A stretch of 64,000 nt of DNA from Muribaculaceae bacterium. Its GTDB lineage: Bacteria; Bacteroidota; Bacteroidia; Bacteroidales; Muribaculaceae. This document shows, piece by piece, positions 1 through 64,000 of this stretch; positions within the stretch are counted from its first letter, which is position 1, and every line of letters begins with the position of its first letter. The position numbers and the translations under genes were made by a program. The notes below the pieces were generated by a model that worked only from the letters and a program-made list of their open reading frames with translations, was not told the DNA's origin and searched no databases. The stretch covers positions 150,710-214,709 of the forward strand of contig JAFRRT010000014.1 of the NCBI GenBank assembly GCA_017427945.1. Reading direction: 5' to 3'.

Positions 1-666
1 ACGGCCGTAACCTGCCTGGCCATACTTCTTGGGAGCAGGATCGCTCAGGATGGTTTCGCCACTGCCCTCACCAATGATGTCAAGCAATTCCGACTCAATA
101 AACTCGCACACTTCGGGGCGGGTCTTCTGCTCGGGATCATCACCCGAGACAATAGTCGAGAAGGGGATGTTGCCGAAGGCGTCGGTCAGCAAGTAGTACT
201 GGAACGCGCGCAAGAAACGAATCTCGGCAGTCATCGTAGCATCGTGGTCGGCAAACTTCTCCATGTACTGGTTGCAGAAGGTAATGCCGATACACAGTCC
301 ATAGTAGTATCCGCGCAGCATCGGGTGGCTGGCGTCATAGGTATTGTGGCAATACTCGGGGATACCGGTATCACCCCAGCCGCAGATAGCCTCATCGGTC
401 GTCAACTCGTTGGAGTTCCACATCTGGCGGTACTTGTGCTGGAAACCGCCGTCCAGGCCATCGACGTCAACGTTGTCATCACCGCCGTTGTTGCCCGAGG
501 TGGCGAACACCGAGTAGCATTTGTTGAACATCTGCTCAACGCCCACATCGTTCTTCAGCGAGGGGTCAATAGGCTCGACATCCAGGTCGTTGATGCATGA
601 TGTCAATCCACCACCCATCAACAGAACTGCAGCAGCACTCAGTATATATTTGAAAATCTTATTCAT
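1..666 (-). CDS. SusD/RagB-family outer-membrane glycan-binding lipoprotein (partial)
   Basis: Surface lipoprotein that caps a SusC transporter and binds glycans for uptake. The ATG at 666 gives a short basic n-region, a hydrophobic stretch and a lipobox-like LTSC with the acylated Cys at residue 24. This is followed by a helix-rich SusD-like sequence containing GGDDNVD and the stretch FLRAFQYYLLTDAFGNIPF, which is typical of SusD TPR-like helices. The frame stays open to base 1, so about 222 of the usual 500-600 residues are present. It lies 42 bp downstream of susC on the same strand, the standard susCD order. Family assignment is firm; the glycan substrate cannot be read from this fragment. 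Confidence 0.93.
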   Translation of the reverse strand, partial: MNKIFKYILSAAAVLLMGGGLTSCINDLDVEPIDPSLKNDVGVEQMFNKCYSVFATSGNNGGDDNVDVDGLDGGFQHKYRQMWNSNELTTDEAICGWGDTGIPEYCHNTYDASHPMLRGYYYGLCIGITFCNQYMEKFADHDATMTAEIRFLRAFQYYLLTDAFGNIPFSTIVSGDDPEQKTRPEVCEFIESELLDIIGEGSGETILSDPAPKKYGQAGYGR

Positions 667-708
667 AGTGATCTTTCTAATTATATATTCGTTAATTTAT
701 CAACTCAA

Positions 709-3700
709 TTAGAAGTTCAGACTCAAACCGAGGATGAACGAGATGGGACGCGGGAAGATGTCGCCGCCGATACCACCGAAGATCTCGGGATCGATACCGT
801 CATACTTGGTAATGCAGAACACGTTGCTTACAGTGCCGTAAACACGACCGGCAACGCCCTCATAGCTACCGTGCTTGAGCAAGCCGGCGAAGCTGTAACC
901 CAGCGTGATGTTGTCACACTTGAGGAACGAAGCGTTCTGTACCCAGTAGTCGGTCATGATGGTGTTATTGTCGTAGGTCTGCCAACCCAGTTCAACCGAC
1001 TTGACGGGACGGTTGTTCAGGTAGAAGCCCGAAACAGCCTCGAGTACCGATGCGGTGCTGGTGTTGTGGTAGCCCTGCATCACGTTGTTGAACATGTAGT
1101 TGCCGATGCTGGCACGCAGGCTGAAGCCGAAGTCCCAGTTCTTCCAGTCGAGGCGCGAAGCCAGACCCATGGTCACGGGAGCGTGCGGTGATTTGTAGAA
1201 GTACTTGTCCTCCTCGCTGATGACGCCGTCACCATTGCGGTCAACCACCTGGCCCTCGATAGGCTTGCCATTCACGTCATATACTTGTTGTAATACATAG
1301 AAGCTGTTAGCGGGATGTCCCACGGCGTGAGCCTGGACATTACCGTTGATGCCGATGCCACCAGTCATAACCTTGAAGGTCGGGTCTTTATCGAGAAGCT
1401 CGGTAATCTTGTTGCTGTTGTAGGTCAAGTTGTAGTCGATGTTCCACAACAGGTCGGTGGTGGAAATGGCTTTCCAGTTCAGCGAGAACTCGATACCGGT
1501 GTTACGCAGTGAACCGATGTTCTTGTAGAACGCGTTCCTGAAGCTGGTCAATGCCGAGAGGGCAGTCCAGTTCAACAGGTCGGTGGTCTTGCGGTAGTAC
1601 CAGTCGATGCTACCGCTCAAGCGCTGATTCATCACACCCCAGTCAAGACCGATGTTGGTCGTCGTGGTGGTCTCCCACTTGAGCTCGGGGTTGTAAACGT
1701 TGGGCCTGGCCTTATCACCAGTACCAACGAGGTCGTAGAACGAACCGACGCTACCGTTGCTGACAACGTAGTTGTTGAAGTAGTTATAGTCGCCGATGCC
1801 TTCCTGCTGACCGGTCTTACCCCAACCGAGGCGCAGCTTCAGGTCGCTGAAGGGACCATCCTTCAAGGCTTCTTCCTCGTTGAGTTTCCATGCGAATGCT
1901 GCAGAGGGGAACATTGCCCAGTGCTTTTTGAAGCGGGATGAACCGTCATAACGCAGGGTGAAGGTCAACAAGTAGCGGTTGGCATAAGAGTAGTTGGCAC
2001 GGCCGAAGAACGACACGAGGTAGTTCTCAGTGCGATAGCCCTGACCATTGTTCTGGAGATAAACACCGTCTCCATAGATCTTACCGGCCTTAGAGTCACC
2101 AATATTGTAATTGGCACTGGGAATCCAGATACCGGGAGCCACATGCAAGGCCTTTTCGCTATCCTCATCGGTGAAGAAGAGCGCCGAGTTGGTGGGATAG
2201 GTACCCCACGACTCGTTGTACTCCTTGCGCCAGTTGTGCTGCCACTCATAACCTGCCATGATGTCGAAGTGGTGCTTGTCATTGAAGTCCTTGTAATACT
2301 GAGCATAGGTACTCAGCTGCAGGTTCTCCTTCGACTGGGTGTAGTAGCTGTTGTTGCCGTAGTAGTTCGAGGTGTTGGAGATATTGGCACTGATGTTGTG
2401 GCCATGACCGCCGGTGAAGTCACCACCCAGCGTGAGGTGGAGCCTCAGGTCCTCGAAACCGTGAATCTTGTAGTCGATGTCGGCACTGCCGATGAAGGCA
2501 TGCGACCAACCGGTGTTGTCATGATTGTCGAGCATGGCAACGGGGTTGTAGGGAGCGTTGGTGTTCTTGGTGTAGGGCCAAGCGGGATCAGCGAGGTTGT
2601 CCTGCATCCAGTCAAAGTAACCACCCACAGCCGAATACTTCGGGTCGTTGGAGTAGATGGGCTGAGTCGGGTCCATACGCACTGCATTACCTACAGCGCC
2701 GGTGTCGGCCCAGCGTGACTTGGTCCATGCCAATTTACCGTTGAGGTTCAGCGTCAAGTGGTCCTCAAAGAACGACGGATTCAGGTTCAAGGCGGTAGTA
2801 AGACGCTTGAAGTCCGAAGTCTTGAGGATACCCTGCTGGTCGGTATAGCCCACCGAAATGCGATAAGGCAGATATTGGCCTACCGAACCTGCCAGCGTCA
2901 CGTTGTGGTCGTGACTCAGCGCGGTGCGATAAATCTCATTCTGCCAGTCGGTGTTGGCGTTGCCCAGCAATGACAGGGCAGTCTCCTCGCGGGAGTCGCC
3001 AGCGAAGATTTCCTTCACGAAGGCACGGTACTCATTGCCGTCCATCACATCGATGGTTTTCTTCTTCTTGCTCCAGGTCACACTACCGTTGTAGGCTACC
3101 TGGGGACGCTGGCCGCGACGGCCCTTCTTGGTGGTGATGATGATAACACCGTTAGATCCACGGCTACCGTAGATAGCGGTTGCCGAGGCGTCCTTCAACA
3201 CGTTGAAACTCTCGATGTCCTGGGGGTTAACCAGAGACAAGGGGTTCGACAGACCGCTCACACCATTGTTATCCATGGCGATACCATCGATAACGATGAG
3301 GGGGTTGTTGCTGGCGTTCAGTGAAGAACCGCCACGGATGCGGATGGTGGAACCACCGCCAGGGCTACCGTCACCACTGGTGACGTTCACACCGGCGATT
3401 TTACCACCGAGCATGTCCTGGGCGCTGACAACGACACCCTTGTTCTTGGCATCGGGCTTAAGCGCTGCCACCGAACCGGTCAAGTCGTTTTTCTTCACTA
3501 CGCCATAACCGATGACCACTAGATTCTCAAGCATCTGGGTGCTCTCGGCAAGGGTAATAACTAAGTCGCTGGCTGCGGTGACCTCATGGTCCTCATAGCC
3601 GACAGACGAAACCAGGAGCTTGGCGCCCTGAGGCACGCCTTCGAGGGTAAAGTAACCGTCAAAGTCGGTAGCAGTACCCATCTGTGTGCCAACGACGCGA

Positions 3701-3843
3701 ACAGTCGCGCCGATTACAGGCTCGCCGGTAGCATCCTTAACAATGCCGTTCACAGTAATCTGTGCATAGGCTCCGAGTGACAGGAAAAGTCCCATCACAA
3801 GGGTAAGAATCCTAAACGGAATTCTGATTTTTACCTGCTTCAT
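709..3843 (-). CDS. SusC/RagA-family TonB-dependent outer-membrane transporter
   Basis: TonB-dependent channel that imports oligosaccharides bound by its SusD partner. Of the 1044 residues, 1-28 are a signal peptide ending in AYAQ, 29-100 form the carboxypeptidase-regulatory-like domain, NLVVIGYG at 107-114 fits the TonB-box region, and a plug domain follows. The SusC signature GSRGSNGVIIITTKKG is at 226-241. The rest is the beta-barrel, closing on the aromatic C-terminus LSLNF expected for BAM-inserted proteins. Length is normal for the family. The gene heads a susCD operon and is divergent from a LacI-type regulator, which suggests regulation by that protein rather than by a hybrid two-component system or ECF sigma factor. 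Confidence 0.96.
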   Translation of the reverse strand: MKQVKIRIPFRILTLVMGLFLSLGAYAQITVNGIVKDATGEPVIGATVRVVGTQMGTATDFDGYFTLEGVPQGAKLLVSSVGYEDHEVTAASDLVITLAESTQMLENLVVIGYGVVKKNDLTGSVAALKPDAKNKGVVVSAQDMLGGKIAGVNVTSGDGSPGGGSTIRIRGGSSLNASNNPLIVIDGIAMDNNGVSGLSNPLSLVNPQDIESFNVLKDASATAIYGSRGSNGVIIITTKKGRRGQRPQVAYNGSVTWSKKKKTIDVMDGNEYRAFVKEIFAGDSREETALSLLGNANTDWQNEIYRTALSHDHNVTLAGSVGQYLPYRISVGYTDQQGILKTSDFKRLTTALNLNPSFFEDHLTLNLNGKLAWTKSRWADTGAVGNAVRMDPTQPIYSNDPKYSAVGGYFDWMQDNLADPAWPYTKNTNAPYNPVAMLDNHDNTGWSHAFIGSADIDYKIHGFEDLRLHLTLGGDFTGGHGHNISANISNTSNYYGNNSYYTQSKENLQLSTYAQYYKDFNDKHHFDIMAGYEWQHNWRKEYNESWGTYPTNSALFFTDEDSEKALHVAPGIWIPSANYNIGDSKAGKIYGDGVYLQNNGQGYRTENYLVSFFGRANYSYANRYLLTFTLRYDGSSRFKKHWAMFPSAAFAWKLNEEEALKDGPFSDLKLRLGWGKTGQQEGIGDYNYFNNYVVSNGSVGSFYDLVGTGDKARPNVYNPELKWETTTTTNIGLDWGVMNQRLSGSIDWYYRKTTDLLNWTALSALTSFRNAFYKNIGSLRNTGIEFSLNWKAISTTDLLWNIDYNLTYNSNKITELLDKDPTFKVMTGGIGINGNVQAHAVGHPANSFYVLQQVYDVNGKPIEGQVVDRNGDGVISEEDKYFYKSPHAPVTMGLASRLDWKNWDFGFSLRASIGNYMFNNVMQGYHNTSTASVLEAVSGFYLNNRPVKSVELGWQTYDNNTIMTDYWVQNASFLKCDNITLGYSFAGLLKHGSYEGVAGRVYGTVSNVFCITKYDGIDPEIFGGIGGDIFPRPISFILGLSLNF

Positions 3844-3904
3844 CTTTTAATTTTTAAAGTTAATATTATGTTGGTAATCAATTATTTAAATTTCTCTTTT
3901 GGCA

Positions 3905-3924
3905 CATTCCGCAATTGTGGAATG
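3905..3924. promoter_or_regulatory. 20-bp inverted repeat in the susC leader
   Basis: CATTCC and GGAATG flank CAATTG, giving a 20-bp dyad that matches at 18 positions. It lies between the putative susC promoter (-7 box 3971-3978) and the susC start at 3843, so it is in the transcribed leader. It could be an operator or an RNA hairpin. No function is shown. Confidence 0.45.
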
Positions 3925-3939
3925 AATTCAAAAGGTTTC

Positions 3940-3951
3940 AAACGGCCGTTT
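3940..3951. promoter_or_regulatory. Perfect 12-bp palindrome AAACGGCCGTTT, candidate LacI-type operator
   Basis: A perfect dyad with a central CG step, as LacI-family operators usually have. It sits in the divergent region between susC and the lacI-type gene, just downstream of the putative susC -7 box. It is a reasonable binding site for the product of 4110-5141, but this is inferred. Confidence 0.4.
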
Positions 3952-3970
3952 TAAGGCAATTAAAACAAGG

Positions 3971-3978
3971 CAAAAATA
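3971..3978 (-). promoter_or_regulatory. Putative susC -7 box TATTTTTG
   Basis: On the minus strand this octamer fits the Bacteroidetes TAnnTTTG box. No TTTG is found 19-21 bp upstream, so only the -7 half is supported. It would give a leader of about 120 nt containing both palindromes described above. Confidence 0.4.
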
Positions 3979-4034
3979 GAAAAATTCAATAAAACTGCCT
4001 TTTTTTATAATGTTAAATTTTTTATTAATTAAAT

Positions 4035-4046
4035 GCAATCGTTTGC
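4035..4046. promoter_or_regulatory. Near-palindrome GCAATCGTTTGC, candidate autoregulatory LacI operator
   Basis: Ten of twelve positions are symmetric around a central CG, close to the classic LacI/GalR operator core GCAAACGTTTGC. It contains the TTTG of the promoter of the adjacent lacI-type gene, so binding there would block that promoter. Confidence 0.5.
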
Positions 4047-4073
4047 GCAATCCATTTTTTTGACATATCTTCG
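4042..4073 (+). promoter_or_regulatory. Promoter of the LacI-type regulator gene
   Basis: TTTG at 4042-4045, a 20-bp spacer, then TATCTTCG at 4066-4073, one mismatch from TAnnTTTG. Predicted transcription start is near 4080, about 30 nt before the ATG at 4110. Confidence 0.6.
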
Positions 4074-4109
4074 CAGTCACAATATAGACTCTTAACCTGA
4101 TAGAATAAG

Positions 4110-5141
4110 ATGAACGAGAAACGACAGATGACAATGAAAGACATCGCCCGCGAGCTGGGTGTGTCGGTCGCCACAGTGTCGAGAGCGTTAAGCGATAGCC
4201 CGAGCATTTCAAAGGAACGCCGCCAGGCCATTCAACAGTTTGCGCGTGAGCACAATTACTTTCCTAACGTCATAGCCGAGCAGTTAAGGCACAGCCGCCG
4301 CAACCCGTCGCGCGCCATCGGAGTGATTGTCCCCGAACTGGTGCACTACTATTTCTCGTCAATCCTTGACGGCATCGAGGGCGAAGCCTCGTCACGTGGC
4401 TACCAGATCATGGTCGCCAAGAGCAACGAGAGCTATCAACGTGAGGTCGAGATATGTGAAGCGATGCTCAAAAACAAGGTGTGCGGCATCATCGTGTCAC
4501 AGGCCAAGGACACCGAACAATATGACCACTTTCTGCACCTTGAGGCAGCAGGCGTTCCACTGGTATTCTTTGACCGCATCTGCCCTGCCATCAATGCAAG
4601 CCGCGTCGTGGTCGATGACTATATGGGCACCCTCAACGCCGTGTCCCATCTCATCACCACAGGCTGCAAGCGCATTGCCTTCTATGGCACATCGATGAAC
4701 CTGGTCATCGGCAAAAACCGCTTTAATGGCTACCGTGACGCCCTATACAAACACGGGTTGACACTCGACGAGAAACTGGTGCGCATCTGCGACAACAGGG
4801 CCGACTCAGAGCGCATCACCCCAGCCATGATGCAGATGGAAGACAAACCCGATGCATTCTTTGCCGTTAATGACGAGACCGCCATCGGCATCCTGTCGGT
4901 GGTTAAACGCATGGGCTATTCAGTCCCCGACGAGGTGAGCATCTGCGGGTTCACCAACGGCTTCCGCGCCACGGTGTGCGACCCGATGCTAACGACCGTG
5001 GAGCAACGCGGTTCCCAAGTGGGCAAGGAGGCGGCTGACATCCTCATCGGACTAGTCGAAGGCACGCTCCCCAACGACCGTCCTGAGAAACGCATCGTCA
5101 AGACCCGCCTCGTGGTCCGCGGCACCACCCGCCACCCTTAA
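4110..5141 (+). CDS. LacI/GalR-family transcriptional regulator
   Basis: DNA-binding repressor or activator that senses a small sugar-like effector. The 343 residues are normal for the family. The helix-turn-helix MKDIARELGVSVATVSRALS is at about 9-28, the hinge helix NVIAEQLR at 53-60, and a periplasmic-binding-protein-like effector domain with IGVIVPEL follows (about 65-335). It is transcribed away from the susCD operon at 1-3843. Palindromes with a central CG occur in the shared intergenic region, one of them over its own -33 element, so control of susCD and of itself is likely. The effector is unknown. Confidence 0.95.
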   Translation: MNEKRQMTMKDIARELGVSVATVSRALSDSPSISKERRQAIQQFAREHNYFPNVIAEQLRHSRRNPSRAIGVIVPELVHYYFSSILDGIEGEASSRGYQIMVAKSNESYQREVEICEAMLKNKVCGIIVSQAKDTEQYDHFLHLEAAGVPLVFFDRICPAINASRVVVDDYMGTLNAVSHLITTGCKRIAFYGTSMNLVIGKNRFNGYRDALYKHGLTLDEKLVRICDNRADSERITPAMMQMEDKPDAFFAVNDETAIGILSVVKRMGYSVPDEVSICGFTNGFRATVCDPMLTTVEQRGSQVGKEAADILIGLVEGTLPNDRPEKRIVKTRLVVRGTTRHP

Positions 5142-5286
5142 TTCTACGACCACAAGAAAGACAGAACAACATCAAAAATATAATCTATAAGCTTTTGTAA
5201 ATCAATCATTTGATTAACTATTTGAGATTATTGTATTTATTGTTTTCTATTTAATAGAGCATAACTAAAAGATATACTGAATTTTT

Positions 5287-6753
5287 ATGGAGAAAATGAA
5301 GAGATTATTCCTTGTTGTGATGGCGCTTGTGGCTTTATGCGCCGCTGCTCAGGTGGAGAGGCCCAAACTGGTTGTGGGTATTGTCATTGACCAGATGAGG
5401 TGGGACTACCTCTATACCTACACGTGGGGTGACCGCGGCTTCAACACCTTGCTCACCGACGGTTACCGTTGCAACAACACCATCATCGACTATGTGCCCA
5501 CAGTGACTGCTGCCGGTCATGCCAGCATCTTCTCGGGCACCACACCTGCCTTTCACGGCATTGCAGGCAACAGTTATTCCATTAACGGCAAGACCGTTTC
5601 CAGCGTCCAGGACGACACCGAGAAGGCTGTCGGAGGCAATGAGAAGACACGCGGCAAGTCACCGCGCAACCTCATCACCACCAACATTGCCGACCAGCTC
5701 TACCTTGCGACCGACTACAAGAGCCGCACCGTCGGTGTGGCGCTGAAAGATCGCGCCGCCATCCTTCCCTCGGGCCATAATCCCGTGGGAGCCTACTGGT
5801 TTGACAGCTATAGCAAGTCATTTGTCACCAGCACCTACTACTGCGACAAATTGCCCAAATGGGTCGCTGATTTCAACAAGAAAAACCGTGACGTGCTCGC
5901 TGGTGACATCAACAACACACCGGCGGGAACCATCATCACCTTTGCCCTTGCTGAGCAGGCACTTATCAACGAACACTTGGGGCAGGGAGAAGCAACCGAC
6001 ATGCTCACCATCAGCGTCTCCAATACCGACATGGCAGCCCATAACACGGGTAGCCATTCGCCCAAGGTGGATTCCATCTACTGGCAGCTGGACAAAGAGT
6101 TGGCCCGCTTTATCGGCATCCTCGATGAGCGCATCGGACGCGACAATTACCTGCTGTTCCTGACTGCCGACCACGGTGGCACACACGGATGTCCCCGCAT
6201 GGAGTCCATTAACATGCCCAATGGCGCATGGGAGAGCGGAGAAGCACGCAATGTGGCCAACGAAGAACTGAAGAAACAATTCGGAGTGGACCTCCTTCTC
6301 AAGAAGGACCACGGCTTTACCTTCTACCTCAATCACGAGGCCATCGACTCGGCAGGGCTCAACACCCATGAGGTAGCTCAAGCCGCCTGCCAGGCACTCG
6401 CAAAGCCTAATGAAGTTGAGTGGGCCGTCGAAGTAGCCGACCTCGACAACTACCCCATACCCAGCATTCTCAAGGAACGCATCAAGTTGGGCTATTACCC
6501 AGGACGCAGCGGTGACATCTACGTTATCCAACGCACTGGCGTTCAATTGGGTAAAACTGAGTGGGCGGGCTCGAACCACGGCACATGGAGTCAGAGCGAC
6601 TCACACATTCCTCTCATCTTCATGGGATGGCACGTCACCCCCGGTGAGACCAGTCGCCTGACCCACATGACCGATATTGCCGCCACCGTCTGCGCCATGC
6701 TCCACATCCAGGCGCCCAACGGCTGCATCGGCACACCCATTCTGGAATATTGA
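5287..6753 (+). CDS. PafA-type alkaline phosphatase family protein
   Basis: Secreted metal-dependent phosphatase of the type I phosphodiesterase/alkaline phosphatase superfamily. A signal peptide covers about residues 1-21 (ALCAAAQ). The nucleophile Thr74 lies in TVTAAGHA and Asn95 in GIAGNSY. Lys154 and Arg156 in LKDRAAILPSGH match the PafA residues that favour monoesters. Zinc ligands are visible in VIDQMRWD, TADHGG and SNHGTWSQSD. At 488 residues it is slightly shorter than characterised PafA proteins. It probably releases phosphate from phosphomonoesters in the periplasm. It stands alone, with a strong terminator downstream shared with the convergent murF. The first ATG was used; ATG at 5296 is also possible. 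Confidence 0.9.
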   Translation: MEKMKRLFLVVMALVALCAAAQVERPKLVVGIVIDQMRWDYLYTYTWGDRGFNTLLTDGYRCNNTIIDYVPTVTAAGHASIFSGTTPAFHGIAGNSYSINGKTVSSVQDDTEKAVGGNEKTRGKSPRNLITTNIADQLYLATDYKSRTVGVALKDRAAILPSGHNPVGAYWFDSYSKSFVTSTYYCDKLPKWVADFNKKNRDVLAGDINNTPAGTIITFALAEQALINEHLGQGEATDMLTISVSNTDMAAHNTGSHSPKVDSIYWQLDKELARFIGILDERIGRDNYLLFLTADHGGTHGCPRMESINMPNGAWESGEARNVANEELKKQFGVDLLLKKDHGFTFYLNHEAIDSAGLNTHEVAQAACQALAKPNEVEWAVEVADLDNYPIPSILKERIKLGYYPGRSGDIYVIQRTGVQLGKTEWAGSNHGTWSQSDSHIPLIFMGWHVTPGETSRLTHMTDIAATVCAMLHIQAPNGCIGTPILEY

Positions 6754-6770
6754 TTCACAGACAACGACTT

Positions 6771-6815
6771 ATGATGAAGGGGGCCTCGAATCGAAGCCCC
6801 CTTCATCATTTATAA
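6771..6815 (+). terminator. Rho-independent terminator between pafA-like gene and murF
   Basis: Perfect 14-bp stem (ATGATGAAGGGGGC, 6771-6784, and its complement 6796-6809) with an 11-nt loop, followed by TTATAATA. It lies between two convergent genes and can serve both, though the AT-rich tail favours the plus strand. Confidence 0.85.
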
Positions 6816-6824
6816 TAGGATGTA

Positions 6825-8141
6825 TTATAGCAGTTCAGGAATCTGGAACAGGCGGGTGCCGTTAGAACCCTTGATGAGGATGTAGTACCCCTCGGGGCGC
6901 TCGGTCCTTATCGCCTCCTTGACCTCCTCAACATCGTTGAGCTTGCGGTAGGGGCAGTCAATGTCCTTGAACTCGCCACCCACGAGCCAAACGGTGTCAA
7001 ACGGGCAGTTTGCCAACTTCTCCACCACGCGCCTGTGCTCTTCACTGCTGCTGTCGCCCAGTTCGCGCATCTCACCCAGAATTGCCATCTTGGGAGCAAC
7101 TTCCATCAGGCTGAAGTTGTCGAGTGCCGCAGCCATCGAGGTGGGGTTGGCATTGTAAGCGTCCACGATGAGGTGGTTGTGGGGAGTCTCAGTGAGTTGG
7201 GAACGGTTGTTGGACGGCACATAGTTCTCAATAGCGTGGCAAATCTGCTCGGGCGTCAATTCAAAGTGCAGACCCACAGTCACTGCCGCCAGCACATTGT
7301 CGATGTTGTAACTGCCGATGAGGTGGGTGGCCACCTCGTGCCATTCTTCGTTGCCGTTGCTTTTCCATTTGAGGAGCAGGAACGGGTCGCAGGCAATGAT
7401 TTGGCCATATACGTTGGCATCGGTCTTGTTCTCGTCGCGGGTGTAATACTCGGCCTTTACGCCCTTGGGCAGGATACCCATCAGGTGCTCATTGTCGGCG
7501 TTGACAAAGATGACGCTACCCTCTCGTGTCGCCAGATTGTCGTAGAGCTCGCCCTTGGTCTTGATGACACCCTCCAGCGAACCAAAGCCCTGCAGGTGGG
7601 CCTTACCCACATTGGTAATCAGGCCGCAGGTAGGCTCGGCAGTCTCGGCGAGTGTCTTGATATCACCCGGGTGGCTCGCACCCATCTCAATGACGGCAAT
7701 CTCGTCCATGACACTCAGGCGGAACAACGTCTTGGGAACTCCCACATCATTATTGAAGTTGCCCTCGGTAGCCATCTCGTCATAACGCTCGGCGAGGACG
7801 GCACGCACGAGTTCTTTGGTCGTTGTCTTGCCGTTGGTGCCGGTGATGGCAATAACGGGAATGTCGAACCGACGGCGGTGCTCACGCGCCATATCCTTGT
7901 ATGCCTGCAACGTATCGGGGACAAGAATCATCTGCTTGTCACCGGTGTAGCTATTATATACCTGCTCGTCGCTGACAATGGCCACGGCACAGCCTTTTTC
8001 AAGGGCCTGGGCGGCAAACTGGTTACCGTCAAAAGACTCGCCTTTCAGGGCAATAAAGATGCTGCCCTCGGGACACTCGCGACTGTCGGTCGTGATGACA
8101 GGGTGCTGCTCGTAAATCGCGTAAAGTTCTTCGCTACTCAT
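6825..8141 (-). CDS. murF: UDP-N-acetylmuramoyl-tripeptide--D-alanyl-D-alanine ligase
   Basis: Cytoplasmic ATP-dependent ligase that adds D-Ala-D-Ala to UDP-MurNAc-tripeptide, the last soluble step of peptidoglycan precursor synthesis. The protein has 438 residues. The N-terminal substrate domain contains TDSRECPEGSIFIALKG, the ATP-binding P-loop GTNGKTTT is at 101-108, the central domain contains IEMGASHPGDI, and the C-terminal domain includes DAYNANPTSM. The gene is divergent from ddl (8315-9316), which makes the dipeptide MurF uses, so the two may be co-regulated from the shared 170-bp spacer. A -7-like box TATTTTTG (minus strand, 8175-8182) lies upstream. Confidence 0.96.
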   Translation of the reverse strand: MSSEELYAIYEQHPVITTDSRECPEGSIFIALKGESFDGNQFAAQALEKGCAVAIVSDEQVYNSYTGDKQMILVPDTLQAYKDMAREHRRRFDIPVIAITGTNGKTTTKELVRAVLAERYDEMATEGNFNNDVGVPKTLFRLSVMDEIAVIEMGASHPGDIKTLAETAEPTCGLITNVGKAHLQGFGSLEGVIKTKGELYDNLATREGSVIFVNADNEHLMGILPKGVKAEYYTRDENKTDANVYGQIIACDPFLLLKWKSNGNEEWHEVATHLIGSYNIDNVLAAVTVGLHFELTPEQICHAIENYVPSNNRSQLTETPHNHLIVDAYNANPTSMAAALDNFSLMEVAPKMAILGEMRELGDSSSEEHRRVVEKLANCPFDTVWLVGGEFKDIDCPYRKLNDVEEVKEAIRTERPEGYYILIKGSNGTRLFQIPELL

Positions 8142-8278
8142 GTTCAGTCAGTTTTTCTGTTCTATTATTTGCCGCAAAAATACAAAAAAAGTGGTATTTT
8201 CTCTCCTTCATCACACAATTTTGCCCGGTCCTCAGCAATTAGTGAACTTTTTGCGCTCGGTTTGCACATTTTTTTGTG

Positions 8279-8286
8279 TAATTTTG
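8279..8286 (+). promoter_or_regulatory. Putative ddl -7 box TAATTTTG
   Basis: Exact match to TAnnTTTG, 28 bp before the chosen ATG at 8315. Upstream TTTG motifs are present at 8250 and 8261 but with non-ideal spacing (25 and 14 bp). Confidence 0.5.
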
Positions 8287-8314
8287 CACCCGATTTATTA
8301 ATGTGTGCACCAAA

Positions 8315-9316
8315 ATGAACTTCACTAAAAGAACCATAGCCATCGTGTGTGGTGGCGACTCCTCAGAGTACGAGGTATCCCTGCGCTCTGCACAAGGCAT
8401 TTACTCAGCGTTTGACCATGACCGTTACAACGCCTACATCGTCGTGCTCAGGAAAAATGACTGGCACGTGAACCTGACTGAGGATTGCCATCCCGCCATC
8501 GACAAAAACGACTTCTCGTTCATGAAGGATGGCGAGAAAATCCGCTTCGATTACGCCTACATCACCATCCACGGCACCCCTGGCGAGAACGGCGTGCTGC
8601 AAGGCTACTTCGACATGATTGACCTGCCCTATTCGACCTGTAATGTACTGGTCGAGGCGTTGACTTTCCACAAGTTTGCCTTGAACAACTACCTGCGTGC
8701 TTTCGGTTGCTCGGTGCCCGACAGCATTCAGGTACGTCGTGGCGTGGAGCATGACTGGACCGAGGAAAAAATCGAGGAGTACTTGGGTATGCCTTGCTTT
8801 GTCAAGCCCGTTGCCGACGGTTCCAGCTTTGGTGTGACGAAAGTTAAAAGCCGCGACCAGCTGGCAGCCGCACTGGAGTTTGCTTTTAAGCAGTGCGAGA
8901 ACGTGATGATTGAGCGTTTCCTCGACGGCACCGAAGTCACCGTGGGGTGCTATAAGACCAAGAACAAGGCTGTCGTGTTCCCTGTGACCGAGGTAGTGAC
9001 CGACAACGAGTTCTTTGACTATGACGCAAAATACAACGGACAGGTAGAGGAAATCACGCCTGCCCGCATCAGCGACGAACTGACCGCCGAACTGCAGGCC
9101 GAGACGCTGCGCATCTACGACATCCTGCATTGCAACGGCATCATCCGCATCGACTACATCATCACCAAGAACGAAGACGGTAGCGACCACATCAACCTGC
9201 TTGAAATCAACACCACTCCCGGCATGACCGTGACCAGTTTCATCCCGCAGCAGGTGCGTGCCGCTGGCCTTGAACTAAAAGACGTTCTCACCGACATCAT
9301 CGAGAACCAGTTTTAA
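8315..9316 (+). CDS. ddl: D-alanine--D-alanine ligase
   Basis: ATP-grasp enzyme that joins two D-alanines for peptidoglycan. The N-terminal CGGDSSEYEVSLRSA matches the Ddl start, ITIHGTPGENG carries the substrate-binding loop, CFVKPVADGSSFGVTKV the ATP-grasp lysine region, and LLEINTTPGMT the metal-binding and oxyanion motif near the C-terminus. I start at ATG 8315 (MNFTKRTIAI, 333 residues). An in-frame GTG at 8303 would add four residues and is less likely. It is divergent from murF and followed by a strong terminator. Confidence 0.95.
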   Translation: MNFTKRTIAIVCGGDSSEYEVSLRSAQGIYSAFDHDRYNAYIVVLRKNDWHVNLTEDCHPAIDKNDFSFMKDGEKIRFDYAYITIHGTPGENGVLQGYFDMIDLPYSTCNVLVEALTFHKFALNNYLRAFGCSVPDSIQVRRGVEHDWTEEKIEEYLGMPCFVKPVADGSSFGVTKVKSRDQLAAALEFAFKQCENVMIERFLDGTEVTVGCYKTKNKAVVFPVTEVVTDNEFFDYDAKYNGQVEEITPARISDELTAELQAETLRIYDILHCNGIIRIDYIITKNEDGSDHINLLEINTTPGMTVTSFIPQQVRAAGLELKDVLTDIIENQF

Positions 9317-9341
9317 TAAAGAACCGCAACAAACCACATAC

Positions 9342-9376
9342 ACAGGATGGGCATGAGTCCATCCTGTTTTTATTAT
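9342..9376 (+). terminator. Rho-independent terminator of ddl
   Basis: 9-bp stem ACAGGATGG/CCATCCTGT with an 8-nt loop, followed by TTTTTATTATT. Confidence 0.85.
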
Positions 9377-9473
9377 TATATGTGATAGTCTATATAAATC
9401 ATGCTTTTGATAATTTATTGAAGTCCCCGTAAATTATTAGGTCATTGATAGCCGACAACTTGTCTTTTTTTGC

Positions 9474-9481
9474 TATATTTG
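9474..9481 (+). promoter_or_regulatory. Putative esterase -7 box TATATTTG
   Basis: Exact TAnnTTTG match 26 bp before the ATG at 9508. No TTTG at the right distance upstream. Confidence 0.5.
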
Positions 9482-9507
9482 CCGAAACTTTTAAGTATCA
9501 CCTAAAG

Positions 9508-10644
9508 ATGAAACGACTTTTTTTTCTGCTTTTTGCGCTCACGTCGCTGATTGTCGGAGCACAGGGATATTTCACACCATCGGTAAATAGTCCCGACATC
9601 GCCAAAAACGGAGCCGTCACGTTCAACATCAAAGCGCCCGGTGCCGACAGCGTAAAGCTGATCATCGACACACGCGTTGACACGCTGATGAAGCGCCAAG
9701 GTAATGACACGTGGAGCATCACGTTGCACGACCTGGAGTCGGACCTTTACATGTACTATTTCGTTGTCGATGGCATGAAGGTGCTTGACGAGAACAACGC
9801 CCATGTGCTGCGTGATGTCAAGAGCGTGATGAACACCTTTGTGCTCGACCCGCAAGGTGACTGCCCGATGGCGGTTCATGATGTGCCTCACGGCAAGGTC
9901 GAAGCGGTGTGGTATGACTCCCCCACCCTCGCCGCCAAGCGTCGCATGATGGTCTATCTGCCCGCAGGCTATGACGATAGTCGCCAGCGTTATCCTGTCT
10001 TCTACCTGCTGCACGGCACGGGAGGCGACGAGACAGTGAGGCTGGAGCAGGGCCGTGCCGCACAGGTGTTCGACAACCTCATTGCCAGCGGTAATGCCGA
10101 GCCGATGATTGTGGTGATGCCAAACGGACACACCGACACGCCTGCTGCCCCAGGCATGGGACCCGATTGCAACGAGCAGCCCACCTTTGTTCACAAGCAA
10201 TGGATGGAAGGCACGTTTGAAAAGAGTTTCAACGACATCGTCAACTGGGTGGACAACAATTACCGCACGCGCGCTGCCAAGCGTTACCGTGCCATCGCCG
10301 GTCTGTCGATGGGCGGCTACCACTCGCTCTACATCAGTGCCAACCAGCCCGAAGATTTCGCTTATGTGGGTCTTTTCTCCCCTGCCATCGGCCGCATGGA
10401 TAAAGGCAAAAGCAATATCTATGACAATCTGGAGGAAAAACTTGTCACCCAGTTCAAGCAACGTCCCAAAGTGTACTGGATGGGCATTGGCAAAGACGAT
10501 TTCCTCTATAAAGATAACGCCGAGTTCAGGCAGTTGCTCGACAAGAACCGCTTGCGCTACACCTATCACGAGAGCGGTGCCGGACACGAGTGGGCCAACT
10601 GGCGCGACTATCTAGTCATCTTCACCCAACTTCTCTTCAAGTGA
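9508..10644 (+). CDS. Secreted esterase D/CE1-family hydrolase with N-terminal immunoglobulin-like module
   Basis: Serine esterase of the family that includes acetyl-xylan and feruloyl esterases. ATG 9508 gives a signal peptide (MKRLFFLLFALTSLIVGAQG); the open frame upstream has only a TTG. Residues about 25-110 resemble the E-set/CBM48-like module seen before such esterases (TFNIKAPGADSVKL, YYFVVDG). The catalytic domain carries PVFYLLHGTGGDE, the nucleophile Ser267 in GLSMGG, and the catalytic His360 in AGHEW. Length is 378 residues. It likely removes acyl or feruloyl groups from plant polysaccharides in the periplasm. The exact substrate is unknown. Confidence 0.88.
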   Translation: MKRLFFLLFALTSLIVGAQGYFTPSVNSPDIAKNGAVTFNIKAPGADSVKLIIDTRVDTLMKRQGNDTWSITLHDLESDLYMYYFVVDGMKVLDENNAHVLRDVKSVMNTFVLDPQGDCPMAVHDVPHGKVEAVWYDSPTLAAKRRMMVYLPAGYDDSRQRYPVFYLLHGTGGDETVRLEQGRAAQVFDNLIASGNAEPMIVVMPNGHTDTPAAPGMGPDCNEQPTFVHKQWMEGTFEKSFNDIVNWVDNNYRTRAAKRYRAIAGLSMGGYHSLYISANQPEDFAYVGLFSPAIGRMDKGKSNIYDNLEEKLVTQFKQRPKVYWMGIGKDDFLYKDNAEFRQLLDKNRLRYTYHESGAGHEWANWRDYLVIFTQLLFK

Positions 10645-10672
10645 TTTCCCATTCATAGACTATAAGCCAGGG

Positions 10673-10691
10673 ACTAAAAACTAAAAACTAA
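10673..10691 (+). repeat. Tandem heptamer ACTAAAA upstream of the DedA-like gene
   Basis: ACTAAAA repeated about 2.7 times in exact 7-bp register, ending 4 bp before the ATG at 10696. One of five such heptad tracts in this window. Confidence 0.7.
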
Positions 10692-10695
10692 TCGC

Positions 10696-11181
10696 ATGCT
10701 CGATACACTCATTCAATTCTTTGCCCATTGGGGGTACCTGGGACTGTTTCTGGGTTCATTCCTCGCAGGCAGCATCGTCCCGTTCAGCAGCGAGGCGTTG
10801 GTCGTCGCCTGTGTAGGACCCTTGCACATGGATCCCGTCATCAGCCTGTTTGTTGCGCTGGCTGGCAACGTGAGTGGAGGCATGACATGCTACTACATCG
10901 GGCACTTAGGCAAGATTGAATGGATAGAGCGTTACGCCAAGGTAAGCGAGGAAAAGCTCAACCGCGCCCTCAAGTTCATGAAGAACCGAGGCGCGTGGAT
11001 GGGATTCTTTGCTTTTGTGCCCATGCTGGGAACAGCCATCAGTGTTGCATTAGGCTATGTGCGTTCCAATCCCTGGATTGTCCTCATCACCATGACCATC
11101 GGCAAACTCATCCGCTATGCCGTTGTCATCTGGGGCTCACTCAAAATCATCAATATGTGTTCTTTAGTTACTCTTTTCTAA
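10696..11181 (+). CDS. DedA/YqaA-family (VTT/SNARE-associated) membrane protein
   Basis: Small integral inner-membrane protein of 161 residues. Four hydrophobic segments are visible at about 10-30, 48-65, 100-120 and 125-150. The motif GSFLAGSIVPFSSEALVV is the re-entrant-loop signature of DedA-like proteins, with the conserved Pro and Glu. GNVSGGMTCYYIGHLGK and AFVPMLGT follow the YqaA subfamily pattern. Relatives are linked to lipid-carrier flipping and membrane homeostasis, but the substrate here is not known. It follows the esterase after a spacer containing heptad repeats and precedes the LUD-domain gene by 14 bp, so those two are probably co-transcribed. Confidence 0.85.
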   Translation: MLDTLIQFFAHWGYLGLFLGSFLAGSIVPFSSEALVVACVGPLHMDPVISLFVALAGNVSGGMTCYYIGHLGKIEWIERYAKVSEEKLNRALKFMKNRGAWMGFFAFVPMLGTAISVALGYVRSNPWIVLITMTIGKLIRYAVVIWGSLKIINMCSLVTLF

Positions 11182-11195
11182 TCATTATATAAGAT

Positions 11196-11834
11196 ATGAC
11201 ACCTACCGATATTCATAACGAACTGCTTGCAGGGCGCATCATCAAACATCTGGAGCGCCGCAACTTCAACGCGCACTACTGCGCCAACGCGACTGAGGCC
11301 ATCGCCCTCGTCAAGTCACTCATGCCTAAGGGCTCCAGCGTCACCTGGGGTGGCTCGCAGACCATCCGTGAGATGGGACTGACCCAACAACTCATCGACA
11401 GCTGCGATTACAAGGTCATTGACCGCGACAAGGCTGTCACCAACGAGGAAAAGCGCCAATGCTACCTCGATGCGATGGCTGTGGACTACTACCTGACCAG
11501 CGCCAACGCCATTACTCAGGACGGTGTCATTGTCAACATCGATGGTCGCGGCAACCGCGTCGCCGCCATCACATGGGGACCTGAAAACGTCATCCATATC
11601 ATCGGCATGAACAAGGTAGCCCCCACCATCGAGGCCGCTCTGGCGCGCGCCCGCAACACGGCTGCGCCCATCAACACGGCCCGCCTGGGCTGCGACACAC
11701 CTTGTCGTTTTGACGGCGTGTGCCACAACTGCAACTCCCCGCAGTGCATCTGCAACTACGTCCACTTCACCCGCAACAGTTTCCCCGCACATCGCCACAC
11801 CGTCATCCTCCTCGGCGAACCCTGGGGCTACTAA
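11196..11834 (+). CDS. LUD-domain (DUF162, LutC-like) protein
   Basis: Protein of 212 residues in the LUD fold family named after lactate utilisation proteins LutB/LutC. Visible hallmarks are SSVTWGGSQTIREMG, ITQDGVIVNIDGRGNRVAAI and VIHIIGMNKV. The C-terminal segment is cysteine-rich (CDTPCRFDGVCHNCNSPQC), suggesting an Fe-S or zinc site that some stand-alone LUD proteins carry. No lactate-oxidation partners (LutA, LutB) are next to it, so a lactate role should not be assumed. It lies 14 bp after the DedA-like gene. Confidence 0.85.
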   Translation: MTPTDIHNELLAGRIIKHLERRNFNAHYCANATEAIALVKSLMPKGSSVTWGGSQTIREMGLTQQLIDSCDYKVIDRDKAVTNEEKRQCYLDAMAVDYYLTSANAITQDGVIVNIDGRGNRVAAITWGPENVIHIIGMNKVAPTIEAALARARNTAAPINTARLGCDTPCRFDGVCHNCNSPQCICNYVHFTRNSFPAHRHTVILLGEPWGY

Positions 11835-11848
11835 TTTCTTAGAAGAAT

Positions 11849-12319
11849 ATGATAGAAATCAAAAATAGAGTTATTGAACGCATCGATGACATAACTATTG
11901 ATGGACGTAATGGTGATAGCGAAGGTTTGACGCTTGAACATTGCCTCATTCATGAGCTAGACCTGACTGCTGTTAGATTCTTGGGCAGAGTGACCATCTG
12001 TAATTGTATTATTGACAAATTGGGTCTTCATTCGACTGTATTTGCTGGAGGTCTTACATTTACAGGAAATGTTGTTATGTCTGATATTGATTACCAGATG
12101 GGCGGACATAATAATGAAGAAATGGTTATATCGAATAATCTCTTTCATGGCTTCTTCAGTTTCTTTGACTGCATCTTTGAGAAACAACTGACAGTAAAGG
12201 AGAACATATTCTTGAAAGGGACAGATTTATTGACAAGAGAGAATAAAGGATTTGACAACTGTTTTTTTGGGGGTTTGGTCTTGTCTGGCAATATAGGTAA
12301 ATTGAATATTATGCCATAA
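11849..12319 (+). CDS. Hypothetical protein with solenoid-like repeats
   Basis: No family recognised. The 156-residue product has no signal peptide. It shows short repeated segments such as LTLEHCLIHELDL, VTICNCIIDKLGL, MVISNNLFHG and LVLSGNI, spaced by about 20 residues, which suggests a right-handed parallel beta-helix or pentapeptide-like solenoid. Base composition is clearly more AT-rich than the flanking genes and matches the next gene (DUF1016 nuclease, 17 bp downstream). The two may therefore have arrived together. Function unknown. Confidence 0.65.
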   Translation: MIEIKNRVIERIDDITIDGRNGDSEGLTLEHCLIHELDLTAVRFLGRVTICNCIIDKLGLHSTVFAGGLTFTGNVVMSDIDYQMGGHNNEEMVISNNLFHGFFSFFDCIFEKQLTVKENIFLKGTDLLTRENKGFDNCFFGGLVLSGNIGKLNIMP

Positions 12320-12336
12320 TACCTTTATTGAAGTAT

Positions 12337-13428
12337 ATGAACAAAGCTATTATTTCTATATTAGATAAAGACTATTCACAGTGGATTAAGGAACTGAGTC
12401 GCCGTTACCGCAGGAGCCAAATTAAAGCTGCGGTGAAAGTCAATGAAGAGGTTCTTAGATTCTATTGGGAACTTGGAAAGGATATTGTAGAACGAGATGC
12501 TGAGAACCATTATGGAAGTAAGTTCTATACAACTTTAAGTCGAGATCTTAAGGCTGAAATCCAGAATGCTAGTGGACTGTCTGAACGTAATTTGCGTTAC
12601 ACAAAACGATTCTATTTGCTTTATAATAAAGTAGTTAATATTTTGCAGCAAGATGTTGCAAATTCTGACGAATTAATTTTGCAGCAAGTTGCTGCAAAAA
12701 TGTTCATGTTGCCATGGGGACATCATTTGATACTAATGGACAGGTTCTCAAATAATCCAGAAAAAGTTTGGTACTATGTCTGTGAATCTGTCAACCATGG
12801 TTGGAGCAGGAATATGCTTTTGAATTTCCTTGATACCAACCTGTATGAGCGCAACAGTAAGGCATTGACGAATTTCTCAAGAACTCTACCAGAAGAAACA
12901 AGTGACTTGGCGCAAGAACTGACTAAGGATCCATACAATTTTGCATTCACAGGGATAACTGGACGTTACAACGAACGACTGCTGAAAGATGGATTACTGA
13001 ATAATATAACTCGATTTTTGGTGGAACTTGGGACTGGTTTTGCGTATGTTGGTAAGGAGTATCGAATCCAAGTTGGAAATACCGAAAATTATATTGATTT
13101 GCTTTTCTATAATCTCAACTTGTCTTGCTATGTGGTCATTGAGGTAAAGATTGGTAAATTTGAATTTGCTGATGTAGGGCAAATAGGCGGCTATGTCGTG
13201 GCTTGTAATCATACGTTGCGAAAGGAAGGCCGCGACAATCCCACTATAGGTTTGCTTATCTGCAAAGAAAAAGACCGCATACAAGCCCAGTATGCGCTAG
13301 AATCAAGCAGCCAGCCTATTGGCATCTCAGAGTACGAACTCGAAAAGTTCTATCCCGAGAAAGTGGAAGGCACCATACCTACAATTAAAGAGATTGAGGC
13401 AAAATTGAACGAAAAGGAATTTGAATAA
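12337..13428 (+). CDS. DUF1016/YhcG-family PDDEXK nuclease-domain protein
   Basis: Predicted nuclease of 363 residues from ATG 12337; an upstream TTG at 12328 is less likely. The N-terminal DUF1016 part includes KAAVKVNEEVLRFYWELGKD, SGLSERNLRYTKRFY and LPWGHH. The C-terminal PDDEXK-like domain has GNTENYIDLLFYN and VVIEVKIGKF, giving the catalytic Asp and the E-x-K pair. Proteins of this family are scattered in genomes next to restriction-modification and other defence genes, but their activity is poorly defined. The gene is AT-rich against its neighbours and sits between unrelated housekeeping genes, with kdsB starting 5 bp later, which suggests horizontal acquisition. Two palindromes occur inside the coding sequence. 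Confidence 0.88.
   Translation: MNKAIISILDKDYSQWIKELSRRYRRSQIKAAVKVNEEVLRFYWELGKDIVERDAENHYGSKFYTTLSRDLKAEIQNASGLSERNLRYTKRFYLLYNKVVNILQQDVANSDELILQQVAAKMFMLPWGHHLILMDRFSNNPEKVWYYVCESVNHGWSRNMLLNFLDTNLYERNSKALTNFSRTLPEETSDLAQELTKDPYNFAFTGITGRYNERLLKDGLLNNITRFLVELGTGFAYVGKEYRIQVGNTENYIDLLFYNLNLSCYVVIEVKIGKFEFADVGQIGGYVVACNHTLRKEGRDNPTIGLLICKEKDRIQAQYALESSSQPIGISEYELEKFYPEKVEGTIPTIKEIEAKLNEKEFE
12641..12699. repeat. Two palindromes inside the DUF1016 gene
   Basis: 12677-12699 is a perfect inverted repeat with 11-nt arms (TTTTGCAGCAA) around a central G. 12641-12662 is a related imperfect copy (TTTTGCAGCAAG at its left) starting exactly 36 bp earlier, so the pair also forms an in-frame 12-residue direct repeat (LQQ at each copy). 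Confidence 0.7.
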
Positions 13429-13433
13429 AATAT

Positions 13434-14187
13434 ATGGATAAGGATTTGACGTTTATTGGGATTATTCCGGCGAGGTATGCCTCGACGAGGTTTCCTGGCA
13501 AGCCGCTGGCAATGCTGGGCGGCATGACGATGATTGAGCGGGTTTACCGCCAGGTGAGCAAGGCGCTCGACCATGTGGTGGTCGCCACCGACGATGACCG
13601 CATCATGCAGGCAGTGGAAGCCTTTGGAGGAAGGGCAGTGATGACGAGCACTGAGCACCGCAGCGGCACCGACCGCTGTCAGGAGGCATACATGAAGAAT
13701 GGCGGCAACGAGGACATCATCATCAACATCCAGGGCGACGAACCGTTTATTCAGCCCGATCAGCTGCAAGCCATCATGTCGTGCTTTGACGACGAGGACA
13801 CCGATATTGCCACACTGGTACGCCCATTCGACCCCAGCCGTCCATATAATGAACTGGAGAATCCCAACACGCCCAAGGTCGTGCTGGACAGCCAGATGCG
13901 CGCCCGCTATTTCTCACGCTCGGTCATCCCTTACATCCGTGGCCGCGAACGTGAAGAATGGCCTGCTGCTACACAGTATTACACACATGTGGGCATGTAC
14001 GCCTACCGTGCTGCCGTCTTGGCCGAAATCACACGCTTGCCACAGTCGCCGCTTGAATTGGCCGAGTCGTTGGAACAACTGCGCTGGCTTGAGAACGGCT
14101 ACACCATCAAGGCGGGCATCACAACCACGGCAACCATCGGCATCGATACCCCCGAAGACCTCGCCCGCGCCGAGGAATATTTGAAAA

Positions 14188-14195
<8 letters not shown>
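13434..14195 (+). CDS. kdsB: 3-deoxy-manno-octulosonate cytidylyltransferase (CMP-Kdo synthetase)
   Basis: Activates Kdo with CTP to CMP-Kdo for lipid A-core assembly in the cytoplasm. The 253 residues carry the family motifs IIPARYASTRFPGKPLA at the nucleotide-binding N-terminus, VVVATDDDRI, the substrate motif STEHRSGTDR, and NIQGDEPFIQPDQL. Length is normal. I take this as the housekeeping copy because it sits away from glycan genes and matches canonical KdsB closely; a second, divergent copy lies at 21987-22739 in a glycan operon. The last codons overlap a heptad repeat, and lacZ-like starts 12 bp later. Confidence 0.95.
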
Positions 14196-17306
<3,111 letters not shown>

Positions 17307-17307
17307 T

Positions 17308-17628
17308 ATGGCAAGCAGTATTGATTTTGTACAATTCATTACCGATCAATGTGCCGGAGCAGGTGACATCACCACCCGCAAAATGTTTGGCGACTACGGT
17401 ATTTATTGTGACGGCAAGATATTTGGCTTGATTTGTGATGATTGCTTTTTCATTAAGGTGACTGAAGCCGGCCAGTCGATGCTTCGTACGATGGAATTAC
17501 GTCAGCCCTACGAGGGAGCGAAGAATTACTTCTTCATCCCCGATGTCGATGACCGTGATTACATCAGTGCCCTCGTTCGCGCCACCTGCGACGCGCTCCC
17601 GGCACCAAAGCCCAAAAAGAAGAAATAA
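17308..17628 (+). CDS. TfoX N-terminal domain protein
   Basis: Small 106-residue cytoplasmic protein. The ATG at 17308 is one base after the stop of the beta-galactosidase gene, implying translational coupling. The TfoX-N pattern is clear: TRKMFGDYGIYCDGKIFGLI, then FFIKVTEAG and PYEGAKNYFFIPD. A Lys-rich tail (PKPKKKK) ends the protein. TfoX-N alone is common in non-competent bacteria and its role is unclear; there is no C-terminal TfoX domain. An in-frame ORF extends upstream inside the galactosidase gene but is an artefact of overlapping frames. Confidence 0.85.
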   Translation: MASSIDFVQFITDQCAGAGDITTRKMFGDYGIYCDGKIFGLICDDCFFIKVTEAGQSMLRTMELRQPYEGAKNYFFIPDVDDRDYISALVRATCDALPAPKPKKKK

Positions 17629-17659
17629 CTTAACGGTTTGTTTTCAAGATAATAGCAAG

Positions 17660-18106
17660 TTACTGGTTTTCTTGCGGTTGCCACAGGAAAAGGCCTGAAG
17701 CAGTTGCCAGTTTTCCAAGCAATTCCAGCAGATCAGGAGACGGATTGTAAATCGTCATGTTGGTATCACCACCGCTGGCGGTGATTAAGGCTGTGCCATC
17801 ATCTATCAGAGCGCAGAGGTGACTGTGTTTCAGTGCATCGGTCAACCACTCCACCAATGTGGCAGGCTCAGGATTCTTGACCCACTCATCACCGTAATAC
17901 ACATGCAAATCATGGTAGCAGTTTAGTTTCAGCAGCACGTCAGCAAACTGTTGACGCAGCCGTTCATGCTGCTCATGCATATAATACTGCTCCACAGCAA
18001 AGAACTGCCCTCCACCATCTTGCGGCACCTGCATCGGCAAAAAGTCAATCACCCAATAAGGCTTTTCAAGCAGCCGCTCTACTATTTTATCAAAGTCTTT
18101 CTCCAT
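17660..18106 (-). CDS. Hypothetical cytoplasmic protein
   Basis: No family recognised. I start at ATG 18106 (MEKDFDKIVERLL, 148 residues) because a TATCTTTG -7 box sits at 18116-18123. An upstream ATG at 18175 would lie before the promoter. The product is soluble with segments KPYWVIDFLPMQVP, FFAVEQYYMHEQHERLRQQF and DDGTALITASGGDTNMTIYN. It is convergent with the TfoX-N gene. Function unknown. Confidence 0.7.
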   Translation of the reverse strand: MEKDFDKIVERLLEKPYWVIDFLPMQVPQDGGGQFFAVEQYYMHEQHERLRQQFADVLLKLNCYHDLHVYYGDEWVKNPEPATLVEWLTDALKHSHLCALIDDGTALITASGGDTNMTIYNPSPDLLELLGKLATASGLFLWQPQENQ

Positions 18107-18115
18107 AAGCACTTG

Positions 18116-18123
18116 CAAAGATA
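18116..18123 (-). promoter_or_regulatory. -7 box TATCTTTG nearly abutting a start codon
   Basis: Exact TAnnTTTG on the minus strand, 9 bp before the ATG at 18106. The predicted start of transcription is within a few bases of the ATG, so the message may be leaderless. Confidence 0.55.
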
Positions 18124-18239
18124 ATGTTTTTTCAAGAGACGAAAAAACAGAATGGCACATTTGTAATTTTGTCAAAACATCACCTTTGGGAACTGATAAT
18201 CTCGAAATTCGGCTTCTTCATAACAAAATCAAATCAAAA

Positions 18240-18271
18240 TTTGCTTTTATGTTCTACTTGCAGTAATTTTG
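18240..18271 (+). promoter_or_regulatory. Promoter of the PASTA-protein gene
   Basis: TTTG (18240-18243), 20-bp spacer, TAATTTTG (18264-18271): a full match to the Bacteroidetes consensus. It places the start of transcription near 18278. Confidence 0.75.
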
Positions 18272-18299
18272 CAGATTGTAACCATTCATTTGAGAAACC

Positions 18300-19106
18300 G
18301 TGAGCAATAACAACGAAAAGAATAAGGGCGGCTTTGACCGCTTTCGTGACCGCCATCCCATCCTGGTAAACTCTGCCTTGATGGCATTGGCACTGGTGGC
18401 GCTGGGCTACATCGCCCTGCTGTTTATCGACGTGTTCACCTCCCATGGTCAACAGGTGCAGGTGCCTGATGTGCGCAACATGCCACTCGAGAAAGCGATT
18501 GACATTCTGGAGGATGCCGGATTGCGCTGGGAAATTAGCGACTCGACCACTTTCTACGAGAATTACAAGCCTGGAACCGTCATTGACCAGGATCCCAAAG
18601 CAAAATCCTATATCAAGAAAATACGTATCATCTACCTCAACGTGAATGCCATGCATGCCCCCATCATTCCGTTGCCCAAGCTGGTTGACCTGCCTGGACG
18701 ACAGGGTATGGCGACATTGAAAGCGATGGGATTCAAGCATGTAGTCATGGACAGCGTTCCCAGTGAGATGGGTGGTCTGATTCTGCAAGTGACTGTTGAC
18801 GGCCACAATGTTGCCCCCGGTAAGCCCGTGAGCGTGAACAGCCAAATCAAGATTACCGTGGGCGACGGCTCCATCGTGGACCTCAACCCCGAACAGATTA
18901 TCGACCCTGAGATGATGGACTCCATTGATGAGGCCAACTATCAGGATGCCCAGAAGACCTATGAGGAAGAGATGAAGGCAGCCCAAGCCCGTGCCGAGCA
19001 GGAACGCAAAGCCCAAGCAGCCGAAGAAAAGAAAGACCAGAATAAGGACAAGAAAAAAGACCAAGACAAGAAGGCTGACAAGGATAAGGACAAGAAGAAA
19101 AACTAA
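18300..19106 (+). CDS. PASTA-domain single-pass membrane protein
   Basis: Inner-membrane anchored protein with extracytoplasmic PASTA domains, which in other proteins bind peptidoglycan or beta-lactams. GTG at 18300 is the start (SNNNEKNKGGFDR), 28 bp after a perfect promoter. One transmembrane helix is at about 22-45. Two PASTA-like repeats follow (VQVPDVRNMPLEKAIDILED and PLPKLVDLPGRQGMATL). The last 50 residues are a low-complexity Lys/Asp/Gln/Ala tail. There is no kinase domain, so this is the stand-alone form common in Bacteroidetes. It is in an operon with the pseudouridine synthase 6 bp downstream. Confidence 0.9.
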   Translation: MSNNNEKNKGGFDRFRDRHPILVNSALMALALVALGYIALLFIDVFTSHGQQVQVPDVRNMPLEKAIDILEDAGLRWEISDSTTFYENYKPGTVIDQDPKAKSYIKKIRIIYLNVNAMHAPIIPLPKLVDLPGRQGMATLKAMGFKHVVMDSVPSEMGGLILQVTVDGHNVAPGKPVSVNSQIKITVGDGSIVDLNPEQIIDPEMMDSIDEANYQDAQKTYEEEMKAAQARAEQERKAQAAEEKKDQNKDKKKDQDKKADKDKDKKKN

Positions 19107-19112
19107 CCTGTC

Positions 19113-20216
19113 ATGGCACTGGATGACGAACTGCTGGATGACGAACTGGAGTCTGGCGGTAAGGACGAGATACAATATGAATACAGCGAACCCGACTTTA
19201 CCGAGGACGGGCGTGACTACTGGGAGCACTACCACTATGTGGTGGAGCCCGGTCAAGTCTTGCTGCGCATCGACAAGTACCTCGTAGAGCGCATCAAGGG
19301 CACCAGCCGCAACCGCGTGCAGAACGCAGCCGAAGCGCAGTGCATCCGCGTGAACGGCCGTCCCGTCAAGAGCAACTACCGCGTGCATCCCGGCGATGTC
19401 ATCAGCGTAGTAATGGACCGTCCCCGCTACGAGTGCGAAATCGTCGCCCAAGACATCCCGCTGGACATCGTCTATGAGGACGCGAGCCTGATGGTAGTCA
19501 ACAAGCCCGCAGGCATGGTAGTACATCCAGGACACGGAAACTTCGACGGCACATTGGTCAACGCCCTGGCTTGGCACTTCAAGGACAATCCCGACTATGA
19601 CGTGACCGACCCACGTTTGGGTCTCGTGCACCGCATCGACAAGGACACCAGCGGCTTGCTCGTCATCGCCAAAACGCCCAATGCCAAGACTTCGCTCGGT
19701 GCCCAGTTCTTCAAGAAGAGCACCAAGCGCCAATACATCGCCGTCGTGTGGGGCGAGATGAAACAAGTGGACGGCACCGTAACCGGCAACATCGGGCGTG
19801 ACCCGCGCGACCGCGTGCTGATGAAGGTATTCCCTGACGGCGACCAGGGCAAACATGCCGTTACTCACTGGCACACCCTCGAAAACCTCGCCCATGTGGC
19901 TGTGGTGCAATGTCAACTGGAAACGGGCCGCACCCACCAGATACGCGTACACATGAAGCACATCGGCCACCCGTTATTCAACGATGCCCGTTACGGTGGT
20001 GACCAGATTCTGCGCGGCAACCGCTCCTCAAGCTACGCTCAATTCATTCACAACTGCTTTGAGCTGTGCCCCCGCCAGGCCTTGCACGCCAAGACCTTGG
20101 GCTTTATACACCCCGAGACAGGCGAACAGATGGATTTCGACAGCCCTCTTCCCGCCGACATGGCTGCCCTCATCACCAAGTGGGAAGACTACGCGCGCAA
20201 CCTCGCCACCAAGTAA
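19113..20216 (+). CDS. RluD-type 23S rRNA pseudouridine synthase
   Basis: RluA-family enzyme that isomerises uridines to pseudouridine in large-subunit rRNA. The 367 residues comprise an acidic N-terminal extension (about 1-45), an S4 RNA-binding domain (RNRVQNAAEAQCIRVNGRPV) and the catalytic domain. The family signature HRIDKDTSGL is at 173-182 with catalytic Asp176. QCQLETGRTHQIRVHMKHIG is also visible. Which uridines are modified is inferred only from RluD resemblance. It follows the PASTA gene by 6 bp and has a terminator after it. Confidence 0.92.
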   Translation: MALDDELLDDELESGGKDEIQYEYSEPDFTEDGRDYWEHYHYVVEPGQVLLRIDKYLVERIKGTSRNRVQNAAEAQCIRVNGRPVKSNYRVHPGDVISVVMDRPRYECEIVAQDIPLDIVYEDASLMVVNKPAGMVVHPGHGNFDGTLVNALAWHFKDNPDYDVTDPRLGLVHRIDKDTSGLLVIAKTPNAKTSLGAQFFKKSTKRQYIAVVWGEMKQVDGTVTGNIGRDPRDRVLMKVFPDGDQGKHAVTHWHTLENLAHVAVVQCQLETGRTHQIRVHMKHIGHPLFNDARYGGDQILRGNRSSSYAQFIHNCFELCPRQALHAKTLGFIHPETGEQMDFDSPLPADMAALITKWEDYARNLATK

Positions 20217-20234
20217 TCACCCCTAACAAGACAA

Positions 20235-20271
20235 AAAGCGGATGCCTTTTGAGACATCCGCTTTGTTTTTT
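20235..20271 (+). terminator. Rho-independent terminator after the pseudouridine synthase gene
   Basis: Stem AAAGCGGATG/CATCCGCTTT (10 bp, 10-nt loop), followed by GTTTTTTATC. The left arm holds GCGGATGCC, the complement of most of the GGCATCCGCA core found in two heptad spacers. Confidence 0.8.
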
Positions 20272-20286
20272 ATCAATTTGGTGGCA

Positions 20287-21108
20287 TCAATACTGTTCAT
20301 CAGCATTGGGGAAGTCACCGCTCTTGACATCAGCGATGTAGTTGCCCACGCTGTCGATGATTTGCTCACCCAGGTTGTTATAGATGCGCAGGAATTTGGG
20401 TTTGAACTCGCGGTTCAGACCAAGCATGTCGTGCAGCACAAGCACTTGCCCGCTGCATGCGCCACCGCCACCAATGCCGATAGTAGGCACATTTATCGAC
20501 TGCGTAACCTTGGCTGCCAACGTGGCGGGAATCTTCTCAAGCACGATACCGAAACAGCCGATTTCGGCCAGCACCTTTGCGTCGGCCAGCAGTCGCGTCG
20601 CTTCGGCTTCGTCCTGAGCACGGGTGGAATAGGTGCCGAATTTATTGATTGACTGGGGCGTAAGTCCCAGATGGCCCATAACGGGAATGCCGGCACGCAG
20701 TATCATCTCGATAGCGCCACGCATTTCACGTCCGCCTTCAAGCTTCACACCGTCGGCGCCAGTCTCACGCATGATGCGAACAGCATTCTGCTGAGCCTCG
20801 ATAGGATCTCCCTGATAGGTGCCGAAAGGCATGTCAACGATGACCATCGCACGCTTGACTGCACGTGCCACGGTGCGTCCATATACAATCATGTCGTCGA
20901 TGGTGATGGGAATTGTTGTCGCATTACCCTGCATAACATTGCTGGCGCTGTCTCCGACCAGGATGATGTCAATGCCGGCTTGGTCCACAAGGGTAGCCAT
21001 GGTATAATCATAGGCAGTAATCATCGCGATTTTCTCACCTGCTGTACGCATATCGGCAATGCGTTTGGTTGTCACCTTGCGGGAATCCGTTACTGTATAG
21101 GTTGACAT
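20287..21108 (-). CDS. panB: 3-methyl-2-oxobutanoate hydroxymethyltransferase
   Basis: First committed step of pantothenate synthesis: transfers a hydroxymethyl group from 5,10-methylene-THF to ketoisovalerate to form ketopantoate. The 273 residues show the TIM-barrel motifs ITAYDYTMATLVDQAGID and VGDSASNVMQG (metal-binding Asp), then DMPFGTYQ, GADGVKLEGG, MGHLGLTPQS and VLEKIPATLA (catalytic Glu). Length is normal. It is monocistronic, driven by a full consensus promoter at 21153-21184, and convergent with the RluD-type gene. Confidence 0.96.
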   Translation of the reverse strand: MSTYTVTDSRKVTTKRIADMRTAGEKIAMITAYDYTMATLVDQAGIDIILVGDSASNVMQGNATTIPITIDDMIVYGRTVARAVKRAMVIVDMPFGTYQGDPIEAQQNAVRIMRETGADGVKLEGGREMRGAIEMILRAGIPVMGHLGLTPQSINKFGTYSTRAQDEAEATRLLADAKVLAEIGCFGIVLEKIPATLAAKVTQSINVPTIGIGGGGACSGQVLVLHDMLGLNREFKPKFLRIYNNLGEQIIDSVGNYIADVKSGDFPNADEQY

Positions 21109-21152
21109 GATTCTTCTGTTTCTTTATTGGATTAAGTATTTTTGAAATCGCA

Positions 21153-21184
21153 CAAAAGTACACGTTTTATGTGCAATAATCAAA
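21153..21184 (-). promoter_or_regulatory. panB promoter
   Basis: On the minus strand TTTG (21184-21181), 20 bp, TACTTTTG (21160-21153). Full consensus; predicted leader about 38 nt. Confidence 0.75.
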
Positions 21185-21244
21185 ATTTCGGGCGAGATAA
21201 AACCAAAAAAAGTTTAAAATCTCCAATAATTCAATTTTTATACC

Positions 21245-21252
21245 TACTTTTG
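21245..21252 (+). promoter_or_regulatory. Putative -7 box TACTTTTG of the Cys/His repeat gene
   Basis: Exact TAnnTTTG, 44 bp before the ATG at 21297. No good -33 element. Confidence 0.5.
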
Positions 21253-21296
21253 TCGCTTTGAATACTATCTATTAACTAAAAAATAATCAACGAAAA

Positions 21297-21869
21297 ATGA
21301 AGAAATTCTTAATGACTCTCATGGTGGCAGTTTTCGCTGTTGGCGCAATGTCTGCCCAGACCGCTAAGACCACCACACAACAGGTTGTTGTAGAGAAAAA
21401 ACACGAATGCAAAGACCACCAGGACGGCAAACCTTGCACCAAGCCCGCCGACCAGCAGTGCGATGACTGCAAGGCTAAGGCTGCCGAGATGAAGAAGCAC
21501 GAACGCAAAGAAGGCATGGGCAAGAAGTGTGACAAAGCCGAAGGCATGAAGCACGAGTGCAAAGAGGGCCAGGGCCACGACTGCAAGAAGGGCGAAGGCA
21601 TGAAGCACGAATGCAAAGAAGGCATGGGCAAGAAGTGTGACAAAGCCGAGGGCATGAAGCATGAATGCAAAGAGGGCAAGGGCCACGACTGCAAGAAAGC
21701 CGAAGGCATGAAGCATGAATGCAAGGAAGGCATGGACAAGAAGTGTGATAAAGCCGAGGCCATGAAAAAGCATGAGCAGTGCAAGGATCACAAGGATGGC
21801 CAGAAGTGCGACAAGCCCGCCGACCAGCAGTGCCCCGATTGCAAGGAGAAAGCTGCTAAAAAGAACTAA
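21297..21869 (+). CDS. Secreted Cys/His/Lys-rich tandem-repeat protein, candidate metal binder
   Basis: No named family recognised. Of 190 residues, 1-21 form a clear signal peptide (FAVGAMSAQ). The mature part is highly charged and holds 17 cysteines. Residues 67-156 are five tandem 18-residue repeats of the type KHECKEGMGKKCDKAEGM, alternating with a KHECKEGxGHDCKKxEGM form. Flanking modules at the two ends resemble each other: CKDHQDGKPCTKPADQQC at 38-55 and a matching CKDHKDGQKCDKPADQQC near the C-terminus. The regular Cys-x2-to-x8 and His spacing suggests metal binding or a disulfide-linked structure in the periplasm. That is inference. The gene is flanked by its own -7 box and a strong terminator, so it is a single-gene unit. 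Confidence 0.8.
   Translation: MKKFLMTLMVAVFAVGAMSAQTAKTTTQQVVVEKKHECKDHQDGKPCTKPADQQCDDCKAKAAEMKKHERKEGMGKKCDKAEGMKHECKEGQGHDCKKGEGMKHECKEGMGKKCDKAEGMKHECKEGKGHDCKKAEGMKHECKEGMDKKCDKAEAMKKHEQCKDHKDGQKCDKPADQQCPDCKEKAAKKN
21495..21764 (+). repeat. Five in-frame 54-bp tandem repeats
   Basis: Codons 67-156 of the Cys/His-rich gene form five units of exactly 54 bp. Units 1, 3 and 5 are of one type and 2 and 4 of another, giving a 108-bp higher-order period. The third-position differences show they are not a recent array artefact. Confidence 0.85.
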
Positions 21870-21905
21870 AGTTTCTCAGAGACCGCAAAGGTTATAACAA
21901 GACAA

Positions 21906-21950
21906 GAATATCCCCGATTTCAGTGTAAATCGGGGATATTCTTTTTATTC
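21906..21950. terminator. Bidirectional terminator between the repeat-protein gene and the glycan operon
   Basis: Perfect 15-bp stem GAATATCCCCGATTT (21906-21920) and its complement (21927-21941) with a 6-nt loop, then TTTTTATT on the plus strand. It ends both the plus-strand repeat-protein gene and, from the other side, the operon ending at 21987. Confidence 0.85.
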
Positions 21951-21986
21951 AATAAAACTAACGTTACTCCTTCAAGAGAATATGCG

Positions 21987-22739
21987 TTAGTCGAGGTGGT
22001 TGTCTTGCATGTACTGGATAACGCGCTGCAGGTCGTTAGGAGTATCAACGGCAATGGTCTCGCTGTCCACCTCAATGTAATGGACATGGTAACCATTCTC
22101 GATGAAGCGCAAAATCTCGATGTCCTCAACCGACTCAACCTTGGCTTTGCCATACTTCTTGCCGTAGTCACAATAGAACTTGAGTGCCTCGGGCCTAAAG
22201 CCATAGACACACACCTGCTTGTAGTACTTCACGTTGATATTTCCTTTGGGGAACGGGGCCGCCGAACGAGTCAAGAACACACCGCGTCCGTCACCCGAAG
22301 CGATGACCTTAGGAACAGTGAAGTTAATCAGGTCAACAGGGTCGTGAATCTCGGTCATCAGGTTGGTAACCATAATGGGCGTATCGGGATTCTCAAGATA
22401 AGGAACTATCGCTGCACGAATCGTCTCAGGCTCAATGAGCGGCTCATCGCCCTGAATGTTGACATACAGGTCGGCGGGAATCTTCTCGGCAACTTCACCT
22501 ATGCGGTCAGTTCCCGTGCGATGGGACGTCGATGTCATGACCACGTTGATGCCACGTTCCTGACAGGCGTTAAAGATGCGGGAGTCATCGGTCGCCACAT
22601 ACACTTCAGTAAATTCGGCCACTTTCTTTGCCTGAAGATAGACGCGTTCTATCATCAGTTTGCCACAAATCTCGGCTAACGGCTTGCCCTCAAACCTTGA
22701 GGACTGATAACGTGCTGGAATAACGGCTATGATTTTCAT
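21987..22739 (-). CDS. KdsB-like CMP-sugar-acid cytidylyltransferase (second copy)
   Basis: Cytidylyltransferase of 250 residues with the CMP-Kdo synthetase motifs IPARYQSSRFEGKPLA, VYVATDDSRI, TSTSHRTGTDR and VNIQGDEPLIEPETI. It therefore probably activates Kdo or a related 2-keto-3-deoxy acid with CTP. It differs noticeably from the other copy at 13434-14195 and is the last gene of a five-gene glycan operon, 12 bp after an aldolase that could make a keto-deoxy acid. I infer that it activates the product of that aldolase. The exact acid is unknown, so no symbol is given. Confidence 0.88.
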   Translation of the reverse strand: MKIIAVIPARYQSSRFEGKPLAEICGKLMIERVYLQAKKVAEFTEVYVATDDSRIFNACQERGINVVMTSTSHRTGTDRIGEVAEKIPADLYVNIQGDEPLIEPETIRAAIVPYLENPDTPIMVTNLMTEIHDPVDLINFTVPKVIASGDGRGVFLTRSAAPFPKGNINVKYYKQVCVYGFRPEALKFYCDYGKKYGKAKVESVEDIEILRFIENGYHVHYIEVDSETIAVDTPNDLQRVIQYMQDNHLD

Positions 22740-22751
22740 ATTGTAAAGGTC

Positions 22752-24290
22752 TTAAAGGTATTGATAAATGGATTTAACATGCAGACTGCGATAGATGCTC
22801 GGCGTGAGCGAAACCAACGGAATCGACGTGAACTTCTCGAACTGGCGGAAGAGTGTGCGGTTCTCGCTGCTCAGCTCCATCTCTTTGTCTGAGAGCACCT
22901 GGCCACGATAGCCGTCATATCCTACAACGAAGACATCGGTCGGGGACATCTCGATGGCCGTCTGCAACGCCACGGTGGTGCAGGAGTCGACATAATCGTC
23001 AGTAAAGCTGATTTTTTCCAGCTCATAAGTATCCTTGGTGGCATAGGAAGGCACCTCGGTTCCCATTGCCCTGGGATAGGGAGATAACACGCAAACCCCC
23101 TTGAACTCACCTGCAGGCATCACAGTTTCCATGCGTCTGGCCTCGTTACCCACAAGAACATAGTACTTGTCGTTCTTCACGTCCTTGAACCGGGCGGCAT
23201 GACGTGCGGTGGCAAACACAACAGCCATATTGGGATGCATTTCGGTAAACTCCTTGATGGCCCTAACATGCTCGGCGGCACTCTCACCGCCACCCACAAT
23301 GAGCACCTCGTCATAATGGGCTGTCGGCAAAATGCCGAAATGGGCATTATCGGCAATGTGGTTGCGCTTGTTGTCCACGGCCCTGACAATGCTATTGAAG
23401 CTGTAGGCCCTGTTGGTACACCACGCCATCACCTCTTTTTGCGGGATGGAATTTGCTCCCGAAATCATATAGGGCAAAGTGGTACCCCAACCATGCTGAC
23501 GCAGCAACGGCATATAGGCGGTGATCGCATCGCCCAGCACATTGAAGTCAACCTCAAGCCCCTGCCGGTTCAGGCAAGTGAGCAGCAGCTCGATATTGAG
23601 GTTTCCGGCGCCACGTCCCATACCAAGTATTGTTCCGTCCACCGACTTAACGCCGCACTTAATGGCAGTAAGCGTGTTGATGAGCGCCATCTGCAGGTTG
23701 TTGTGACCATGGAAGCCCAATGGACAATCGGTAATCTCCTGAATCGCCGAAATGGTGCTGGCGACATCCTCAGGCATCATGCTACCAAAAGAATCCACCA
23801 TATTGAAAATCGTCACCACATCTTTCAACTGCGCGAATTTCGGTAGCAGTCCTTCGTACTCTCCCCACTTGGACATATACATCAAGTTAAAGCCCACCTC
23901 AAAGCCAGCCTCCTTGATATGTTTTGCCAAGTTGATGGCGCGGTCTATGTTCTTCGGGTCAACAGCAATCCTGATCATGTCAACCACGCCCTCAATGGGG
24001 GCCACCAAATACGGCAGGTCCTCGACTCGAGAGCTCTTCTCGTTGATCATCACCGCAATCTTCTTGTCGCATCGCTCACGTATTCTTCTGAGCGACGACA
24101 CGGGACAATAGCCATACTCTCCCATGTAAGTCTTATCAGGGTTATTGCGATAGCCCACCTCAATGTAATCTATGGGCAAAGTATTCACCGCATCCAGGTA
24201 GGTCCCCACCACATCAGGGGCAAAGTCCCAGTCGGTGTAGTACCCGCCGTCACGCAGTGTACAATCGAGAATTTGAAATTTACGTTCCAT
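22752..24290 (-). CDS. HMGL/DmpG-like metal-dependent aldolase with extra C-terminal domain
   Basis: Two-part 512-residue protein. Residues about 5-290 form an HMG-CoA-lyase-like TIM barrel. DCTLRDGG at 9-16 supplies the catalytic Arg13 and metal-binding Asp14, and FHGHN at 193-197 gives the two metal-binding histidines 194 and 196. GMGRGAGNLNIE at 223-234 is the typical loop. Related enzymes cleave or form 4-hydroxy-2-oxo acids from pyruvate and an aldehyde. Residues about 328-512 are a separate domain opening with VLIVGGGESAAEHVRAI, Rossmann-like and faintly like the MptE-like protein upstream. It overlaps the preceding gene by 11 bp and precedes the cytidylyltransferase by 12 bp. I infer it builds a 2-keto-3-deoxy (ulosonic) acid for CMP activation. 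Confidence 0.82.
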   Translation of the reverse strand: MERKFQILDCTLRDGGYYTDWDFAPDVVGTYLDAVNTLPIDYIEVGYRNNPDKTYMGEYGYCPVSSLRRIRERCDKKIAVMINEKSSRVEDLPYLVAPIEGVVDMIRIAVDPKNIDRAINLAKHIKEAGFEVGFNLMYMSKWGEYEGLLPKFAQLKDVVTIFNMVDSFGSMMPEDVASTISAIQEITDCPLGFHGHNNLQMALINTLTAIKCGVKSVDGTILGMGRGAGNLNIELLLTCLNRQGLEVDFNVLGDAITAYMPLLRQHGWGTTLPYMISGANSIPQKEVMAWCTNRAYSFNSIVRAVDNKRNHIADNAHFGILPTAHYDEVLIVGGGESAAEHVRAIKEFTEMHPNMAVVFATARHAARFKDVKNDKYYVLVGNEARRMETVMPAGEFKGVCVLSPYPRAMGTEVPSYATKDTYELEKISFTDDYVDSCTTVALQTAIEMSPTDVFVVGYDGYRGQVLSDKEMELSSENRTLFRQFEKFTSIPLVSLTPSIYRSLHVKSIYQYL

Positions 24291-25428
24291 GAAGTATTAA
24301 CTGTTTTGTTTTAGAAGCAAAAAATAACGCCCTATACTGGATAGCGCTTTTTAAATATTTTGGATATAACGAAGTACGTTTAATTGATTTAACCAACCCA
24401 TGTTGGGGATAGAGTGACAAGAACCTATCACGACCCGGGTGGCGACTACAGGAACCATTGAGCTGACCATTCTTCTTGAGTGCCATTTCAAGTGGCCGTT
24501 CCACATATCGAATACTGTTTCCACAATCCTTGAGGAAACGTTCTCCCTTAGCAGTGTTACACAACACAACCGATATAAAGCGATGGTTGGGCATCTCGGC
24601 AGTTCTTTCCAACCCCCAGAAATCCCCTACGGTCAAATCCCCGTAACGCTGAGTCGAGGCATAGGGGCACTGATAACAGTTCTCTCTGCTTATCAATCCC
24701 TTGAGATAGGCCGTATAAAAAATATCCACCAATTTGTATTTCCGATAGAGAACATCCTCGCCAAGAGAAGCCACCATCGACATACCGTTTTTCCCTCGGA
24801 AAACTACATTATCGTAATCGTCGATTCCCTTTCCTTGCAGGTATTCATTCAGATAAGTTATGGGAGCCACACCATGACAAACCAAATCCACCGCCAGTAA
24901 ATTTTCATAATCCTTTTGTAAATACTGCCGAAGACCGTGAATCTGACAAGGTGTACCGGTAAACATCACCATCACTCCCTCATCCAGTTTTTGCTTGACT
25001 TCAGTATAAACATCACCAGCAAACGCATGTACATAGCGGCTTCCCTGGCATTTGAGATATTCATTGACTGACGTAGCACCCGTGAATACCAATTGCTTCT
25101 CGTGTAGCTTCACACCGAATGCCGTCCCACCATTCCTGATGATGTGACAAGCCAAAGTTGTGACCACACCAGCTGAAGCTGCATTCTCAATTAATTGTTT
25201 ATCGGTCGACCAAGCAGCGAAGCATTTCTGGACACTATTCGAAGAGATAACATTTTGCGTCAGAGCAGGGCAGACCATTCGACACAAGCCGCACTCCACA
25301 CAAGCGTTAGCGTCTATCACAGGATAAAGCGCACCACTTTCATCACTGCGAAATTGAATCGCATGATGCGGACAGACACTGTAGCAAGTACAGCAACCTG
25401 TACATTTATTATGGTCGCATAGCTCCAT
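24280..25428 (-). CDS. Coenzyme F420 hydrogenase/dehydrogenase beta-subunit-like Fe-S flavoprotein
   Basis: Redox protein of 382 residues. Two [4Fe-4S] ferredoxin motifs lie at the N-terminus (CTGCCTCYSVCP, Cys 9/12/15/19, and CVECGLCRMVCP, Cys 43/46/49/53). FrhB-like N- and C-terminal domains follow, with TGTPCQIHGLRQYL and the extra cysteines in CYQCPYASTQRYGDLTVGDF. Homologues in polysaccharide clusters of anaerobes usually neighbour a pyruvyl transferase-family gene, as here; these organisms lack F420 synthesis, so FAD or FMN is the likely cofactor. It overlaps the upstream gene by 20 bp. A reductive step on a sugar or sugar acid is inferred. Confidence 0.88.
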   Translation of the reverse strand: MELCDHNKCTGCCTCYSVCPHHAIQFRSDESGALYPVIDANACVECGLCRMVCPALTQNVISSNSVQKCFAAWSTDKQLIENAASAGVVTTLACHIIRNGGTAFGVKLHEKQLVFTGATSVNEYLKCQGSRYVHAFAGDVYTEVKQKLDEGVMVMFTGTPCQIHGLRQYLQKDYENLLAVDLVCHGVAPITYLNEYLQGKGIDDYDNVVFRGKNGMSMVASLGEDVLYRKYKLVDIFYTAYLKGLISRENCYQCPYASTQRYGDLTVGDFWGLERTAEMPNHRFISVVLCNTAKGERFLKDCGNSIRYVERPLEMALKKNGQLNGSCSRHPGRDRFLSLYPQHGLVKSIKRTSLYPKYLKSAIQYRALFFASKTKQLILHGT

Positions 25429-26536
25429 CTAAAAAGGCCTTGGAAAATTTGATCATTGGAGACAACTTCGACTCAACGGCGGTCCAGTCTATCTCTTTAC
25501 CCATCGACTCAGGATCACCCTCACGAAATACAATTCTATCAGCGAGTCCAAGTGTATCCATCAGGCTATAGATGCGCGATGCTGTTCCCTGTTCCGGTGT
25601 TCCATGAACAAAAACTTGGAAACTCTTTTTCAGAATGATAGATAACGCGGAACCATGGAATGAGTTGGTAAAAACATATTTTGCTCCGCCAAGTAAAGAG
25701 ATAAACTCTGCAGGGCCAGCATCATATCGCTTGATGTTGGGATATAACCATTCACGTAGATTCTTGTCTACCACTACAACAGGAAGTTTATACCTCTTGG
25801 ATACAGATTTGACATAATCTCTCATTTCAGAAGAGCCGCCATGAACTGAATAGAAAAAAATGTAGGGTTTTTTGATTTTCTTGTCATCCCTCATCACTTT
25901 TTGCCATTGCTCACTTGACAACAAGAAAACCGGATCCATAACCTGTACGGTTTCTTTCCCACTTATCGATGAAATAACATCGACTGCATTCTGTTCCCGG
26001 ACAGACAACGCAGAAAAATCTGATAACTCTTCATGGAACTTAGAAACGAGATCAGGATGAACAGATGACATTCCCATACTGGCGGCATATGATAATCTGA
26101 CACCCTTGTCTTTTGCAAAAGCAAGGAGAAACGCGTCATCATAATTTTTGCAGAAAGTGTTCCAGATTTGATCACTGCCACAAATGTAGTAATCATAGTC
26201 CAAATCGGCTTTGGCTAAGTCAGCATTGCTATAATACACGTCCTTGGACAACCGTATATTATCATTGATAAAACCTTTAACCCTCTCATTTCGACATTTA
26301 AGTTTCCTCAAGTGAATTAAAGTATCAATATTTCTAATTATATTCATCGGATGTTTCATTGGGCGCATAAAGTATTTATAGCTCATTGCAACACGATATG
26401 TTCTGAAATCAATTGTCTCTGCATCAAAACCTAACGCATTCAAATAATAATTCAATGCATAAGCCTGCAAAACCGCACCATAATTATTTATCATGTGAAT
26501 CGTGACGATTCCTACCCGTTTCTTCTTGTTTTCCAT
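25409..26536 (-). CDS. Polysaccharide pyruvyl transferase family protein
   Basis: Protein of 375 residues in the PF04230 family, which adds pyruvate ketals to sugars from phosphoenolpyruvate. The N-terminal VTIHMINNYGAVLQAYAL and the motif ICGSDQIWN (about 118-126) are diagnostic, as is TNSFHGSALSIIL near the C-terminus. It is the second gene of the five-gene operon: the MptE-like gene ends 13 bp upstream, and the Fe-S flavoprotein starts inside its last codons. The paired occurrence with an F420-dehydrogenase-beta-like protein is common in anaerobe exopolysaccharide loci. Its acceptor sugar is unknown, and a glycosyltransferase role is possible because the family fold is GT-like. Confidence 0.9.
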   Translation of the reverse strand: MENKKKRVGIVTIHMINNYGAVLQAYALNYYLNALGFDAETIDFRTYRVAMSYKYFMRPMKHPMNIIRNIDTLIHLRKLKCRNERVKGFINDNIRLSKDVYYSNADLAKADLDYDYYICGSDQIWNTFCKNYDDAFLLAFAKDKGVRLSYAASMGMSSVHPDLVSKFHEELSDFSALSVREQNAVDVISSISGKETVQVMDPVFLLSSEQWQKVMRDDKKIKKPYIFFYSVHGGSSEMRDYVKSVSKRYKLPVVVVDKNLREWLYPNIKRYDAGPAEFISLLGGAKYVFTNSFHGSALSIILKKSFQVFVHGTPEQGTASRIYSLMDTLGLADRIVFREGDPESMGKEIDWTAVESKLSPMIKFSKAFLDGAMRP

Positions 26537-26549
26537 TGCTCAAAAAAAA

Positions 26550-27308
26550 TTATTTACGTAAGACCTCGTCAAGGTTGACACGTTCAAAGGCCTCGAGCTT
26601 TCCGCCACGCGTGGCATTGTAAACCGTGAAGCCCTCATGTGCATCGGCAAACTTCCTTGCCGTCATGTAGGCCATCGTGCTCTCGACTATGCGAGGCAGG
26701 TTCAAGCCCTTATTGCTCGCCTTAGAACCCTCAAAATAGTCCTTGACATCATCTTTCATGACAGGAACGCCTTTCTCGTTCAGGCTGATTGAGTAGTTGT
26801 GGTCAATACCCAAAAGATAGACCTCGCTGAAACCCATGTAGTAAGCCAACTGAATCGCGCCATAGGTCACGGTGAAACCCTGTCCCATATATCGGTGAAT
26901 GCGGGTACTGAAATCGGCGTCACCAGGATAGAAATCTTTGTGGCGCAGGACGAAATAGGAGATTCTGTCGTTATCGCCAAAATTTGGTTTGGTGTCAATA
27001 GGCAGGAAAATGCGGCGGCATTCAACCGTTTTGATATCCTCCTGGAATTTATCTATCAACTTAAAATCCTGATTGACGTAATAGGTCGGCCTCCAGGTAG
27101 TCTTCGGGAATATCTCAAAGATACGGTTGGAGCCAAAGGTTATCTCGCCTTTCAGGTTCTCAAGGTCTTCAATGGTCAAACTGGGGCCCGTCCCGATAAC
27201 GAAACAACGCTTCCCTTGATGTATTCCCTTGAACTGTTTCAATTCATTGCAGAGGGAATAATTCTGATAATATTGTTTGAGAGAGAAAAAGTATTCTTTC
27301 TTACCCAT
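26550..27308 (-). CDS. MptE-like (DUF115/Maf-type) protein, putative glycosyltransferase
   Basis: Protein of 252 residues opening the glycan operon. The key motif CFVIGTGPSLTIEDLENL (about 35-52) is the PF01973 signature, shared with the core of flagellin-modifying Maf proteins that transfer pseudaminic or legionaminic acid. Further matches are GSNRIFEIFP, GAIQLAYYMGFSEVYLLGID and, near the C-terminus, FTVYNATRGGKLEAFERV, all usual in this family. In the context of a CMP-sugar-acid synthetase I infer transfer of that acid onto a glycan or protein. It is the first gene after the promoter at 27401-27432, with an 86-nt leader. Confidence 0.82.
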   Translation of the reverse strand: MGKKEYFFSLKQYYQNYSLCNELKQFKGIHQGKRCFVIGTGPSLTIEDLENLKGEITFGSNRIFEIFPKTTWRPTYYVNQDFKLIDKFQEDIKTVECRRIFLPIDTKPNFGDNDRISYFVLRHKDFYPGDADFSTRIHRYMGQGFTVTYGAIQLAYYMGFSEVYLLGIDHNYSISLNEKGVPVMKDDVKDYFEGSKASNKGLNLPRIVESTMAYMTARKFADAHEGFTVYNATRGGKLEAFERVNLDEVLRK

Positions 27309-27400
27309 CTTATTAAAGTTTTAATCATAATCGCGACCTGCCAGCATGATAATACAGACAAAATCGCATCCTGTTTCTTGAGTGAAGCAGGATTAAATAG

Positions 27401-27432
27401 CAAAATTAGTATTAATCCATGAAATGGCCAAA
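27401..27432 (-). promoter_or_regulatory. Promoter of the glycan (ulosonic-acid-like) operon
   Basis: Minus strand TTTG (27432-27429), 20 bp, TAATTTTG (27408-27401). Full consensus. It lies in the 334-bp gene-free stretch 27309-27642, which otherwise contains only the promoter of the next plus-strand gene. Confidence 0.75.
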
Positions 27433-27567
27433 AAAAATGCCTGTTTTTCATGGACCAACATTTTTCCATTATGCAAGAGCATATTTCTCTTTTCTTTTCA
27501 TACCACAGTCAAACGTTTATTTTTGCAAAAATTGGGCTGAAATCGAGTTTCTTTTCAAGAAAATTGC

Positions 27568-27575
27568 TATCTTTG
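27568..27575 (+). promoter_or_regulatory. Putative -7 box TATCTTTG of the acyltransferase gene
   Basis: Exact TAnnTTTG, 67 bp before the ATG at 27643. No clear -33 element. Confidence 0.5.
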
Positions 27576-27642
27576 TGGGTTGACAGAACATGAACCAAAA
27601 ACCGAGAGGCGGTGACGCATCTCCCAAATCACTCAATTCATT

Positions 27643-28824
27643 ATGATAGAGAACGAGAACATACCCATTCCAGTAGAGTATAAGGACATCTGCCCGATTC
27701 CTGACAAGGACTTCCAGACAGCGATGACCATTCTGGTACAGGAGCCTGGTTTCCAGAACATTGTAGCCATGGCTTTGCCCAATTACAAGTATTCTGAGTT
27801 GAAGCATCTGCTGTTGAGTCTGAACTCCAAGCATGAGTTCCAGGTCAAGGTGATGAAGCCCTTCATTGAGGGATTGATGGCCAAAACCAACACGACACTC
27901 ACCACAAGTGGCGAAGAGAACCTTGGCAAGGAACAGCCTTACACCTTTGTCACCAACCACCGCGACATCGTGCTCGACTCGGCACAGCTGAGCTATCTGC
28001 TGCTGAAGGGCGGCCGTGACGCATGCGAAATCGCCATCGGCAACAACTTGCTTATCTACGACTGGATCACCAAGCTGGTGCGCTTGAACAAGAGCTTCAT
28101 TGTCAAGCGCAATCTGGGCCGCATCCAGACGCTGACCGCTGCCGTGCAACTCTCGGGCTATATGCACTTCGCCGTCGAGCAGAAGCGCGCATCACTGTGG
28201 ATTGCCCAGCGCGAGGGACGTTGCAAAGACAGCAATGACCGCACCCAGGAGAGTCTGATCAAGATGCTCGCTTACGGCAACCGTGACAAGTCCTTCATCG
28301 AGAGCCTCAAGGAACTGAACATCGCCCCCATCTCCATCAGCTATGAGTATGATCCCAACGACTACCTCAAGGCCAAGGAGTTCCTTTGCAAGAGCAAGAA
28401 CCCCAACTGGCGCAAGGCACCCGAGGACGACCTCATCAGCATGAAGACCGGCATCATCGGCCACAAGGGCGAGGTACACTATGCCTTCACGCCCTGCATC
28501 AACGAGGAACTGGACAAGATTCCCGAGGGTCTTGACAAATTCCTGGAGGTGGACCGCGTATGCGCCATTATCGACCACGCCATCCATCGTAACTACAAGA
28601 TCTACAAGACCAACTACATCGCCCACGACATCCTGTTTGACGACAAGCACTTTGCCGACAAGTACACTCAGGAAGAGCGCGAGGCGTTTGAGCAATACCT
28701 CTCGAGCCAAATCGACAAGACCGAGGGCCTGAAGCTGAGCGAGGCCGATCGCTTCTACATGTACAACAAGATGTTGCAGATGTACAGCAACCCGCTCTCC
28801 AACTACCTCGAGGCAACGAAATAG
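27643..28824 (+). CDS. PlsC-like 1-acyl-glycerol-3-phosphate acyltransferase domain protein
   Basis: Acyltransferase of 393 residues. The active-site histidine is in TNHRDIVLDSAQL (His106, Asp112; here the His and Asp are separated by five residues rather than four, as in other Bacteroidetes members). ALWIAQREGRCKDS-like text (SLWIAQREGRCKDSNDR) is the second family motif. No membrane segment is evident. The family acylates glycerophospholipid precursors, but the large N- and C-terminal extensions differ from classic PlsC, so the acceptor is uncertain. It is followed by a heptad-repeat spacer and a metallophosphoesterase gene. Confidence 0.85.
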   Translation: MIENENIPIPVEYKDICPIPDKDFQTAMTILVQEPGFQNIVAMALPNYKYSELKHLLLSLNSKHEFQVKVMKPFIEGLMAKTNTTLTTSGEENLGKEQPYTFVTNHRDIVLDSAQLSYLLLKGGRDACEIAIGNNLLIYDWITKLVRLNKSFIVKRNLGRIQTLTAAVQLSGYMHFAVEQKRASLWIAQREGRCKDSNDRTQESLIKMLAYGNRDKSFIESLKELNIAPISISYEYDPNDYLKAKEFLCKSKNPNWRKAPEDDLISMKTGIIGHKGEVHYAFTPCINEELDKIPEGLDKFLEVDRVCAIIDHAIHRNYKIYKTNYIAHDILFDDKHFADKYTQEEREAFEQYLSSQIDKTEGLKLSEADRFYMYNKMLQMYSNPLSNYLEATK

Positions 28825-28827
28825 GCG

Positions 28828-28906
28828 TTAGCAATTAGGCTTTAGGGGCATCCGCACCCTATCGTCTAAAACCCGATGCCTGACACCTGAAACCTAAAGC
28901 CTGAAG
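28828..28906 (+). repeat. Composite heptad element A (TTAG heptads, core, CCTGA heptads)
   Basis: Three 7-bp units beginning TTAG (28828-28848), the core GGCATCCGCA (28847-28856), a short linker, then four 7-bp units such as CCTGACA and CCTAAAG (28879-28906), ending 2 bp before the ATG at 28909. AGGCTTTAGG (28837-28846) and CCTAAAGCCT (28893-28902) are exact complements, so the element can fold. Confidence 0.75.
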
Positions 28907-28908
28907 AT

Positions 28909-30087
28909 ATGAAGATTCATTGGGCAGGACTCATCATCATGGCGGTGCTCTGCATCGCCATGGATGTTTATATTTGTCGACGATTGCATCGCACCGGCTA
29001 CCGCTGGACCTCACGCTTCAACGGTGTGCTGGCAGCACTGGCGGCAGTACTCGTTGCCGCCGTTACCTTGATGCCGCTATCGAGTGCCTCAACGTCCAAC
29101 AGCACCTTTGTCACGGGCCAGTACATGCTTTACACCTTCTTTGCCATCCTAGCACCCATAGCGCTGGGAATGTTGATATACGGCATTGGGCGCTGGCTCA
29201 AACAGCGTTGGATGACAATCATCGCCTTCATTGTGGCGGCACTGGTGTTCGGCGTGATGTGGTGGGGAGCCATTGTTACCCCTGGCAAAATCGAGATTAA
29301 AGAGGTTGAACTGGCCTTTGAACGCCTGCCCGACGCCTTCGACGGTTACCGCATTGTGCAGTGGACCGATACCCACTTGGGCACATACAACGGACATACT
29401 GCCATTGTCGAGAAGCAGATCAAGGCCATCAACGACCTGCACCCCGACATGATTTGCTTCACTGGCGACCTCGTGAGCCGCAAGACCGACGAAGCCATGC
29501 CTTACCGCTATCTGCTGGCACAGCTGCATGCCCCCGATGGTGTCTTCTCGGTACTCGGCAACCACGATTATGACAACTATGTGCAGTGGGATGACGAGAA
29601 AGCCAAAACCGACGACCGCAAGGCCCTGTGCGACCTGCAGCAAGAGGTGGGCTGGCGCTTGCTCAACGATGATTATGCCCTCATCAAGCGGGGCGACGAC
29701 CAAATTGTGATTATCGGCACCGAAAACTATGGCGACCACCCGTACGAGAAACGCGGCAACCTTGCCAAAGCCTATAGTGGCCTTTACGACGGCAACTTCA
29801 AGATTCAGTTGCAGCACAACCCCTATGCTTGGCGCGCCAACACGTTGACCAACAGCAACATCGACCTGATGTTGGCAGGCCACACCCACGCTTGGCAAAT
29901 TATGCTCCAGATAGGCAGTTGGCGCTGGTCGCCCGCATGCCTGCGTTACCCCGAGTGGGGCGGTGCCTATAACGAGGGCGACCGTTGGCTCTACGTCAGC
30001 ATCGGAACGGGCATGGTGGGCACGCCCATGCGCATCGGCGCCACACCCGAGATCACCGTTATCACCCTTAAGAAGAAAAGTCCTTAG
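28909..30087 (+). CDS. Membrane-anchored metallophosphoesterase
   Basis: Calcineurin-like phosphoesterase of 392 residues. Four N-terminal hydrophobic helices are predicted at about 4-22, 38-57, 73-93 and 102-122. The catalytic domain carries the dimetal motifs TDTHLG (154-156), FTGDLVSR, LGNHDYDNY and LAGHTHAWQ in the right order. This architecture matches YaeI/YkuE-like phosphodiesterases that act at the membrane, some on lipid headgroups or UDP-linked lipid A precursors. The substrate here is not known. It is flanked on both sides by heptad elements sharing the same core, and its stop codon lies inside the downstream one. Confidence 0.88.
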   Translation: MKIHWAGLIIMAVLCIAMDVYICRRLHRTGYRWTSRFNGVLAALAAVLVAAVTLMPLSSASTSNSTFVTGQYMLYTFFAILAPIALGMLIYGIGRWLKQRWMTIIAFIVAALVFGVMWWGAIVTPGKIEIKEVELAFERLPDAFDGYRIVQWTDTHLGTYNGHTAIVEKQIKAINDLHPDMICFTGDLVSRKTDEAMPYRYLLAQLHAPDGVFSVLGNHDYDNYVQWDDEKAKTDDRKALCDLQQEVGWRLLNDDYALIKRGDDQIVIIGTENYGDHPYEKRGNLAKAYSGLYDGNFKIQLQHNPYAWRANTLTNSNIDLMLAGHTHAWQIMLQIGSWRWSPACLRYPEWGGAYNEGDRWLYVSIGTGMVGTPMRIGATPEITVITLKKKSP

Positions 30088-30159
30088 TCCTTAGTCCCTA
30101 GTCCCTAGTTGGCATCCGCAAAAAACTCCCCACTTCTAACTCCTAACACCTAACTTTAA
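30079..30159 (+). repeat. Composite heptad element B (AGTCC heptads, core, ACTCC-type heptads)
   Basis: Four 7-bp units AGTCCTT/AGTCCCT (30079-30106), the core GGCATCCGCA (30111-30120), then five 7-bp units such as ACTTCTA and ACTCCTA (30125-30159), ending 2 bp before the tex ATG at 30162. Same order of parts as element A. The preceding gene's TAG stop (30085-30087) is within the first units. Confidence 0.75.
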
Positions 30160-30161
30160 AA

Positions 30162-32300
30162 ATGGCAACTCAACTCTCAACACTCATCTCCCAGGAGCTT
30201 AATATCCCTATCAATCAGGTGGCTGGCACCGTCAGCCTACTTGACGATGGAGCGACCATACCGTTCATCAGCCGTTACCGCAAGGAGGCAACCGGCAACC
30301 TTGACGATTTCTCCATCCAGTCCATCGACCAGCGACTGCGCTACTACCGCGAGCTGGAGAAGCGTCGAGCCACCATCCTCAAGACCATCGAGGCGCAGGA
30401 CAAGCTCACGCCCGAACTGGCTGACCGCATCAACAACTGCTGGGATGCCAACACGCTCGAGGACATCTACCTGCCCTACAAGCCCAAGCGCAAAACCCGC
30501 GCCGAAGCAGCACGACAGTTAGGCCTGGAGCCGCTCGCCAAAATCATCATGGCGCAGCACGGTGGCAATATCGAGGAGCGTGCCCGTCAGTTCGTTGACG
30601 GCGACAAAGTGCCCGATACCGATGCCGCCGTCACGGGAGCTCAGGACATCATCGCCGAGTGGGTGAGTGAGAACGAGGCTGTGCGCAACGCCGTAAGGCG
30701 CGGATTCAAATATGACGCGCGTCTCACGTCCCACTTCGTTAAGGGCAAGGAGATTGAAGGCCGCAACTACGAGAACTACTACGAATACTCCATGCCGCTC
30801 AAGCGCGTTTCTAGCCACCAGCTGTTGGCCATCCGCCGTGGCGAGAAAGAGGGGTTCCTCAAAGTGGGCATCGAAATCAACGATGACCGCACGCTCGACA
30901 ACATCGCCCGCATCGTGGTCAAGGGCAACGGCGAGGCATCGCAACTCGTCGAGGAGGCCGCCGAGGACAGCTTCAAGCGCTTGGTAAAGCCCTCCATCGA
31001 GACCGAGTTTGCCACTGCAGCCAAAGAGAAAGCCGATGATGAGGCCATCGAGACCTTCGCCCAAAATGTGCGTCAGCTGCTGTTTGCCCCTCCCTTGGGC
31101 CGCAAACGTGTGCTGGCTGTTGACCCGGGATTCCGCACGGGCTGCAAAGTCGTCTGCCTTGACGAGCAGGGCAACCTTCTGCACAACGACGTCATCTACC
31201 CCACTGCGCCCCACAACGACATCGCGGGCGCGACAAAAAAAATACAGACGCTGACCGAGGCCTATAAGATTGACGCCATCGCCCTGGGTAACGGAACGGC
31301 GAGCCGCGAGACCGAGCGGTTCCTGAAGAAAATCCGCTACCGCCGCAACATCGACGTGTTTGTCGTGAGCGAGAACGGCGCTTCCATCTACAGCGCCAGC
31401 AAGATTGCGCGCGATGAGTTCCCCGACAAGGATGTGACTGTGCGCGGAGCCGTTTCCATCGGCCGCCGCCTGCTCGACCCGCTGGCCGAGTTGGTGAAAA
31501 TCGACCCTAAGTCCATCGGTGTGGGACAGTACCAGCACGATGTGGATCAGACGCGACTCAAGGAGGCACTCGACTTCACCGTGCAGAGCTGCGTGAACAG
31601 CGTGGGCGTGAACGTCAACACCGCGTCCAAGGAACTGCTTACTTATATCGCAGGCCTTGGTCCCACCCTCGCCCAGAACATTGTCGATTACCGTGCAGCC
31701 AACGGACCTTTCACATCTCGCCAGCAACTGCTCAAGGTGCCCAAACTCGGTCCAAAGACCTTTGAACAGGCAGCAGGCTTCCTGCGTGTGCCTGAGAGTG
31801 ACAATCCGCTGGATAACAGCGCCGTCCACCCCGAGCGTTACGCTCTCGTGGAGCAGATGGCACAGGATTGTGGCTGCAGCATTGCCGACCTCATTCGCGA
31901 CAAGGAGCAACGCGACAAGATTGACCTGCGCCGCTACCTCTCCGACGACGTAGGCGATCCAACCCTGCGCGACATCATGAGCGAGTTGGAGAAACCCGGA
32001 CGTGACCCGCGTTCGACGGTTCAGGTATGGGAGTTCGACGAGAACGTTAACGACATTAAGGACCTGCGCGAAGGCATGGAACTCAACGGCATCGTCACCA
32101 ACGTCACCCAGTTCGGCGCCTTCGTTGACCTAGGTATACATAAGGACGGACTCGTCCACGTCTCCCAAATGCCACAAAAAGGTCTGCCCGCTGCCCGCCA
32201 GGTCCACGTCCACCAGCACGTCCGCGTCCGCGTCACCAGTATTGACCACGACCGTGGCCGCATCGCCCTCTCCATGCGCGACATCGACCAACCAAAATAA
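30162..32300 (+). CDS. tex: Tex-family S1 RNA-binding protein
   Basis: Conserved cytoplasmic nucleic-acid-binding protein of 712 residues, implicated in transcription and RNA quality control. Domains in order: Tex N-terminal helical region (1-190, with TIPFISRYRKEATGNLDD), YqgF/RNase H-like core (AVDPGFRTGCKVVCLDEQG), helix-hairpin-helix repeats (NTASKELLTYIAGLGPTLAQ) and a C-terminal S1 domain (GIVTNVTQFGAFVDLGIHKD). All family landmarks are present and length is slightly short of the usual 750-780. It follows heptad element B. Confidence 0.94.
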   Translation: MATQLSTLISQELNIPINQVAGTVSLLDDGATIPFISRYRKEATGNLDDFSIQSIDQRLRYYRELEKRRATILKTIEAQDKLTPELADRINNCWDANTLEDIYLPYKPKRKTRAEAARQLGLEPLAKIIMAQHGGNIEERARQFVDGDKVPDTDAAVTGAQDIIAEWVSENEAVRNAVRRGFKYDARLTSHFVKGKEIEGRNYENYYEYSMPLKRVSSHQLLAIRRGEKEGFLKVGIEINDDRTLDNIARIVVKGNGEASQLVEEAAEDSFKRLVKPSIETEFATAAKEKADDEAIETFAQNVRQLLFAPPLGRKRVLAVDPGFRTGCKVVCLDEQGNLLHNDVIYPTAPHNDIAGATKKIQTLTEAYKIDAIALGNGTASRETERFLKKIRYRRNIDVFVVSENGASIYSASKIARDEFPDKDVTVRGAVSIGRRLLDPLAELVKIDPKSIGVGQYQHDVDQTRLKEALDFTVQSCVNSVGVNVNTASKELLTYIAGLGPTLAQNIVDYRAANGPFTSRQQLLKVPKLGPKTFEQAAGFLRVPESDNPLDNSAVHPERYALVEQMAQDCGCSIADLIRDKEQRDKIDLRRYLSDDVGDPTLRDIMSELEKPGRDPRSTVQVWEFDENVNDIKDLREGMELNGIVTNVTQFGAFVDLGIHKDGLVHVSQMPQKGLPAARQVHVHQHVRVRVTSIDHDRGRIALSMRDIDQPK

Positions 32301-32364
32301 TTTTTTAATGCGAATTTCACGAAATTGACAAGTGTCGCGCTCCCATTTATAGAGCCATAATGAT

Positions 32365-32898
32365 ATGAATAAGAGTATCTCGACTATATTATTTACTCTA
32401 GCCTTGTTTCTCATTGTTTCTGCAAAAGCAAAAGGCCAAACCACAAACGATTATCAAGGCTCTATCAATGCCGAGTTTTCGGTTGGATTGACAGGGTATG
32501 CAAAAGACTATAGCTATAAATCCATTGGCTTCGCTGCTGGTTATGGTAAGACAATAAACAATTCATCATATATCGGCATTGGTCTAAAACCAAACTATAT
32601 TTTTTCAGATGGTGATTTCGACGGATTTTTCATGCCTATATATGGTGAATATAAATATCAGCCTATTAGTGAAGCTGGCGTTCGAGGCTTTTGCGATGCT
32701 CGCATAGGTTATAGCCCAATTTCCAAAATGGGGCTGTACGCCCATATTGGTGGTGGAATCATCATCTACCAAAAATGGGAAGTAAGCATTGGGGCAAGTT
32801 ATCAATTCACAAAGTTTTCTGATTCTTATTATGGCGAGCCTCAGAAGTATGACTATAATTTAGTTTTTGCCACATTATCTGTTGGTTACAAATTTTGA
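32365..32898 (+). CDS. Secreted outer-membrane beta-barrel-like protein, hypothetical
   Basis: No specific family recognised. The 177 residues begin with a signal peptide (about 1-25, AKAKGQ) and continue with alternating aromatic/glycine strands (INAEFSVGLTG, IGIGLKPNYIF, VGYKF at the end). The C-terminal Phe fits an eight-strand outer-membrane barrel similar to OmpW/OprF-like small barrels. Base composition is more AT-rich than the neighbours. It sits 64 bp after tex and 35 bp before a small membrane-protein gene. Confidence 0.7.
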   Translation: MNKSISTILFTLALFLIVSAKAKGQTTNDYQGSINAEFSVGLTGYAKDYSYKSIGFAAGYGKTINNSSYIGIGLKPNYIFSDGDFDGFFMPIYGEYKYQPISEAGVRGFCDARIGYSPISKMGLYAHIGGGIIIYQKWEVSIGASYQFTKFSDSYYGEPQKYDYNLVFATLSVGYKF

Positions 32899-32933
32899 GA
32901 GTTTCAAATATTGACGACTAAAAATATCACGAT

Positions 32934-33233
32934 ATGGAGAAGAATAAGAAGGAGCAAGTGGAAGTGAGCACGGGATTGAAGGTGTGCCGTGTGATTGGTG
33001 TTGTGCTAGTGGTGGCGGCCATCGCCTATCTGGTGTGGCGCGGAGATTTTGACCACAAGGGTGTCGTGGGCTATATCGACGATTTCATGATTTTTATGGC
33101 GGCTTTCACGTTTGCTCACGGCAGCTTCCAGAAGCCGGAGCGCCGTTACATCCGTCGGCAGCTTTACATGCTGTCGTCGCTGTTCGCACTGTTGGCCCTG
33201 TGTTGGGTCTTGATGCTCGCCTTCATGAAGTAA
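32934..33233 (+). CDS. Small inner-membrane protein, hypothetical
   Basis: Protein of 99 residues with hydrophobic helices at about 18-35, 47-62 and 78-97, separated by a positively charged loop (KPERRYIRRQ). No family recognised. Its last 70 bp overlap the 3' end of the convergent acyltransferase gene, which is unusual here. Function unknown. Confidence 0.7.
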   Translation: MEKNKKEQVEVSTGLKVCRVIGVVLVVAAIAYLVWRGDFDHKGVVGYIDDFMIFMAAFTFAHGSFQKPERRYIRRQLYMLSSLFALLALCWVLMLAFMK

Positions 33234-34318
33234 GCACGCAGGGGGCGGTCATAGAAGCGCCAGCATAGCCACGCCAACAGAATGCAAGCGAAGGGCAGGG
33301 CTACGGCAACGTGCCACACGTCATTCATCCTTGCAATGGGCACTAGGTCACCGTCAAAACCGATGTGGTCATAGAAGAGATACATCAAGGGATAATGGAC
33401 GGCATAGAGCGGGTAACTCAGTTCGCCCAAAATATGACTCACACGCCGCGTAGCGTCACCGACCGATAACTGCGAAGCGCCCAGCCATACAAGGCACGGG
33501 AACACCACGATGACAATCAAAGCATCGTACAGGCCGTTTTGCCACGGCAGCAAGTCGCCGAACATGAGCGGGACACATCCTACCAGAAGAATAATGACCG
33601 CACAAATCCAGAAGGCTCCTTTTGCCCCCTTCAAGGGGCGGAACACCCGTGCCATGAGCATACCCACCGTGTAGGGGAACAACATACGCACCAGGCCCGT
33701 CCACAAGCCGCCGTCGGCCATCGTCCACCCCACACCCAGATAACCATCTCCCACAGCTATATAAGCAAGAATGGAACCTGTCAAAACAGCAAGCAACGCT
33801 AGCCACCTTGTGGGAAGGCGGCGCAGCAGCAGGGCATAAAGGATATTACCGATATACTCAAAAAACAGCGACCACGTCGGACCATTCAAAGGGAACATTT
33901 CGCCGTTGCCGCGCACATCGGCAGCGGCTCCAGGCCATAAGGGCAACATCAACATACCCAACAGCATGGCCACCATCACCCACCCGACCGAAACATGGGT
34001 ACCGTCCCAACGCACACCTCCCTGCAAAAAGTAGCACAAGACACCTATCACCGCCCCAATCACCACCATGGGATGCAGGCGAATGAGGCGCCGCTTGAAG
34101 AAGCGCCCCACCGTGAGGCCTTCGCTCCAACGGCTGTCATAGGCATAACCGATGACAAATCCCGACAGCACAAAAAAGAAATCCACGGCAAGGTAGCCGT
34201 GGGGCACAGGCGTCCAGTCGAAGCACTCGAACACATGATACACAATCACCATCAAGGCTGCAACACCTCGTAACCCGTCAAGGATATCATAACGTGGCTT
34301 GGACTGGAACTGCTGCAT
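33164..34318 (-). CDS. Acyltransferase-3 (OafA/YrhL) family membrane protein
   Basis: Polytopic inner-membrane O-acyltransferase of 384 residues that modifies surface glycans. The N-terminal YDILDGLRGVAALMVIVYHVF contains the family R-x10-H pattern. About ten hydrophobic helices follow, with the motif GYLAVDFFFVLSGFVIGYAY and the conserved FKRRLIRLHP. It starts 24 bp after the universal stress protein gene, so the three genes from 35734 down to here look like one operon. It overlaps the 3' end of the small membrane-protein gene by 70 bp. The acyl group and acceptor are unknown. Confidence 0.9.
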   Translation of the reverse strand: MQQFQSKPRYDILDGLRGVAALMVIVYHVFECFDWTPVPHGYLAVDFFFVLSGFVIGYAYDSRWSEGLTVGRFFKRRLIRLHPMVVIGAVIGVLCYFLQGGVRWDGTHVSVGWVMVAMLLGMLMLPLWPGAAADVRGNGEMFPLNGPTWSLFFEYIGNILYALLLRRLPTRWLALLAVLTGSILAYIAVGDGYLGVGWTMADGGLWTGLVRMLFPYTVGMLMARVFRPLKGAKGAFWICAVIILLVGCVPLMFGDLLPWQNGLYDALIVIVVFPCLVWLGASQLSVGDATRRVSHILGELSYPLYAVHYPLMYLFYDHIGFDGDLVPIARMNDVWHVAVALPFACILLAWLCWRFYDRPLRAYFMKASIKTQHRANSANSDDSM

Positions 34319-34342
34319 GGCGGGTCCAAACGGAATAAGGCA

Positions 34343-35446
34343 TCACACGGGGACGACAAGCATCGGCGTGTCGGTCTGGAACAGCACGCGGTGGGCAATG
34401 CTGGGGTTGAACAGACGCGAGAAGATGCTTAGCTTCTTGTTGGGCACAGCAATGAGCTGCACGTTCTCTTCTTTGGCGAACTGTTCAAAACTCTCCATAA
34501 ACGTCTTGGCCGCGATGCGCTTGGTCTTGAAGTTGCACTCGGGATAATGCTCGCGGCAATACTGCAACAGCTGCTGCACTGACTGGTCCACGAGTTTGCG
34601 GTCCTTCTTCTCGACCACTGGAATGATGGTCACGTCCACACCGCGCATGTTGAACAGACGCGCGAAGCGGTCAAACGACAAGAGGTCCTGCTGGATGAGG
34701 TTGGAGAAAAACGCCACATGGGTGATATCAGTCAGGCCGATGTCGGGCATACCGATGGGAACGGTAAAGATGGGGAACTTGCAAGCATCCATCACCTCGC
34801 CCGCCACACTGCCGATGAGGTTCTGACGACGACGGTTGGTGCCGCTGGTGCCCATCACAATGAGCGAGACGTCATATTTTTGGGCATAGTGCAGAATCTG
34901 CTCCTCAGGAATGCCCTCGGCCACCTTGGTCTCGATCTTCACCTTGGGCAACTCTCCGGCAGCAATCATGTCCATGAGCATCTTCTTGAACTCATCCATG
35001 CGCTGACGGGCATTCTTCTTGATGTTCTTGAAGTCATCCTCGGGAGTTTCGTAGCGGTCACTGCCAAAGGGCAACGACATCGTGTGGCGCTCGTTGATGT
35101 AGGTGTGTAGCAACACCACTCGGCCACGGCTACGACGGGCATACTCCATGCCCAACTTAACCGACTTGAGGGAATATTTGCCGAAGTCCACCGGCAGCAG
35201 CACACACCGCTGGTCGCTGGTCAGTGTCTCGGGCGACTCGATGATCTGCAAAGCCTGGGGCAGGTCACGCTCACGTATGCGCACCCTCACGCCCGAAGCA
35301 AGCACCTTCTCGTCGAGGTTCACGTTGTGCAGCTTCACCTCGATGCCCTCTTCTTCAAGCGTATTCTTGAGCTCCACCGCACGGTCAAAGGTGTGGATGG
35401 CAACGGTAATCAGCCTGTTGGGGTCGTTATTGTTCTTGTTGTCCAT
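34343..35446 (-). CDS. Tandem universal stress protein with N-terminal DUF2007-like domain
   Basis: Cytoplasmic protein of 367 residues. Residues about 10-75 (LITVAIHTFDRAVELKNTLE) resemble the DUF2007 signal-transducing domain, with LASGVRVRIRERDLPQALQI. Two USP domains follow. The first ends with LIVMGTSGTNRRRQNLIGSV, the G-x2-G-x9-G ATP-binding pattern, and the second ends LIAVPNKKLSIFSRLFNPS with a weaker motif. USPs respond to starvation and stress. Upstream by 30 bp is a small HTH gene and downstream by 24 bp an acyltransferase gene. Confidence 0.88.
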   Translation of the reverse strand: MDNKNNNDPNRLITVAIHTFDRAVELKNTLEEEGIEVKLHNVNLDEKVLASGVRVRIRERDLPQALQIIESPETLTSDQRCVLLPVDFGKYSLKSVKLGMEYARRSRGRVVLLHTYINERHTMSLPFGSDRYETPEDDFKNIKKNARQRMDEFKKMLMDMIAAGELPKVKIETKVAEGIPEEQILHYAQKYDVSLIVMGTSGTNRRRQNLIGSVAGEVMDACKFPIFTVPIGMPDIGLTDITHVAFFSNLIQQDLLSFDRFARLFNMRGVDVTIIPVVEKKDRKLVDQSVQQLLQYCREHYPECNFKTKRIAAKTFMESFEQFAKEENVQLIAVPNKKLSIFSRLFNPSIAHRVLFQTDTPMLVVPV

Positions 35447-35476
35447 AGCGAGGAGAGGAGTTTTAGTGGTTATGAA

Positions 35477-35734
35477 TTATTGCACGGTCTGATTCTCAAG
35501 GATTTCGAGTGCCATGTCAAGAATCTGCGGATCGTCGAGAACGACATATCCGCCGTCCGGTCCGGGCTCCAAATGGAAACCCATGTTGGTCCCGAATTCA
35601 TAGTTTGACCCGCCAAAGTAGTTTCTCACCGACTGAACCGGCAGGTTGAGTTTGTCGGCGATAACGTGGATGGAGCCTTCGGGCAGGCGATTCTTTATGC
35701 GTCGCAGTTCATTGAATGTGATGGTTCTTGACAT
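35477..35734 (-). CDS. Small HTH DNA-binding protein
   Basis: Protein of 85 residues, first gene of a three-gene minus-strand operon. The N-terminal half FNELRRIKNRLPEGSIHVIA and DKLNLPVQSVRNYFGG looks like a helix-turn-helix. The second half GFHLEPGPDGGYVVLDDPQI is a conserved tail seen in small Bacteroidetes DNA-binding proteins. Probably a regulator of the downstream universal stress protein and acyltransferase genes or of itself. A full consensus promoter lies at 35775-35805. Confidence 0.75.
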   Translation of the reverse strand: MSRTITFNELRRIKNRLPEGSIHVIADKLNLPVQSVRNYFGGSNYEFGTNMGFHLEPGPDGGYVVLDDPQILDMALEILENQTVQ

Positions 35735-35774
35735 AGCAAAAGTGTATTAAGTAGTGTTAGTTCCTAATTTTCCC

Positions 35775-35805
35775 CAAAGATACAACATTTCGCCCATCCC
35801 ACAAA
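35775..35805 (-). promoter_or_regulatory. Promoter of the HTH-USP-acyltransferase operon
   Basis: Minus strand TTTG (35805-35802), 19 bp, TATCTTTG (35782-35775). Full consensus, leader about 34 nt. Confidence 0.75.
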
Positions 35806-35928
35806 ATAAATTATTCATTATTAACCAATCCGCCACATCGGCCAAAGCACATTTGGAGTCGAAAAATCACAATCACCGTTTGTTGCAATAATTACAACCC
35901 AAATAATGGGAATATGAAAAAAATGAAG

Positions 35929-35936
35929 TAAATTTG
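35929..35936 (+). promoter_or_regulatory. Putative -7 box TAAATTTG of the PIG-L gene
   Basis: Exact TAnnTTTG, 22 bp before ATG 35959. No -33 element at the right distance. Confidence 0.5.
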
Positions 35937-35958
35937 TGACGAATAAAAACCATCGATT

Positions 35959-36723
35959 ATGAACCGACGAGAAATGATCAAGATGACGGGGGCCGCTGCT
36001 GTAGGCGCCACCGTGCTGGGTGTGCCCGTGGGGGCAAGTGCCCAAGGACAGACGAGTGATAAAACCGCTAATGCCAAACGGCGCCTCAAGGTGTTGGCCA
36101 TAGGTGCCCACCCCGACGACCCCGAGACCTGCTGCGGCGGCACCATGATACTGCTCAAGGATGCAGGCCATGACGTCGTTTGCGTCTATCTCACACGCGG
36201 CGAAGCAGGCATCGCCGGCATGAGCCACAGCGATGCGGCAGCCATCCGCGTGGTCGAGAGCGAGAACGCCTGCAAGGTGACCGGAGCGCGCCACATCTTC
36301 ATGAGCCAAGTGGACGGAAACACCGAGGTGAACCTGGACCGCTACAAAGAGATGCGTGAACTCATCGACCGCGAGAACCCCGACATCGTGATGACGCACT
36401 GGCCCATCGACGGCCACCGCGACCACGCCGCCTGCGGTATGCTCGTGCTCGATGCCTGGCGCAGACTGGATCGACGTTTCAAGCTTTTCTACTTCGAGGC
36501 GATGTCAGGCACGCAGAGCCAGTTATTCCACCCCACCCACTGGGTGAACATCGAGAGCGTGCTGGAGCGCAAACATGAGGCCTGCAACTGCCATGTGAGT
36601 CAGCACATGGAGGACATCTACGAGTGGCACGGCGCTATGGAGAAATTCCGCGGTCTGGAGTGCCGCTGCAATGCCGCCGAAGCCTTCGTCCAGCACATCG
36701 ACAACCTCCCCACCCTCCCGTAA
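35959..36723 (+). CDS. PIG-L/LmbE-family deacetylase, exported
   Basis: Zinc-dependent N-acetyl-sugar deacetylase family protein of 254 residues. The N-terminus NRREMIKMTGAAAVGATVLG has an RR pair and an alanine-rich h-region, resembling a Tat or Sec leader. The metal-binding motif AIGAHPDDPE lies near residue 50, and the second ligand region THWPIDGHRDHAACG near residue 150. Such enzymes remove acetyl groups from GlcNAc-type sugars; the actual substrate is unknown. It is a single-gene unit with a -7 box upstream and a terminator downstream. Confidence 0.88.
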   Translation: MNRREMIKMTGAAAVGATVLGVPVGASAQGQTSDKTANAKRRLKVLAIGAHPDDPETCCGGTMILLKDAGHDVVCVYLTRGEAGIAGMSHSDAAAIRVVESENACKVTGARHIFMSQVDGNTEVNLDRYKEMRELIDRENPDIVMTHWPIDGHRDHAACGMLVLDAWRRLDRRFKLFYFEAMSGTQSQLFHPTHWVNIESVLERKHEACNCHVSQHMEDIYEWHGAMEKFRGLECRCNAAEAFVQHIDNLPTLP

Positions 36724-36744
36724 CCTTTTGGCATAATAAAAAGC

Positions 36745-36784
36745 AACAGGTTGACTTTCAAATCAAGTCAACCTGTTATTTTTA
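36745..36784 (+). terminator. Rho-independent terminator after the PIG-L gene
   Basis: 13-bp perfect stem AACAGGTTGACTT/AAGTCAACCTGTT with a 7-nt loop, followed by ATTTTTAG. Lies between convergent genes. Confidence 0.85.
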
Positions 36785-36809
36785 GTGTTGTCTTTGTTGT
36801 CTGACTAAA

Positions 36810-38675
36810 TCAGAAGGTGAAGCCGGCGCCGAGCATGAATCCGATGCGCTGGGCTCCCATGCCGTACAGCAGGTCGTAGCGGCGGTTCAGCAGGTTGTGT
36901 GCCTGCAACCACAGGTTGATGTTGCTGTTGAGGCGGTAGTTAGCCCCTGCATGCAGGTTCATCACGTCGTCCATCTTCTGAAACACGAAGGGCGAGTAAA
37001 CGATATAAGGCTCTCCAGTTGACGGCTCGACGTCAGTGTAGGGCTGGTTGCCGAACAAAGCCATGCGCCCACCACGATACTCGAGGCCAAGATTAACGGT
37101 GAGGGGCCTCCAGGGATTTACCTTGAGGTCAATATTTGCGACTGTCGATGCACGGTCAACACCCAACTTGTAGTTGTTGTAGTGCTTGTCGGTGGCATAG
37201 AGCTCATCATCATGAGGCGCATACTTGACACTTGCCGTTGCCTCGATGAGTGAACGGTACTTGTAATTGAGTTCAGCACCCAACCAGTAGCCACGGGCAT
37301 CAAGGACGTTATAGGTGCTCATCATTCCGGTGAACAAGGCAAGATTAGCGATACCGGGATCGCTCTGATACCAGATACCAGGCTGATCCTTGACGATGGC
37401 ATAGCCCAGCGCCAACTTGGCGCTCAAGCCCTGGAACGGACCGATTTTAAATCCTGCCTCGGCATCCAGCGGCGTGTAAACGCTCTTGTAAATCAACAAC
37501 GGGTCATCATAGCGGTAATTGGCGAAATGATTGTCCTGACGATAACCCAGCATCTTGCCGCCCAATGCGTTGCCATAGAACGTAAAGCCGTCCACAAGTG
37601 CCAGGTGGAAGCGTACGTTGGGCGTAAGGCGCAAGAATGCACCGTCGCTGAAGCTCAAATGGGCATTTACTCCCAACTGCAGCTTATACATGTCGCCACG
37701 GATGGTATAGGTGGGCGAGAGTGTAATCATTCCCACCTCATCAAACAGGTCTAATGCGCTATTGGAAATCGCCTTAGCACCGCGACGCAGGTATTCGCCC
37801 TTGATGTTCAAGGCTGCAGTCGTCAACTCGGTTAAGTCATAAGAAGCACCCAGATTGATGATACCCCAGTTGTCGTGGGCACCGTGCTTGTAAATTTGAT
37901 TGAAGGGCTTGTCATAAGCGGCATGACCGTATTGCAGACCCACGTTGTAGTTCAGGGGATTGTCACGCAACATGAGCTGACTCTTCCAACCCGCATTCAG
38001 GTTGAAGTTGGTAAAAGTCTGCTTCTCCTTGTCCCAATCATAGGGAGCTTTGGGAACCGTGTAATCGTAGATTTCGGGTTGTATCGGATAGGTATTCCAA
38101 CCACCATAGTAATTGTAGTTGTCGATGTGGGCCTTAGCCCCCAACGATAGCATACCATTACCCAAGCCCTTGCTGTAGTCCACGCCGATGGTGTTGTCGT
38201 TGAACTTCTGCTTGTTGCGGTTCTCGTCAAGATTGATCACTTTGCTGGAGTTCTTGCCATTCCATGTGCTGCTGTGGTTGAACCATACGCCTAGTTTCTC
38301 GCGCTCGGCGTTGAGAATGCGGTAACCGAAGTCCATCCTGAAGTTGGCCTGCGTGCCGGCACCTATATCAAGGTAGCCGCGCTTGTCACTGAAGTTGTGT
38401 GCCGTGCGGTAACCGTAGGGCAGCAGCGTGGGAATCGAGGTAGGCACCTCGATGGGCGACGTGAGGTCACTGTAGCCCAGCTGGTTCTTTTGGCCCGTTG
38501 TGGTGGGTTTGACGACTTTTGGCAGTTCGTTTTTCTTGACCGCTTTCTTCTGCAGGGGTTCGATATCCTTTTCCAAGGTGATTTCCTTGTTCAGGTTCTT
38601 GTTGTCCTGTGAGTATGCCGCATTCAGTGCAAATGCAGCCAACAACGCGGCGATATATATCTTTTTCATCTTCAT
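36810..38675 (-). CDS. TonB-receptor-like outer-membrane beta-barrel protein lacking a plug
   Basis: Outer-membrane protein of 621 residues from ATG 38675 (MKMKKIYIAALLAA); the TTG three codons upstream is less likely. A signal peptide ends at AAYSQ. A short Lys-rich linker (KKAVKKNELPKVVKP) is followed directly by barrel strands (GYLDIGAGTQANFRMDFGY, and the closing GFMLGAGFTF). The carboxypeptidase-like and plug domains of full TonB receptors are absent, and the length fits a barrel alone. It starts 17 bp after the long TPR gene and forms an operon with it, a pairing that is recurrent in Bacteroidetes as far as I recall. Cargo unknown. Confidence 0.8.
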   Translation of the reverse strand: MKMKKIYIAALLAAFALNAAYSQDNKNLNKEITLEKDIEPLQKKAVKKNELPKVVKPTTTGQKNQLGYSDLTSPIEVPTSIPTLLPYGYRTAHNFSDKRGYLDIGAGTQANFRMDFGYRILNAEREKLGVWFNHSSTWNGKNSSKVINLDENRNKQKFNDNTIGVDYSKGLGNGMLSLGAKAHIDNYNYYGGWNTYPIQPEIYDYTVPKAPYDWDKEKQTFTNFNLNAGWKSQLMLRDNPLNYNVGLQYGHAAYDKPFNQIYKHGAHDNWGIINLGASYDLTELTTAALNIKGEYLRRGAKAISNSALDLFDEVGMITLSPTYTIRGDMYKLQLGVNAHLSFSDGAFLRLTPNVRFHLALVDGFTFYGNALGGKMLGYRQDNHFANYRYDDPLLIYKSVYTPLDAEAGFKIGPFQGLSAKLALGYAIVKDQPGIWYQSDPGIANLALFTGMMSTYNVLDARGYWLGAELNYKYRSLIEATASVKYAPHDDELYATDKHYNNYKLGVDRASTVANIDLKVNPWRPLTVNLGLEYRGGRMALFGNQPYTDVEPSTGEPYIVYSPFVFQKMDDVMNLHAGANYRLNSNINLWLQAHNLLNRRYDLLYGMGAQRIGFMLGAGFTF

Positions 38676-38692
38676 CAGTGTCAAACGTTATT

Positions 38693-41600
38693 CTAATTAT
38701 TCTTCTTGTTATTCTTCTTTTTACCGTTGTCGGTGCTGGAATTGGTGGTTGACGAGGTGTTGTTGCCTTTCCACTTTTTCAGACGCGTTTCAATCTCGTT
38801 GAAGATTTCTTTCTCCTTGCCGGGATAGTTGCTCTTGAGGCTCTGCAGATAATCCCGGGCCTGGGCGACATTGCCCTGCTTGTAATAGACATCAGCCAGG
38901 GTGAGGAAACTCTTGGCAAGCCAATAGGTGTGCGGCGTGCCAGCCTCGATGAGGGCGTTGACGGTCTTTTCGGCACCGCTGTAATCACCCATTTCATACT
39001 GCATCCTTGACAGCTCGGCAGAGGCCTGAGCGCCATATTCGCTCGAGGGATCCTTGGCGAGAGACCTGAAGGCGGTTTCAGCTTCTTTGGCATTTCCTAC
39101 CTGAGCAAGTGCGAGAGCGCGGTCCAGAATGACCTCCTTCTCCTCGGTAGCAGTCAATCCGCCACGGTCAAGCAGCGAGGAGGCAATCTTCTGCACCTCG
39201 TTCCAGGTGCCCATCTGCTTGGCAACACGCATCGCGCCGAGCAGGGCAAGAGTGCGGTTGTCGTCGCTGGTGGCTCGTTCGGCAAGTTCCTTGTAGCTGT
39301 TCAAGGCTTCTTCGAGCTTGCCCTGACGGGTGAGGATGTCGCTGCGCATGGCAAGAGCATCTTGGGCATAGGAAGCGTCGCCACCTGCCTGCAAGGCCTC
39401 ATCGATAGCGGTCATCGCATCGTTGTAGTTGCCCTTGCCGTAGTGGTAGCGGGCAATGTAGTATTTAGCCTTGGCAACATAGTTACCGGCAGGATAATCC
39501 TTGAGGTATTGCTGCATCTTATCGATGCTGGGCTTGGTGTCGATTGCAGCCTTCTCGGCAGCCTCAAAGGTGAGCCTTTCCACCTCGTTCACGTCAATCT
39601 TGGGCGCGTTGGGCACGCTGTTGAGGAATTTGCCGTACTCTGCCAGCTGACCACGGTCGGCATAGAAGAGCTTGAGGTCCTCGGCTGCCGCCTGTGCCTC
39701 ATCGCTGGTAGGATACTGCCTGATGACTTTCTTGTAGGCCTCGATGGCGTCATCGTCCTTGTCCATGCTCTTGTTGACCAGCGCGGTCTGGAGGAGTCCC
39801 TTGCGGGCCTCAACGCTCTTGGGATAGTCCTTGAGCAGCGTGGCGTAGGTTGCCAGCGCCTCTTTGTTCTTGCCTAACAACGCTTGAGCATTACCTTTCT
39901 CCAACATGGCCTGAGGAGCCAAATCGCTCTTCGGGTAGGCCTTGATGAGGGCGTCCATCTGGGCAATCTCGTCGGCATACTGATGGCTCATGCCCATCAT
40001 GATACCCTTTTGATACATGGAGTAGTCGCCGCTGCCGTTCTTGTCGAGGCGCGAAGCCTGATCATAAGATGACTGCGCACCCGAGAAATCACGGGCATAG
40101 TATTGCGCGTCACCCAAGCGGTTATAGGCATCGGCAAGAAGGTCATTGCTCAGCTGCTTGCTGTTGATGGCGTTTTGGAAAGCGGTCTTGGCATCGTCAT
40201 AACGCTTTTGGTTGTAGAGGCTGTAACCCAGGTTATACTGGGCGATGCCATAGTTGTCATCGCTCTTGTTGGCACTCCTTACATACTCCTGCTGGTTGCT
40301 GGCGGCCTCCTTGTAATTGCCGGACCTGTACTGGGCCTCGGCAAGCCACAAGCGGCTCTCCTTTACCACGGCCTTGTCATAATCACCTACTGCGATGGCC
40401 TGTTTGAAGTAGTTGGCTGCATCGCTGTTGCGATTATTGGAAAGCGCCTGCACACCCAGGTTATACAGCACATTCTGCTTTGCCTTGAGAACTGATGCAC
40501 CGGGGTTTTTGATGCGGTTAATGCTGGTCAGAGCCCGCTCATAGTCAGTCGTGTTCATGAATGCGGCCACCAGATATTCCTCCACATTATTTTTATAACG
40601 TGAGTTGGGATACTCGTTCAGGAAGTCCTCGAACAAATCCACACTCTTGTCAAACGGAGTACGGGCACCCTTGCTAACGCCCACTGCGTAGTTATAGAAT
40701 GCCATCTCCTTGACGTCCCTGTCAAAGTCCATCATCGCGGCTTCACGGAAAGCCATGTTGGCGCCACTCAAGTCACCAAGCTGGCGTTTGGCCTGTCCCA
40801 GATAGAAACGGGCACTCTGCGTGAGGGCATCGCTCTCGTCGGTGACAAGAAGCATGTCGTTGACCACCGCCTGATAGTTGCCGTCACGATAATCCAGCAC
40901 ACCCAGTATGTAAGAAGCAGTCCTGTAAGGGTCACCCTCAGGATTGTCCATGTAACGCCTCAAGTAGATGCGTGCCTGGCTGTCATTGTCCTGATGGTAG
41001 TAGCTCTCACCGACCAATCGGTTCAACTCGGCGTCAAAATAGTCGTTCTGGCGCTGCTCAAGCAGTCTCTTACCATCCTCGATAACCTGGCGGTAGTGCT
41101 TCTTGTTATAGTCAATCTGAGTGAGATAATACTGCGACTGATAACCAAGCTCGCTATCCTGGGGGATACGCTGGAACTTAGCCTGAGCCTCCTCATAATT
41201 ACCGCGCGCATAATCCAGATAAGCCTTATAGAAGTCACTGGCACCAGCATAACGGGTGCTGTTCTCCAGCTCATAATACTGTCTCTCGGCCTCGCGGTAG
41301 TTGCCCAAGCGCAGGTTACAGTAGGCACGCCTGTACTCCAGGTCCTCATCGCTGTTCAAGTCCAGCGAGCGGTTACGCACCAGCGAGTAACTGATTAATG
41401 CGCTCTCCCATTGTCCGCGGTAAAAGTAGTAGTTACCGACTTTCAACTGTGCCTCCATCGCCAGCGGTGATGCAGTATAAGTGTCGATAAAGCGCATCAG
41501 GTCGTCAATACTCGATTCCTCGCCCTGTTCAAAGCGGCTCAAGGCGATGTAATAGTCGGCCTGTTCAAGCATCGATGCATCGGCTGGCATCTGTTTGAGA

Positions 41601-41764
41601 TGTTCCAACTGGTCGATAGCACCCACATAGTTGCGGGAGTCATACATCTGCCGCCCGCGTTCGAGATAACCTGTGGCCTCACTGGAAATCACTCCGGGCT
41701 GACCCAAAGCAACGGCCGGTGCCGTGAGGAGCACTGACAATAAGACTTTCTTGATTTTCTTCAT
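38693..41764 (-). CDS. Large periplasmic TPR-repeat protein
   Basis: Protein of 1023 residues with a signal peptide (about 1-22, LLTAPAVALGQ) and tetratricopeptide repeats nearly throughout. Examples are GRQMYDSRNYVGAIDQLEHL, YQALGSLYDQ-like units such as YNLGYSLYNQKRYDDAKTAF, and DAYNRLGDAQYYARDFSGAQ. The extreme C-terminus is a Thr/Ser/Asn/Lys low-complexity tail. TPR arrays are scaffolds for protein complexes; together with the downstream barrel this suggests an envelope assembly or transport complex. A putative -7 box TAAATTTG (minus, 41850-41857) and a near-palindrome (41803-41823) lie in the leader. Confidence 0.88.
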   Translation of the reverse strand: MKKIKKVLLSVLLTAPAVALGQPGVISSEATGYLERGRQMYDSRNYVGAIDQLEHLKQMPADASMLEQADYYIALSRFEQGEESSIDDLMRFIDTYTASPLAMEAQLKVGNYYFYRGQWESALISYSLVRNRSLDLNSDEDLEYRRAYCNLRLGNYREAERQYYELENSTRYAGASDFYKAYLDYARGNYEEAQAKFQRIPQDSELGYQSQYYLTQIDYNKKHYRQVIEDGKRLLEQRQNDYFDAELNRLVGESYYHQDNDSQARIYLRRYMDNPEGDPYRTASYILGVLDYRDGNYQAVVNDMLLVTDESDALTQSARFYLGQAKRQLGDLSGANMAFREAAMMDFDRDVKEMAFYNYAVGVSKGARTPFDKSVDLFEDFLNEYPNSRYKNNVEEYLVAAFMNTTDYERALTSINRIKNPGASVLKAKQNVLYNLGVQALSNNRNSDAANYFKQAIAVGDYDKAVVKESRLWLAEAQYRSGNYKEAASNQQEYVRSANKSDDNYGIAQYNLGYSLYNQKRYDDAKTAFQNAINSKQLSNDLLADAYNRLGDAQYYARDFSGAQSSYDQASRLDKNGSGDYSMYQKGIMMGMSHQYADEIAQMDALIKAYPKSDLAPQAMLEKGNAQALLGKNKEALATYATLLKDYPKSVEARKGLLQTALVNKSMDKDDDAIEAYKKVIRQYPTSDEAQAAAEDLKLFYADRGQLAEYGKFLNSVPNAPKIDVNEVERLTFEAAEKAAIDTKPSIDKMQQYLKDYPAGNYVAKAKYYIARYHYGKGNYNDAMTAIDEALQAGGDASYAQDALAMRSDILTRQGKLEEALNSYKELAERATSDDNRTLALLGAMRVAKQMGTWNEVQKIASSLLDRGGLTATEEKEVILDRALALAQVGNAKEAETAFRSLAKDPSSEYGAQASAELSRMQYEMGDYSGAEKTVNALIEAGTPHTYWLAKSFLTLADVYYKQGNVAQARDYLQSLKSNYPGKEKEIFNEIETRLKKWKGNNTSSTTNSSTDNGKKKNNKKNN

Positions 41765-41802
41765 AATATCTATCGTGTTCTGTTTTTGATTTCAAATAAT
41801 CG

Positions 41803-41823
41803 CATGCCGCAACTTGCAGCATG
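41803..41823. repeat. 21-bp near-palindrome in the leader of the TPR gene
   Basis: CATGCCGCAA and TTGCAGCATG flank a central C, with one mismatched pair. It lies 39 bp before the TPR start on the minus strand. May form an RNA hairpin or bind a dimeric protein; nothing more can be said. Confidence 0.5.
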
Positions 41824-42068
41824 ACTGTCCGTCACATTAATATTAACTGCAAATTTAATCCAAAATTGTCACACAACGGCAACACAACGTCTAAAATAAT
41901 CCTAAAAAACACCTATAAATGTTGATTTCGTACCCAAACCTGGGTCCGAAACCAAAAAACGTTTATTCTCGCCCGTTACAGTGCGGGAAGATGCATTATA
42001 TCATATAGAGTACAAATGTCCCCTGTTTTTATGAAAAAGGCAAAAAAGCGAGAAAAAAAGGCAACTTT

Positions 42069-42099
42069 TTTGGTATAACGTAAAAAATAACTACCTTTG
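42069..42099 (+). promoter_or_regulatory. Promoter of the ppiD-like gene
   Basis: TTTG (42069-42072), 19 bp, TACCTTTG (42092-42099). Full consensus, leader about 55 nt. The gene-free stretch 41765-42160 holds this promoter and the TPR-gene leader; nothing else was seen. Confidence 0.75.
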
Positions 42100-42160
42100 C
42101 GAGGTTTTTTGGCGAGAAGCCCTAAAATTGAATAAAATAACGTAATATAAATATTTGTAA

Positions 42161-44242
42161 ATGGCTACATTAGAGAAAATTAGGCAGAGGAAAAAGATCC
42201 TTGCCATCGTGATCGGTGCCGCATTGCTCGCCTTCATTATCGAGGTCGGTATCGAAGCCATCGGACGTTCCGGTGGAAACAGTGCTGCCGCTAAGGTCGG
42301 TAGTGAGAAGATTGACATTATGACTTTCCAGCGCCGCGTGGAGCAAGAAGCCTCCGAAGACCAGCAGAACGACAAGCAGATTGACGGTGCATTGCGTCAG
42401 CAGCAGGTTCTGGACGAGATGATCAACGAAAAGCTCCTCGAGCAAGAGTTTGCCAAATTGGGCATTACCGTCAGCGACAAGGAGATCAGTGAGCTCATGA
42501 TTGGTAAGAATCCGGCTCCCGCAGTTGCTCAGTTCGCTCAACAGGCTGGTGCCAAGTCTCCCGCTGAGCTTTATGACTTCATCATGAACCCCGGCAAACA
42601 GGGTGTACAGGAGTCACAGGTCGTTGAATTGCGCAACCAGTGGAACAAGATGAAGAATGATCTCACCAAACAGTACATGTTCTCCAAGTTGCAGAACCTG
42701 ATGGCCGGCTGTATGCAGGCCAACGACCTGGACCGCGCTCAGATGGCCGAAGACGAAGCTATCACCAATATCGTCACCTTCGCCAAGAAAGACTACGCTT
42801 CTCTTCCTGACGACAAGTATCAGGTTAGCGACGCTGAGCTCCAGGCCGAATGGACCAAGCTCAAAACCATGTTCAAGACCGACGAGGATGTGCGCGTGAT
42901 TCACTACATCGCTGTTAACATCGAGCCCAGTGCCGAGGATATCGCAGCTGCCAACAAGATTGCTGATGCCGCTTACATTGCCCTGCAGAAGGGTCGTGGT
43001 GTTGACTCGGTACGTCTGTTGGGTACTGTACACATTGACACCGCCATGATGGAGCAGAAGAGTCTGCCCATCAAGGTTCGCGACTTCTTCACCAGCGCAG
43101 CCGTTGGTTCCACCCGTCGCGACAGCACCGTGGGTAACCACCACGTGATGTACAAGCTCATCAACAAGGAATTGAGCATCGACTCTGTAGAGCTTGACTA
43201 TGTCATCATCCAAGCCGATGCCAAGACGCAGCAGGCTGCTCTTGACCAGCTCAATTCAGGCAAGACCCTTGAGGACATCAAGAAGGCTTATCCCCAGAAG
43301 GTGGATGGCAAGCTCGGTGATTGGCAGCGTATCTACACCGCTCACGACTCAATCAAGAACAAGATTGGCAATGCAACCGTTGGCAACTTCTTCGTGTTCA
43401 ACGGCAACGAGAATGGAGCTACCCTGATGAGGGTGAGCCAGAAGAAAGCCCCCAAGACTTTCTACACACTTGCTACCATCAGCTATGATGCTTATGCCAG
43501 CACCAAGACCAGCGAAGGTCTGCGCGACAAGTTCCAGGACTTCCTGAACAAGAACAAGACCGCCAAGGACTTTGAGGAGAATGCTGCCAAGGCCGGTTAC
43601 AACGCTACCGAGGTCATGATCAGCCCCAGCACCGCACAGTTGGGTCTGGGTCAGTTCGGACAGAACGGTATCAAGGATTCCCGCAAGGCCATTAAGTGGG
43701 CGTTCGACAGCAAGAAGGGTCAAGTTTCGCCCATCTTCAGCGATAACAACGACGTGATGATTGCCGTAGCCCTTGATGACATCTACGAGGACGGTTATCT
43801 GCCTTACAACTTCACACAGGGTAAGGATTACCTCACCCGCAAGGTTCGCAACAACAAGAAGGGTGATGACCTGATTAAGCAGTACCAGGGCAAGGCAAAA
43901 GACCTGAACGGTTATGCTGCTGCCATGGGTGCTAAGATTGACACCGCTAATGTTGTGTTTGCCGCTAATGGTGATCCCAAGATCGGTAACGAGCCCGGTT
44001 TGTTCGGCCGCATGGCGGCTGCCAAGCCCGGCACCCTGCAGGGTCCCGTGAAAGGTGAGAACGCTGTGTTTGTTTATCAGGTTGTAAAGCAAGAGAAGGC
44101 CGAGCGCCAGCCCACCAAGGAGGAGCTCAACAACCGCTACGCCCAGAGCCGCGGTGCCCAGATCTTTGCTAACCCGAGCAACATCTACAAGATCCTCACC
44201 AAGGCCACCAAGGTGAAGAAACACCTCATCGACTTCTATTGA
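42161..44242 (+). CDS. PpiD/SurA-like periplasmic peptidyl-prolyl isomerase-chaperone
   Basis: Membrane-anchored folding factor of 693 residues. A short cytoplasmic N-terminus (ATLEKIRQRKKI) and one transmembrane helix (about 13-33, LAIVIGAALLAFIIEVGI) precede a SurA_N-like helical domain (KVGSEKIDIMTFQRRVEQE, VLDEMINEKLLEQEFAKLGI). Parvulin-like regions follow in the middle (LDYVIIQADAKTQQAALDQL, AYPQKVDGKLGDWQ) and C-terminal third. It assists outer-membrane protein folding at the periplasmic face. Single-gene unit with full promoter and terminator. The first methionine ATG 42161 fits the family. Confidence 0.9.
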   Translation: MATLEKIRQRKKILAIVIGAALLAFIIEVGIEAIGRSGGNSAAAKVGSEKIDIMTFQRRVEQEASEDQQNDKQIDGALRQQQVLDEMINEKLLEQEFAKLGITVSDKEISELMIGKNPAPAVAQFAQQAGAKSPAELYDFIMNPGKQGVQESQVVELRNQWNKMKNDLTKQYMFSKLQNLMAGCMQANDLDRAQMAEDEAITNIVTFAKKDYASLPDDKYQVSDAELQAEWTKLKTMFKTDEDVRVIHYIAVNIEPSAEDIAAANKIADAAYIALQKGRGVDSVRLLGTVHIDTAMMEQKSLPIKVRDFFTSAAVGSTRRDSTVGNHHVMYKLINKELSIDSVELDYVIIQADAKTQQAALDQLNSGKTLEDIKKAYPQKVDGKLGDWQRIYTAHDSIKNKIGNATVGNFFVFNGNENGATLMRVSQKKAPKTFYTLATISYDAYASTKTSEGLRDKFQDFLNKNKTAKDFEENAAKAGYNATEVMISPSTAQLGLGQFGQNGIKDSRKAIKWAFDSKKGQVSPIFSDNNDVMIAVALDDIYEDGYLPYNFTQGKDYLTRKVRNNKKGDDLIKQYQGKAKDLNGYAAAMGAKIDTANVVFAANGDPKIGNEPGLFGRMAAAKPGTLQGPVKGENAVFVYQVVKQEKAERQPTKEELNNRYAQSRGAQIFANPSNIYKILTKATKVKKHLIDFY

Positions 44243-44263
44243 TCCCATCATTTTAGGATAGTG

Positions 44264-44303
44264 ACAAGTCCCGCAGACTCATTTCTGCGGGACTTGTTTT
44301 TTA
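44264..44303 (+). terminator. Rho-independent terminator of the ppiD-like gene
   Basis: 14-bp perfect stem ACAAGTCCCGCAGA/TCTGCGGGACTTGT with a 6-nt loop, followed by TTTTTACT. Confidence 0.88.
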
Positions 44304-44356
44304 CTGTAAAACGCATTTTTATCGCCCTGCATGAGGTCTATCTCAAAAAAATAGCC

Positions 44357-44364
44357 TAAATTTG
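44357..44364 (+). promoter_or_regulatory. Putative sufE -7 box TAAATTTG
   Basis: Exact TAnnTTTG, 29 bp before ATG 44394. No clear -33 element. Confidence 0.5.
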
Positions 44365-44393
44365 TAGGTTAAACCAAAACATCACCTTTTTAC

Positions 44394-44828
44394 ATGTCTA
44401 CAGTCAACGAGCGACAAGACGAAATCATCGAGGAATTTGAAGGTCTGGACGACTGGATGGACCGCTACAGTGTCATCATCGACATGGGCAATGCCATGCC
44501 GCCGCTGGATGAGCAATACAAGACGGCCGACAACCTAATTGACGGCTGCCAGAGTCGCGTGTGGTTACAAGCCGACTGCATCGACGGCAAGATGCACCTG
44601 CAGGCCGACAGCGACGCCATCATCGTCAAGGGTATCATCTCGATGCTCGTGCGCGTTCTCGACGGCGCAACGCCTCAGGAAGTGCTTGATGCCGACCTTT
44701 ACTTTATCGAGCGCATCGGGCTCAGGGAACACCTCTCCCCCACCCGCAGCAATGGCCTGCTGGCCATGGTAAAGCAGATACGCGCCTATGCCATCGCCTA
44801 TCAGGCACGTGAGCACTCCGGCTGTTGA
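44394..44828 (+). CDS. sufE: SufE-family cysteine desulfurase activator
   Basis: Cytoplasmic sulfur acceptor of 144 residues that takes persulfide from SufS for Fe-S cluster assembly. The active-site Cys52 is in NLIDGCQSRVW, the family motif, and VKGIISMLVRVLDGATPQEV and FIERIGLREHLSPTRSNGL follow. Length and motif order match SufE. No suf genes are adjacent; it is upstream of two POT transporter genes after a 49-bp spacer. Confidence 0.93.
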   Translation: MSTVNERQDEIIEEFEGLDDWMDRYSVIIDMGNAMPPLDEQYKTADNLIDGCQSRVWLQADCIDGKMHLQADSDAIIVKGIISMLVRVLDGATPQEVLDADLYFIERIGLREHLSPTRSNGLLAMVKQIRAYAIAYQAREHSGC

Positions 44829-44877
44829 AACGATAACAATACATTATTAATATATTAACCAAAAACTAAACAAAGTT

Positions 44878-46464
44878 ATGTTTAAAAACCATCCCAAGGG
44901 GTTAATCCCCGCCGCGTTGAGCAATATGGGCGAACGCTTCGGCTACTACATCATGAATGCCGTGCTGTTGCTGTTCCTTTGCTCCAAGTTCGGTCTTGAC
45001 GAGGGCACTTCTGGCGCCATTTACAGCGTCTTTTATGCCGGTATCTACGTGTTGAGCCTTGTCGGCGGTTTCATTGCCGACCGCACTCAGAATTACAAGG
45101 GCACCATCCAGTGGGGTCTCGTGATCATGGCCGTTGGCTATGTGCTGTTGTCAATTCCTGTTGTCCACTCGGCAGGCAACCACATGTGGCTGCTTGTGTT
45201 CACCTGCGTGGCACTGTTCCTGATTGCTTTCGGTAACGGTCTGTTTAAGGGTAACCTGCAGGCCATCGTAGGTCAGATGTATGACAACATGGAGGCCGAC
45301 GCCATCGCTGCCGGCAAGTCTGAGGAGGAAATCAAGTCCATCAAGGACCGTCGTGACTCTGGTTTCCAGATTTTCTACGTGTTCATCAACATTGGTGGTC
45401 TGATTGCCCCGTTCGTTGCTCCGTTGCTGCGTCAGTGGTGGCTGGGTGTCAAGGGCATGGTCTATGATGCAGGTCTTCCCGCATTGTGCCACCAGTATAT
45501 CAACGATGCCGCCAACATGACTAGCGAGCAGATGACCAACCTCACCACCTTGATGGAGAAGGTGAACCTGGGTGGTTTGAACCTGGGCGACATGACCGCT
45601 GCTTGCAACAGCTATCTGGAGGTCTTCAACACGGGTGTTCATTACAGCTTTATCGCTTCGGTGATTGCCATGTTCATCTCGCTGGCCATCTTTGTGGCAT
45701 TCAAGAAAATCTTCCCGACTCCCGCCAAGAAAGAAGCTGCTGCAGTCGAGGAATATACCGCTGAGGAGAAGAGGGCTATGGCCAAGGAAATCAAGCAGCG
45801 TATGGCAGCGTTGTTCGCTGTGCTGGGTGTTTGCGTATTCTTCTGGCTGTCATTCCACCAGAACGGCCAATCGCTGTCGGTATTCGCTCGTGACTATGTC
45901 ATCACCGACAAAATCGCTCCCGAGATTTGGCAGGCTGTTAACCCGTTCTTCGTGATTGTTCTCACGCCTATTATCATGGCTATCTTTGCTGCACTGGCAA
46001 GGAAAGGTAAAGCCATCTCTACGCCGCGCAAGATTGTCATCGGTATGGGTATTACCGCACTAGCCTACCTGTTCCTGGTAGTACTGAGCATGGGTTATGA
46101 TTATCCCAATGGTGAAGCCTTCCGCGCACTGGGTATTGACCAGCAGTCGGCCATGAAATCACAGTGGTGGGTACTCATTGCCACCTACTTCTTCCTGACC
46201 GTTGCCGAGTTGTTCATCTCGCCGCTGGGTCTGTCATTTGTTTCCAAGATTGCTCCCAAGCATTTGCAGGGTATCTGCCAGGGCTTGTGGCTTGGTGCTA
46301 CCGCACTGGGCAACCTGTTCATCTGGATCGGTCCGGTTATGCTTAACAAGATGCCCAAGCTGTGGATGTGCTGGGCTGTCTTCCTGGTTATCTGCCTTGT
46401 CGCCATGGGCGTCATGTGGGGTATGGTCAACTGGCTGGAGCGTGTTACCGGCGAGAAAGAATAA
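44878..46464 (+). CDS. POT/PTR-family proton-coupled peptide transporter (copy 1)
   Basis: Inner-membrane MFS-type transporter of 528 residues that takes up di- or tripeptides with protons. About 12-14 hydrophobic helices are evident. The N-terminal motif NMGERFGYYIMNAVLL corresponds to the POT ExxERFxYY signature, with the first Glu replaced. GNGLFKGNLQAIVGQMYD and FYVFINIGGLIAPF match the second PTR2 signature. A central charged loop (about 285-310, KKEAAAVEEYTAEEKRA) splits the halves. A paralogue follows 89 bp downstream, after a long hairpin. Confidence 0.9.
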   Translation: MFKNHPKGLIPAALSNMGERFGYYIMNAVLLLFLCSKFGLDEGTSGAIYSVFYAGIYVLSLVGGFIADRTQNYKGTIQWGLVIMAVGYVLLSIPVVHSAGNHMWLLVFTCVALFLIAFGNGLFKGNLQAIVGQMYDNMEADAIAAGKSEEEIKSIKDRRDSGFQIFYVFINIGGLIAPFVAPLLRQWWLGVKGMVYDAGLPALCHQYINDAANMTSEQMTNLTTLMEKVNLGGLNLGDMTAACNSYLEVFNTGVHYSFIASVIAMFISLAIFVAFKKIFPTPAKKEAAAVEEYTAEEKRAMAKEIKQRMAALFAVLGVCVFFWLSFHQNGQSLSVFARDYVITDKIAPEIWQAVNPFFVIVLTPIIMAIFAALARKGKAISTPRKIVIGMGITALAYLFLVVLSMGYDYPNGEAFRALGIDQQSAMKSQWWVLIATYFFLTVAELFISPLGLSFVSKIAPKHLQGICQGLWLGATALGNLFIWIGPVMLNKMPKLWMCWAVFLVICLVAMGVMWGMVNWLERVTGEKE

Positions 46465-46490
46465 TTGCTTCTCACATTATTAACCTATAG

Positions 46491-46533
46491 GAGAATCTAG
46501 AGGATATAGGAACACTATATTTTCTAGATTCTC
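46491..46533 (+). terminator. Extended 19-bp hairpin between the two POT genes
   Basis: GAGAATCTAGA (46491-46501), GG, ATATAG, loop GAACA, then CTATAT, TT and the complement TCTAGATTCTC to 46533. Counting the two G-U pairs the stem is continuous over 19 bp. No T-run follows, so classic termination is doubtful; it may be an mRNA-stability or attenuation element 20 bp before the second start. Confidence 0.6.
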
Positions 46534-46553
46534 TGGTAAAAAACGATACAATT

Positions 46554-48095
46554 ATGTTTGAAGGACAACCTAAAGGACTTTTCGCGTTGGCACTGGCCAA
46601 CACGGGCGAGCGCTTCGGCTACTACACGATGATTGCCGTGTTCGCCCTATTCCTGAGGGCCAACTATGGACTGTCACCGGCACTGGCAGGAACCATCTAT
46701 AGTTCGTTCCTCATGCTCGTGTATTTCCTGCCGCTCATTGGCGGTTTCCTTGCCGATAAGTTCGGTTTTGGCAAGATGGTAACTACGGGTATTATCATTA
46801 TGTTCCTGGGCTACCTGCTGCTATCAGTGCCCCTGGGCGGCAACACCCTGGCACTCGTCGTGATGATTGGCGCTTTGCTGCTCATCGGCTTCGGCACAGG
46901 CCTGTTCAAAGGCAACCTCCAGGTGATGGTAGGTAATCTCTACGATGACCCACAGTATGCCGCAAAACGTGACGCAGGCTTCTCGCTGTTCTACATGGCC
47001 ATCAACATCGGTGCCTTGTTCGCCCCGACAGCGGCTATCAAGATCACCGAGTATGCCCAGAACAAGTTAGGTTTCACTGCCCCAGGCGAGGCATACCACT
47101 TTGCGTTTGCCGTGGCTTGCGCATCGCTTATCCTGTCGATTGCCATCTACTACTTGACGCGTCCCACCTTCCGCCACACCGAGGGCGGCAAGAAGAGCGC
47201 TGTCAAGGCCGAAAACGCAAAGGCCGAGCCCGAGCTTTCCAAAGATGAGACCAAGCGCCGCATTATCGCGCTGATTCTTGTATTCATCGTCGTCATCTTC
47301 TTCTGGATGGCATTCCATCAGAACGGTCTCTCGCTCACCTACTTTGCCGATGAGTTCACCGCCAAGTCTTCCAGCGGCTTGCAAGGCATGGCGTTTGACG
47401 TGTGGAACCTCGTGTGTGTTATCTTCATTGTTTATGCTGGCTTCTCGCTGTTCCAAAGCAAGACGGCCAAGGGCAAAGGCATCTCGGCCGCTATCATCGC
47501 TGCTGCCTTGGCAATCCTGTACTACAAGTACACCCGCATCAGCGGCAGTGTTGACGTATCAGCTCCCATCTTCCAGCAGTTCAACCCCTTCTATGTGGTA
47601 GCACTGACACCAGTTTCAATGGCTATTTTCGGCTATCTTGCCAACAAGGGCAAAGAGCCCTCGGCTCCACGCAAAATCGCTTATGGTATGATCGTGGCAG
47701 CCGTGGCTTATGCTATCATGGCATTTGCATCGGTAGGCCTGCCTCTGCCACAGAGCCAAATCGGCGCTGACGGGAATGCCGTCGGTATGCACGTCGCTGA
47801 TGTGACACCCAACCTGTTGATTGGTGTATATCTGGTGCTCACCTTCGGCGAGCTGCTGCTCTCACCCATGGGAATCTCATTCGTCAGCAAGGTGGCTCCT
47901 CCCAAATACAAGGGCGCAATGATGGGCGGATGGTTCGTATCCACAGCTATCGGCAACCAGCTTGTCGTTGTTGGCGGCCTGCTGTGGGGCAAGGTACCCT
48001 TGTGGGTATGCTGGAGCGTGTTCCTGGGTGTTTGCCTTGTTGCAGCCATCTTCATGTTTGCGATGATGAAGCGCCTGGAGAAAGTTGCCAAGTGA
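46554..48095 (+). CDS. POT/PTR-family proton-coupled peptide transporter (copy 2)
   Basis: Transporter of 513 residues, paralogous to the preceding gene. It has NTGERFGYYTMIAVFALFLR, the second signature GTGLFKGNLQVMVGNLYDD and FYMAINIGALFAPTAA, and the same overall helix pattern, with a Lys/Glu-rich central loop (KKSAVKAENAKAEPELSKDE). The C-terminal GEATLLS-like region reads TFGELLLSPMGISFVSK in both. A tandem duplication followed by divergence is likely. The two could differ in peptide preference. It is followed by a terminator at 48132-48170. Confidence 0.9.
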   Translation: MFEGQPKGLFALALANTGERFGYYTMIAVFALFLRANYGLSPALAGTIYSSFLMLVYFLPLIGGFLADKFGFGKMVTTGIIIMFLGYLLLSVPLGGNTLALVVMIGALLLIGFGTGLFKGNLQVMVGNLYDDPQYAAKRDAGFSLFYMAINIGALFAPTAAIKITEYAQNKLGFTAPGEAYHFAFAVACASLILSIAIYYLTRPTFRHTEGGKKSAVKAENAKAEPELSKDETKRRIIALILVFIVVIFFWMAFHQNGLSLTYFADEFTAKSSSGLQGMAFDVWNLVCVIFIVYAGFSLFQSKTAKGKGISAAIIAAALAILYYKYTRISGSVDVSAPIFQQFNPFYVVALTPVSMAIFGYLANKGKEPSAPRKIAYGMIVAAVAYAIMAFASVGLPLPQSQIGADGNAVGMHVADVTPNLLIGVYLVLTFGELLLSPMGISFVSKVAPPKYKGAMMGGWFVSTAIGNQLVVVGGLLWGKVPLWVCWSVFLGVCLVAAIFMFAMMKRLEKVAK

Positions 48096-48131
48096 TATTC
48101 CACTCCAAGAGATTGGAGATATTTTAGAAAC

Positions 48132-48170
48132 ATGGAGGGCCTAGCATTGTCTGGGCTCTCCATTATTTTT
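48132..48170 (+). terminator. Terminator after the second POT gene
   Basis: ATGGAGGGCC/GGCTCTCCAT, 10-bp stem with one mismatch, 12-nt loop, followed by TATTTTT. Confidence 0.75.
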
Positions 48171-48214
48171 GATAAAATACCGGCACCAAAGGACAACATC
48201 TAAAGTCTTTTTTG

Positions 48215-48222
48215 TAACTTTG
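48215..48222 (+). promoter_or_regulatory. Putative hpt -7 box TAACTTTG
   Basis: Exact TAnnTTTG, 22 bp before ATG 48245. No clear -33 element. Confidence 0.5.
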
Positions 48223-48244
48223 CAGTTTATAATTGACTTGACCA

Positions 48245-48787
48245 ATGGAAGAAGTTACTTATCAGGGTTTAACGTTTGAGCCCTACATCAGACGTGAAGA
48301 GATTGCCAAGCAAGTGCATCGTCTTGCCCAAGAGATTAAACGTGACTATGATGGCAAGAACCCGTTATTCCTGTGTGTCCTTAACGGTTCCTTCATTTTT
48401 GCGGCCGACCTGTTCCGAGCCTGCAGCCTGCATGATGCCGAGATTACCTTTATCCGTTTCAAGTCCTATGACGGCATGTCATCAACTGGCGAAGTAAAGC
48501 AACTGATGGGTCTGTCCGAGCAAATCCAAGACCGACACGTCATCATTGTGGAGGATATCATCGACAGCGGCATCACTGCGGCACAGCTGCGCAAAGAACT
48601 CGCAAAACAATCACCCGCTTCGGTGAAAATGGTGTCACTGCTGTTCAAGCCCGATGCACTCACTGTGGGTGAAGGCCCCGAATATGTGGGCTTCAGCATC
48701 CCCTCAAAGTTCATCTTAGGCTATGGCCTTGACCTTGACGGACTGGCACGAAACCTGCCCGACATCTACGTCTTGAAAGAAAAATAA
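48245..48787 (+). CDS. hpt: Hypoxanthine phosphoribosyltransferase
   Basis: Purine salvage enzyme that converts hypoxanthine or guanine plus PRPP to IMP or GMP. The 180 residues show the PRPP-binding motif VIIVEDIIDSGITAAQL, the N-terminal PLFLCVLNGSFIFAADL and the base-stacking region YVGFSIPSKFILGYGLD. First gene of a plus-strand unit: adk starts 30 bp after it and brkB-like 15 bp after adk. A -7 box precedes it. Confidence 0.93.
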   Translation: MEEVTYQGLTFEPYIRREEIAKQVHRLAQEIKRDYDGKNPLFLCVLNGSFIFAADLFRACSLHDAEITFIRFKSYDGMSSTGEVKQLMGLSEQIQDRHVIIVEDIIDSGITAAQLRKELAKQSPASVKMVSLLFKPDALTVGEGPEYVGFSIPSKFILGYGLDLDGLARNLPDIYVLKEK

Positions 48788-48817
48788 ACATCAACAATTT
48801 CATAAAAAAGAAACACT

Positions 48818-49393
48818 ATGCTTAACATCGTTATTTTTGGTGCACCCGGATCGGGTAAAGGCACCCAGAGTGATAAGCTCATTGAGCACTACAAGCTGTT
48901 CCACATCTCGACTGGTGATGTGCTGCGCGATAATATTCGCCGTGGCACCGACCTCGGCAAGACCGCTAAGGGCTACATCGACCAAGGCAAACTGGTTCCC
49001 GATGAGCTCATCATCGACATCCTGGCTCAGGTACTTGATGACAATAAGGAGAATGTCAAGGAAGGTGTCATCTTCGATGGTTTCCCCCGCACCATTCCGC
49101 AGGCCGAAGCTCTGGAGCAACTGCTTGCTGACCGTGGCACACAGATTGATGCTGTAGTGGGCCTGGAAGTTCCTGAAGACGAGCTGATCAAGCGTATTTT
49201 GCTGCGCGGACAAATGTCAGGCCGTTCCGACGACAATGAGGAAACCGCCCGCAAACGCCTGGAAACTTACCACAACCAGACTTCGCCCTTGAAGGCCTAT
49301 TATGAGGAGCAAGGCAAGTACCGCGCCATCAATGGCCTAGGCAGCATCGACGGCATCTTTGACCTGATAAAGGAAGCGCTGGATAACAACTGA
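48818..49393 (+). CDS. adk: Adenylate kinase
   Basis: Interconverts ATP plus AMP and two ADP. The 191 residues have the P-loop GAPGSGKGT at 8-16, the AMP-binding FHISTGDVLRDNI, IFDGFPRTIPQAEAL, and a short LID (RGQMSGRSDDNEETARKRLE) without the Cys zinc site of long-type enzymes. Length fits the short-LID form common in Bacteroidetes. Operon partner of hpt. Confidence 0.96.
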   Translation: MLNIVIFGAPGSGKGTQSDKLIEHYKLFHISTGDVLRDNIRRGTDLGKTAKGYIDQGKLVPDELIIDILAQVLDDNKENVKEGVIFDGFPRTIPQAEALEQLLADRGTQIDAVVGLEVPEDELIKRILLRGQMSGRSDDNEETARKRLETYHNQTSPLKAYYEEQGKYRAINGLGSIDGIFDLIKEALDNN

Positions 49394-49408
49394 TTTCAGC
49401 AAGACATT

Positions 49409-50746
49409 TTGGGCGAGAGCAATCAACAAGAGGCCAGTCTGTGGCAACGCCTCAGTAAGAACATACGCTACTGCATCAGTGGCGTATGGGAAGACACGCG
49501 TTCCCGATGGACGGTTCAGGCAGTAAAGATCATCAACTTGAGCGTACGCTCATTCCTGGACCGAGACCTGCAGCTGCGTGCCGGATCTCTCACCTACAAC
49601 ACCGTGCTGGCTATTGTGCCTGCACTGGCAATGCTCTTTGCCATTGCACGAGGGTTTGGGTTTCAGAACCTGATGCAGACACAGTTGTTCCGTTACTTCC
49701 CTGCTCAGCAGCAGGCACTGGAAACGGCTCTCACCTATGTGGACAACTACCTGGCACAAGCTTCACAGGGGGCATTCATCGGAATCGGCCTGATTTTTCT
49801 GCTCTGGACCCTCATCTCCTTGATGAGTAATGTAGAGGACACCTTCAACCACATTTGGGGCGTAGTCAGCAAGCGTTCATTCCGCCGCAAGTTAACAGAC
49901 TATACGGCATTATTCCTCTTATTGCCAGTGCTCATGGTATGTTCGGCTGGTATCTCTATTTTCATGAGCGATGCGGTGCAACGCATGTTTGAGTTGAATG
50001 CCCTGTCTCCCATGAAGCATCGCCTCTTGGGATTCACGCCTACCATCATCTCATGGTTTATCTTTACCGCCGCCTACTATTTGGTTCCCAACACAAAAGT
50101 TAATTTCAAGGGTGCCTTGTTTGCTGGCATCCTGTGCGGCACGGTATTCCAGGGCGTGCAGTGGCTCTTCGTTACCGGACAGATGTATGTGTCGAAATAT
50201 AACGCCATTTACGGTAGCTTTGCTTTTCTGCCTTTGCTGTTGGTGTGGCTGCAGCTTTCATGGCTTATTGCCTTATCGGGAGTTGTACTCACTTATTCAA
50301 TGCAGAATTTTGATGGCGTTGCCTACCGTGACAAAGCCAAGGATGTCTCTCAGAACTATGCCAACAACCTGGCTATTGCCGTGCTTGCTCTTGCAGCACG
50401 TCGGTTCAAGCAACACGAGCCTCCTCTCACCCGAAATGAATTGGTACGAGGATATGACCTGCCAGTGAGTTTGGCAGACCTGCTCATCGACAGGTTACAA
50501 AGGGCACGCCTGTTGTCACCAATCGTAGGAGAAAGCAACGAAGACGTGGCCTACCAACCCGCCCTTGATCCCGATGAGTTGACGCTAAATGTCGCATGCA
50601 ATGCACTTGCTGACGTAGGAAACGAACAATTCATCAATAAGGCCGACACCCGTCTGGCTAGTCTGATTGAACGCATCACCGCACAACGTCAAGCCCAACA
50701 GTCGGCCGTTCCCGACGTCACTCTGCTCGACCTGATTGACCAGTGA
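49409..50746 (+). CDS. YihY/BrkB-family (former RNase BN) membrane protein
   Basis: Inner-membrane protein of 445 residues. The likely start is TTG 49409, 15 bp after adk; no ATG comes before the conserved region. Six hydrophobic helices are predicted between about 45 and 300, with the family motif LRAGSLTYNTVLAIVPALAM, DTFNHIWGV and IYGSFAFLPLLLVWLQLSW. A soluble C-terminal part (about 320-445, RNELVRGYDLPVSLADLLID) resembles a winged helix and is common in Bacteroidetes members. Exact role unknown; the old RNase BN label is not supported for this family. Confidence 0.88.
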   Translation: MGESNQQEASLWQRLSKNIRYCISGVWEDTRSRWTVQAVKIINLSVRSFLDRDLQLRAGSLTYNTVLAIVPALAMLFAIARGFGFQNLMQTQLFRYFPAQQQALETALTYVDNYLAQASQGAFIGIGLIFLLWTLISLMSNVEDTFNHIWGVVSKRSFRRKLTDYTALFLLLPVLMVCSAGISIFMSDAVQRMFELNALSPMKHRLLGFTPTIISWFIFTAAYYLVPNTKVNFKGALFAGILCGTVFQGVQWLFVTGQMYVSKYNAIYGSFAFLPLLLVWLQLSWLIALSGVVLTYSMQNFDGVAYRDKAKDVSQNYANNLAIAVLALAARRFKQHEPPLTRNELVRGYDLPVSLADLLIDRLQRARLLSPIVGESNEDVAYQPALDPDELTLNVACNALADVGNEQFINKADTRLASLIERITAQRQAQQSAVPDVTLLDLIDQ

Positions 50747-50793
50747 TTTGCATAAAAAAGTAGCAATAGAACTGGTATATTGACAAAAAGTTG

Positions 50794-50801
50794 TATCTTT
50801 G
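50794..50801 (+). promoter_or_regulatory. Putative tRNA-Leu -7 box TATCTTTG
   Basis: Exact TAnnTTTG, 20 bp before the tRNA. The -33 element is not clear. Confidence 0.55.
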
Positions 50802-50821
50802 CAGCCGAATCCGTACCGGAT

Positions 50822-50906
50822 GCCTGAATGGTGGAATCGGTAGACACGAGGGACTTAAAATCCCTTGGCCATTGCGGCCGTGTGGGTTCAAGTCCCACTT
50901 CAGGTA
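50822..50906 (+). tRNA. tRNA-Leu (anticodon UAA)
   Basis: 85-nt class II tRNA. The acceptor stem GCCTGAA pairs with TTCAGGT, discriminator A at 50906. The anticodon stem AGGGA/TCCCT carries the loop CTTAAAA, anticodon TAA at 50856-50858. A long variable arm (GGCCATTGCGGCC) and the T-loop GTTCAAG are present. No encoded CCA. Confidence 0.95.
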
Positions 50907-50909
50907 CTA

Positions 50910-50955
50910 TTAATGGTTGGTAATCAATCGATTACCAACCATTAATTTTGTATTA
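50910..50955. terminator. Bidirectional terminator between tRNA-Leu and nnr gene
   Basis: 16-bp perfect stem TTAATGGTTGGTAATC/GATTACCAACCATTAA with loop AATC, followed by TTTTGTATTATTTT on the plus strand. Confidence 0.85.
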
Positions 50956-50973
50956 TTTTCCTATTCTTGAGAG

Positions 50974-52494
50974 TTATTTCATCACCTCTATAATGGCTTT
51001 TCCCAAGTGGTCGACTATATCTCCAGCCACCATGCCGTAAGTGCCGTGTTCTTGTGCGGCCAAGTCACCTGCCAAGCCATGCAAATAGACACCGAGTACA
51101 ACTGACCAGTCAGCAGCATAATTCTGGGCGATAAGTGCCGATATGACACCCGTAAGCACATCTCCACTACCCGGAGTAGCCATGCCGGCATTACCGCTAC
51201 TGTTGACATATACCTTACTGTCTGGACGCACCGTCATCGTGTAATGGCCCTTGAGCACAATGGTAATGTTATAAAGCCTGGAAACGTCTATGGCCTTCTT
51301 GAGACGTTCCTCATCGGTGTTGTGCTCGCCAAACAGGCGGTCAAACTCAATGGCATGGGGCGTAATGATGGAACGAGGCGGAATGCTCTTGAGTAGCATG
51401 GGACGACGGGCAATGCAGTTAAGGGCATCAGCGTCAAGCAGACAAGGACGCCTAAAGTTCATGATAAATTGATGAACGGCTTCGAGCGTCTCATCGTTAA
51501 CACCCATGCCTGGACCCAAAGCCACTACACTGTAGGTGTGACGCAGGTCAATCGACGAGGTCATGATCTCATTGCGGTCGGGTTCAAAAAGCGCTTCAGG
51601 AACTGCAGTCTGCAAGACCTGATATCCACAACGTGGAGCATGCACTGTCACCAAGCCTGCACCTGTGCGCAATGCAGCCCTTGCAGCCAGCACAGCTGCG
51701 CCCATCATGCCATAACTGCCAGCGATTAGCAATAATGTACCATTATCATATTTGCTGATGAATGGATTGCGGGGGCGCATCACCTCGTGAACATCATCGC
51801 GCTCGATCAGGTAAAAATCGGTCGGCGTTCGCGCCATGCTCTCGCGGTCCATCTCAATATCCAGCACCTTGCATTCACCCACGCAATCGGCGTTCTCGGC
51901 AAAATAGAATGCCAGTCGCTTGCTCTGGTAAGTCAGCGTCAAATTGGCATGGATGATATTGCGGCGGTCATTCCCCACATTCCATTCTCCGAACATTCCC
52001 GAAGGAACATCGATGGAAACGACATAAGCCCCACTGGAATTGATATACTGAACCAACGAAGTGTAACCGCCCTTCAGCGGAGTCCTCAAGCCATTGCCGA
52101 AGAGTCCATCGACAACTACATCGTTCTCGTCGAGTTCGGGCGGGTCAAAGGTCTGAATTACTTCAATGAAGTTAATATCCTCACCTACAGTTGCCAACAA
52201 GCGGTCACGGTTTGCAAGGCAAGATGGGGAAAGTTGAGCTGACTTGATATTAAAAAGATAGACCTCAGGGCGATAACCCTGCTCATACATCATGCGCGCC
52301 ACCGCAAGCGCGTCGGCACCGTTATCACCAGGTCCCGCGAAAAACACGAAGCGTTTCGATGTCCTCCAGCGTGAAATCAGTTCATATGACACAGCCGATG
52401 CTGCCCGCTCAATGAGGTCGAGCATCATTATATTTTCTTTTTCCACAGTCCGGTCGCCGATGCGTCGCAACCCATCATTCGTGAATATTTTCAT
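50974..52494 (-). CDS. nnr: Bifunctional NAD(P)HX epimerase/dehydratase
   Basis: Repairs hydrated NADH/NADPH. The 506 residues fuse an N-terminal YjeF_N epimerase domain (VFFAGPGDNGADALAVARMM, GLFGNGLRTPLKG) with a C-terminal ADP-dependent dehydratase (LLIAGSYGMMGAAVLAARAA, GPGMG, and the ATP/ADP loop MATPGSGDVLTGVISALI). All expected motifs are present. Single gene, with a putative -7 box TATCTTTG at 52526-52533 (minus). Confidence 0.93.
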   Translation of the reverse strand: MKIFTNDGLRRIGDRTVEKENIMMLDLIERAASAVSYELISRWRTSKRFVFFAGPGDNGADALAVARMMYEQGYRPEVYLFNIKSAQLSPSCLANRDRLLATVGEDINFIEVIQTFDPPELDENDVVVDGLFGNGLRTPLKGGYTSLVQYINSSGAYVVSIDVPSGMFGEWNVGNDRRNIIHANLTLTYQSKRLAFYFAENADCVGECKVLDIEMDRESMARTPTDFYLIERDDVHEVMRPRNPFISKYDNGTLLLIAGSYGMMGAAVLAARAALRTGAGLVTVHAPRCGYQVLQTAVPEALFEPDRNEIMTSSIDLRHTYSVVALGPGMGVNDETLEAVHQFIMNFRRPCLLDADALNCIARRPMLLKSIPPRSIITPHAIEFDRLFGEHNTDEERLKKAIDVSRLYNITIVLKGHYTMTVRPDSKVYVNSSGNAGMATPGSGDVLTGVISALIAQNYAADWSVVLGVYLHGLAGDLAAQEHGTYGMVAGDIVDHLGKAIIEVMK

Positions 52495-52734
52495 TGCTAT
52501 CGTGAAGTTTCAAGTTTAGAGTGAGCAAAGATACTTCATTTTTGTCACATAGAGAACAAAAAAATGAAAAAACTAATGGCAAAAATCTGAATAAATCAAC
52601 AAAATAAGTGATTAATCTATCAAAGTCATCATTTCGCACCCAATCGAATCTTCCGAAAAGGAGTAAAAAGCAGACTCAACCTCAAAAAAACAGTGAAAAA
52701 CCCAATAAAATAAGTGGTTTACAAACTTTTTTTG

Positions 52735-52742
52735 TATCTTTG
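52735..52742 (+). promoter_or_regulatory. Putative -7 box TATCTTTG of the CotH gene
   Basis: Exact TAnnTTTG, 37 bp before ATG 52780. The stretch 52495-52779 otherwise shows AT-rich sequence without a gene. Confidence 0.5.
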
Positions 52743-52779
52743 CGGCCGAATTTTGAAAATTAATCAATTTATTATTAAT

Positions 52780-54513
52780 ATGCGACATCGAATACTAATG
52801 ATTTCAACCCTGATGCTGATGGGCGCCGTTTCATGGGCACAGTCCCTCAACATCGGTGGTCACAAAGCTGTCCAGGACAACCGCTATCACATCTGGTTGT
52901 GCAGCATTCCACAGGACAACTTCGGCAATGACTTCACAGCTACAGTCAATTACCCTGACTCGCTCGTGGAATTTGCCATCGACGGGATAGCTGTCGCCAA
53001 TGGCGATACCGTAGTGTTTACCTCTGTCGAGGGTGGCAAGGACTACACCGTCACCGCTTATGTCGGCGACAGTCTGATCACCGGCAGCATCACTTTCACA
53101 TGGTTACCCATCGTGGAACTTGAAGGCACCTTCAGCTCCTACTACTCTTATGGTACAGTAACCGTCAGCGAGCCCGATTCTGCCTATGCCGAGCCTCTCA
53201 TGGCCAAGGTTAAATGGCGCGGAAGCAATACCGACGCCCGCACTAAGAACAAACGCAACTACCGCATCAAGTTTGTCAATCCCGAAGACAGCACAAAACA
53301 GAACCACCGCTTCTTTGGCTTACGTAATGACAACAACTGGATTCTGGATGCCGGCCAAATGGACTTCCTTCGCGTTCGCAACAGAGTGAGCACAGATCTG
53401 TGGCTTGACATGGCTCACCGCCCGTGGTACAGCGACACACTACCCAATGCCCGTAATGGTTCTCGTGGCCAGATGGTAGAAGTGCTGCTCAACGGCGAAT
53501 ATCACGGTATCTACAACATGTGTGAACCCATTGACCGCAAGCAGCTGAAGCTTAAACGCTATGACGAGGAGAACAGGATGTTCCATGGCGCATTGTGGAA
53601 CGCTTACGTATGGAGTCGTACCGTCACCATGAGTGAGCCCAAAAGTCTCACATACAACAGCAAATACTGGGATGGCTTCGAAATCAGGTATCCCGACCCT
53701 GACGAGATTAAAAGAACGAATTGGCATCCACTTTATGAAGCCGTCTGGTTTGCAAACCGTGCTGATCATGACCCTAAAATCTACAACGACAGCATTGGGA
53801 TATACTTTGACATGCCCGTCATGCAGGATTATTATATCTTCATTGCCACCATTCAGGCGTTAGACAACGACGCTCCTAATATGTACTATGCTTGCCATGA
53901 CTTACAAGACAACCGTAGGCTCACTATGGTGCCTTGGGATCTTGATGTCTCATTAGGCCAAGCCGATGATCCAAAAGAAGGTCATGATTCCGAAAAGGTT
54001 CAGCCCGAGCGCTCTATGGATTGGGTATGCCATCTGCCAATGTTGCACATGATGCAAAACGAGACTTTTCGCAATGAGGTCATTGAACGATACAAGGAAC
54101 TCCGCCAGACGACACTTAACACCGATAGCCTTGTCAACCGTTATCGTGCGGCCATTGACGAGCTGGAGGATTGTGGCGCCGCATCTCGTGAAGAATTGCG
54201 CTGGAGCAGAGATAGGGACCTGGCATATAAAGTTCTTGATTTAAGCGAAGAAATGGACTATGTTGAGGATTGGCTTCGTCGCCGCATGCCATACCTTGAT
54301 GAACACGTGTTTATACCTCTGCCCCCTAAACCCATTTATCCTATAGGAGACGTCAATGGTGACGGTGAGGTCAACATCGCTGATGTTAACGCCCTTATCG
54401 ACATCATCCTGGGTGGTGAAGACAGGTCAGAGGGCCGTTCCGATGTAAATGAGGACGGTGAGGTCAACATTGCCGATATCAACGCTGTCATCGACATCAT
54501 CTTCAAGCTCTAA
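52780..54513 (+). CDS. Secreted CotH-kinase-like protein with C-terminal dockerin-like repeats
   Basis: Protein of 577 residues from ATG 52780 (RHRILMISTLMLMGAVSWAQ signal peptide). The N-terminal part has an Ig-like region (SGSITFTW-like, GSITFTWLPIVELEG). The CotH-family core includes KVKWRGSNTDARTKNKRNYR, GEYHGIYNMCEPIDR and VPWDLDVSLG. Residues 523-577 contain two EF-hand-like dockerin repeats (DVNGDGEVNIADVNALIDI and DVNEDGEVNIADINAVIDI). CotH proteins can act as protein kinases on secreted substrates; the Ca-binding tail suggests docking or stability. An upstream extension of the frame is unlikely to be translated. Confidence 0.85.
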   Translation: MRHRILMISTLMLMGAVSWAQSLNIGGHKAVQDNRYHIWLCSIPQDNFGNDFTATVNYPDSLVEFAIDGIAVANGDTVVFTSVEGGKDYTVTAYVGDSLITGSITFTWLPIVELEGTFSSYYSYGTVTVSEPDSAYAEPLMAKVKWRGSNTDARTKNKRNYRIKFVNPEDSTKQNHRFFGLRNDNNWILDAGQMDFLRVRNRVSTDLWLDMAHRPWYSDTLPNARNGSRGQMVEVLLNGEYHGIYNMCEPIDRKQLKLKRYDEENRMFHGALWNAYVWSRTVTMSEPKSLTYNSKYWDGFEIRYPDPDEIKRTNWHPLYEAVWFANRADHDPKIYNDSIGIYFDMPVMQDYYIFIATIQALDNDAPNMYYACHDLQDNRRLTMVPWDLDVSLGQADDPKEGHDSEKVQPERSMDWVCHLPMLHMMQNETFRNEVIERYKELRQTTLNTDSLVNRYRAAIDELEDCGAASREELRWSRDRDLAYKVLDLSEEMDYVEDWLRRRMPYLDEHVFIPLPPKPIYPIGDVNGDGEVNIADVNALIDIILGGEDRSEGRSDVNEDGEVNIADINAVIDIIFKL

Positions 54514-54538
54514 TTAAGCTTAACAGGATAAACGAATC

Positions 54539-54569
54539 GAGCCCTGGAAGTCAAACACTTCCGGGGCTC
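54539..54569 (+). terminator. Hairpin after the CotH gene
   Basis: GAGCCCTGGAAGT/ACTTCCGGGGCTC, 13 bp with one T-G pair, 5-nt loop. The T-run is weak. Confidence 0.5.
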
Positions 54570-54601
54570 AGTCTATCATTACGACTACATCCCACACCTT
54601 A

Positions 54602-54640
54602 ATAACAAAACAAGACGCAACCCATTACAAGTCGCGTCTT
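54602..54640 (-). terminator. Terminator of tRNA-Lys
   Basis: On the minus strand stem AAGACGC/GCGTCTT (7 bp, 15-nt loop) followed by GTTTTGTTATT. Confidence 0.6.
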
Positions 54641-54647
54641 ATCTTTG

Positions 54648-54720
54648 TGATTCGCGTGGGGCTCGAACCCACGACCCCATCCTTAAAAGGGATGTGCTCT
54701 ACCTGCTGAGCTAGCGAATC
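54648..54720 (-). tRNA. tRNA-Lys (anticodon UUU)
   Basis: 73-nt tRNA. The acceptor stem GATTCGC/GCGAATC, discriminator A. The anticodon stem CATCC/GGATG carries the loop CTTTTAA, anticodon TTT at 54687-54685. The D-arm (AGCTCAGCAGGTAGAGC) and T-loop (GTTCGAG) are standard. No encoded CCA. Confidence 0.95.
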
Positions 54721-54735
54721 TCCCAAAAAGCGGTG

Positions 54736-54767
54736 CAAAGGTATAGCTTTTTTCCATACCCGCCAAA
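54736..54767 (-). promoter_or_regulatory. Promoter of tRNA-Lys
   Basis: Minus strand TTTG (54767-54764), 20 bp, TACCTTTG (54743-54736). Full consensus. This and the hairpins around it are all that is seen in the non-coding stretch 54514-54844 apart from the tRNA. Confidence 0.75.
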
Positions 54768-54844
54768 TTATTTGGCAGGTTTTTGATTTTTAGCTGACTT
54801 CGCTCAAACCCTTGGGCGGCTATTTGCCGCAGGGTAGAACTGTC

Positions 54845-56062
54845 TTACTTTGCCACCAACTTGCAAATCTCAACAATGGTCATCATCGCCTTCTCCATCG
54901 AGGGGATAGGCACATACTCAAAGCGTCCGTGCATGTTCATGCCGCCAGCAAAGATGTTGGGACAAGGCAGGTTCTTGAACGAGAGTTGTGCTCCGTCAGT
55001 ACCACCGCGAATGGGCTGCACCTTGGGGGTAACGCCTGCATTTTCCATTGCCTGCTTGGCGATGTCTATGATGTTCATCACGGGCTCAATCTTCTCGCGC
55101 ATGTTATAATACTGGTCCTTAATTTCGCAGGTGGCGCAATCGGGGAACTCGCTGTTGATCTTGTTGCACAGGTGCTCAATCTCGCGCTTGCGGCTCTCGA
55201 AGCGAGGACGGTCATGGTCACGGATGATATAGCTCAACGTGGTCTGCTCAACACCGCCCTGCATGCTGATGAGATGGTAAAAACCCTCATAACCTTCGGT
55301 GTGCTCGGGAGTCTCCCAGCGAGGCAGCATGGAAGCGAACTGCAAAGCAACACGCATCGAGTTCAGCATCTTGTGCTTGGCGGCTCCAGGATGCACATTC
55401 AGGCCCTTAAAGGTAATCTTGGCACTGGCAGCATTGAAGTTCTCATACTCCAATTCACCCACGGCACCACCGTCCATCGTGTAAGCCCAGTCACAACCGA
55501 ACTTCTCCACATCAAAGTGGTGGGCACCCAGGCCAATCTCCTCATCAGGATTAAAGCCTACGCGGATGTTGCCGTGCTTCACCTCGGGGTGCTCCTGCAG
55601 CCACTCGACAGCGCTCAGAATCTCGGCGATACCGGCTTTGTCATCGGCACCAAGCAGCGTGTCGCCGCTGGTGACGATAAACTCCTGGCCCTTGTAATCG
55701 TTCATCTCGGGGAACTGCTCAGGATCCAGGACAATGCGGGGTTCCTCACTCAGCACGATAGGCTCGCCCTCATACTTGACAATTCGGGGCTTTACGTCAT
55801 GGCCGCTCATGTCGGGCGCGGTGTCCATGTGGGCGATAAAGCCAATGGTAGGTACAGGCGCATCGGTGTTGGCGGGCAACGTGGCAAACAGGTAGCCATT
55901 GTCATCGAGCGTGATGTCGCTCAAGCCCATTTCGTGCAGTTCCTTCTCCAGTTCCTTGGCAAAAACCATCTGCCCGGGAGTAGAGGGCGTCAGGTTGGTG
56001 AGCTCATCACTTTGGGTGTCGAACTTCACATACTTCAAAAATCTGTCAACTAATTTTGTCAT
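54845..56062 (-). CDS. pepT: Peptidase T (tripeptide aminopeptidase)
   Basis: Zinc-dependent cytoplasmic M20-family aminopeptidase that cleaves the N-terminal residue from tripeptides. The start ATG 56062 ([20 protein letters not shown]) matches the family N-terminus; the frame extends 14 codons upstream without support. The 405 residues show the zinc-site motifs [26 protein letters not shown] and [14 protein letters not shown], then [12 protein letters not shown]. The first 8 codons plus flanking sequence recur almost exactly at 57248-57274. A putative -7 box TATATTTG (minus) is at 56102-56109. Confidence 0.95.
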
Positions 56063-56101
56063 GATTATAATGATGTTAACGGTTAAAATTCTTTCAATAA
56101 G

Positions 56102-56109
56102 CAAATATA
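56102..56109 (-). promoter_or_regulatory. Putative pepT -7 box TATATTTG
   Basis: Exact TAnnTTTG on the minus strand, 39 bp before ATG 56062. -33 spacing is not ideal. Confidence 0.45.
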
Positions 56110-56145
56110 CGTGTTATTCCTATTTTTTTGACAACCAAATAATTA

Positions 56146-57213
56146 TCATCGGCCTATGATACGGCGACTGAAGGGCATCTGCAGAATCAGCCATGAAAGA
56201 AGCAGACTCAACAGGAACGTCACAATAGCCAGCGATACACCGGTTAATAATTCCGTGCCTAAGCCTGGCGCCAAATGTTTAGCTATAAAGCCGCACAAAA
56301 CAGGCACACACACTCGCTGCAGGAATAGCCAATGAGACAAATAAATGCCAAATGTGCACTTGCTCATCGTCACCACTGCATTGGACCAGCAAGCTTTAGA
56401 CGGATATGACTCTCCAAATATTTTCTGAATAATCGTGAATATCAGGACTGACATCATCACTCCGTTAATGCTCACATTATTGTTTACAGCCTCTATGTGG
56501 TCATTCCACGAGAGCGAAGGTTGCATTTTAAATTCAAACAATGGCAAGCCGACGATGCACAACACCGATAGAGCTAAAATCCACCAGCCGTGACGCCAAG
56601 TGAACAGTGGCACAGGCCAGTGTCGCAAGTAATAGCCCAATATCACATATCCATAACAGTTGTTGAAGAACGACAATGGATGCTGAGGAGGGGTCAAAGA
56701 GTGGATTACACCATGCTCATAAGGCATCAGCGCCGACAAGAGCCACAGCACCAGATATACCTCAACACCACGACGGCCTATTGCTTTGATAAGAATGCTA
56801 ACTGCGGGCATAGTGATGTACACCACGATAATCATGTAGAGGTACCAGAGAATGCTGTTTGCTGGTGCCAGCGGCAGGATAACTATATCATACCATGTCA
56901 TGGTGCCATGAGCAAAACCGTCGACAAGATAGACTATGGTCCACACCAGCAGCGGCCAAGCCACCAGAGAGACACGCCGCGATATGAAATCACGCCAAGC
57001 GCGCTTCACCGGGAGCAGCAATGCACCAGAAATCATCAGGAAGATGTTGGCGCCACCGACCATTGTTAATGTCGCTGCTACCAACACATTAGGACGAGTA
57101 GTGCCCAAATATATACAAACCCCATGATGCAGACACACCAGCAGACATGCGATAATACGCAATACATCAATGTAGGCAATGCGCCCGCTGAGGTTATTTG
57201 CGTTTTTAGTCAT
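56146..57213 (-). CDS. Acyltransferase-3 family membrane protein
   Basis: Polytopic membrane O-acyltransferase of 355 residues. The N-terminal IAYIDVLRIIACLLVCLHHG has the acyltransferase-3 pattern with the histidine. About ten hydrophobic helices follow. RRVSLVAWPLLVWTIVYLVD and the region FGIYLSHWLFLQ are typical of the family in glycan-modifying proteins. It is placed between a duplicated fragment of the pepT start (57248-57274) and the real pepT gene, suggesting it was inserted into the pepT 5' region. Acceptor unknown. Confidence 0.87.
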   Translation of the reverse strand: MTKNANNLSGRIAYIDVLRIIACLLVCLHHGVCIYLGTTRPNVLVAATLTMVGGANIFLMISGALLLPVKRAWRDFISRRVSLVAWPLLVWTIVYLVDGFAHGTMTWYDIVILPLAPANSILWYLYMIIVVYITMPAVSILIKAIGRRGVEVYLVLWLLSALMPYEHGVIHSLTPPQHPLSFFNNCYGYVILGYYLRHWPVPLFTWRHGWWILALSVLCIVGLPLFEFKMQPSLSWNDHIEAVNNNVSINGVMMSVLIFTIIQKIFGESYPSKACWSNAVVTMSKCTFGIYLSHWLFLQRVCVPVLCGFIAKHLAPGLGTELLTGVSLAIVTFLLSLLLSWLILQMPFSRRIIGR

Positions 57214-57247
57214 CGCTGTTCTTAAGATTGCATTTCATTAGTATCCA

Positions 57248-57274
57248 CAAAAATCGGTCAACTAATTTTGTCAT
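57248..57274 (-). repeat. 27-bp near-exact duplicate of the pepT start region
   Basis: 26 of 27 bases match 56036-56062. On the minus strand it begins ATGACAAAATTAGTTGAC, the first six codons of pepT. Sequence just upstream of both copies is also similar (GTTAAC- or GTTAAT-like stretches), so the duplication may be longer. It opens a 22-codon reading frame that overlaps the start of the acyltransferase gene. Confidence 0.85.
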
Positions 57275-57311
57275 AGCAATATACAATTGTTAATGGTTTT
57301 CTTTCACACCA

Positions 57312-57319
57312 CAAAGATA
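57312..57319 (-). promoter_or_regulatory. Putative -7 box TATCTTTG upstream of the duplicated pepT start
   Basis: Exact TAnnTTTG on the minus strand, 37 bp before the ATG of the duplicated pepT fragment at 57274. No -33 element at the right distance. If ancestral, this would have been the original pepT promoter. Confidence 0.45.
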
Positions 57320-57403
57320 CAACTTTTCCTGCACCGATTGCCTTAATCGGTCAAGAAAAACCACTAATACGTCAGCAAGTGCGGGGCTATCACACCCACG
57401 TCA

Positions 57404-58903
57404 TCAAGAGCCCCAGGAATTGGAGCTGTCAATCAGGTTGGTCGTGCCTGTCGACACCACCGGCTTCGACACACTTGTGCCCTCGGGCAGCTGGTTACCC
57501 ACCACAATGACGTTCTCACTGTCCTTGACACTGATAATGTTGCTGGGTGTCGCTGCCATGCTCCTGACCGTGTTGTTTGAGATGATCACCTCGTCGAGGT
57601 AGCGTCCCGAGAACACAAGGTTCTTAAGGTTGTCGATCTTGTTGTTGCTGATTTGCAGACCTCCACCGCGCACCGAAGACGTCGCCTTCAGGAAATCAAA
57701 CACATAGCTCGTGATGTTGTCAAACACGTTGTTGCGGATGATGGTATATTGTGCTCTCGTTCCGTATTCCTCGTCGCTGCAGCCATGGTTGAAACCGCTG
57801 ATTTGGTTGTTGTCAATCACCACATTGGTCACATTCTGGCAGAAGAACACGCCCGCGCCCTGGGTACCGTTGCCGGTCATCGTGTTGTTGGAGATTACAG
57901 CGTTGGCAAAATCGGTGCCCATGTGAACGCCATGCATTGCACTGTTGCTGATGACACAGTTGTCCACAAACAGTCGGCCCTCACCCTGGTCGCTGATGGC
58001 GTCGAACGACGAGTTAATCAGTTTGCAGCGCTCCACGATGTGGTCATAGGAGTGATGATTATAGGCAATACCCTCCTGCACATTACCGTATGCGTCAAAG
58101 TGGATGCAAGCGTTCGTCCACTCCATCGGTTCACCGCTCTGGCGATTGCCGTCAAGGCAGATGTCGTGAACATACACCCCGATGCACTCATCACGGAATG
58201 ACCACGAGCGCAAGATGGGGAACGACGTGGACAGATAGCAGCCCGTGGCATGCGACTTGACAGCGCCATCGGCATAGGTTTCGGGCGCACCGGCATTGTA
58301 GGCGCTCTTGAAGGTCACGGTGTTGTTCACCGAGTCGATAGCGGTAATGACGCCAAACGAGCAGTGGCGGGCAGCAAGGCTCATGAGCGAAGCCGTAGAG
58401 GTGATAAAGCAGTGGTCTCCCACGTTGTAACCGTCAATGCCATCAAGATAGACGACCGTTTTACCCTTCGTAGTCGTGGTCACCGTCCTGTGCCAGTAGG
58501 CGCGAAACTTCTTGATGATGCTCGACTCGCCGTCGCCATAGACCTCCATGCCGCTCTTGATGGTCAACGGACGCCTGATCATATAGGTTCCGGCAGGGAT
58601 ATAGGCAGCCTTCTGCAGCTCGGCGGCATCGGCAAATAGCGCCTCGAGCGCCTCGGTGTCATCAGTGACGCCGTCGCCCACTGCACCATAGTCGGTAGCC
58701 GTGAGGAACGGCCTCGTACCGTCGATATAAAGCTCGTTACCCAACAGGAAATCAATCAAGGCGGTGACATCGGCAATGCTGGGACGGCCATCACCATTCA
58801 CATCAACATAGGCCACTCCTGTATCGGCCTTCAACGGCATAACTGCCGCCAAAACAGCGAAAGACAGCAGCGCGACTTTCTTTGAAATAAAGGATAATTT
58901 CAT
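57404..58903 (-). CDS. Secreted right-handed beta-helix (pectate-lyase-like) protein with N-terminal EF-hand
   Basis: Protein of 499 residues. A signal peptide covers about 1-26. An EF-hand/dockerin-half repeat DVNGDGRPSIADVTALIDFL is next (about 34-53). The rest follows the pectate-lyase-3 pattern with TDYGAVGDGVTDDTEALEAL and repeated solenoid rungs (VVISNNTMTGNGTQGAG, IDNNQISGFNHG). Such proteins bind or cleave polysaccharides, but no catalytic residues can be assigned with confidence. It is convergent with nothing and has a full promoter at 58937-58968. Confidence 0.85.
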   Translation of the reverse strand: MKLSFISKKVALLSFAVLAAVMPLKADTGVAYVDVNGDGRPSIADVTALIDFLLGNELYIDGTRPFLTATDYGAVGDGVTDDTEALEALFADAAELQKAAYIPAGTYMIRRPLTIKSGMEVYGDGESSIIKKFRAYWHRTVTTTTKGKTVVYLDGIDGYNVGDHCFITSTASLMSLAARHCSFGVITAIDSVNNTVTFKSAYNAGAPETYADGAVKSHATGCYLSTSFPILRSWSFRDECIGVYVHDICLDGNRQSGEPMEWTNACIHFDAYGNVQEGIAYNHHSYDHIVERCKLINSSFDAISDQGEGRLFVDNCVISNSAMHGVHMGTDFANAVISNNTMTGNGTQGAGVFFCQNVTNVVIDNNQISGFNHGCSDEEYGTRAQYTIIRNNVFDNITSYVFDFLKATSSVRGGGLQISNNKIDNLKNLVFSGRYLDEVIISNNTVRSMAATPSNIISVKDSENVIVVGNQLPEGTSVSKPVVSTGTTNLIDSSNSWGS

Positions 58904-58936
58904 GTTTATTGTCTGATTAGTATTGTTTTACGGCCG

Positions 58937-58968
58937 CAAAATTAGTACAATATTTAAAACTACACAAA
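58937..58968 (-). promoter_or_regulatory. Promoter of the beta-helix gene
   Basis: Minus strand TTTG (58968-58965), 20 bp, TAATTTTG (58944-58937). Full consensus, leader about 27 nt. Confidence 0.75.
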
Positions 58969-59034
58969 GTTATTTCAACCGAATGAAACACAGCCTCTGC
59001 AAACAGGTAGTGGCACAATATCAGGAAAAAACAG

Positions 59035-59042
59035 TATCTTTG
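59035..59042 (+). promoter_or_regulatory. -7 box TATCTTTG almost at the start codon of nuclease 1
   Basis: Exact TAnnTTTG ending 7 bp before ATG 59050. Transcription would start at or within a base or two of the ATG, implying a leaderless message. No clear -33 element. Confidence 0.55.
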
Positions 59043-59049
59043 TGGTGGA

Positions 59050-59883
59050 ATGAAGGATTTTGAAAGGACATGGCAACAATCTAAAGAAACCGTCAAATTC
59101 ATCGCATGGGGCTTGACGATGGCTTTGGTATGCTTTTTGCTATATCATGTCGCGATGAGAGACCGCGCAACACATCTGGTGCCCCTGAGCACCGAGCAAC
59201 GCGACAGCCTGATGACAGTCGGGGTGCCGCAAAACGTGCGTGACACGCTGCTCAGCTACGACGCCTTCACCGTCCACTTCAACAGTGAGCGGGGCATCGC
59301 CAACTGTGCAGCCTACGAGCTCGTTAGCAACGAGCTGAACGGAACCGTCGAGCGCACAGGCGACTTCACCCAGGACTACCGCGTGAAGGGATGCCCCTCG
59401 CCTGCCGACTATGCGGGCAGCGGCATGGACCGCGGCCATCTGGTGCCTGCCGCCGACCTCAAGTGGAATCCCGAGGCCATGCGCCAGTCCTTCCTCTTGA
59501 CCAACGTCTGCCCCATGCACAAGGCGCTGAACGAGGGCGGCTGGTCCAAGCTCGAGGAGAAGGTGCGTGAGTGGACCGTGCGCGACAGTGCTCTGCTGGT
59601 GTTCACCGGCCCCGTCGTCAGTGCGGGCGACACCACGCTGGCGAGCGGACGGGTAACGGTACCCGGCGCCTTCTACAAGGTCATCATGGCGCCATGCGTG
59701 AAGCCGGTTCGGGCCATCGCGTTCATCTACCCCAACGGGCACAGCGGGGGCCGCTTGCAGCAGTACGCCGTCAGCATCGATGAGGTGGAGCGACACACCG
59801 GGCTTGACTTCTTCCCCACCCTGCCCAACGAGGAGCAGCAGCGCCTGGAGGGCCGTGTCAACCTCGACACCTTTGTCAATTAG
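59050..59883 (+). CDS. DNA/RNA non-specific endonuclease (NUC1), copy 1
   Basis: Sugar-non-specific beta-beta-alpha-metal nuclease of 277 residues, exported or membrane-anchored by an N-terminal hydrophobic helix (about 15-38, FIAWGLTMALVCFLLYHVAM). The catalytic motif is the canonical DRGH with His130, and the Mg-binding Asn161 lies in MHKALNEGGW. The N-terminal part has the family strand NCAAYELVSNELNG and the C-terminal half FTGPVVSAGDTTL, PGAFYKVI and AVSIDEVERHTGLDF. First of three tandem paralogues. It probably degrades extracellular or periplasmic nucleic acids. Confidence 0.92.
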   Translation: MKDFERTWQQSKETVKFIAWGLTMALVCFLLYHVAMRDRATHLVPLSTEQRDSLMTVGVPQNVRDTLLSYDAFTVHFNSERGIANCAAYELVSNELNGTVERTGDFTQDYRVKGCPSPADYAGSGMDRGHLVPAADLKWNPEAMRQSFLLTNVCPMHKALNEGGWSKLEEKVREWTVRDSALLVFTGPVVSAGDTTLASGRVTVPGAFYKVIMAPCVKPVRAIAFIYPNGHSGGRLQQYAVSIDEVERHTGLDFFPTLPNEEQQRLEGRVNLDTFVN

Positions 59884-59891
59884 AACCCATA

Positions 59892-59919
59892 ACTAAGGAC
59901 TAAAAACTAAGGACTATAA
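59892..59919 (+). repeat. Tandem heptamers ACTAAGG/ACTAAAA before nuclease 2
   Basis: Four 7-bp units in register (ACTAAGG, then ACTAAAA, and two variants), ending 3 bp before ATG 59923. The heptamer is the rotated complement of the AGTCCTT units at 30079. Confidence 0.75.
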
Positions 59920-59922
59920 AGA

Positions 59923-60882
59923 ATGAAACAATTAGTCAAAATCTGGATCATTGTTGTTGCGATGGTGGCGGGAGGAGCCCTGCCGCCGCAGGTGACAGGC
60001 GACAGCACTTTCTCCACCCAGTGGAGTGTGCAAGCCAAGTCCAAACACAAGAACAAGGAAAAGCACAAGAAGTCAAAGAAGAAGTCAGGCAGAGCCAAGC
60101 AAACGGCCAAGCAGTTTCAGTCCGGCAAGCGCTCTACCGCCTCGACGCTGACCAGCGTGCCCGTCATCGGCAAGGCAAAACAGCAGGCCGTTGCCCCGCA
60201 GAGCGTCAACTCGCTGCTGGGAGTCGGCATCCCCAAGGGCGTTTCCAACCAGGTCATCAACTACAAGGCCATCAGGGTCAACTTCAACCCGTCGCTCAGG
60301 ATTCCCAACTGCGTGGCCTATGAGCTGACGGCCACCATGGTCGATATGACCGATGCCCCCGGCCATGAGGTGCGCAAGAACTACAACTACAACAAGGATC
60401 CCAACATCAAGTCCTGCCCCGACCATTGGGAATACCGCGGCAGCGGCTACAGCCGTGGACACATGGCGCCCGCCATGGATATGCGCTGGGACAAGACCAC
60501 CATGACGCAATGCTTCTACATGACCAACATGTGCCCACAGGACACCAAGCTCAACAACGACGACTGGCGTGTGCTCGAGGAGCGCGTGCACCGCTGGGCC
60601 AAGCGTGACAAGCGCATCATGGTCTATACCGGCCCCATCATGGGCAAGAACCCCAAGAAGATCGGCAAGGACAAGCAGAGCATTGCCGTCCCCGACGCCT
60701 TCTTCAAGGTACTCTACGCCCCCGACCAGGGCCGTTCCATCGCCTTCATCTACGACAACCGCCCCTGCCCCGGCAGCATCAGCAAATATGCCGTCACCGT
60801 GGCCGAGGTTGAGCGACGCACAGGCCTCACCTTCTCCAGCGCCATCCCCAAGCGCCAATGTGACATCACTGCTTGGGAGTAA
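59923..60882 (+). CDS. DNA/RNA non-specific endonuclease (NUC1), copy 2
   Basis: Nuclease of 319 residues with a signal-peptide-like N-terminus (IWIIVVAMVAGGALPPQ) followed by a Lys-rich low-complexity linker (KHKNKEKHKKSKKKSG). The catalytic domain reads NCVAYELTATMVDMT, YSRGHMAPAMDMRWD with His180 (the canonical DRGH has become SRGH), and Asn211 in TKLNNDDW. VYTGPIMGKN, and near the C-terminus AVTVAEVERRTGLTF complete the fold. It is 39 bp after copy 1 and likely in the same transcript. The basic linker may bind nucleic acid or the cell surface. Confidence 0.92.
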   Translation: MKQLVKIWIIVVAMVAGGALPPQVTGDSTFSTQWSVQAKSKHKNKEKHKKSKKKSGRAKQTAKQFQSGKRSTASTLTSVPVIGKAKQQAVAPQSVNSLLGVGIPKGVSNQVINYKAIRVNFNPSLRIPNCVAYELTATMVDMTDAPGHEVRKNYNYNKDPNIKSCPDHWEYRGSGYSRGHMAPAMDMRWDKTTMTQCFYMTNMCPQDTKLNNDDWRVLEERVHRWAKRDKRIMVYTGPIMGKNPKKIGKDKQSIAVPDAFFKVLYAPDQGRSIAFIYDNRPCPGSISKYAVTVAEVERRTGLTFSSAIPKRQCDITAWE

Positions 60883-60892
60883 ACAACAATTC

Positions 60893-60960
60893 AACAACTG
60901 ATTCATCTGAACTGTCTGAGGGCGTCCGCTTTCAGATATATCAGATGAATCAGTTGTTTT
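60893..60960 (+). terminator. Long 18-bp hairpin after nuclease 2
   Basis: AACAACTGATTCATCTGA (60893-60910) pairs perfectly with 60941-60958. The 30-nt interior can itself pair with G-U wobbles. Only TT plus AA-rich sequence follows, so it may terminate or protect the nuclease 1-2 message. Confidence 0.65.
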
Positions 60961-60992
60961 AATGAGTAGATGAGGGTGTCAAGTTTTTTTAG

Positions 60993-61000
60993 TATATTTG
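60993..61000 (+). promoter_or_regulatory. Putative -7 box TATATTTG of nuclease 3
   Basis: Exact TAnnTTTG, 21 bp before ATG 61022. No clear -33 element. Confidence 0.5.
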
Positions 61001-61021
61001 TCGCCTAAAACATTTTTGACG

Positions 61022-61921
61022 ATGAAGAAGAAACAAAAGAGACAGTTATACTACGGCCTGGCACTGGTGCTGCTGGCGCTGGCAGGCTATCACGGTTACC
61101 AAAAGAACGGCTTTTACAAGAGTGCCTACAACGATGAGCTGCCCACGGTGCAGACGGCCGACGCTCAGCAGGACAAGCAGGAGGGCAAGGAATACCAGTC
61201 CACCGGCGACCTGTCGCTGCTTGACGTGAAGTTGCCCGCTGATCTGGAGAACCAGACGATTCACTACAAAGCCATCACGGTGTACTTCAACAAGGAATAC
61301 CATGTGCCCAACTGCGTGGCCTATGAGCTAACGAGCACCATGACGGCGATGGCCGATTCGCGTGAAGCCGAGAACCGCGCCGACTACCAGTTTGAGCGCG
61401 ACCGCAACGTGAAGGGTTGCCCCGACTGGTGGGACTACAAGGACAGCGGCTACACCCGCGGCCACATGGCCCCGGCGATGGACATGCGCTGGGACAAGAC
61501 GGCAATGGAGCAGTGCTTCTTGATGACCAACATCTGCCCGCAGCTCGACGAGATGAACGACGGCGAGTGGCGCCATGTCGAGGAGGCAGTGCACAAATGG
61601 TCCAGAACCGCCAAGAGGCTCATCGTGTTCACGGGCCCCATCTTCTCGGACGACATGGAATACATTGGCAAGGACATCGACATCGCCGTGCCTGACAGCT
61701 TCTTCAAGGTGGTGTATTCGCCCGAGCAGAACCGCGCCATCGCCTTTGTGATGGAGAACAAGGGGATGCCCAACAGCTGGACCAACTATGCCACCACCAT
61801 CGACAAGGTGGAAGCGCTGACGGGCTATGACTTCCTCGCCAAACTCGAGGACAAGGTGGAGAACGTCATCGAGAGCAAAGAGAACATCAAGGACTGGCCC
61901 AAATACTACCCCCGCCGATGA
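61022..61921 (+). CDS. DNA/RNA non-specific endonuclease (NUC1), copy 3
   Basis: Nuclease of 299 residues. ATG 61022 gives a basic n-region (MKKKQKRQLYY) and a hydrophobic anchor (GLALVLLALAGYHGY). Catalytic motifs: NCVAYELTSTMTAMA, YTRGHMAPAMDMRWD with His148 (DRGH has become TRGH), and Asn179 in LDEMNDGEW. Near the C-terminus NYATTIDKVEALTGYDF corresponds to the end of the domain. Its ATGA overlaps the mnmE start by 4 bp, so the two are translationally coupled. Copies 2 and 3 resemble each other more than copy 1. Confidence 0.92.
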   Translation: MKKKQKRQLYYGLALVLLALAGYHGYQKNGFYKSAYNDELPTVQTADAQQDKQEGKEYQSTGDLSLLDVKLPADLENQTIHYKAITVYFNKEYHVPNCVAYELTSTMTAMADSREAENRADYQFERDRNVKGCPDWWDYKDSGYTRGHMAPAMDMRWDKTAMEQCFLMTNICPQLDEMNDGEWRHVEEAVHKWSRTAKRLIVFTGPIFSDDMEYIGKDIDIAVPDSFFKVVYSPEQNRAIAFVMENKGMPNSWTNYATTIDKVEALTGYDFLAKLEDKVENVIESKENIKDWPKYYPRR

Positions 61922-63315
61922 ACCCCATGGACTTGACAGGCATCGGGCACGACACCATCTGCGCCGTCTCGACACCGCCGGGACGCGGCGGCATTGCCGT
62001 GGTGAGGGTGAGCGGTCCCCAGGCGCTCGACATCGTGCAGCGCCGCTGGCAGGGCAAGCCGCTGAGCGAGATGGCCAGCCACACCGTACACTTGGGGCAC
62101 CTGACCGACACTGCCGGCGACGTGCTCGACCAGGCCGTGCTGACAGTCTATCATGCGCCCAACTCGTTCACGGGCGAGGACGTGGTGGAGCTGGCATGCC
62201 ATGGCTCGACATGGATTCAGCAACAGGTCATCCAGACGCTGATTGACGCGGGATGCCGCCATGCCACAGCAGGCGAATTTACGCGTCGCGCCTTTGCCAA
62301 CGGACGCATGGACCTGTCGCAGGCCGAGGCGGTAGCCGACGTCATCGAGGCCCAGTCGCGTGCCGCGCACCATGTGGCGATGAGCCAGATGCGCGGACGT
62401 TACAGCGACGAGCTGAAGAGTCTGCGCGACAAGCTGCTGCACTTTGTGGCCCTCATCGAGCTGGAGCTGGACTTCAGCGAGGAGGACGTCACCTTTGCCG
62501 ACCGCAGCGAAGTGACCACGCTGGCGCTCGACATCCATAGCCTGATTTCCCGCCTTGCCGACTCCTACCGCGACGGCAACGCCATACGCAACGGCATGCC
62601 CGTGGCCATCGTGGGGCAGACCAATGCCGGCAAATCCACCCTGTTGAACGCCTTGCTGCGTGACGACCGCGCCCTAGTGAGCAACATCCACGGCACCACG
62701 CGCGACACCATCGAGGACACCGTGGTGATGCAGGGCACGCTGTTCCGCTTCATCGACACGGCGGGCATACGCCAGTCGAGCGACGCCGTCGAGCAGATGG
62801 GCATTGAGCGCTCCTGGCAGGCCATCGACAAGGCAAATGTCGTGCTTTGGGTTGTTGACGTCACCAGCGCCGACACCAGCATGGCCAGTGACATCCTCGC
62901 CCGCTGTGAAGGCAAGGCCCTCATCACCGTGCTCAACAAGACCGACCTTGACGACGATTATGCCGCGAGGAGTGAACTAAACGACATCCTGCCTGAGGGT
63001 ATACCAGTAGTGGCTATCAGCGCCAAGAGCGAGAAAGACATTGAAGACCTGCGCGACCTCATCGTCAAGACAGCCTACCTGCCCGACGTGGAAAGCGACG
63101 CCGTTATCGTCACCAACGCCCGCCACTACCAGGCGCTGACGCGCGCCCGCGACGCCATTGCCCGCGCCATCAACGGACTTGACAGCGGACTGAGCGGCGA
63201 CCTCCTCGACCAGGACATCCGCGAGTGCCTGCACTGGCTGGGAGAAATCACCGGCGAGATCACCACCGACACCATCCTCGGCGAAATCTTCGCCCACTTC
63301 TGCATCGGCAAGTGA
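61918..63315 (+). CDS. mnmE: tRNA uridine-5-carboxymethylaminomethyl modification GTPase
   Basis: GTPase that with MnmG modifies U34 of several tRNAs. The 465 residues begin with the tetrahydrofolate-binding N-domain (DTICAVSTPPGRGGIAVVRV, VELACHGS), then the helical domain and the inserted G-domain with NAGKST, GTTRDTIED and the KTD motif LNKTDLDD. The C-terminus is the canonical CIGK that carries the catalytic Cys. All conserved parts are present. The last codons (TTCTGCATCGGCAAGTGA) are the site at which SGI1-type islands integrate in other bacteria, and an element-like gene follows directly. Confidence 0.96.
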   Translation: MNPMDLTGIGHDTICAVSTPPGRGGIAVVRVSGPQALDIVQRRWQGKPLSEMASHTVHLGHLTDTAGDVLDQAVLTVYHAPNSFTGEDVVELACHGSTWIQQQVIQTLIDAGCRHATAGEFTRRAFANGRMDLSQAEAVADVIEAQSRAAHHVAMSQMRGRYSDELKSLRDKLLHFVALIELELDFSEEDVTFADRSEVTTLALDIHSLISRLADSYRDGNAIRNGMPVAIVGQTNAGKSTLLNALLRDDRALVSNIHGTTRDTIEDTVVMQGTLFRFIDTAGIRQSSDAVEQMGIERSWQAIDKANVVLWVVDVTSADTSMASDILARCEGKALITVLNKTDLDDDYAARSELNDILPEGIPVVAISAKSEKDIEDLRDLIVKTAYLPDVESDAVIVTNARHYQALTRARDAIARAINGLDSGLSGDLLDQDIRECLHWLGEITGEITTDTILGEIFAHFCIGK

Positions 63316-63357
63316 CCCCTTATAAACAACTCTGAACAACTTGGAGCAATTTGAACT

Positions 63358-63390
63358 AAGTCCCTCTAAATGAGGGACTTTTTGTATTTT
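63358..63390 (+). terminator. Terminator of the nuclease 3-mnmE transcript
   Basis: AAGTCCCTC/GAGGGACTT, 9-bp stem, 5-nt loop, followed by TTTGTATTTT. Confidence 0.8.
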
Positions 63391-63408
63391 AACACTTCAA
63401 GTTGCATA

Positions 63409-63440
63409 TTTGTTAGTTACAGTTTTTCCAGTTATTTTTG
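63409..63440 (+). promoter_or_regulatory. Promoter of the putative element regulator
   Basis: TTTG (63409-63412), 20 bp, TATTTTTG (63433-63440). Full consensus, with transcription start near 63447 and a leader of about 185 nt that contains the TGAGAC repeat array. Confidence 0.7.
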
Positions 63441-63511
63441 CACCATATTTCTACCGCGAGTGTAAAATAGAAAGTCGATTTCACACCAAGATGACATCAT
63501 AGGTACAAGCG

Positions 63512-63592
63512 TGAGACGCTGTGAGAAAATGCCAAAATGCAATCGAAGGTACAACGTGAGACACCATGAGACGTGGTGAGACACTATGAGAC
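63512..63592 (+). repeat. Phased TGAGAC repeat array
   Basis: TGAGAC at 63512, TGAGAA at 63522, then TGAGAC at 63557, 63567, 63577 and 63587, all within each group exactly 10 bp apart. Both groups are preceded by AGGTACAA. Spacing of one helical turn suggests a cooperative protein-binding array in the leader of the downstream gene. The stretch 63316-63631 also holds the mnmE terminator and the promoter at 63409-63440. Confidence 0.8.
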
Positions 63593-63631
63593 ACTTTAGC
63601 AGGAGAAAATTCACTAACGAGTGCAACAATT

Positions 63632-64000
63632 ATGGAGATTCAGAAACGCTGCAAGTATTGTGGAAGATCCTTTATTGCGCATAAGATGACCACTATCTAT
63701 TGCTCACCTTCGTGCAATAATAAGGATTACAAGAGAGCAATCCGAGAAAAGCAGATTGCCGAATTCATGGAGGAAGAAAAGAAGAAGACACCCAAGGTAG
63801 ATATTCTTGGGGGCAAGGAATTCCTCACCCCTACTGAAGGTGCATCACTGCTTGGACTGAGTCGTGCTACTTTCTATCGCTATATGAGCAATGGAACCAT
63901 CAAGGCTGTCCAGCTTCGTGGTAAGACTATCATCAGGCGAAAGGATATAGAGCGATTGTTCGACAATCCCCCTACCTACCAGTCCCATTCCGAGAAGAAG
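63632..64000 (+). CDS. Zn-ribbon plus helix-turn-helix DNA-binding protein, partial (mobile-element type)
   Basis: The ATG at 63632 opens a frame that is still open at the window end (123 codons). Residues 1-28 have CxxC and CxxxC pairs (Cys 7, 10, 24 and 28), a small Zn-ribbon. Residues about 64-115 match an excisionase/MerR-like HTH (FLTPTEGASLLGLSRATFYRY, then IKAVQLRGKTIIRRKDIERL). Proteins of this type in Bacteroidetes are usually found next to tyrosine integrases of mobile elements. Its position after mnmE and its repeat-filled leader fit that. The remainder and any integrase are outside the window. Confidence 0.75.
   Translation, partial: MEIQKRCKYCGRSFIAHKMTTIYCSPSCNNKDYKRAIREKQIAEFMEEEKKKTPKVDILGGKEFLTPTEGASLLGLSRATFYRYMSNGTIKAVQLRGKTIIRRKDIERLFDNPPTYQSHSEKK

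Follow-up and report, generated by a model that had tools for sequence, protein, structure and literature searches.

A two-domain HMGL-type aldolase linked to CMP-transferases in a Muribaculaceae operon and in other bacteria: a candidate route to a CMP-activated 2-keto-3-deoxy sugar acid

CMP-activated ulosonic acids are key sugars of bacterial surfaces, and the textbook routes to them start from phosphoenolpyruvate (PEP). The Kdo pathway consists of KdsA, KdsC and KdsB, followed by transferases of the WaaA/KpsC type. Nonulosonic acid pathways (sialic, pseudaminic and legionaminic acid) use NeuB, NeuA and transferases of the Maf/Cst type. Pyruvate aldolases of the DmpG type carry their catalytic His after the motif R-D-G-x. 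A combination of pyruvate aldolase and subsequent CMP activation appears in PMC7729866, in which CMP-sialic acid is synthesised with an aldolase, pyruvate and a CMP-sialic acid synthetase; this is a laboratory use of enzymes, whereas the locus described here belongs to biosynthetic clusters with a gene for a metal-type aldolase. No description of an HMGL-type aldolase paired with CMP-transferases was found in the open-licence full-text literature, judged by titles and the starts of abstracts.

The window analysed in this study is a stretch of 64,000 nucleotides from a Muribaculaceae bacterium. Five minus-strand ORFs at 21987..27308 form a tightly packed operon, as the initial annotation had proposed. 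They encode a Maf-like (MptE-like/PF01973) single-domain protein of 252 aa (26550..27308; 51.8 bits, cut-off 34.6), a polysaccharide pyruvyl transferase family protein of 375 aa (25409..26536; PS_pyruv_trans, 115.4 bits, cut-off 25.3), an FrhB/FdhB-type Fe-S flavoprotein-like protein of 382 aa (24280..25428; FrhB_FdhB_N/C, with 75.3 bits for FrhB_FdhB_C, and 4Fe-4S), a two-domain aldolase of 512 aa (22752..24290; HMGL-like, 92.6 bits, cut-off 29) and a KdsB-like CMP-transferase of 250 aa (21987..22739; CTP_transf_3, 153.5 bits, cut-off 22.6). These Pfam assignments are scores over curated cut-offs. From the Maf-like gene onwards, the first two genes are separated by 13 bp, the next two junctions overlap by 20 bp and 11 bp, and 12 bp separate the last two genes. 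A full promoter and a terminator had been claimed. Upstream of the first gene lies the Bacteroidetes-type promoter-like site TTTG-N-TANNTTTG (27401..27432, minus strand); nine such sites occur in the whole window against 0.81 expected. A sigma-70 scan of the region was weak (18 sites, against 11.0 +/- 2.9 after shuffling) and was rejected as promoter evidence. A terminator-like hairpin with a 17-pair stem is present between converging genes (21904..21943), but terminator-like sites overall are not above chance (6 in the region versus 6.7), and their number was discarded as evidence.

The aldolase is built of two parts. Residues 1 to about 310 form a metal aldolase barrel of the DRE-TIM/HMGL-type superfamily, with the barrel fold and the R-D and HxH motifs, all of which are shared with DmpG/BphI. 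The previous label of a DmpG/HMGL-type metal aldolase stands in its HMGL half and falls in its DmpG half, since the protein reaches 106.2 bits with TIGR03217 (DmpG 4-hydroxy-2-oxovalerate aldolase; cut-off 286) and carries Tyr17 in place of the His. This Tyr is found in 19 of 19 sequences, where 4lrs carries His. Unlike the DmpG/BphI system, in which an acylating aldehyde dehydrogenase is the partner, the operon has no dehydrogenase among its five genes and the aldolase has a Maf-like C-terminal domain. Residues about 317-512 are predicted to adopt this Maf/CstII-like (Maf/GT42-like) fold. This is the fold of CMP-ulosonate transferases, and the C-terminal domain probably binds the CMP-sugar, whether to act as a second transferase or in a feedback or assembly role. 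With regard to the catalytic residues of GT42, no His is invariant in its alignment (A4). In the putative aldolase BVU_2661 (PDB 3dxi), only the N-terminal domain has been solved, the C-terminal domain being absent from the structure; the structural-genomics title states no function, and no paper was found by locus tag or PDB id in the open-licence literature.

The KdsB-like CMP-transferase retains the catalytic Gln/Asp/Asp: Q96, D98 and D232 are invariant in ten of ten rows of alignment A2, and their equivalents are given in PMC2901514. Its sugar-binding half is altered, with N126, Q175-x-C177 and I209 where housekeeping enzymes have T/S, His-x-Gly and Gln. The housekeeping state is nearly uniform among the 27 next-best Bacteroidota KdsB (T/S126, H175 and G177 in 27/27, Q209 in 26/27). 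The enzyme passes the NCBIfam cut-offs PRK13368.1 and PRK05450.1-5 (3-deoxy-manno-octulosonate cytidylyltransferase) and stays below that of TIGR00466 (149.4 bits versus 155.2). It had been considered that this protein might be the only functional CMP-Kdo synthetase of the genome; instead, a separate housekeeping kdsB is encoded in the window outside the operon (13434..14195, plus strand; TIGR00466 213.7 bits), and the genome has its own KdsA on another contig.

Comparison of loci shows a conserved linkage of the aldolase and CMP-transferase genes. Of 48 two-domain aldolase genes, 45 have a CMP-transferase gene no more than four genes away; in the cyanobacterial set, 25 of 30 have one at a distance of two genes or less. 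Homologues counted as single-domain have one nearby in only 2/20 cases (these 20 include L083, truncated by a contig end, and L084, a 681-aa ORF of which only the barrel matched) and in 0/11 in cyanobacteria. The partner is either KdsB-like or NeuA-like, and a HAD phosphatase gene often comes next. NeuA-like is the nearest CMP-transferase for 17 of the 25 linked cyanobacterial genes and in 27 of the 45 other linked loci (L073 by Pfam only). On an aldolase tree built without L032 and L052, which lie at contig ends, and without 11 of the 20 single-domain rows, the CMP-transferase family was swapped at least eight times while the aldolase remained constant. The pair is kept with differing flanks across several phyla, and Prochlorococcus and Leisingera carry the unit as well. 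The neighbourhoods in relatives comprise CMP-transferase, phosphatase, polysaccharide export and glycosyltransferase genes; HpcH/HpaI, epimerase and TPP genes vary from clade to clade. Aldolase-family matches, with several subfamilies mixed, occur in 123 of 386 cyanobacterial genomes, from which 40 regions were sampled: 29 with two-domain genes, which ranked highest among the hits, and 11 whose genes were short. Among phages, two records matched in part.

For the locus scan, CMP-transferase HMMs were built from the neighbours in L001-L034 and the L073 gene itself. Pfam CTP_transf_3 was found in ten of ten CMP-transferase candidates outside the window given to Pfam, and also in the L075 gene. 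Overlapping genes were partly hidden by the gene caller, and the HAD gene of L028 and the NeuA-like gene of L126 were read by eye. L106-L112 duplicate L004, L003, L005, L001, L006, L008 and L017, respectively, and were excluded from the counts.

The conserved core consists of three genes, encoding the Maf-like protein, the two-domain HMGL-type aldolase and the KdsB-like CMP-transferase, and the pair of pyruvyl transferase and FrhB genes is an optional insert. Among loci L001-L034, homologues of this pair occur only in L001 and L002, which are also the only ones of the 34 with the five-gene order (L001 with one gene more). The idea of a five-gene unit was consequently abandoned. The pyruvyl transferase had no match among PDB sequences. 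In 15 of 48 loci a Maf-like homologue is no more than four genes from the aldolase gene, and in 8 of 48 it immediately precedes it. The Maf-like protein of the window is much shorter than the Maf glycosyltransferase chain 5mu5 (252 aa versus 632 residues), and had no match up to E 1 among PDB sequences; it is probably the transferase for the CMP-activated acid.

We consider it likely that the core genes serve the synthesis and use of a 2-keto-3-deoxy sugar acid, a reading in which we infer the reactions, the sugar and the acceptor alike. The metal-dependent barrel would add the enolate of pyruvate to a sugar aldehyde and so yield the acid. In many relatives the aldehyde is probably phosphorylated, to judge from a nearby HAD phosphatase gene (22 of 48 two-domain loci); the acid phosphate would then be dephosphorylated before activation. 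No such phosphatase gene is present in the window's operon, though it is common in relatives. The KdsB-like enzyme, elsewhere a NeuA-like one, would couple the acid to CMP, and the Maf-like transferase (26550..27308) would attach it to a glycan or protein, with the C-terminal half of the aldolase as a possible second transferase or feedback/assembly domain. The logic of pyruvate aldolase, CMP activation and Maf-type transfer, already put forward in the initial annotation, gains support from the linkage across several phyla, the exchange of CMP-transferases around a constant aldolase, the fold predicted for the C-terminal domain and the altered sugar-binding half of the KdsB-like enzyme. Such a route would share with the Kdo pathway the 2-keto-3-deoxy acid, CMP activation by a KdsB-type protein and, in relatives, the HAD phosphatase, but the operon lacks a PEP-dependent synthase among its five genes and has a barrel of the pyruvate-aldolase type instead. 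With nonulosonic acid pathways it shares the NeuA-like partner of many relatives, the Maf-like gene and the Maf/CstII-like domain; here, too, a metal aldolase takes the place of the synthase, with a NeuB homologue near the aldolase in only one of 48 loci (L075) and in none of the 29 cyanobacterial two-domain regions. NeuB was not detected in the window's own genome either. The scan of loci used one NeuB as query, so a divergent NeuB could escape it.

Four other explanations have to be weighed. The aldolase may run a different DRE-TIM reaction, such as an acyl-CoA Claisen condensation or a cleavage, that supplies a precursor, with the CMP-transferase still activating an ulosonic acid. The HMGL-like superfamily is rich in acetyl-CoA condensing enzymes, the catalytic His of DmpG is replaced by Tyr, and in L022, L072, L073, L074 and L193 a second, HpcH/HpaI-type aldolase gene directly follows; even so, we regard this as unlikely. 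Still less probable is a second CMP-Kdo synthetase serving a Kdo-containing glycan beside an aldolase that modifies another sugar. The PRK cut-offs passed and the KdsA of the genome would suit it, against which stand the failed TIGR00466 cut-off, the four positions unlike the 27 Bacteroidota KdsB, the repeated replacement by NeuA-like enzymes beside the same aldolase, and the lack of KdsA over cut-off in 8 of 15 aldolase-bearing genomes, whose completeness is not given. A second copy of the Kdo route was rejected on account of the differing sugar-half positions and the NeuA-like swaps.

Aldol reactions are reversible, and record titles identify some of the closest relatives as rumen MAGs, so that the aldolase might cleave ulosonic acids scavenged from host or diet glycans, like NanA on sialic acid. 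The biosynthetic neighbours and the occurrence of the unit in Prochlorococcus and Leisingera render such a salvage or catabolic role very improbable. Chance proximity within a horizontally shuffled island could explain why the five-gene order is so rare; it is contradicted by the linkage counts, the aldolase/CMP-transferase pair persisting in several phyla while its flanks change, and deserves hardly any credence.

Returning to synthesis and activation of a 2-keto-3-deoxy acid by the core genes, we tentatively propose, with a confidence somewhat short of even, a third natural route to CMP-ulosonic acids beside the PEP-dependent Kdo and nonulosonate ones. Its hallmark would be a bifunctional protein: the aldolase half would form the acid out of pyruvate, and the Maf/CstII-like half would bind or transfer the CMP-product. 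The sugar would differ from Kdo and from the known acids of sialic type. Going by record titles, of which many belong to MAG contigs, the route would exist in at least Bacteroidota, Cyanobacteria, Proteobacteria, Patescibacteria, Nitrospirota and Bacillota. Annotation may have hidden the pathway, given that in an annotated record of the triad, a Leisingera plasmid, the genes bear the names 'aldolase catalytic domain-containing protein', '3-deoxy-manno-octulosonate cytidylyltransferase' and 'HAD family hydrolase'. If true, many unrelated bacteria would possess a route unlike the textbook Kdo and sialic acid ones, and with it an overlooked class of surface sugars that recurs in Bacteroidales and cyanobacteria.

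The five tightly packed minus-strand genes described in the initial annotation were confirmed, and their products exceed the curated Pfam cut-offs for MptE-like (the Maf-like protein, 26550-27308), polysaccharide pyruvyl transferase (25409-26536), FrhB/FdhB with 4Fe-4S (24280-25428), HMGL-like (the aldolase, 22752-24290) and CTP_transf_3 (the KdsB-like CMP-transferase, 21987-22739). A Bacteroidetes-type promoter-like site lies upstream of the operon start (27432-27401, minus strand); the window holds nine sites with this motif, which we take to be the Bacteroidetes type, versus 0.81 expected. A 17-pair hairpin stands at the operon end, between converging genes. On the plus strand, an ORF at 21297-21869 encodes a Lys/Glu/Cys/His-rich, possibly metal-binding protein with tandem repeats (54/108-bp units, 21494-21766).

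In the host genome (2.77 Mb, 39 contigs, 96% complete) two CTP_transf_3 proteins were found, both encoded inside the window. One is a kdsB (13434-14195), which with 213.7 bits passes the TIGR00466 cut-off of 155.2; the operon enzyme stays below it at 149.4 bits. KdsA is encoded on a different contig (377.7 bits, over cut-off). Since the genome thus has its own KdsA and a TIGR00466-passing kdsB, the operon enzyme is a second, different CMP-transferase and not the sole functional KdsB, the case that the initial annotation had named as speaking against its proposal. No HMGL-like protein besides the operon aldolase turned up in this 96% complete genome, nor was a NeuB detected.

When each species was represented by a single genome, relatives of the aldolase were found at 34 loci (loci are numbered with L, genomes with G). 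The complete five-gene order is not what is conserved: among these 34, pyruvyl transferase and FrhB homologues were found only in L001 and L002, and L003-L008 have the unit of Maf-like protein, aldolase and CMP-transferase. More distant loci carry a NeuA-like partner in place of the KdsB-like one, and many have a HAD phosphatase nearby. With a Leisingera plasmid, twelve further loci and the window's own, 48 loci encode a two-domain aldolase (in the window's protein, an HMGL-type barrel followed by a domain of predicted Maf/CstII-like fold). A CMP-transferase lies within four genes of the aldolase in 45 of the 48 (44 by HMM, L126 by reading); the misses are L032 and L052, in which at most one gene remains downstream, and L034, in which the next gene encodes a TPP enzyme. 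Among homologues counted as single-domain, 2/20 have a CMP-transferase (Fisher p 9e-11 for 44/48 versus 2/20). Within two genes the rate is 42/48 for the aldolase versus 137/544 for other genes of 47 of these loci, the latter being inflated because the loci are centred on the aldolase/CMP-transferase pair. A HAD phosphatase occurs within five genes in 22/48 two-domain loci versus 0/20 single-domain ones.

After this linkage had been noticed, cyanobacteria were searched as a second test set. An aldolase-family match at E <= 1e-40 was present in 123 of 386 genomes, and 40 regions were fetched. The family, single-domain forms included, is very common in small-genome cyanobacteria. A CMP-transferase lies within two genes of 25/30 two-domain genes (24 directly adjacent) versus none of the 11 single-domain genes examined; therefore, it tracks the presence of the second domain. 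The unlinked two-domain genes are L202-L205, one look-alike group, and L212. L203 of this group has HAD, HpcH/HpaI, TPP and GT2 neighbours; together with L034, which shares the TPP neighbour with L203, L202-L205 perhaps represent a further sugar-acid pathway.

Aligned with housekeeping KdsB, 17 of 18 aldolase-linked KdsB-like enzymes, ranging from Bacteroidales to Patescibacteria, Chitinophaga, Sphingomonas, Prochlorococcus and Leisingera, show Q-x-C (175-177) and I209, the exception being L117; N126 is present in all 18. The 27 next-best Bacteroidota KdsB carry T/S at 126, H-x-G at 175-177 and Q at 209 (P in one of them), and five aligned PDB KdsB have the His and Gln, which presumably touch Kdo. 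By alignment the altered positions fall in the C-terminal domain, which binds Kdo according to the excerpt of PMC3149649, while the catalytic Gln, Asp and Asp named in the excerpt of PMC2901514 are retained as Q96, D98 and D232. A profile of the aldolase-linked enzymes run against 395 Bacteroidota genomes gave three matches of 390-403 bits (next 250), all adjoining an aldolase and all members of the training set. Of ten cyanobacterial KdsB-type genes four have the same residues and six are of a third type. This third kind, which has distinct residues at the sugar positions, was seen as the KdsB-like neighbour in L117, L201, L208, L210 and L214-L216.

Of 15 aldolase-bearing Bacteroidota genomes, 11 gave no NeuB. 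Among the 11 are the single-contig genomes G198 (100% complete) and G112 (99%), in both of which a NeuA-like gene adjoins the aldolase; without NeuB in the genome, the NeuA-like enzyme must be supplied by something else. Another 15 genomes yielded six NeuB matches, of which two were weak. At the level of loci, a NeuB homologue was found in 1/48, and in 0/29 cyanobacterial regions. The single case, L075 (8728-14680), encodes aldolase, NeuA-like enzyme and HAD; these are followed by an unassigned gene, another CTP_transf_3 gene and NeuB. Here two ulosonic-acid sets adjoin, each having a CMP-transferase to itself, shared use being an alternative reading.

In the route we propose, a pyruvate enolate would form on the aldolase metal and attack a sugar aldehyde; in loci with HAD, this substrate is probably a sugar phosphate. 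The product acid would be dephosphorylated, coupled to CMP and transferred by the Maf-like protein. Decoration of the product is a possible role for FrhB and pyruvyl transferase. In some clades an HpcH/HpaI aldolase or an epimerase is also encoded; in L022, L072, L073, L074 and L193 the gene right after the two-domain aldolase is for a second aldolase, of HpcH/HpaI type. Searches of open-licence papers, judged by title and opening of the abstract, brought up none describing such a pathway. CMP-sialic acid has been made in the laboratory with an aldolase and pyruvate, which, as far as the excerpt of PMC7729866 goes, sets a chemical precedent but none for a pathway in nature.

Mapped onto a tree built from 55 aldolases, the type of partner has switched a minimum of eight (quick tree) or nine (careful tree) times. 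Supported sister pairs with different partner families (bootstrap/SH-aLRT) are L028/L029 (100/100), L015/L018 (99/97), L040/L126 (98/90) and L073/L076 (100/99), the L073 enzyme being CTP_transf_3 by Pfam, missed by both profiles and scored NeuA-like; in L072, a near relative of L073, the profile does identify the partner as NeuA-like. KdsB-like and NeuA-like enzymes share about 20% identity (excerpt of PMC2901514). Because two families this distant have been exchanged beside the aldolase, our findings suggest that what the aldolase needs next to it is CMP activation.
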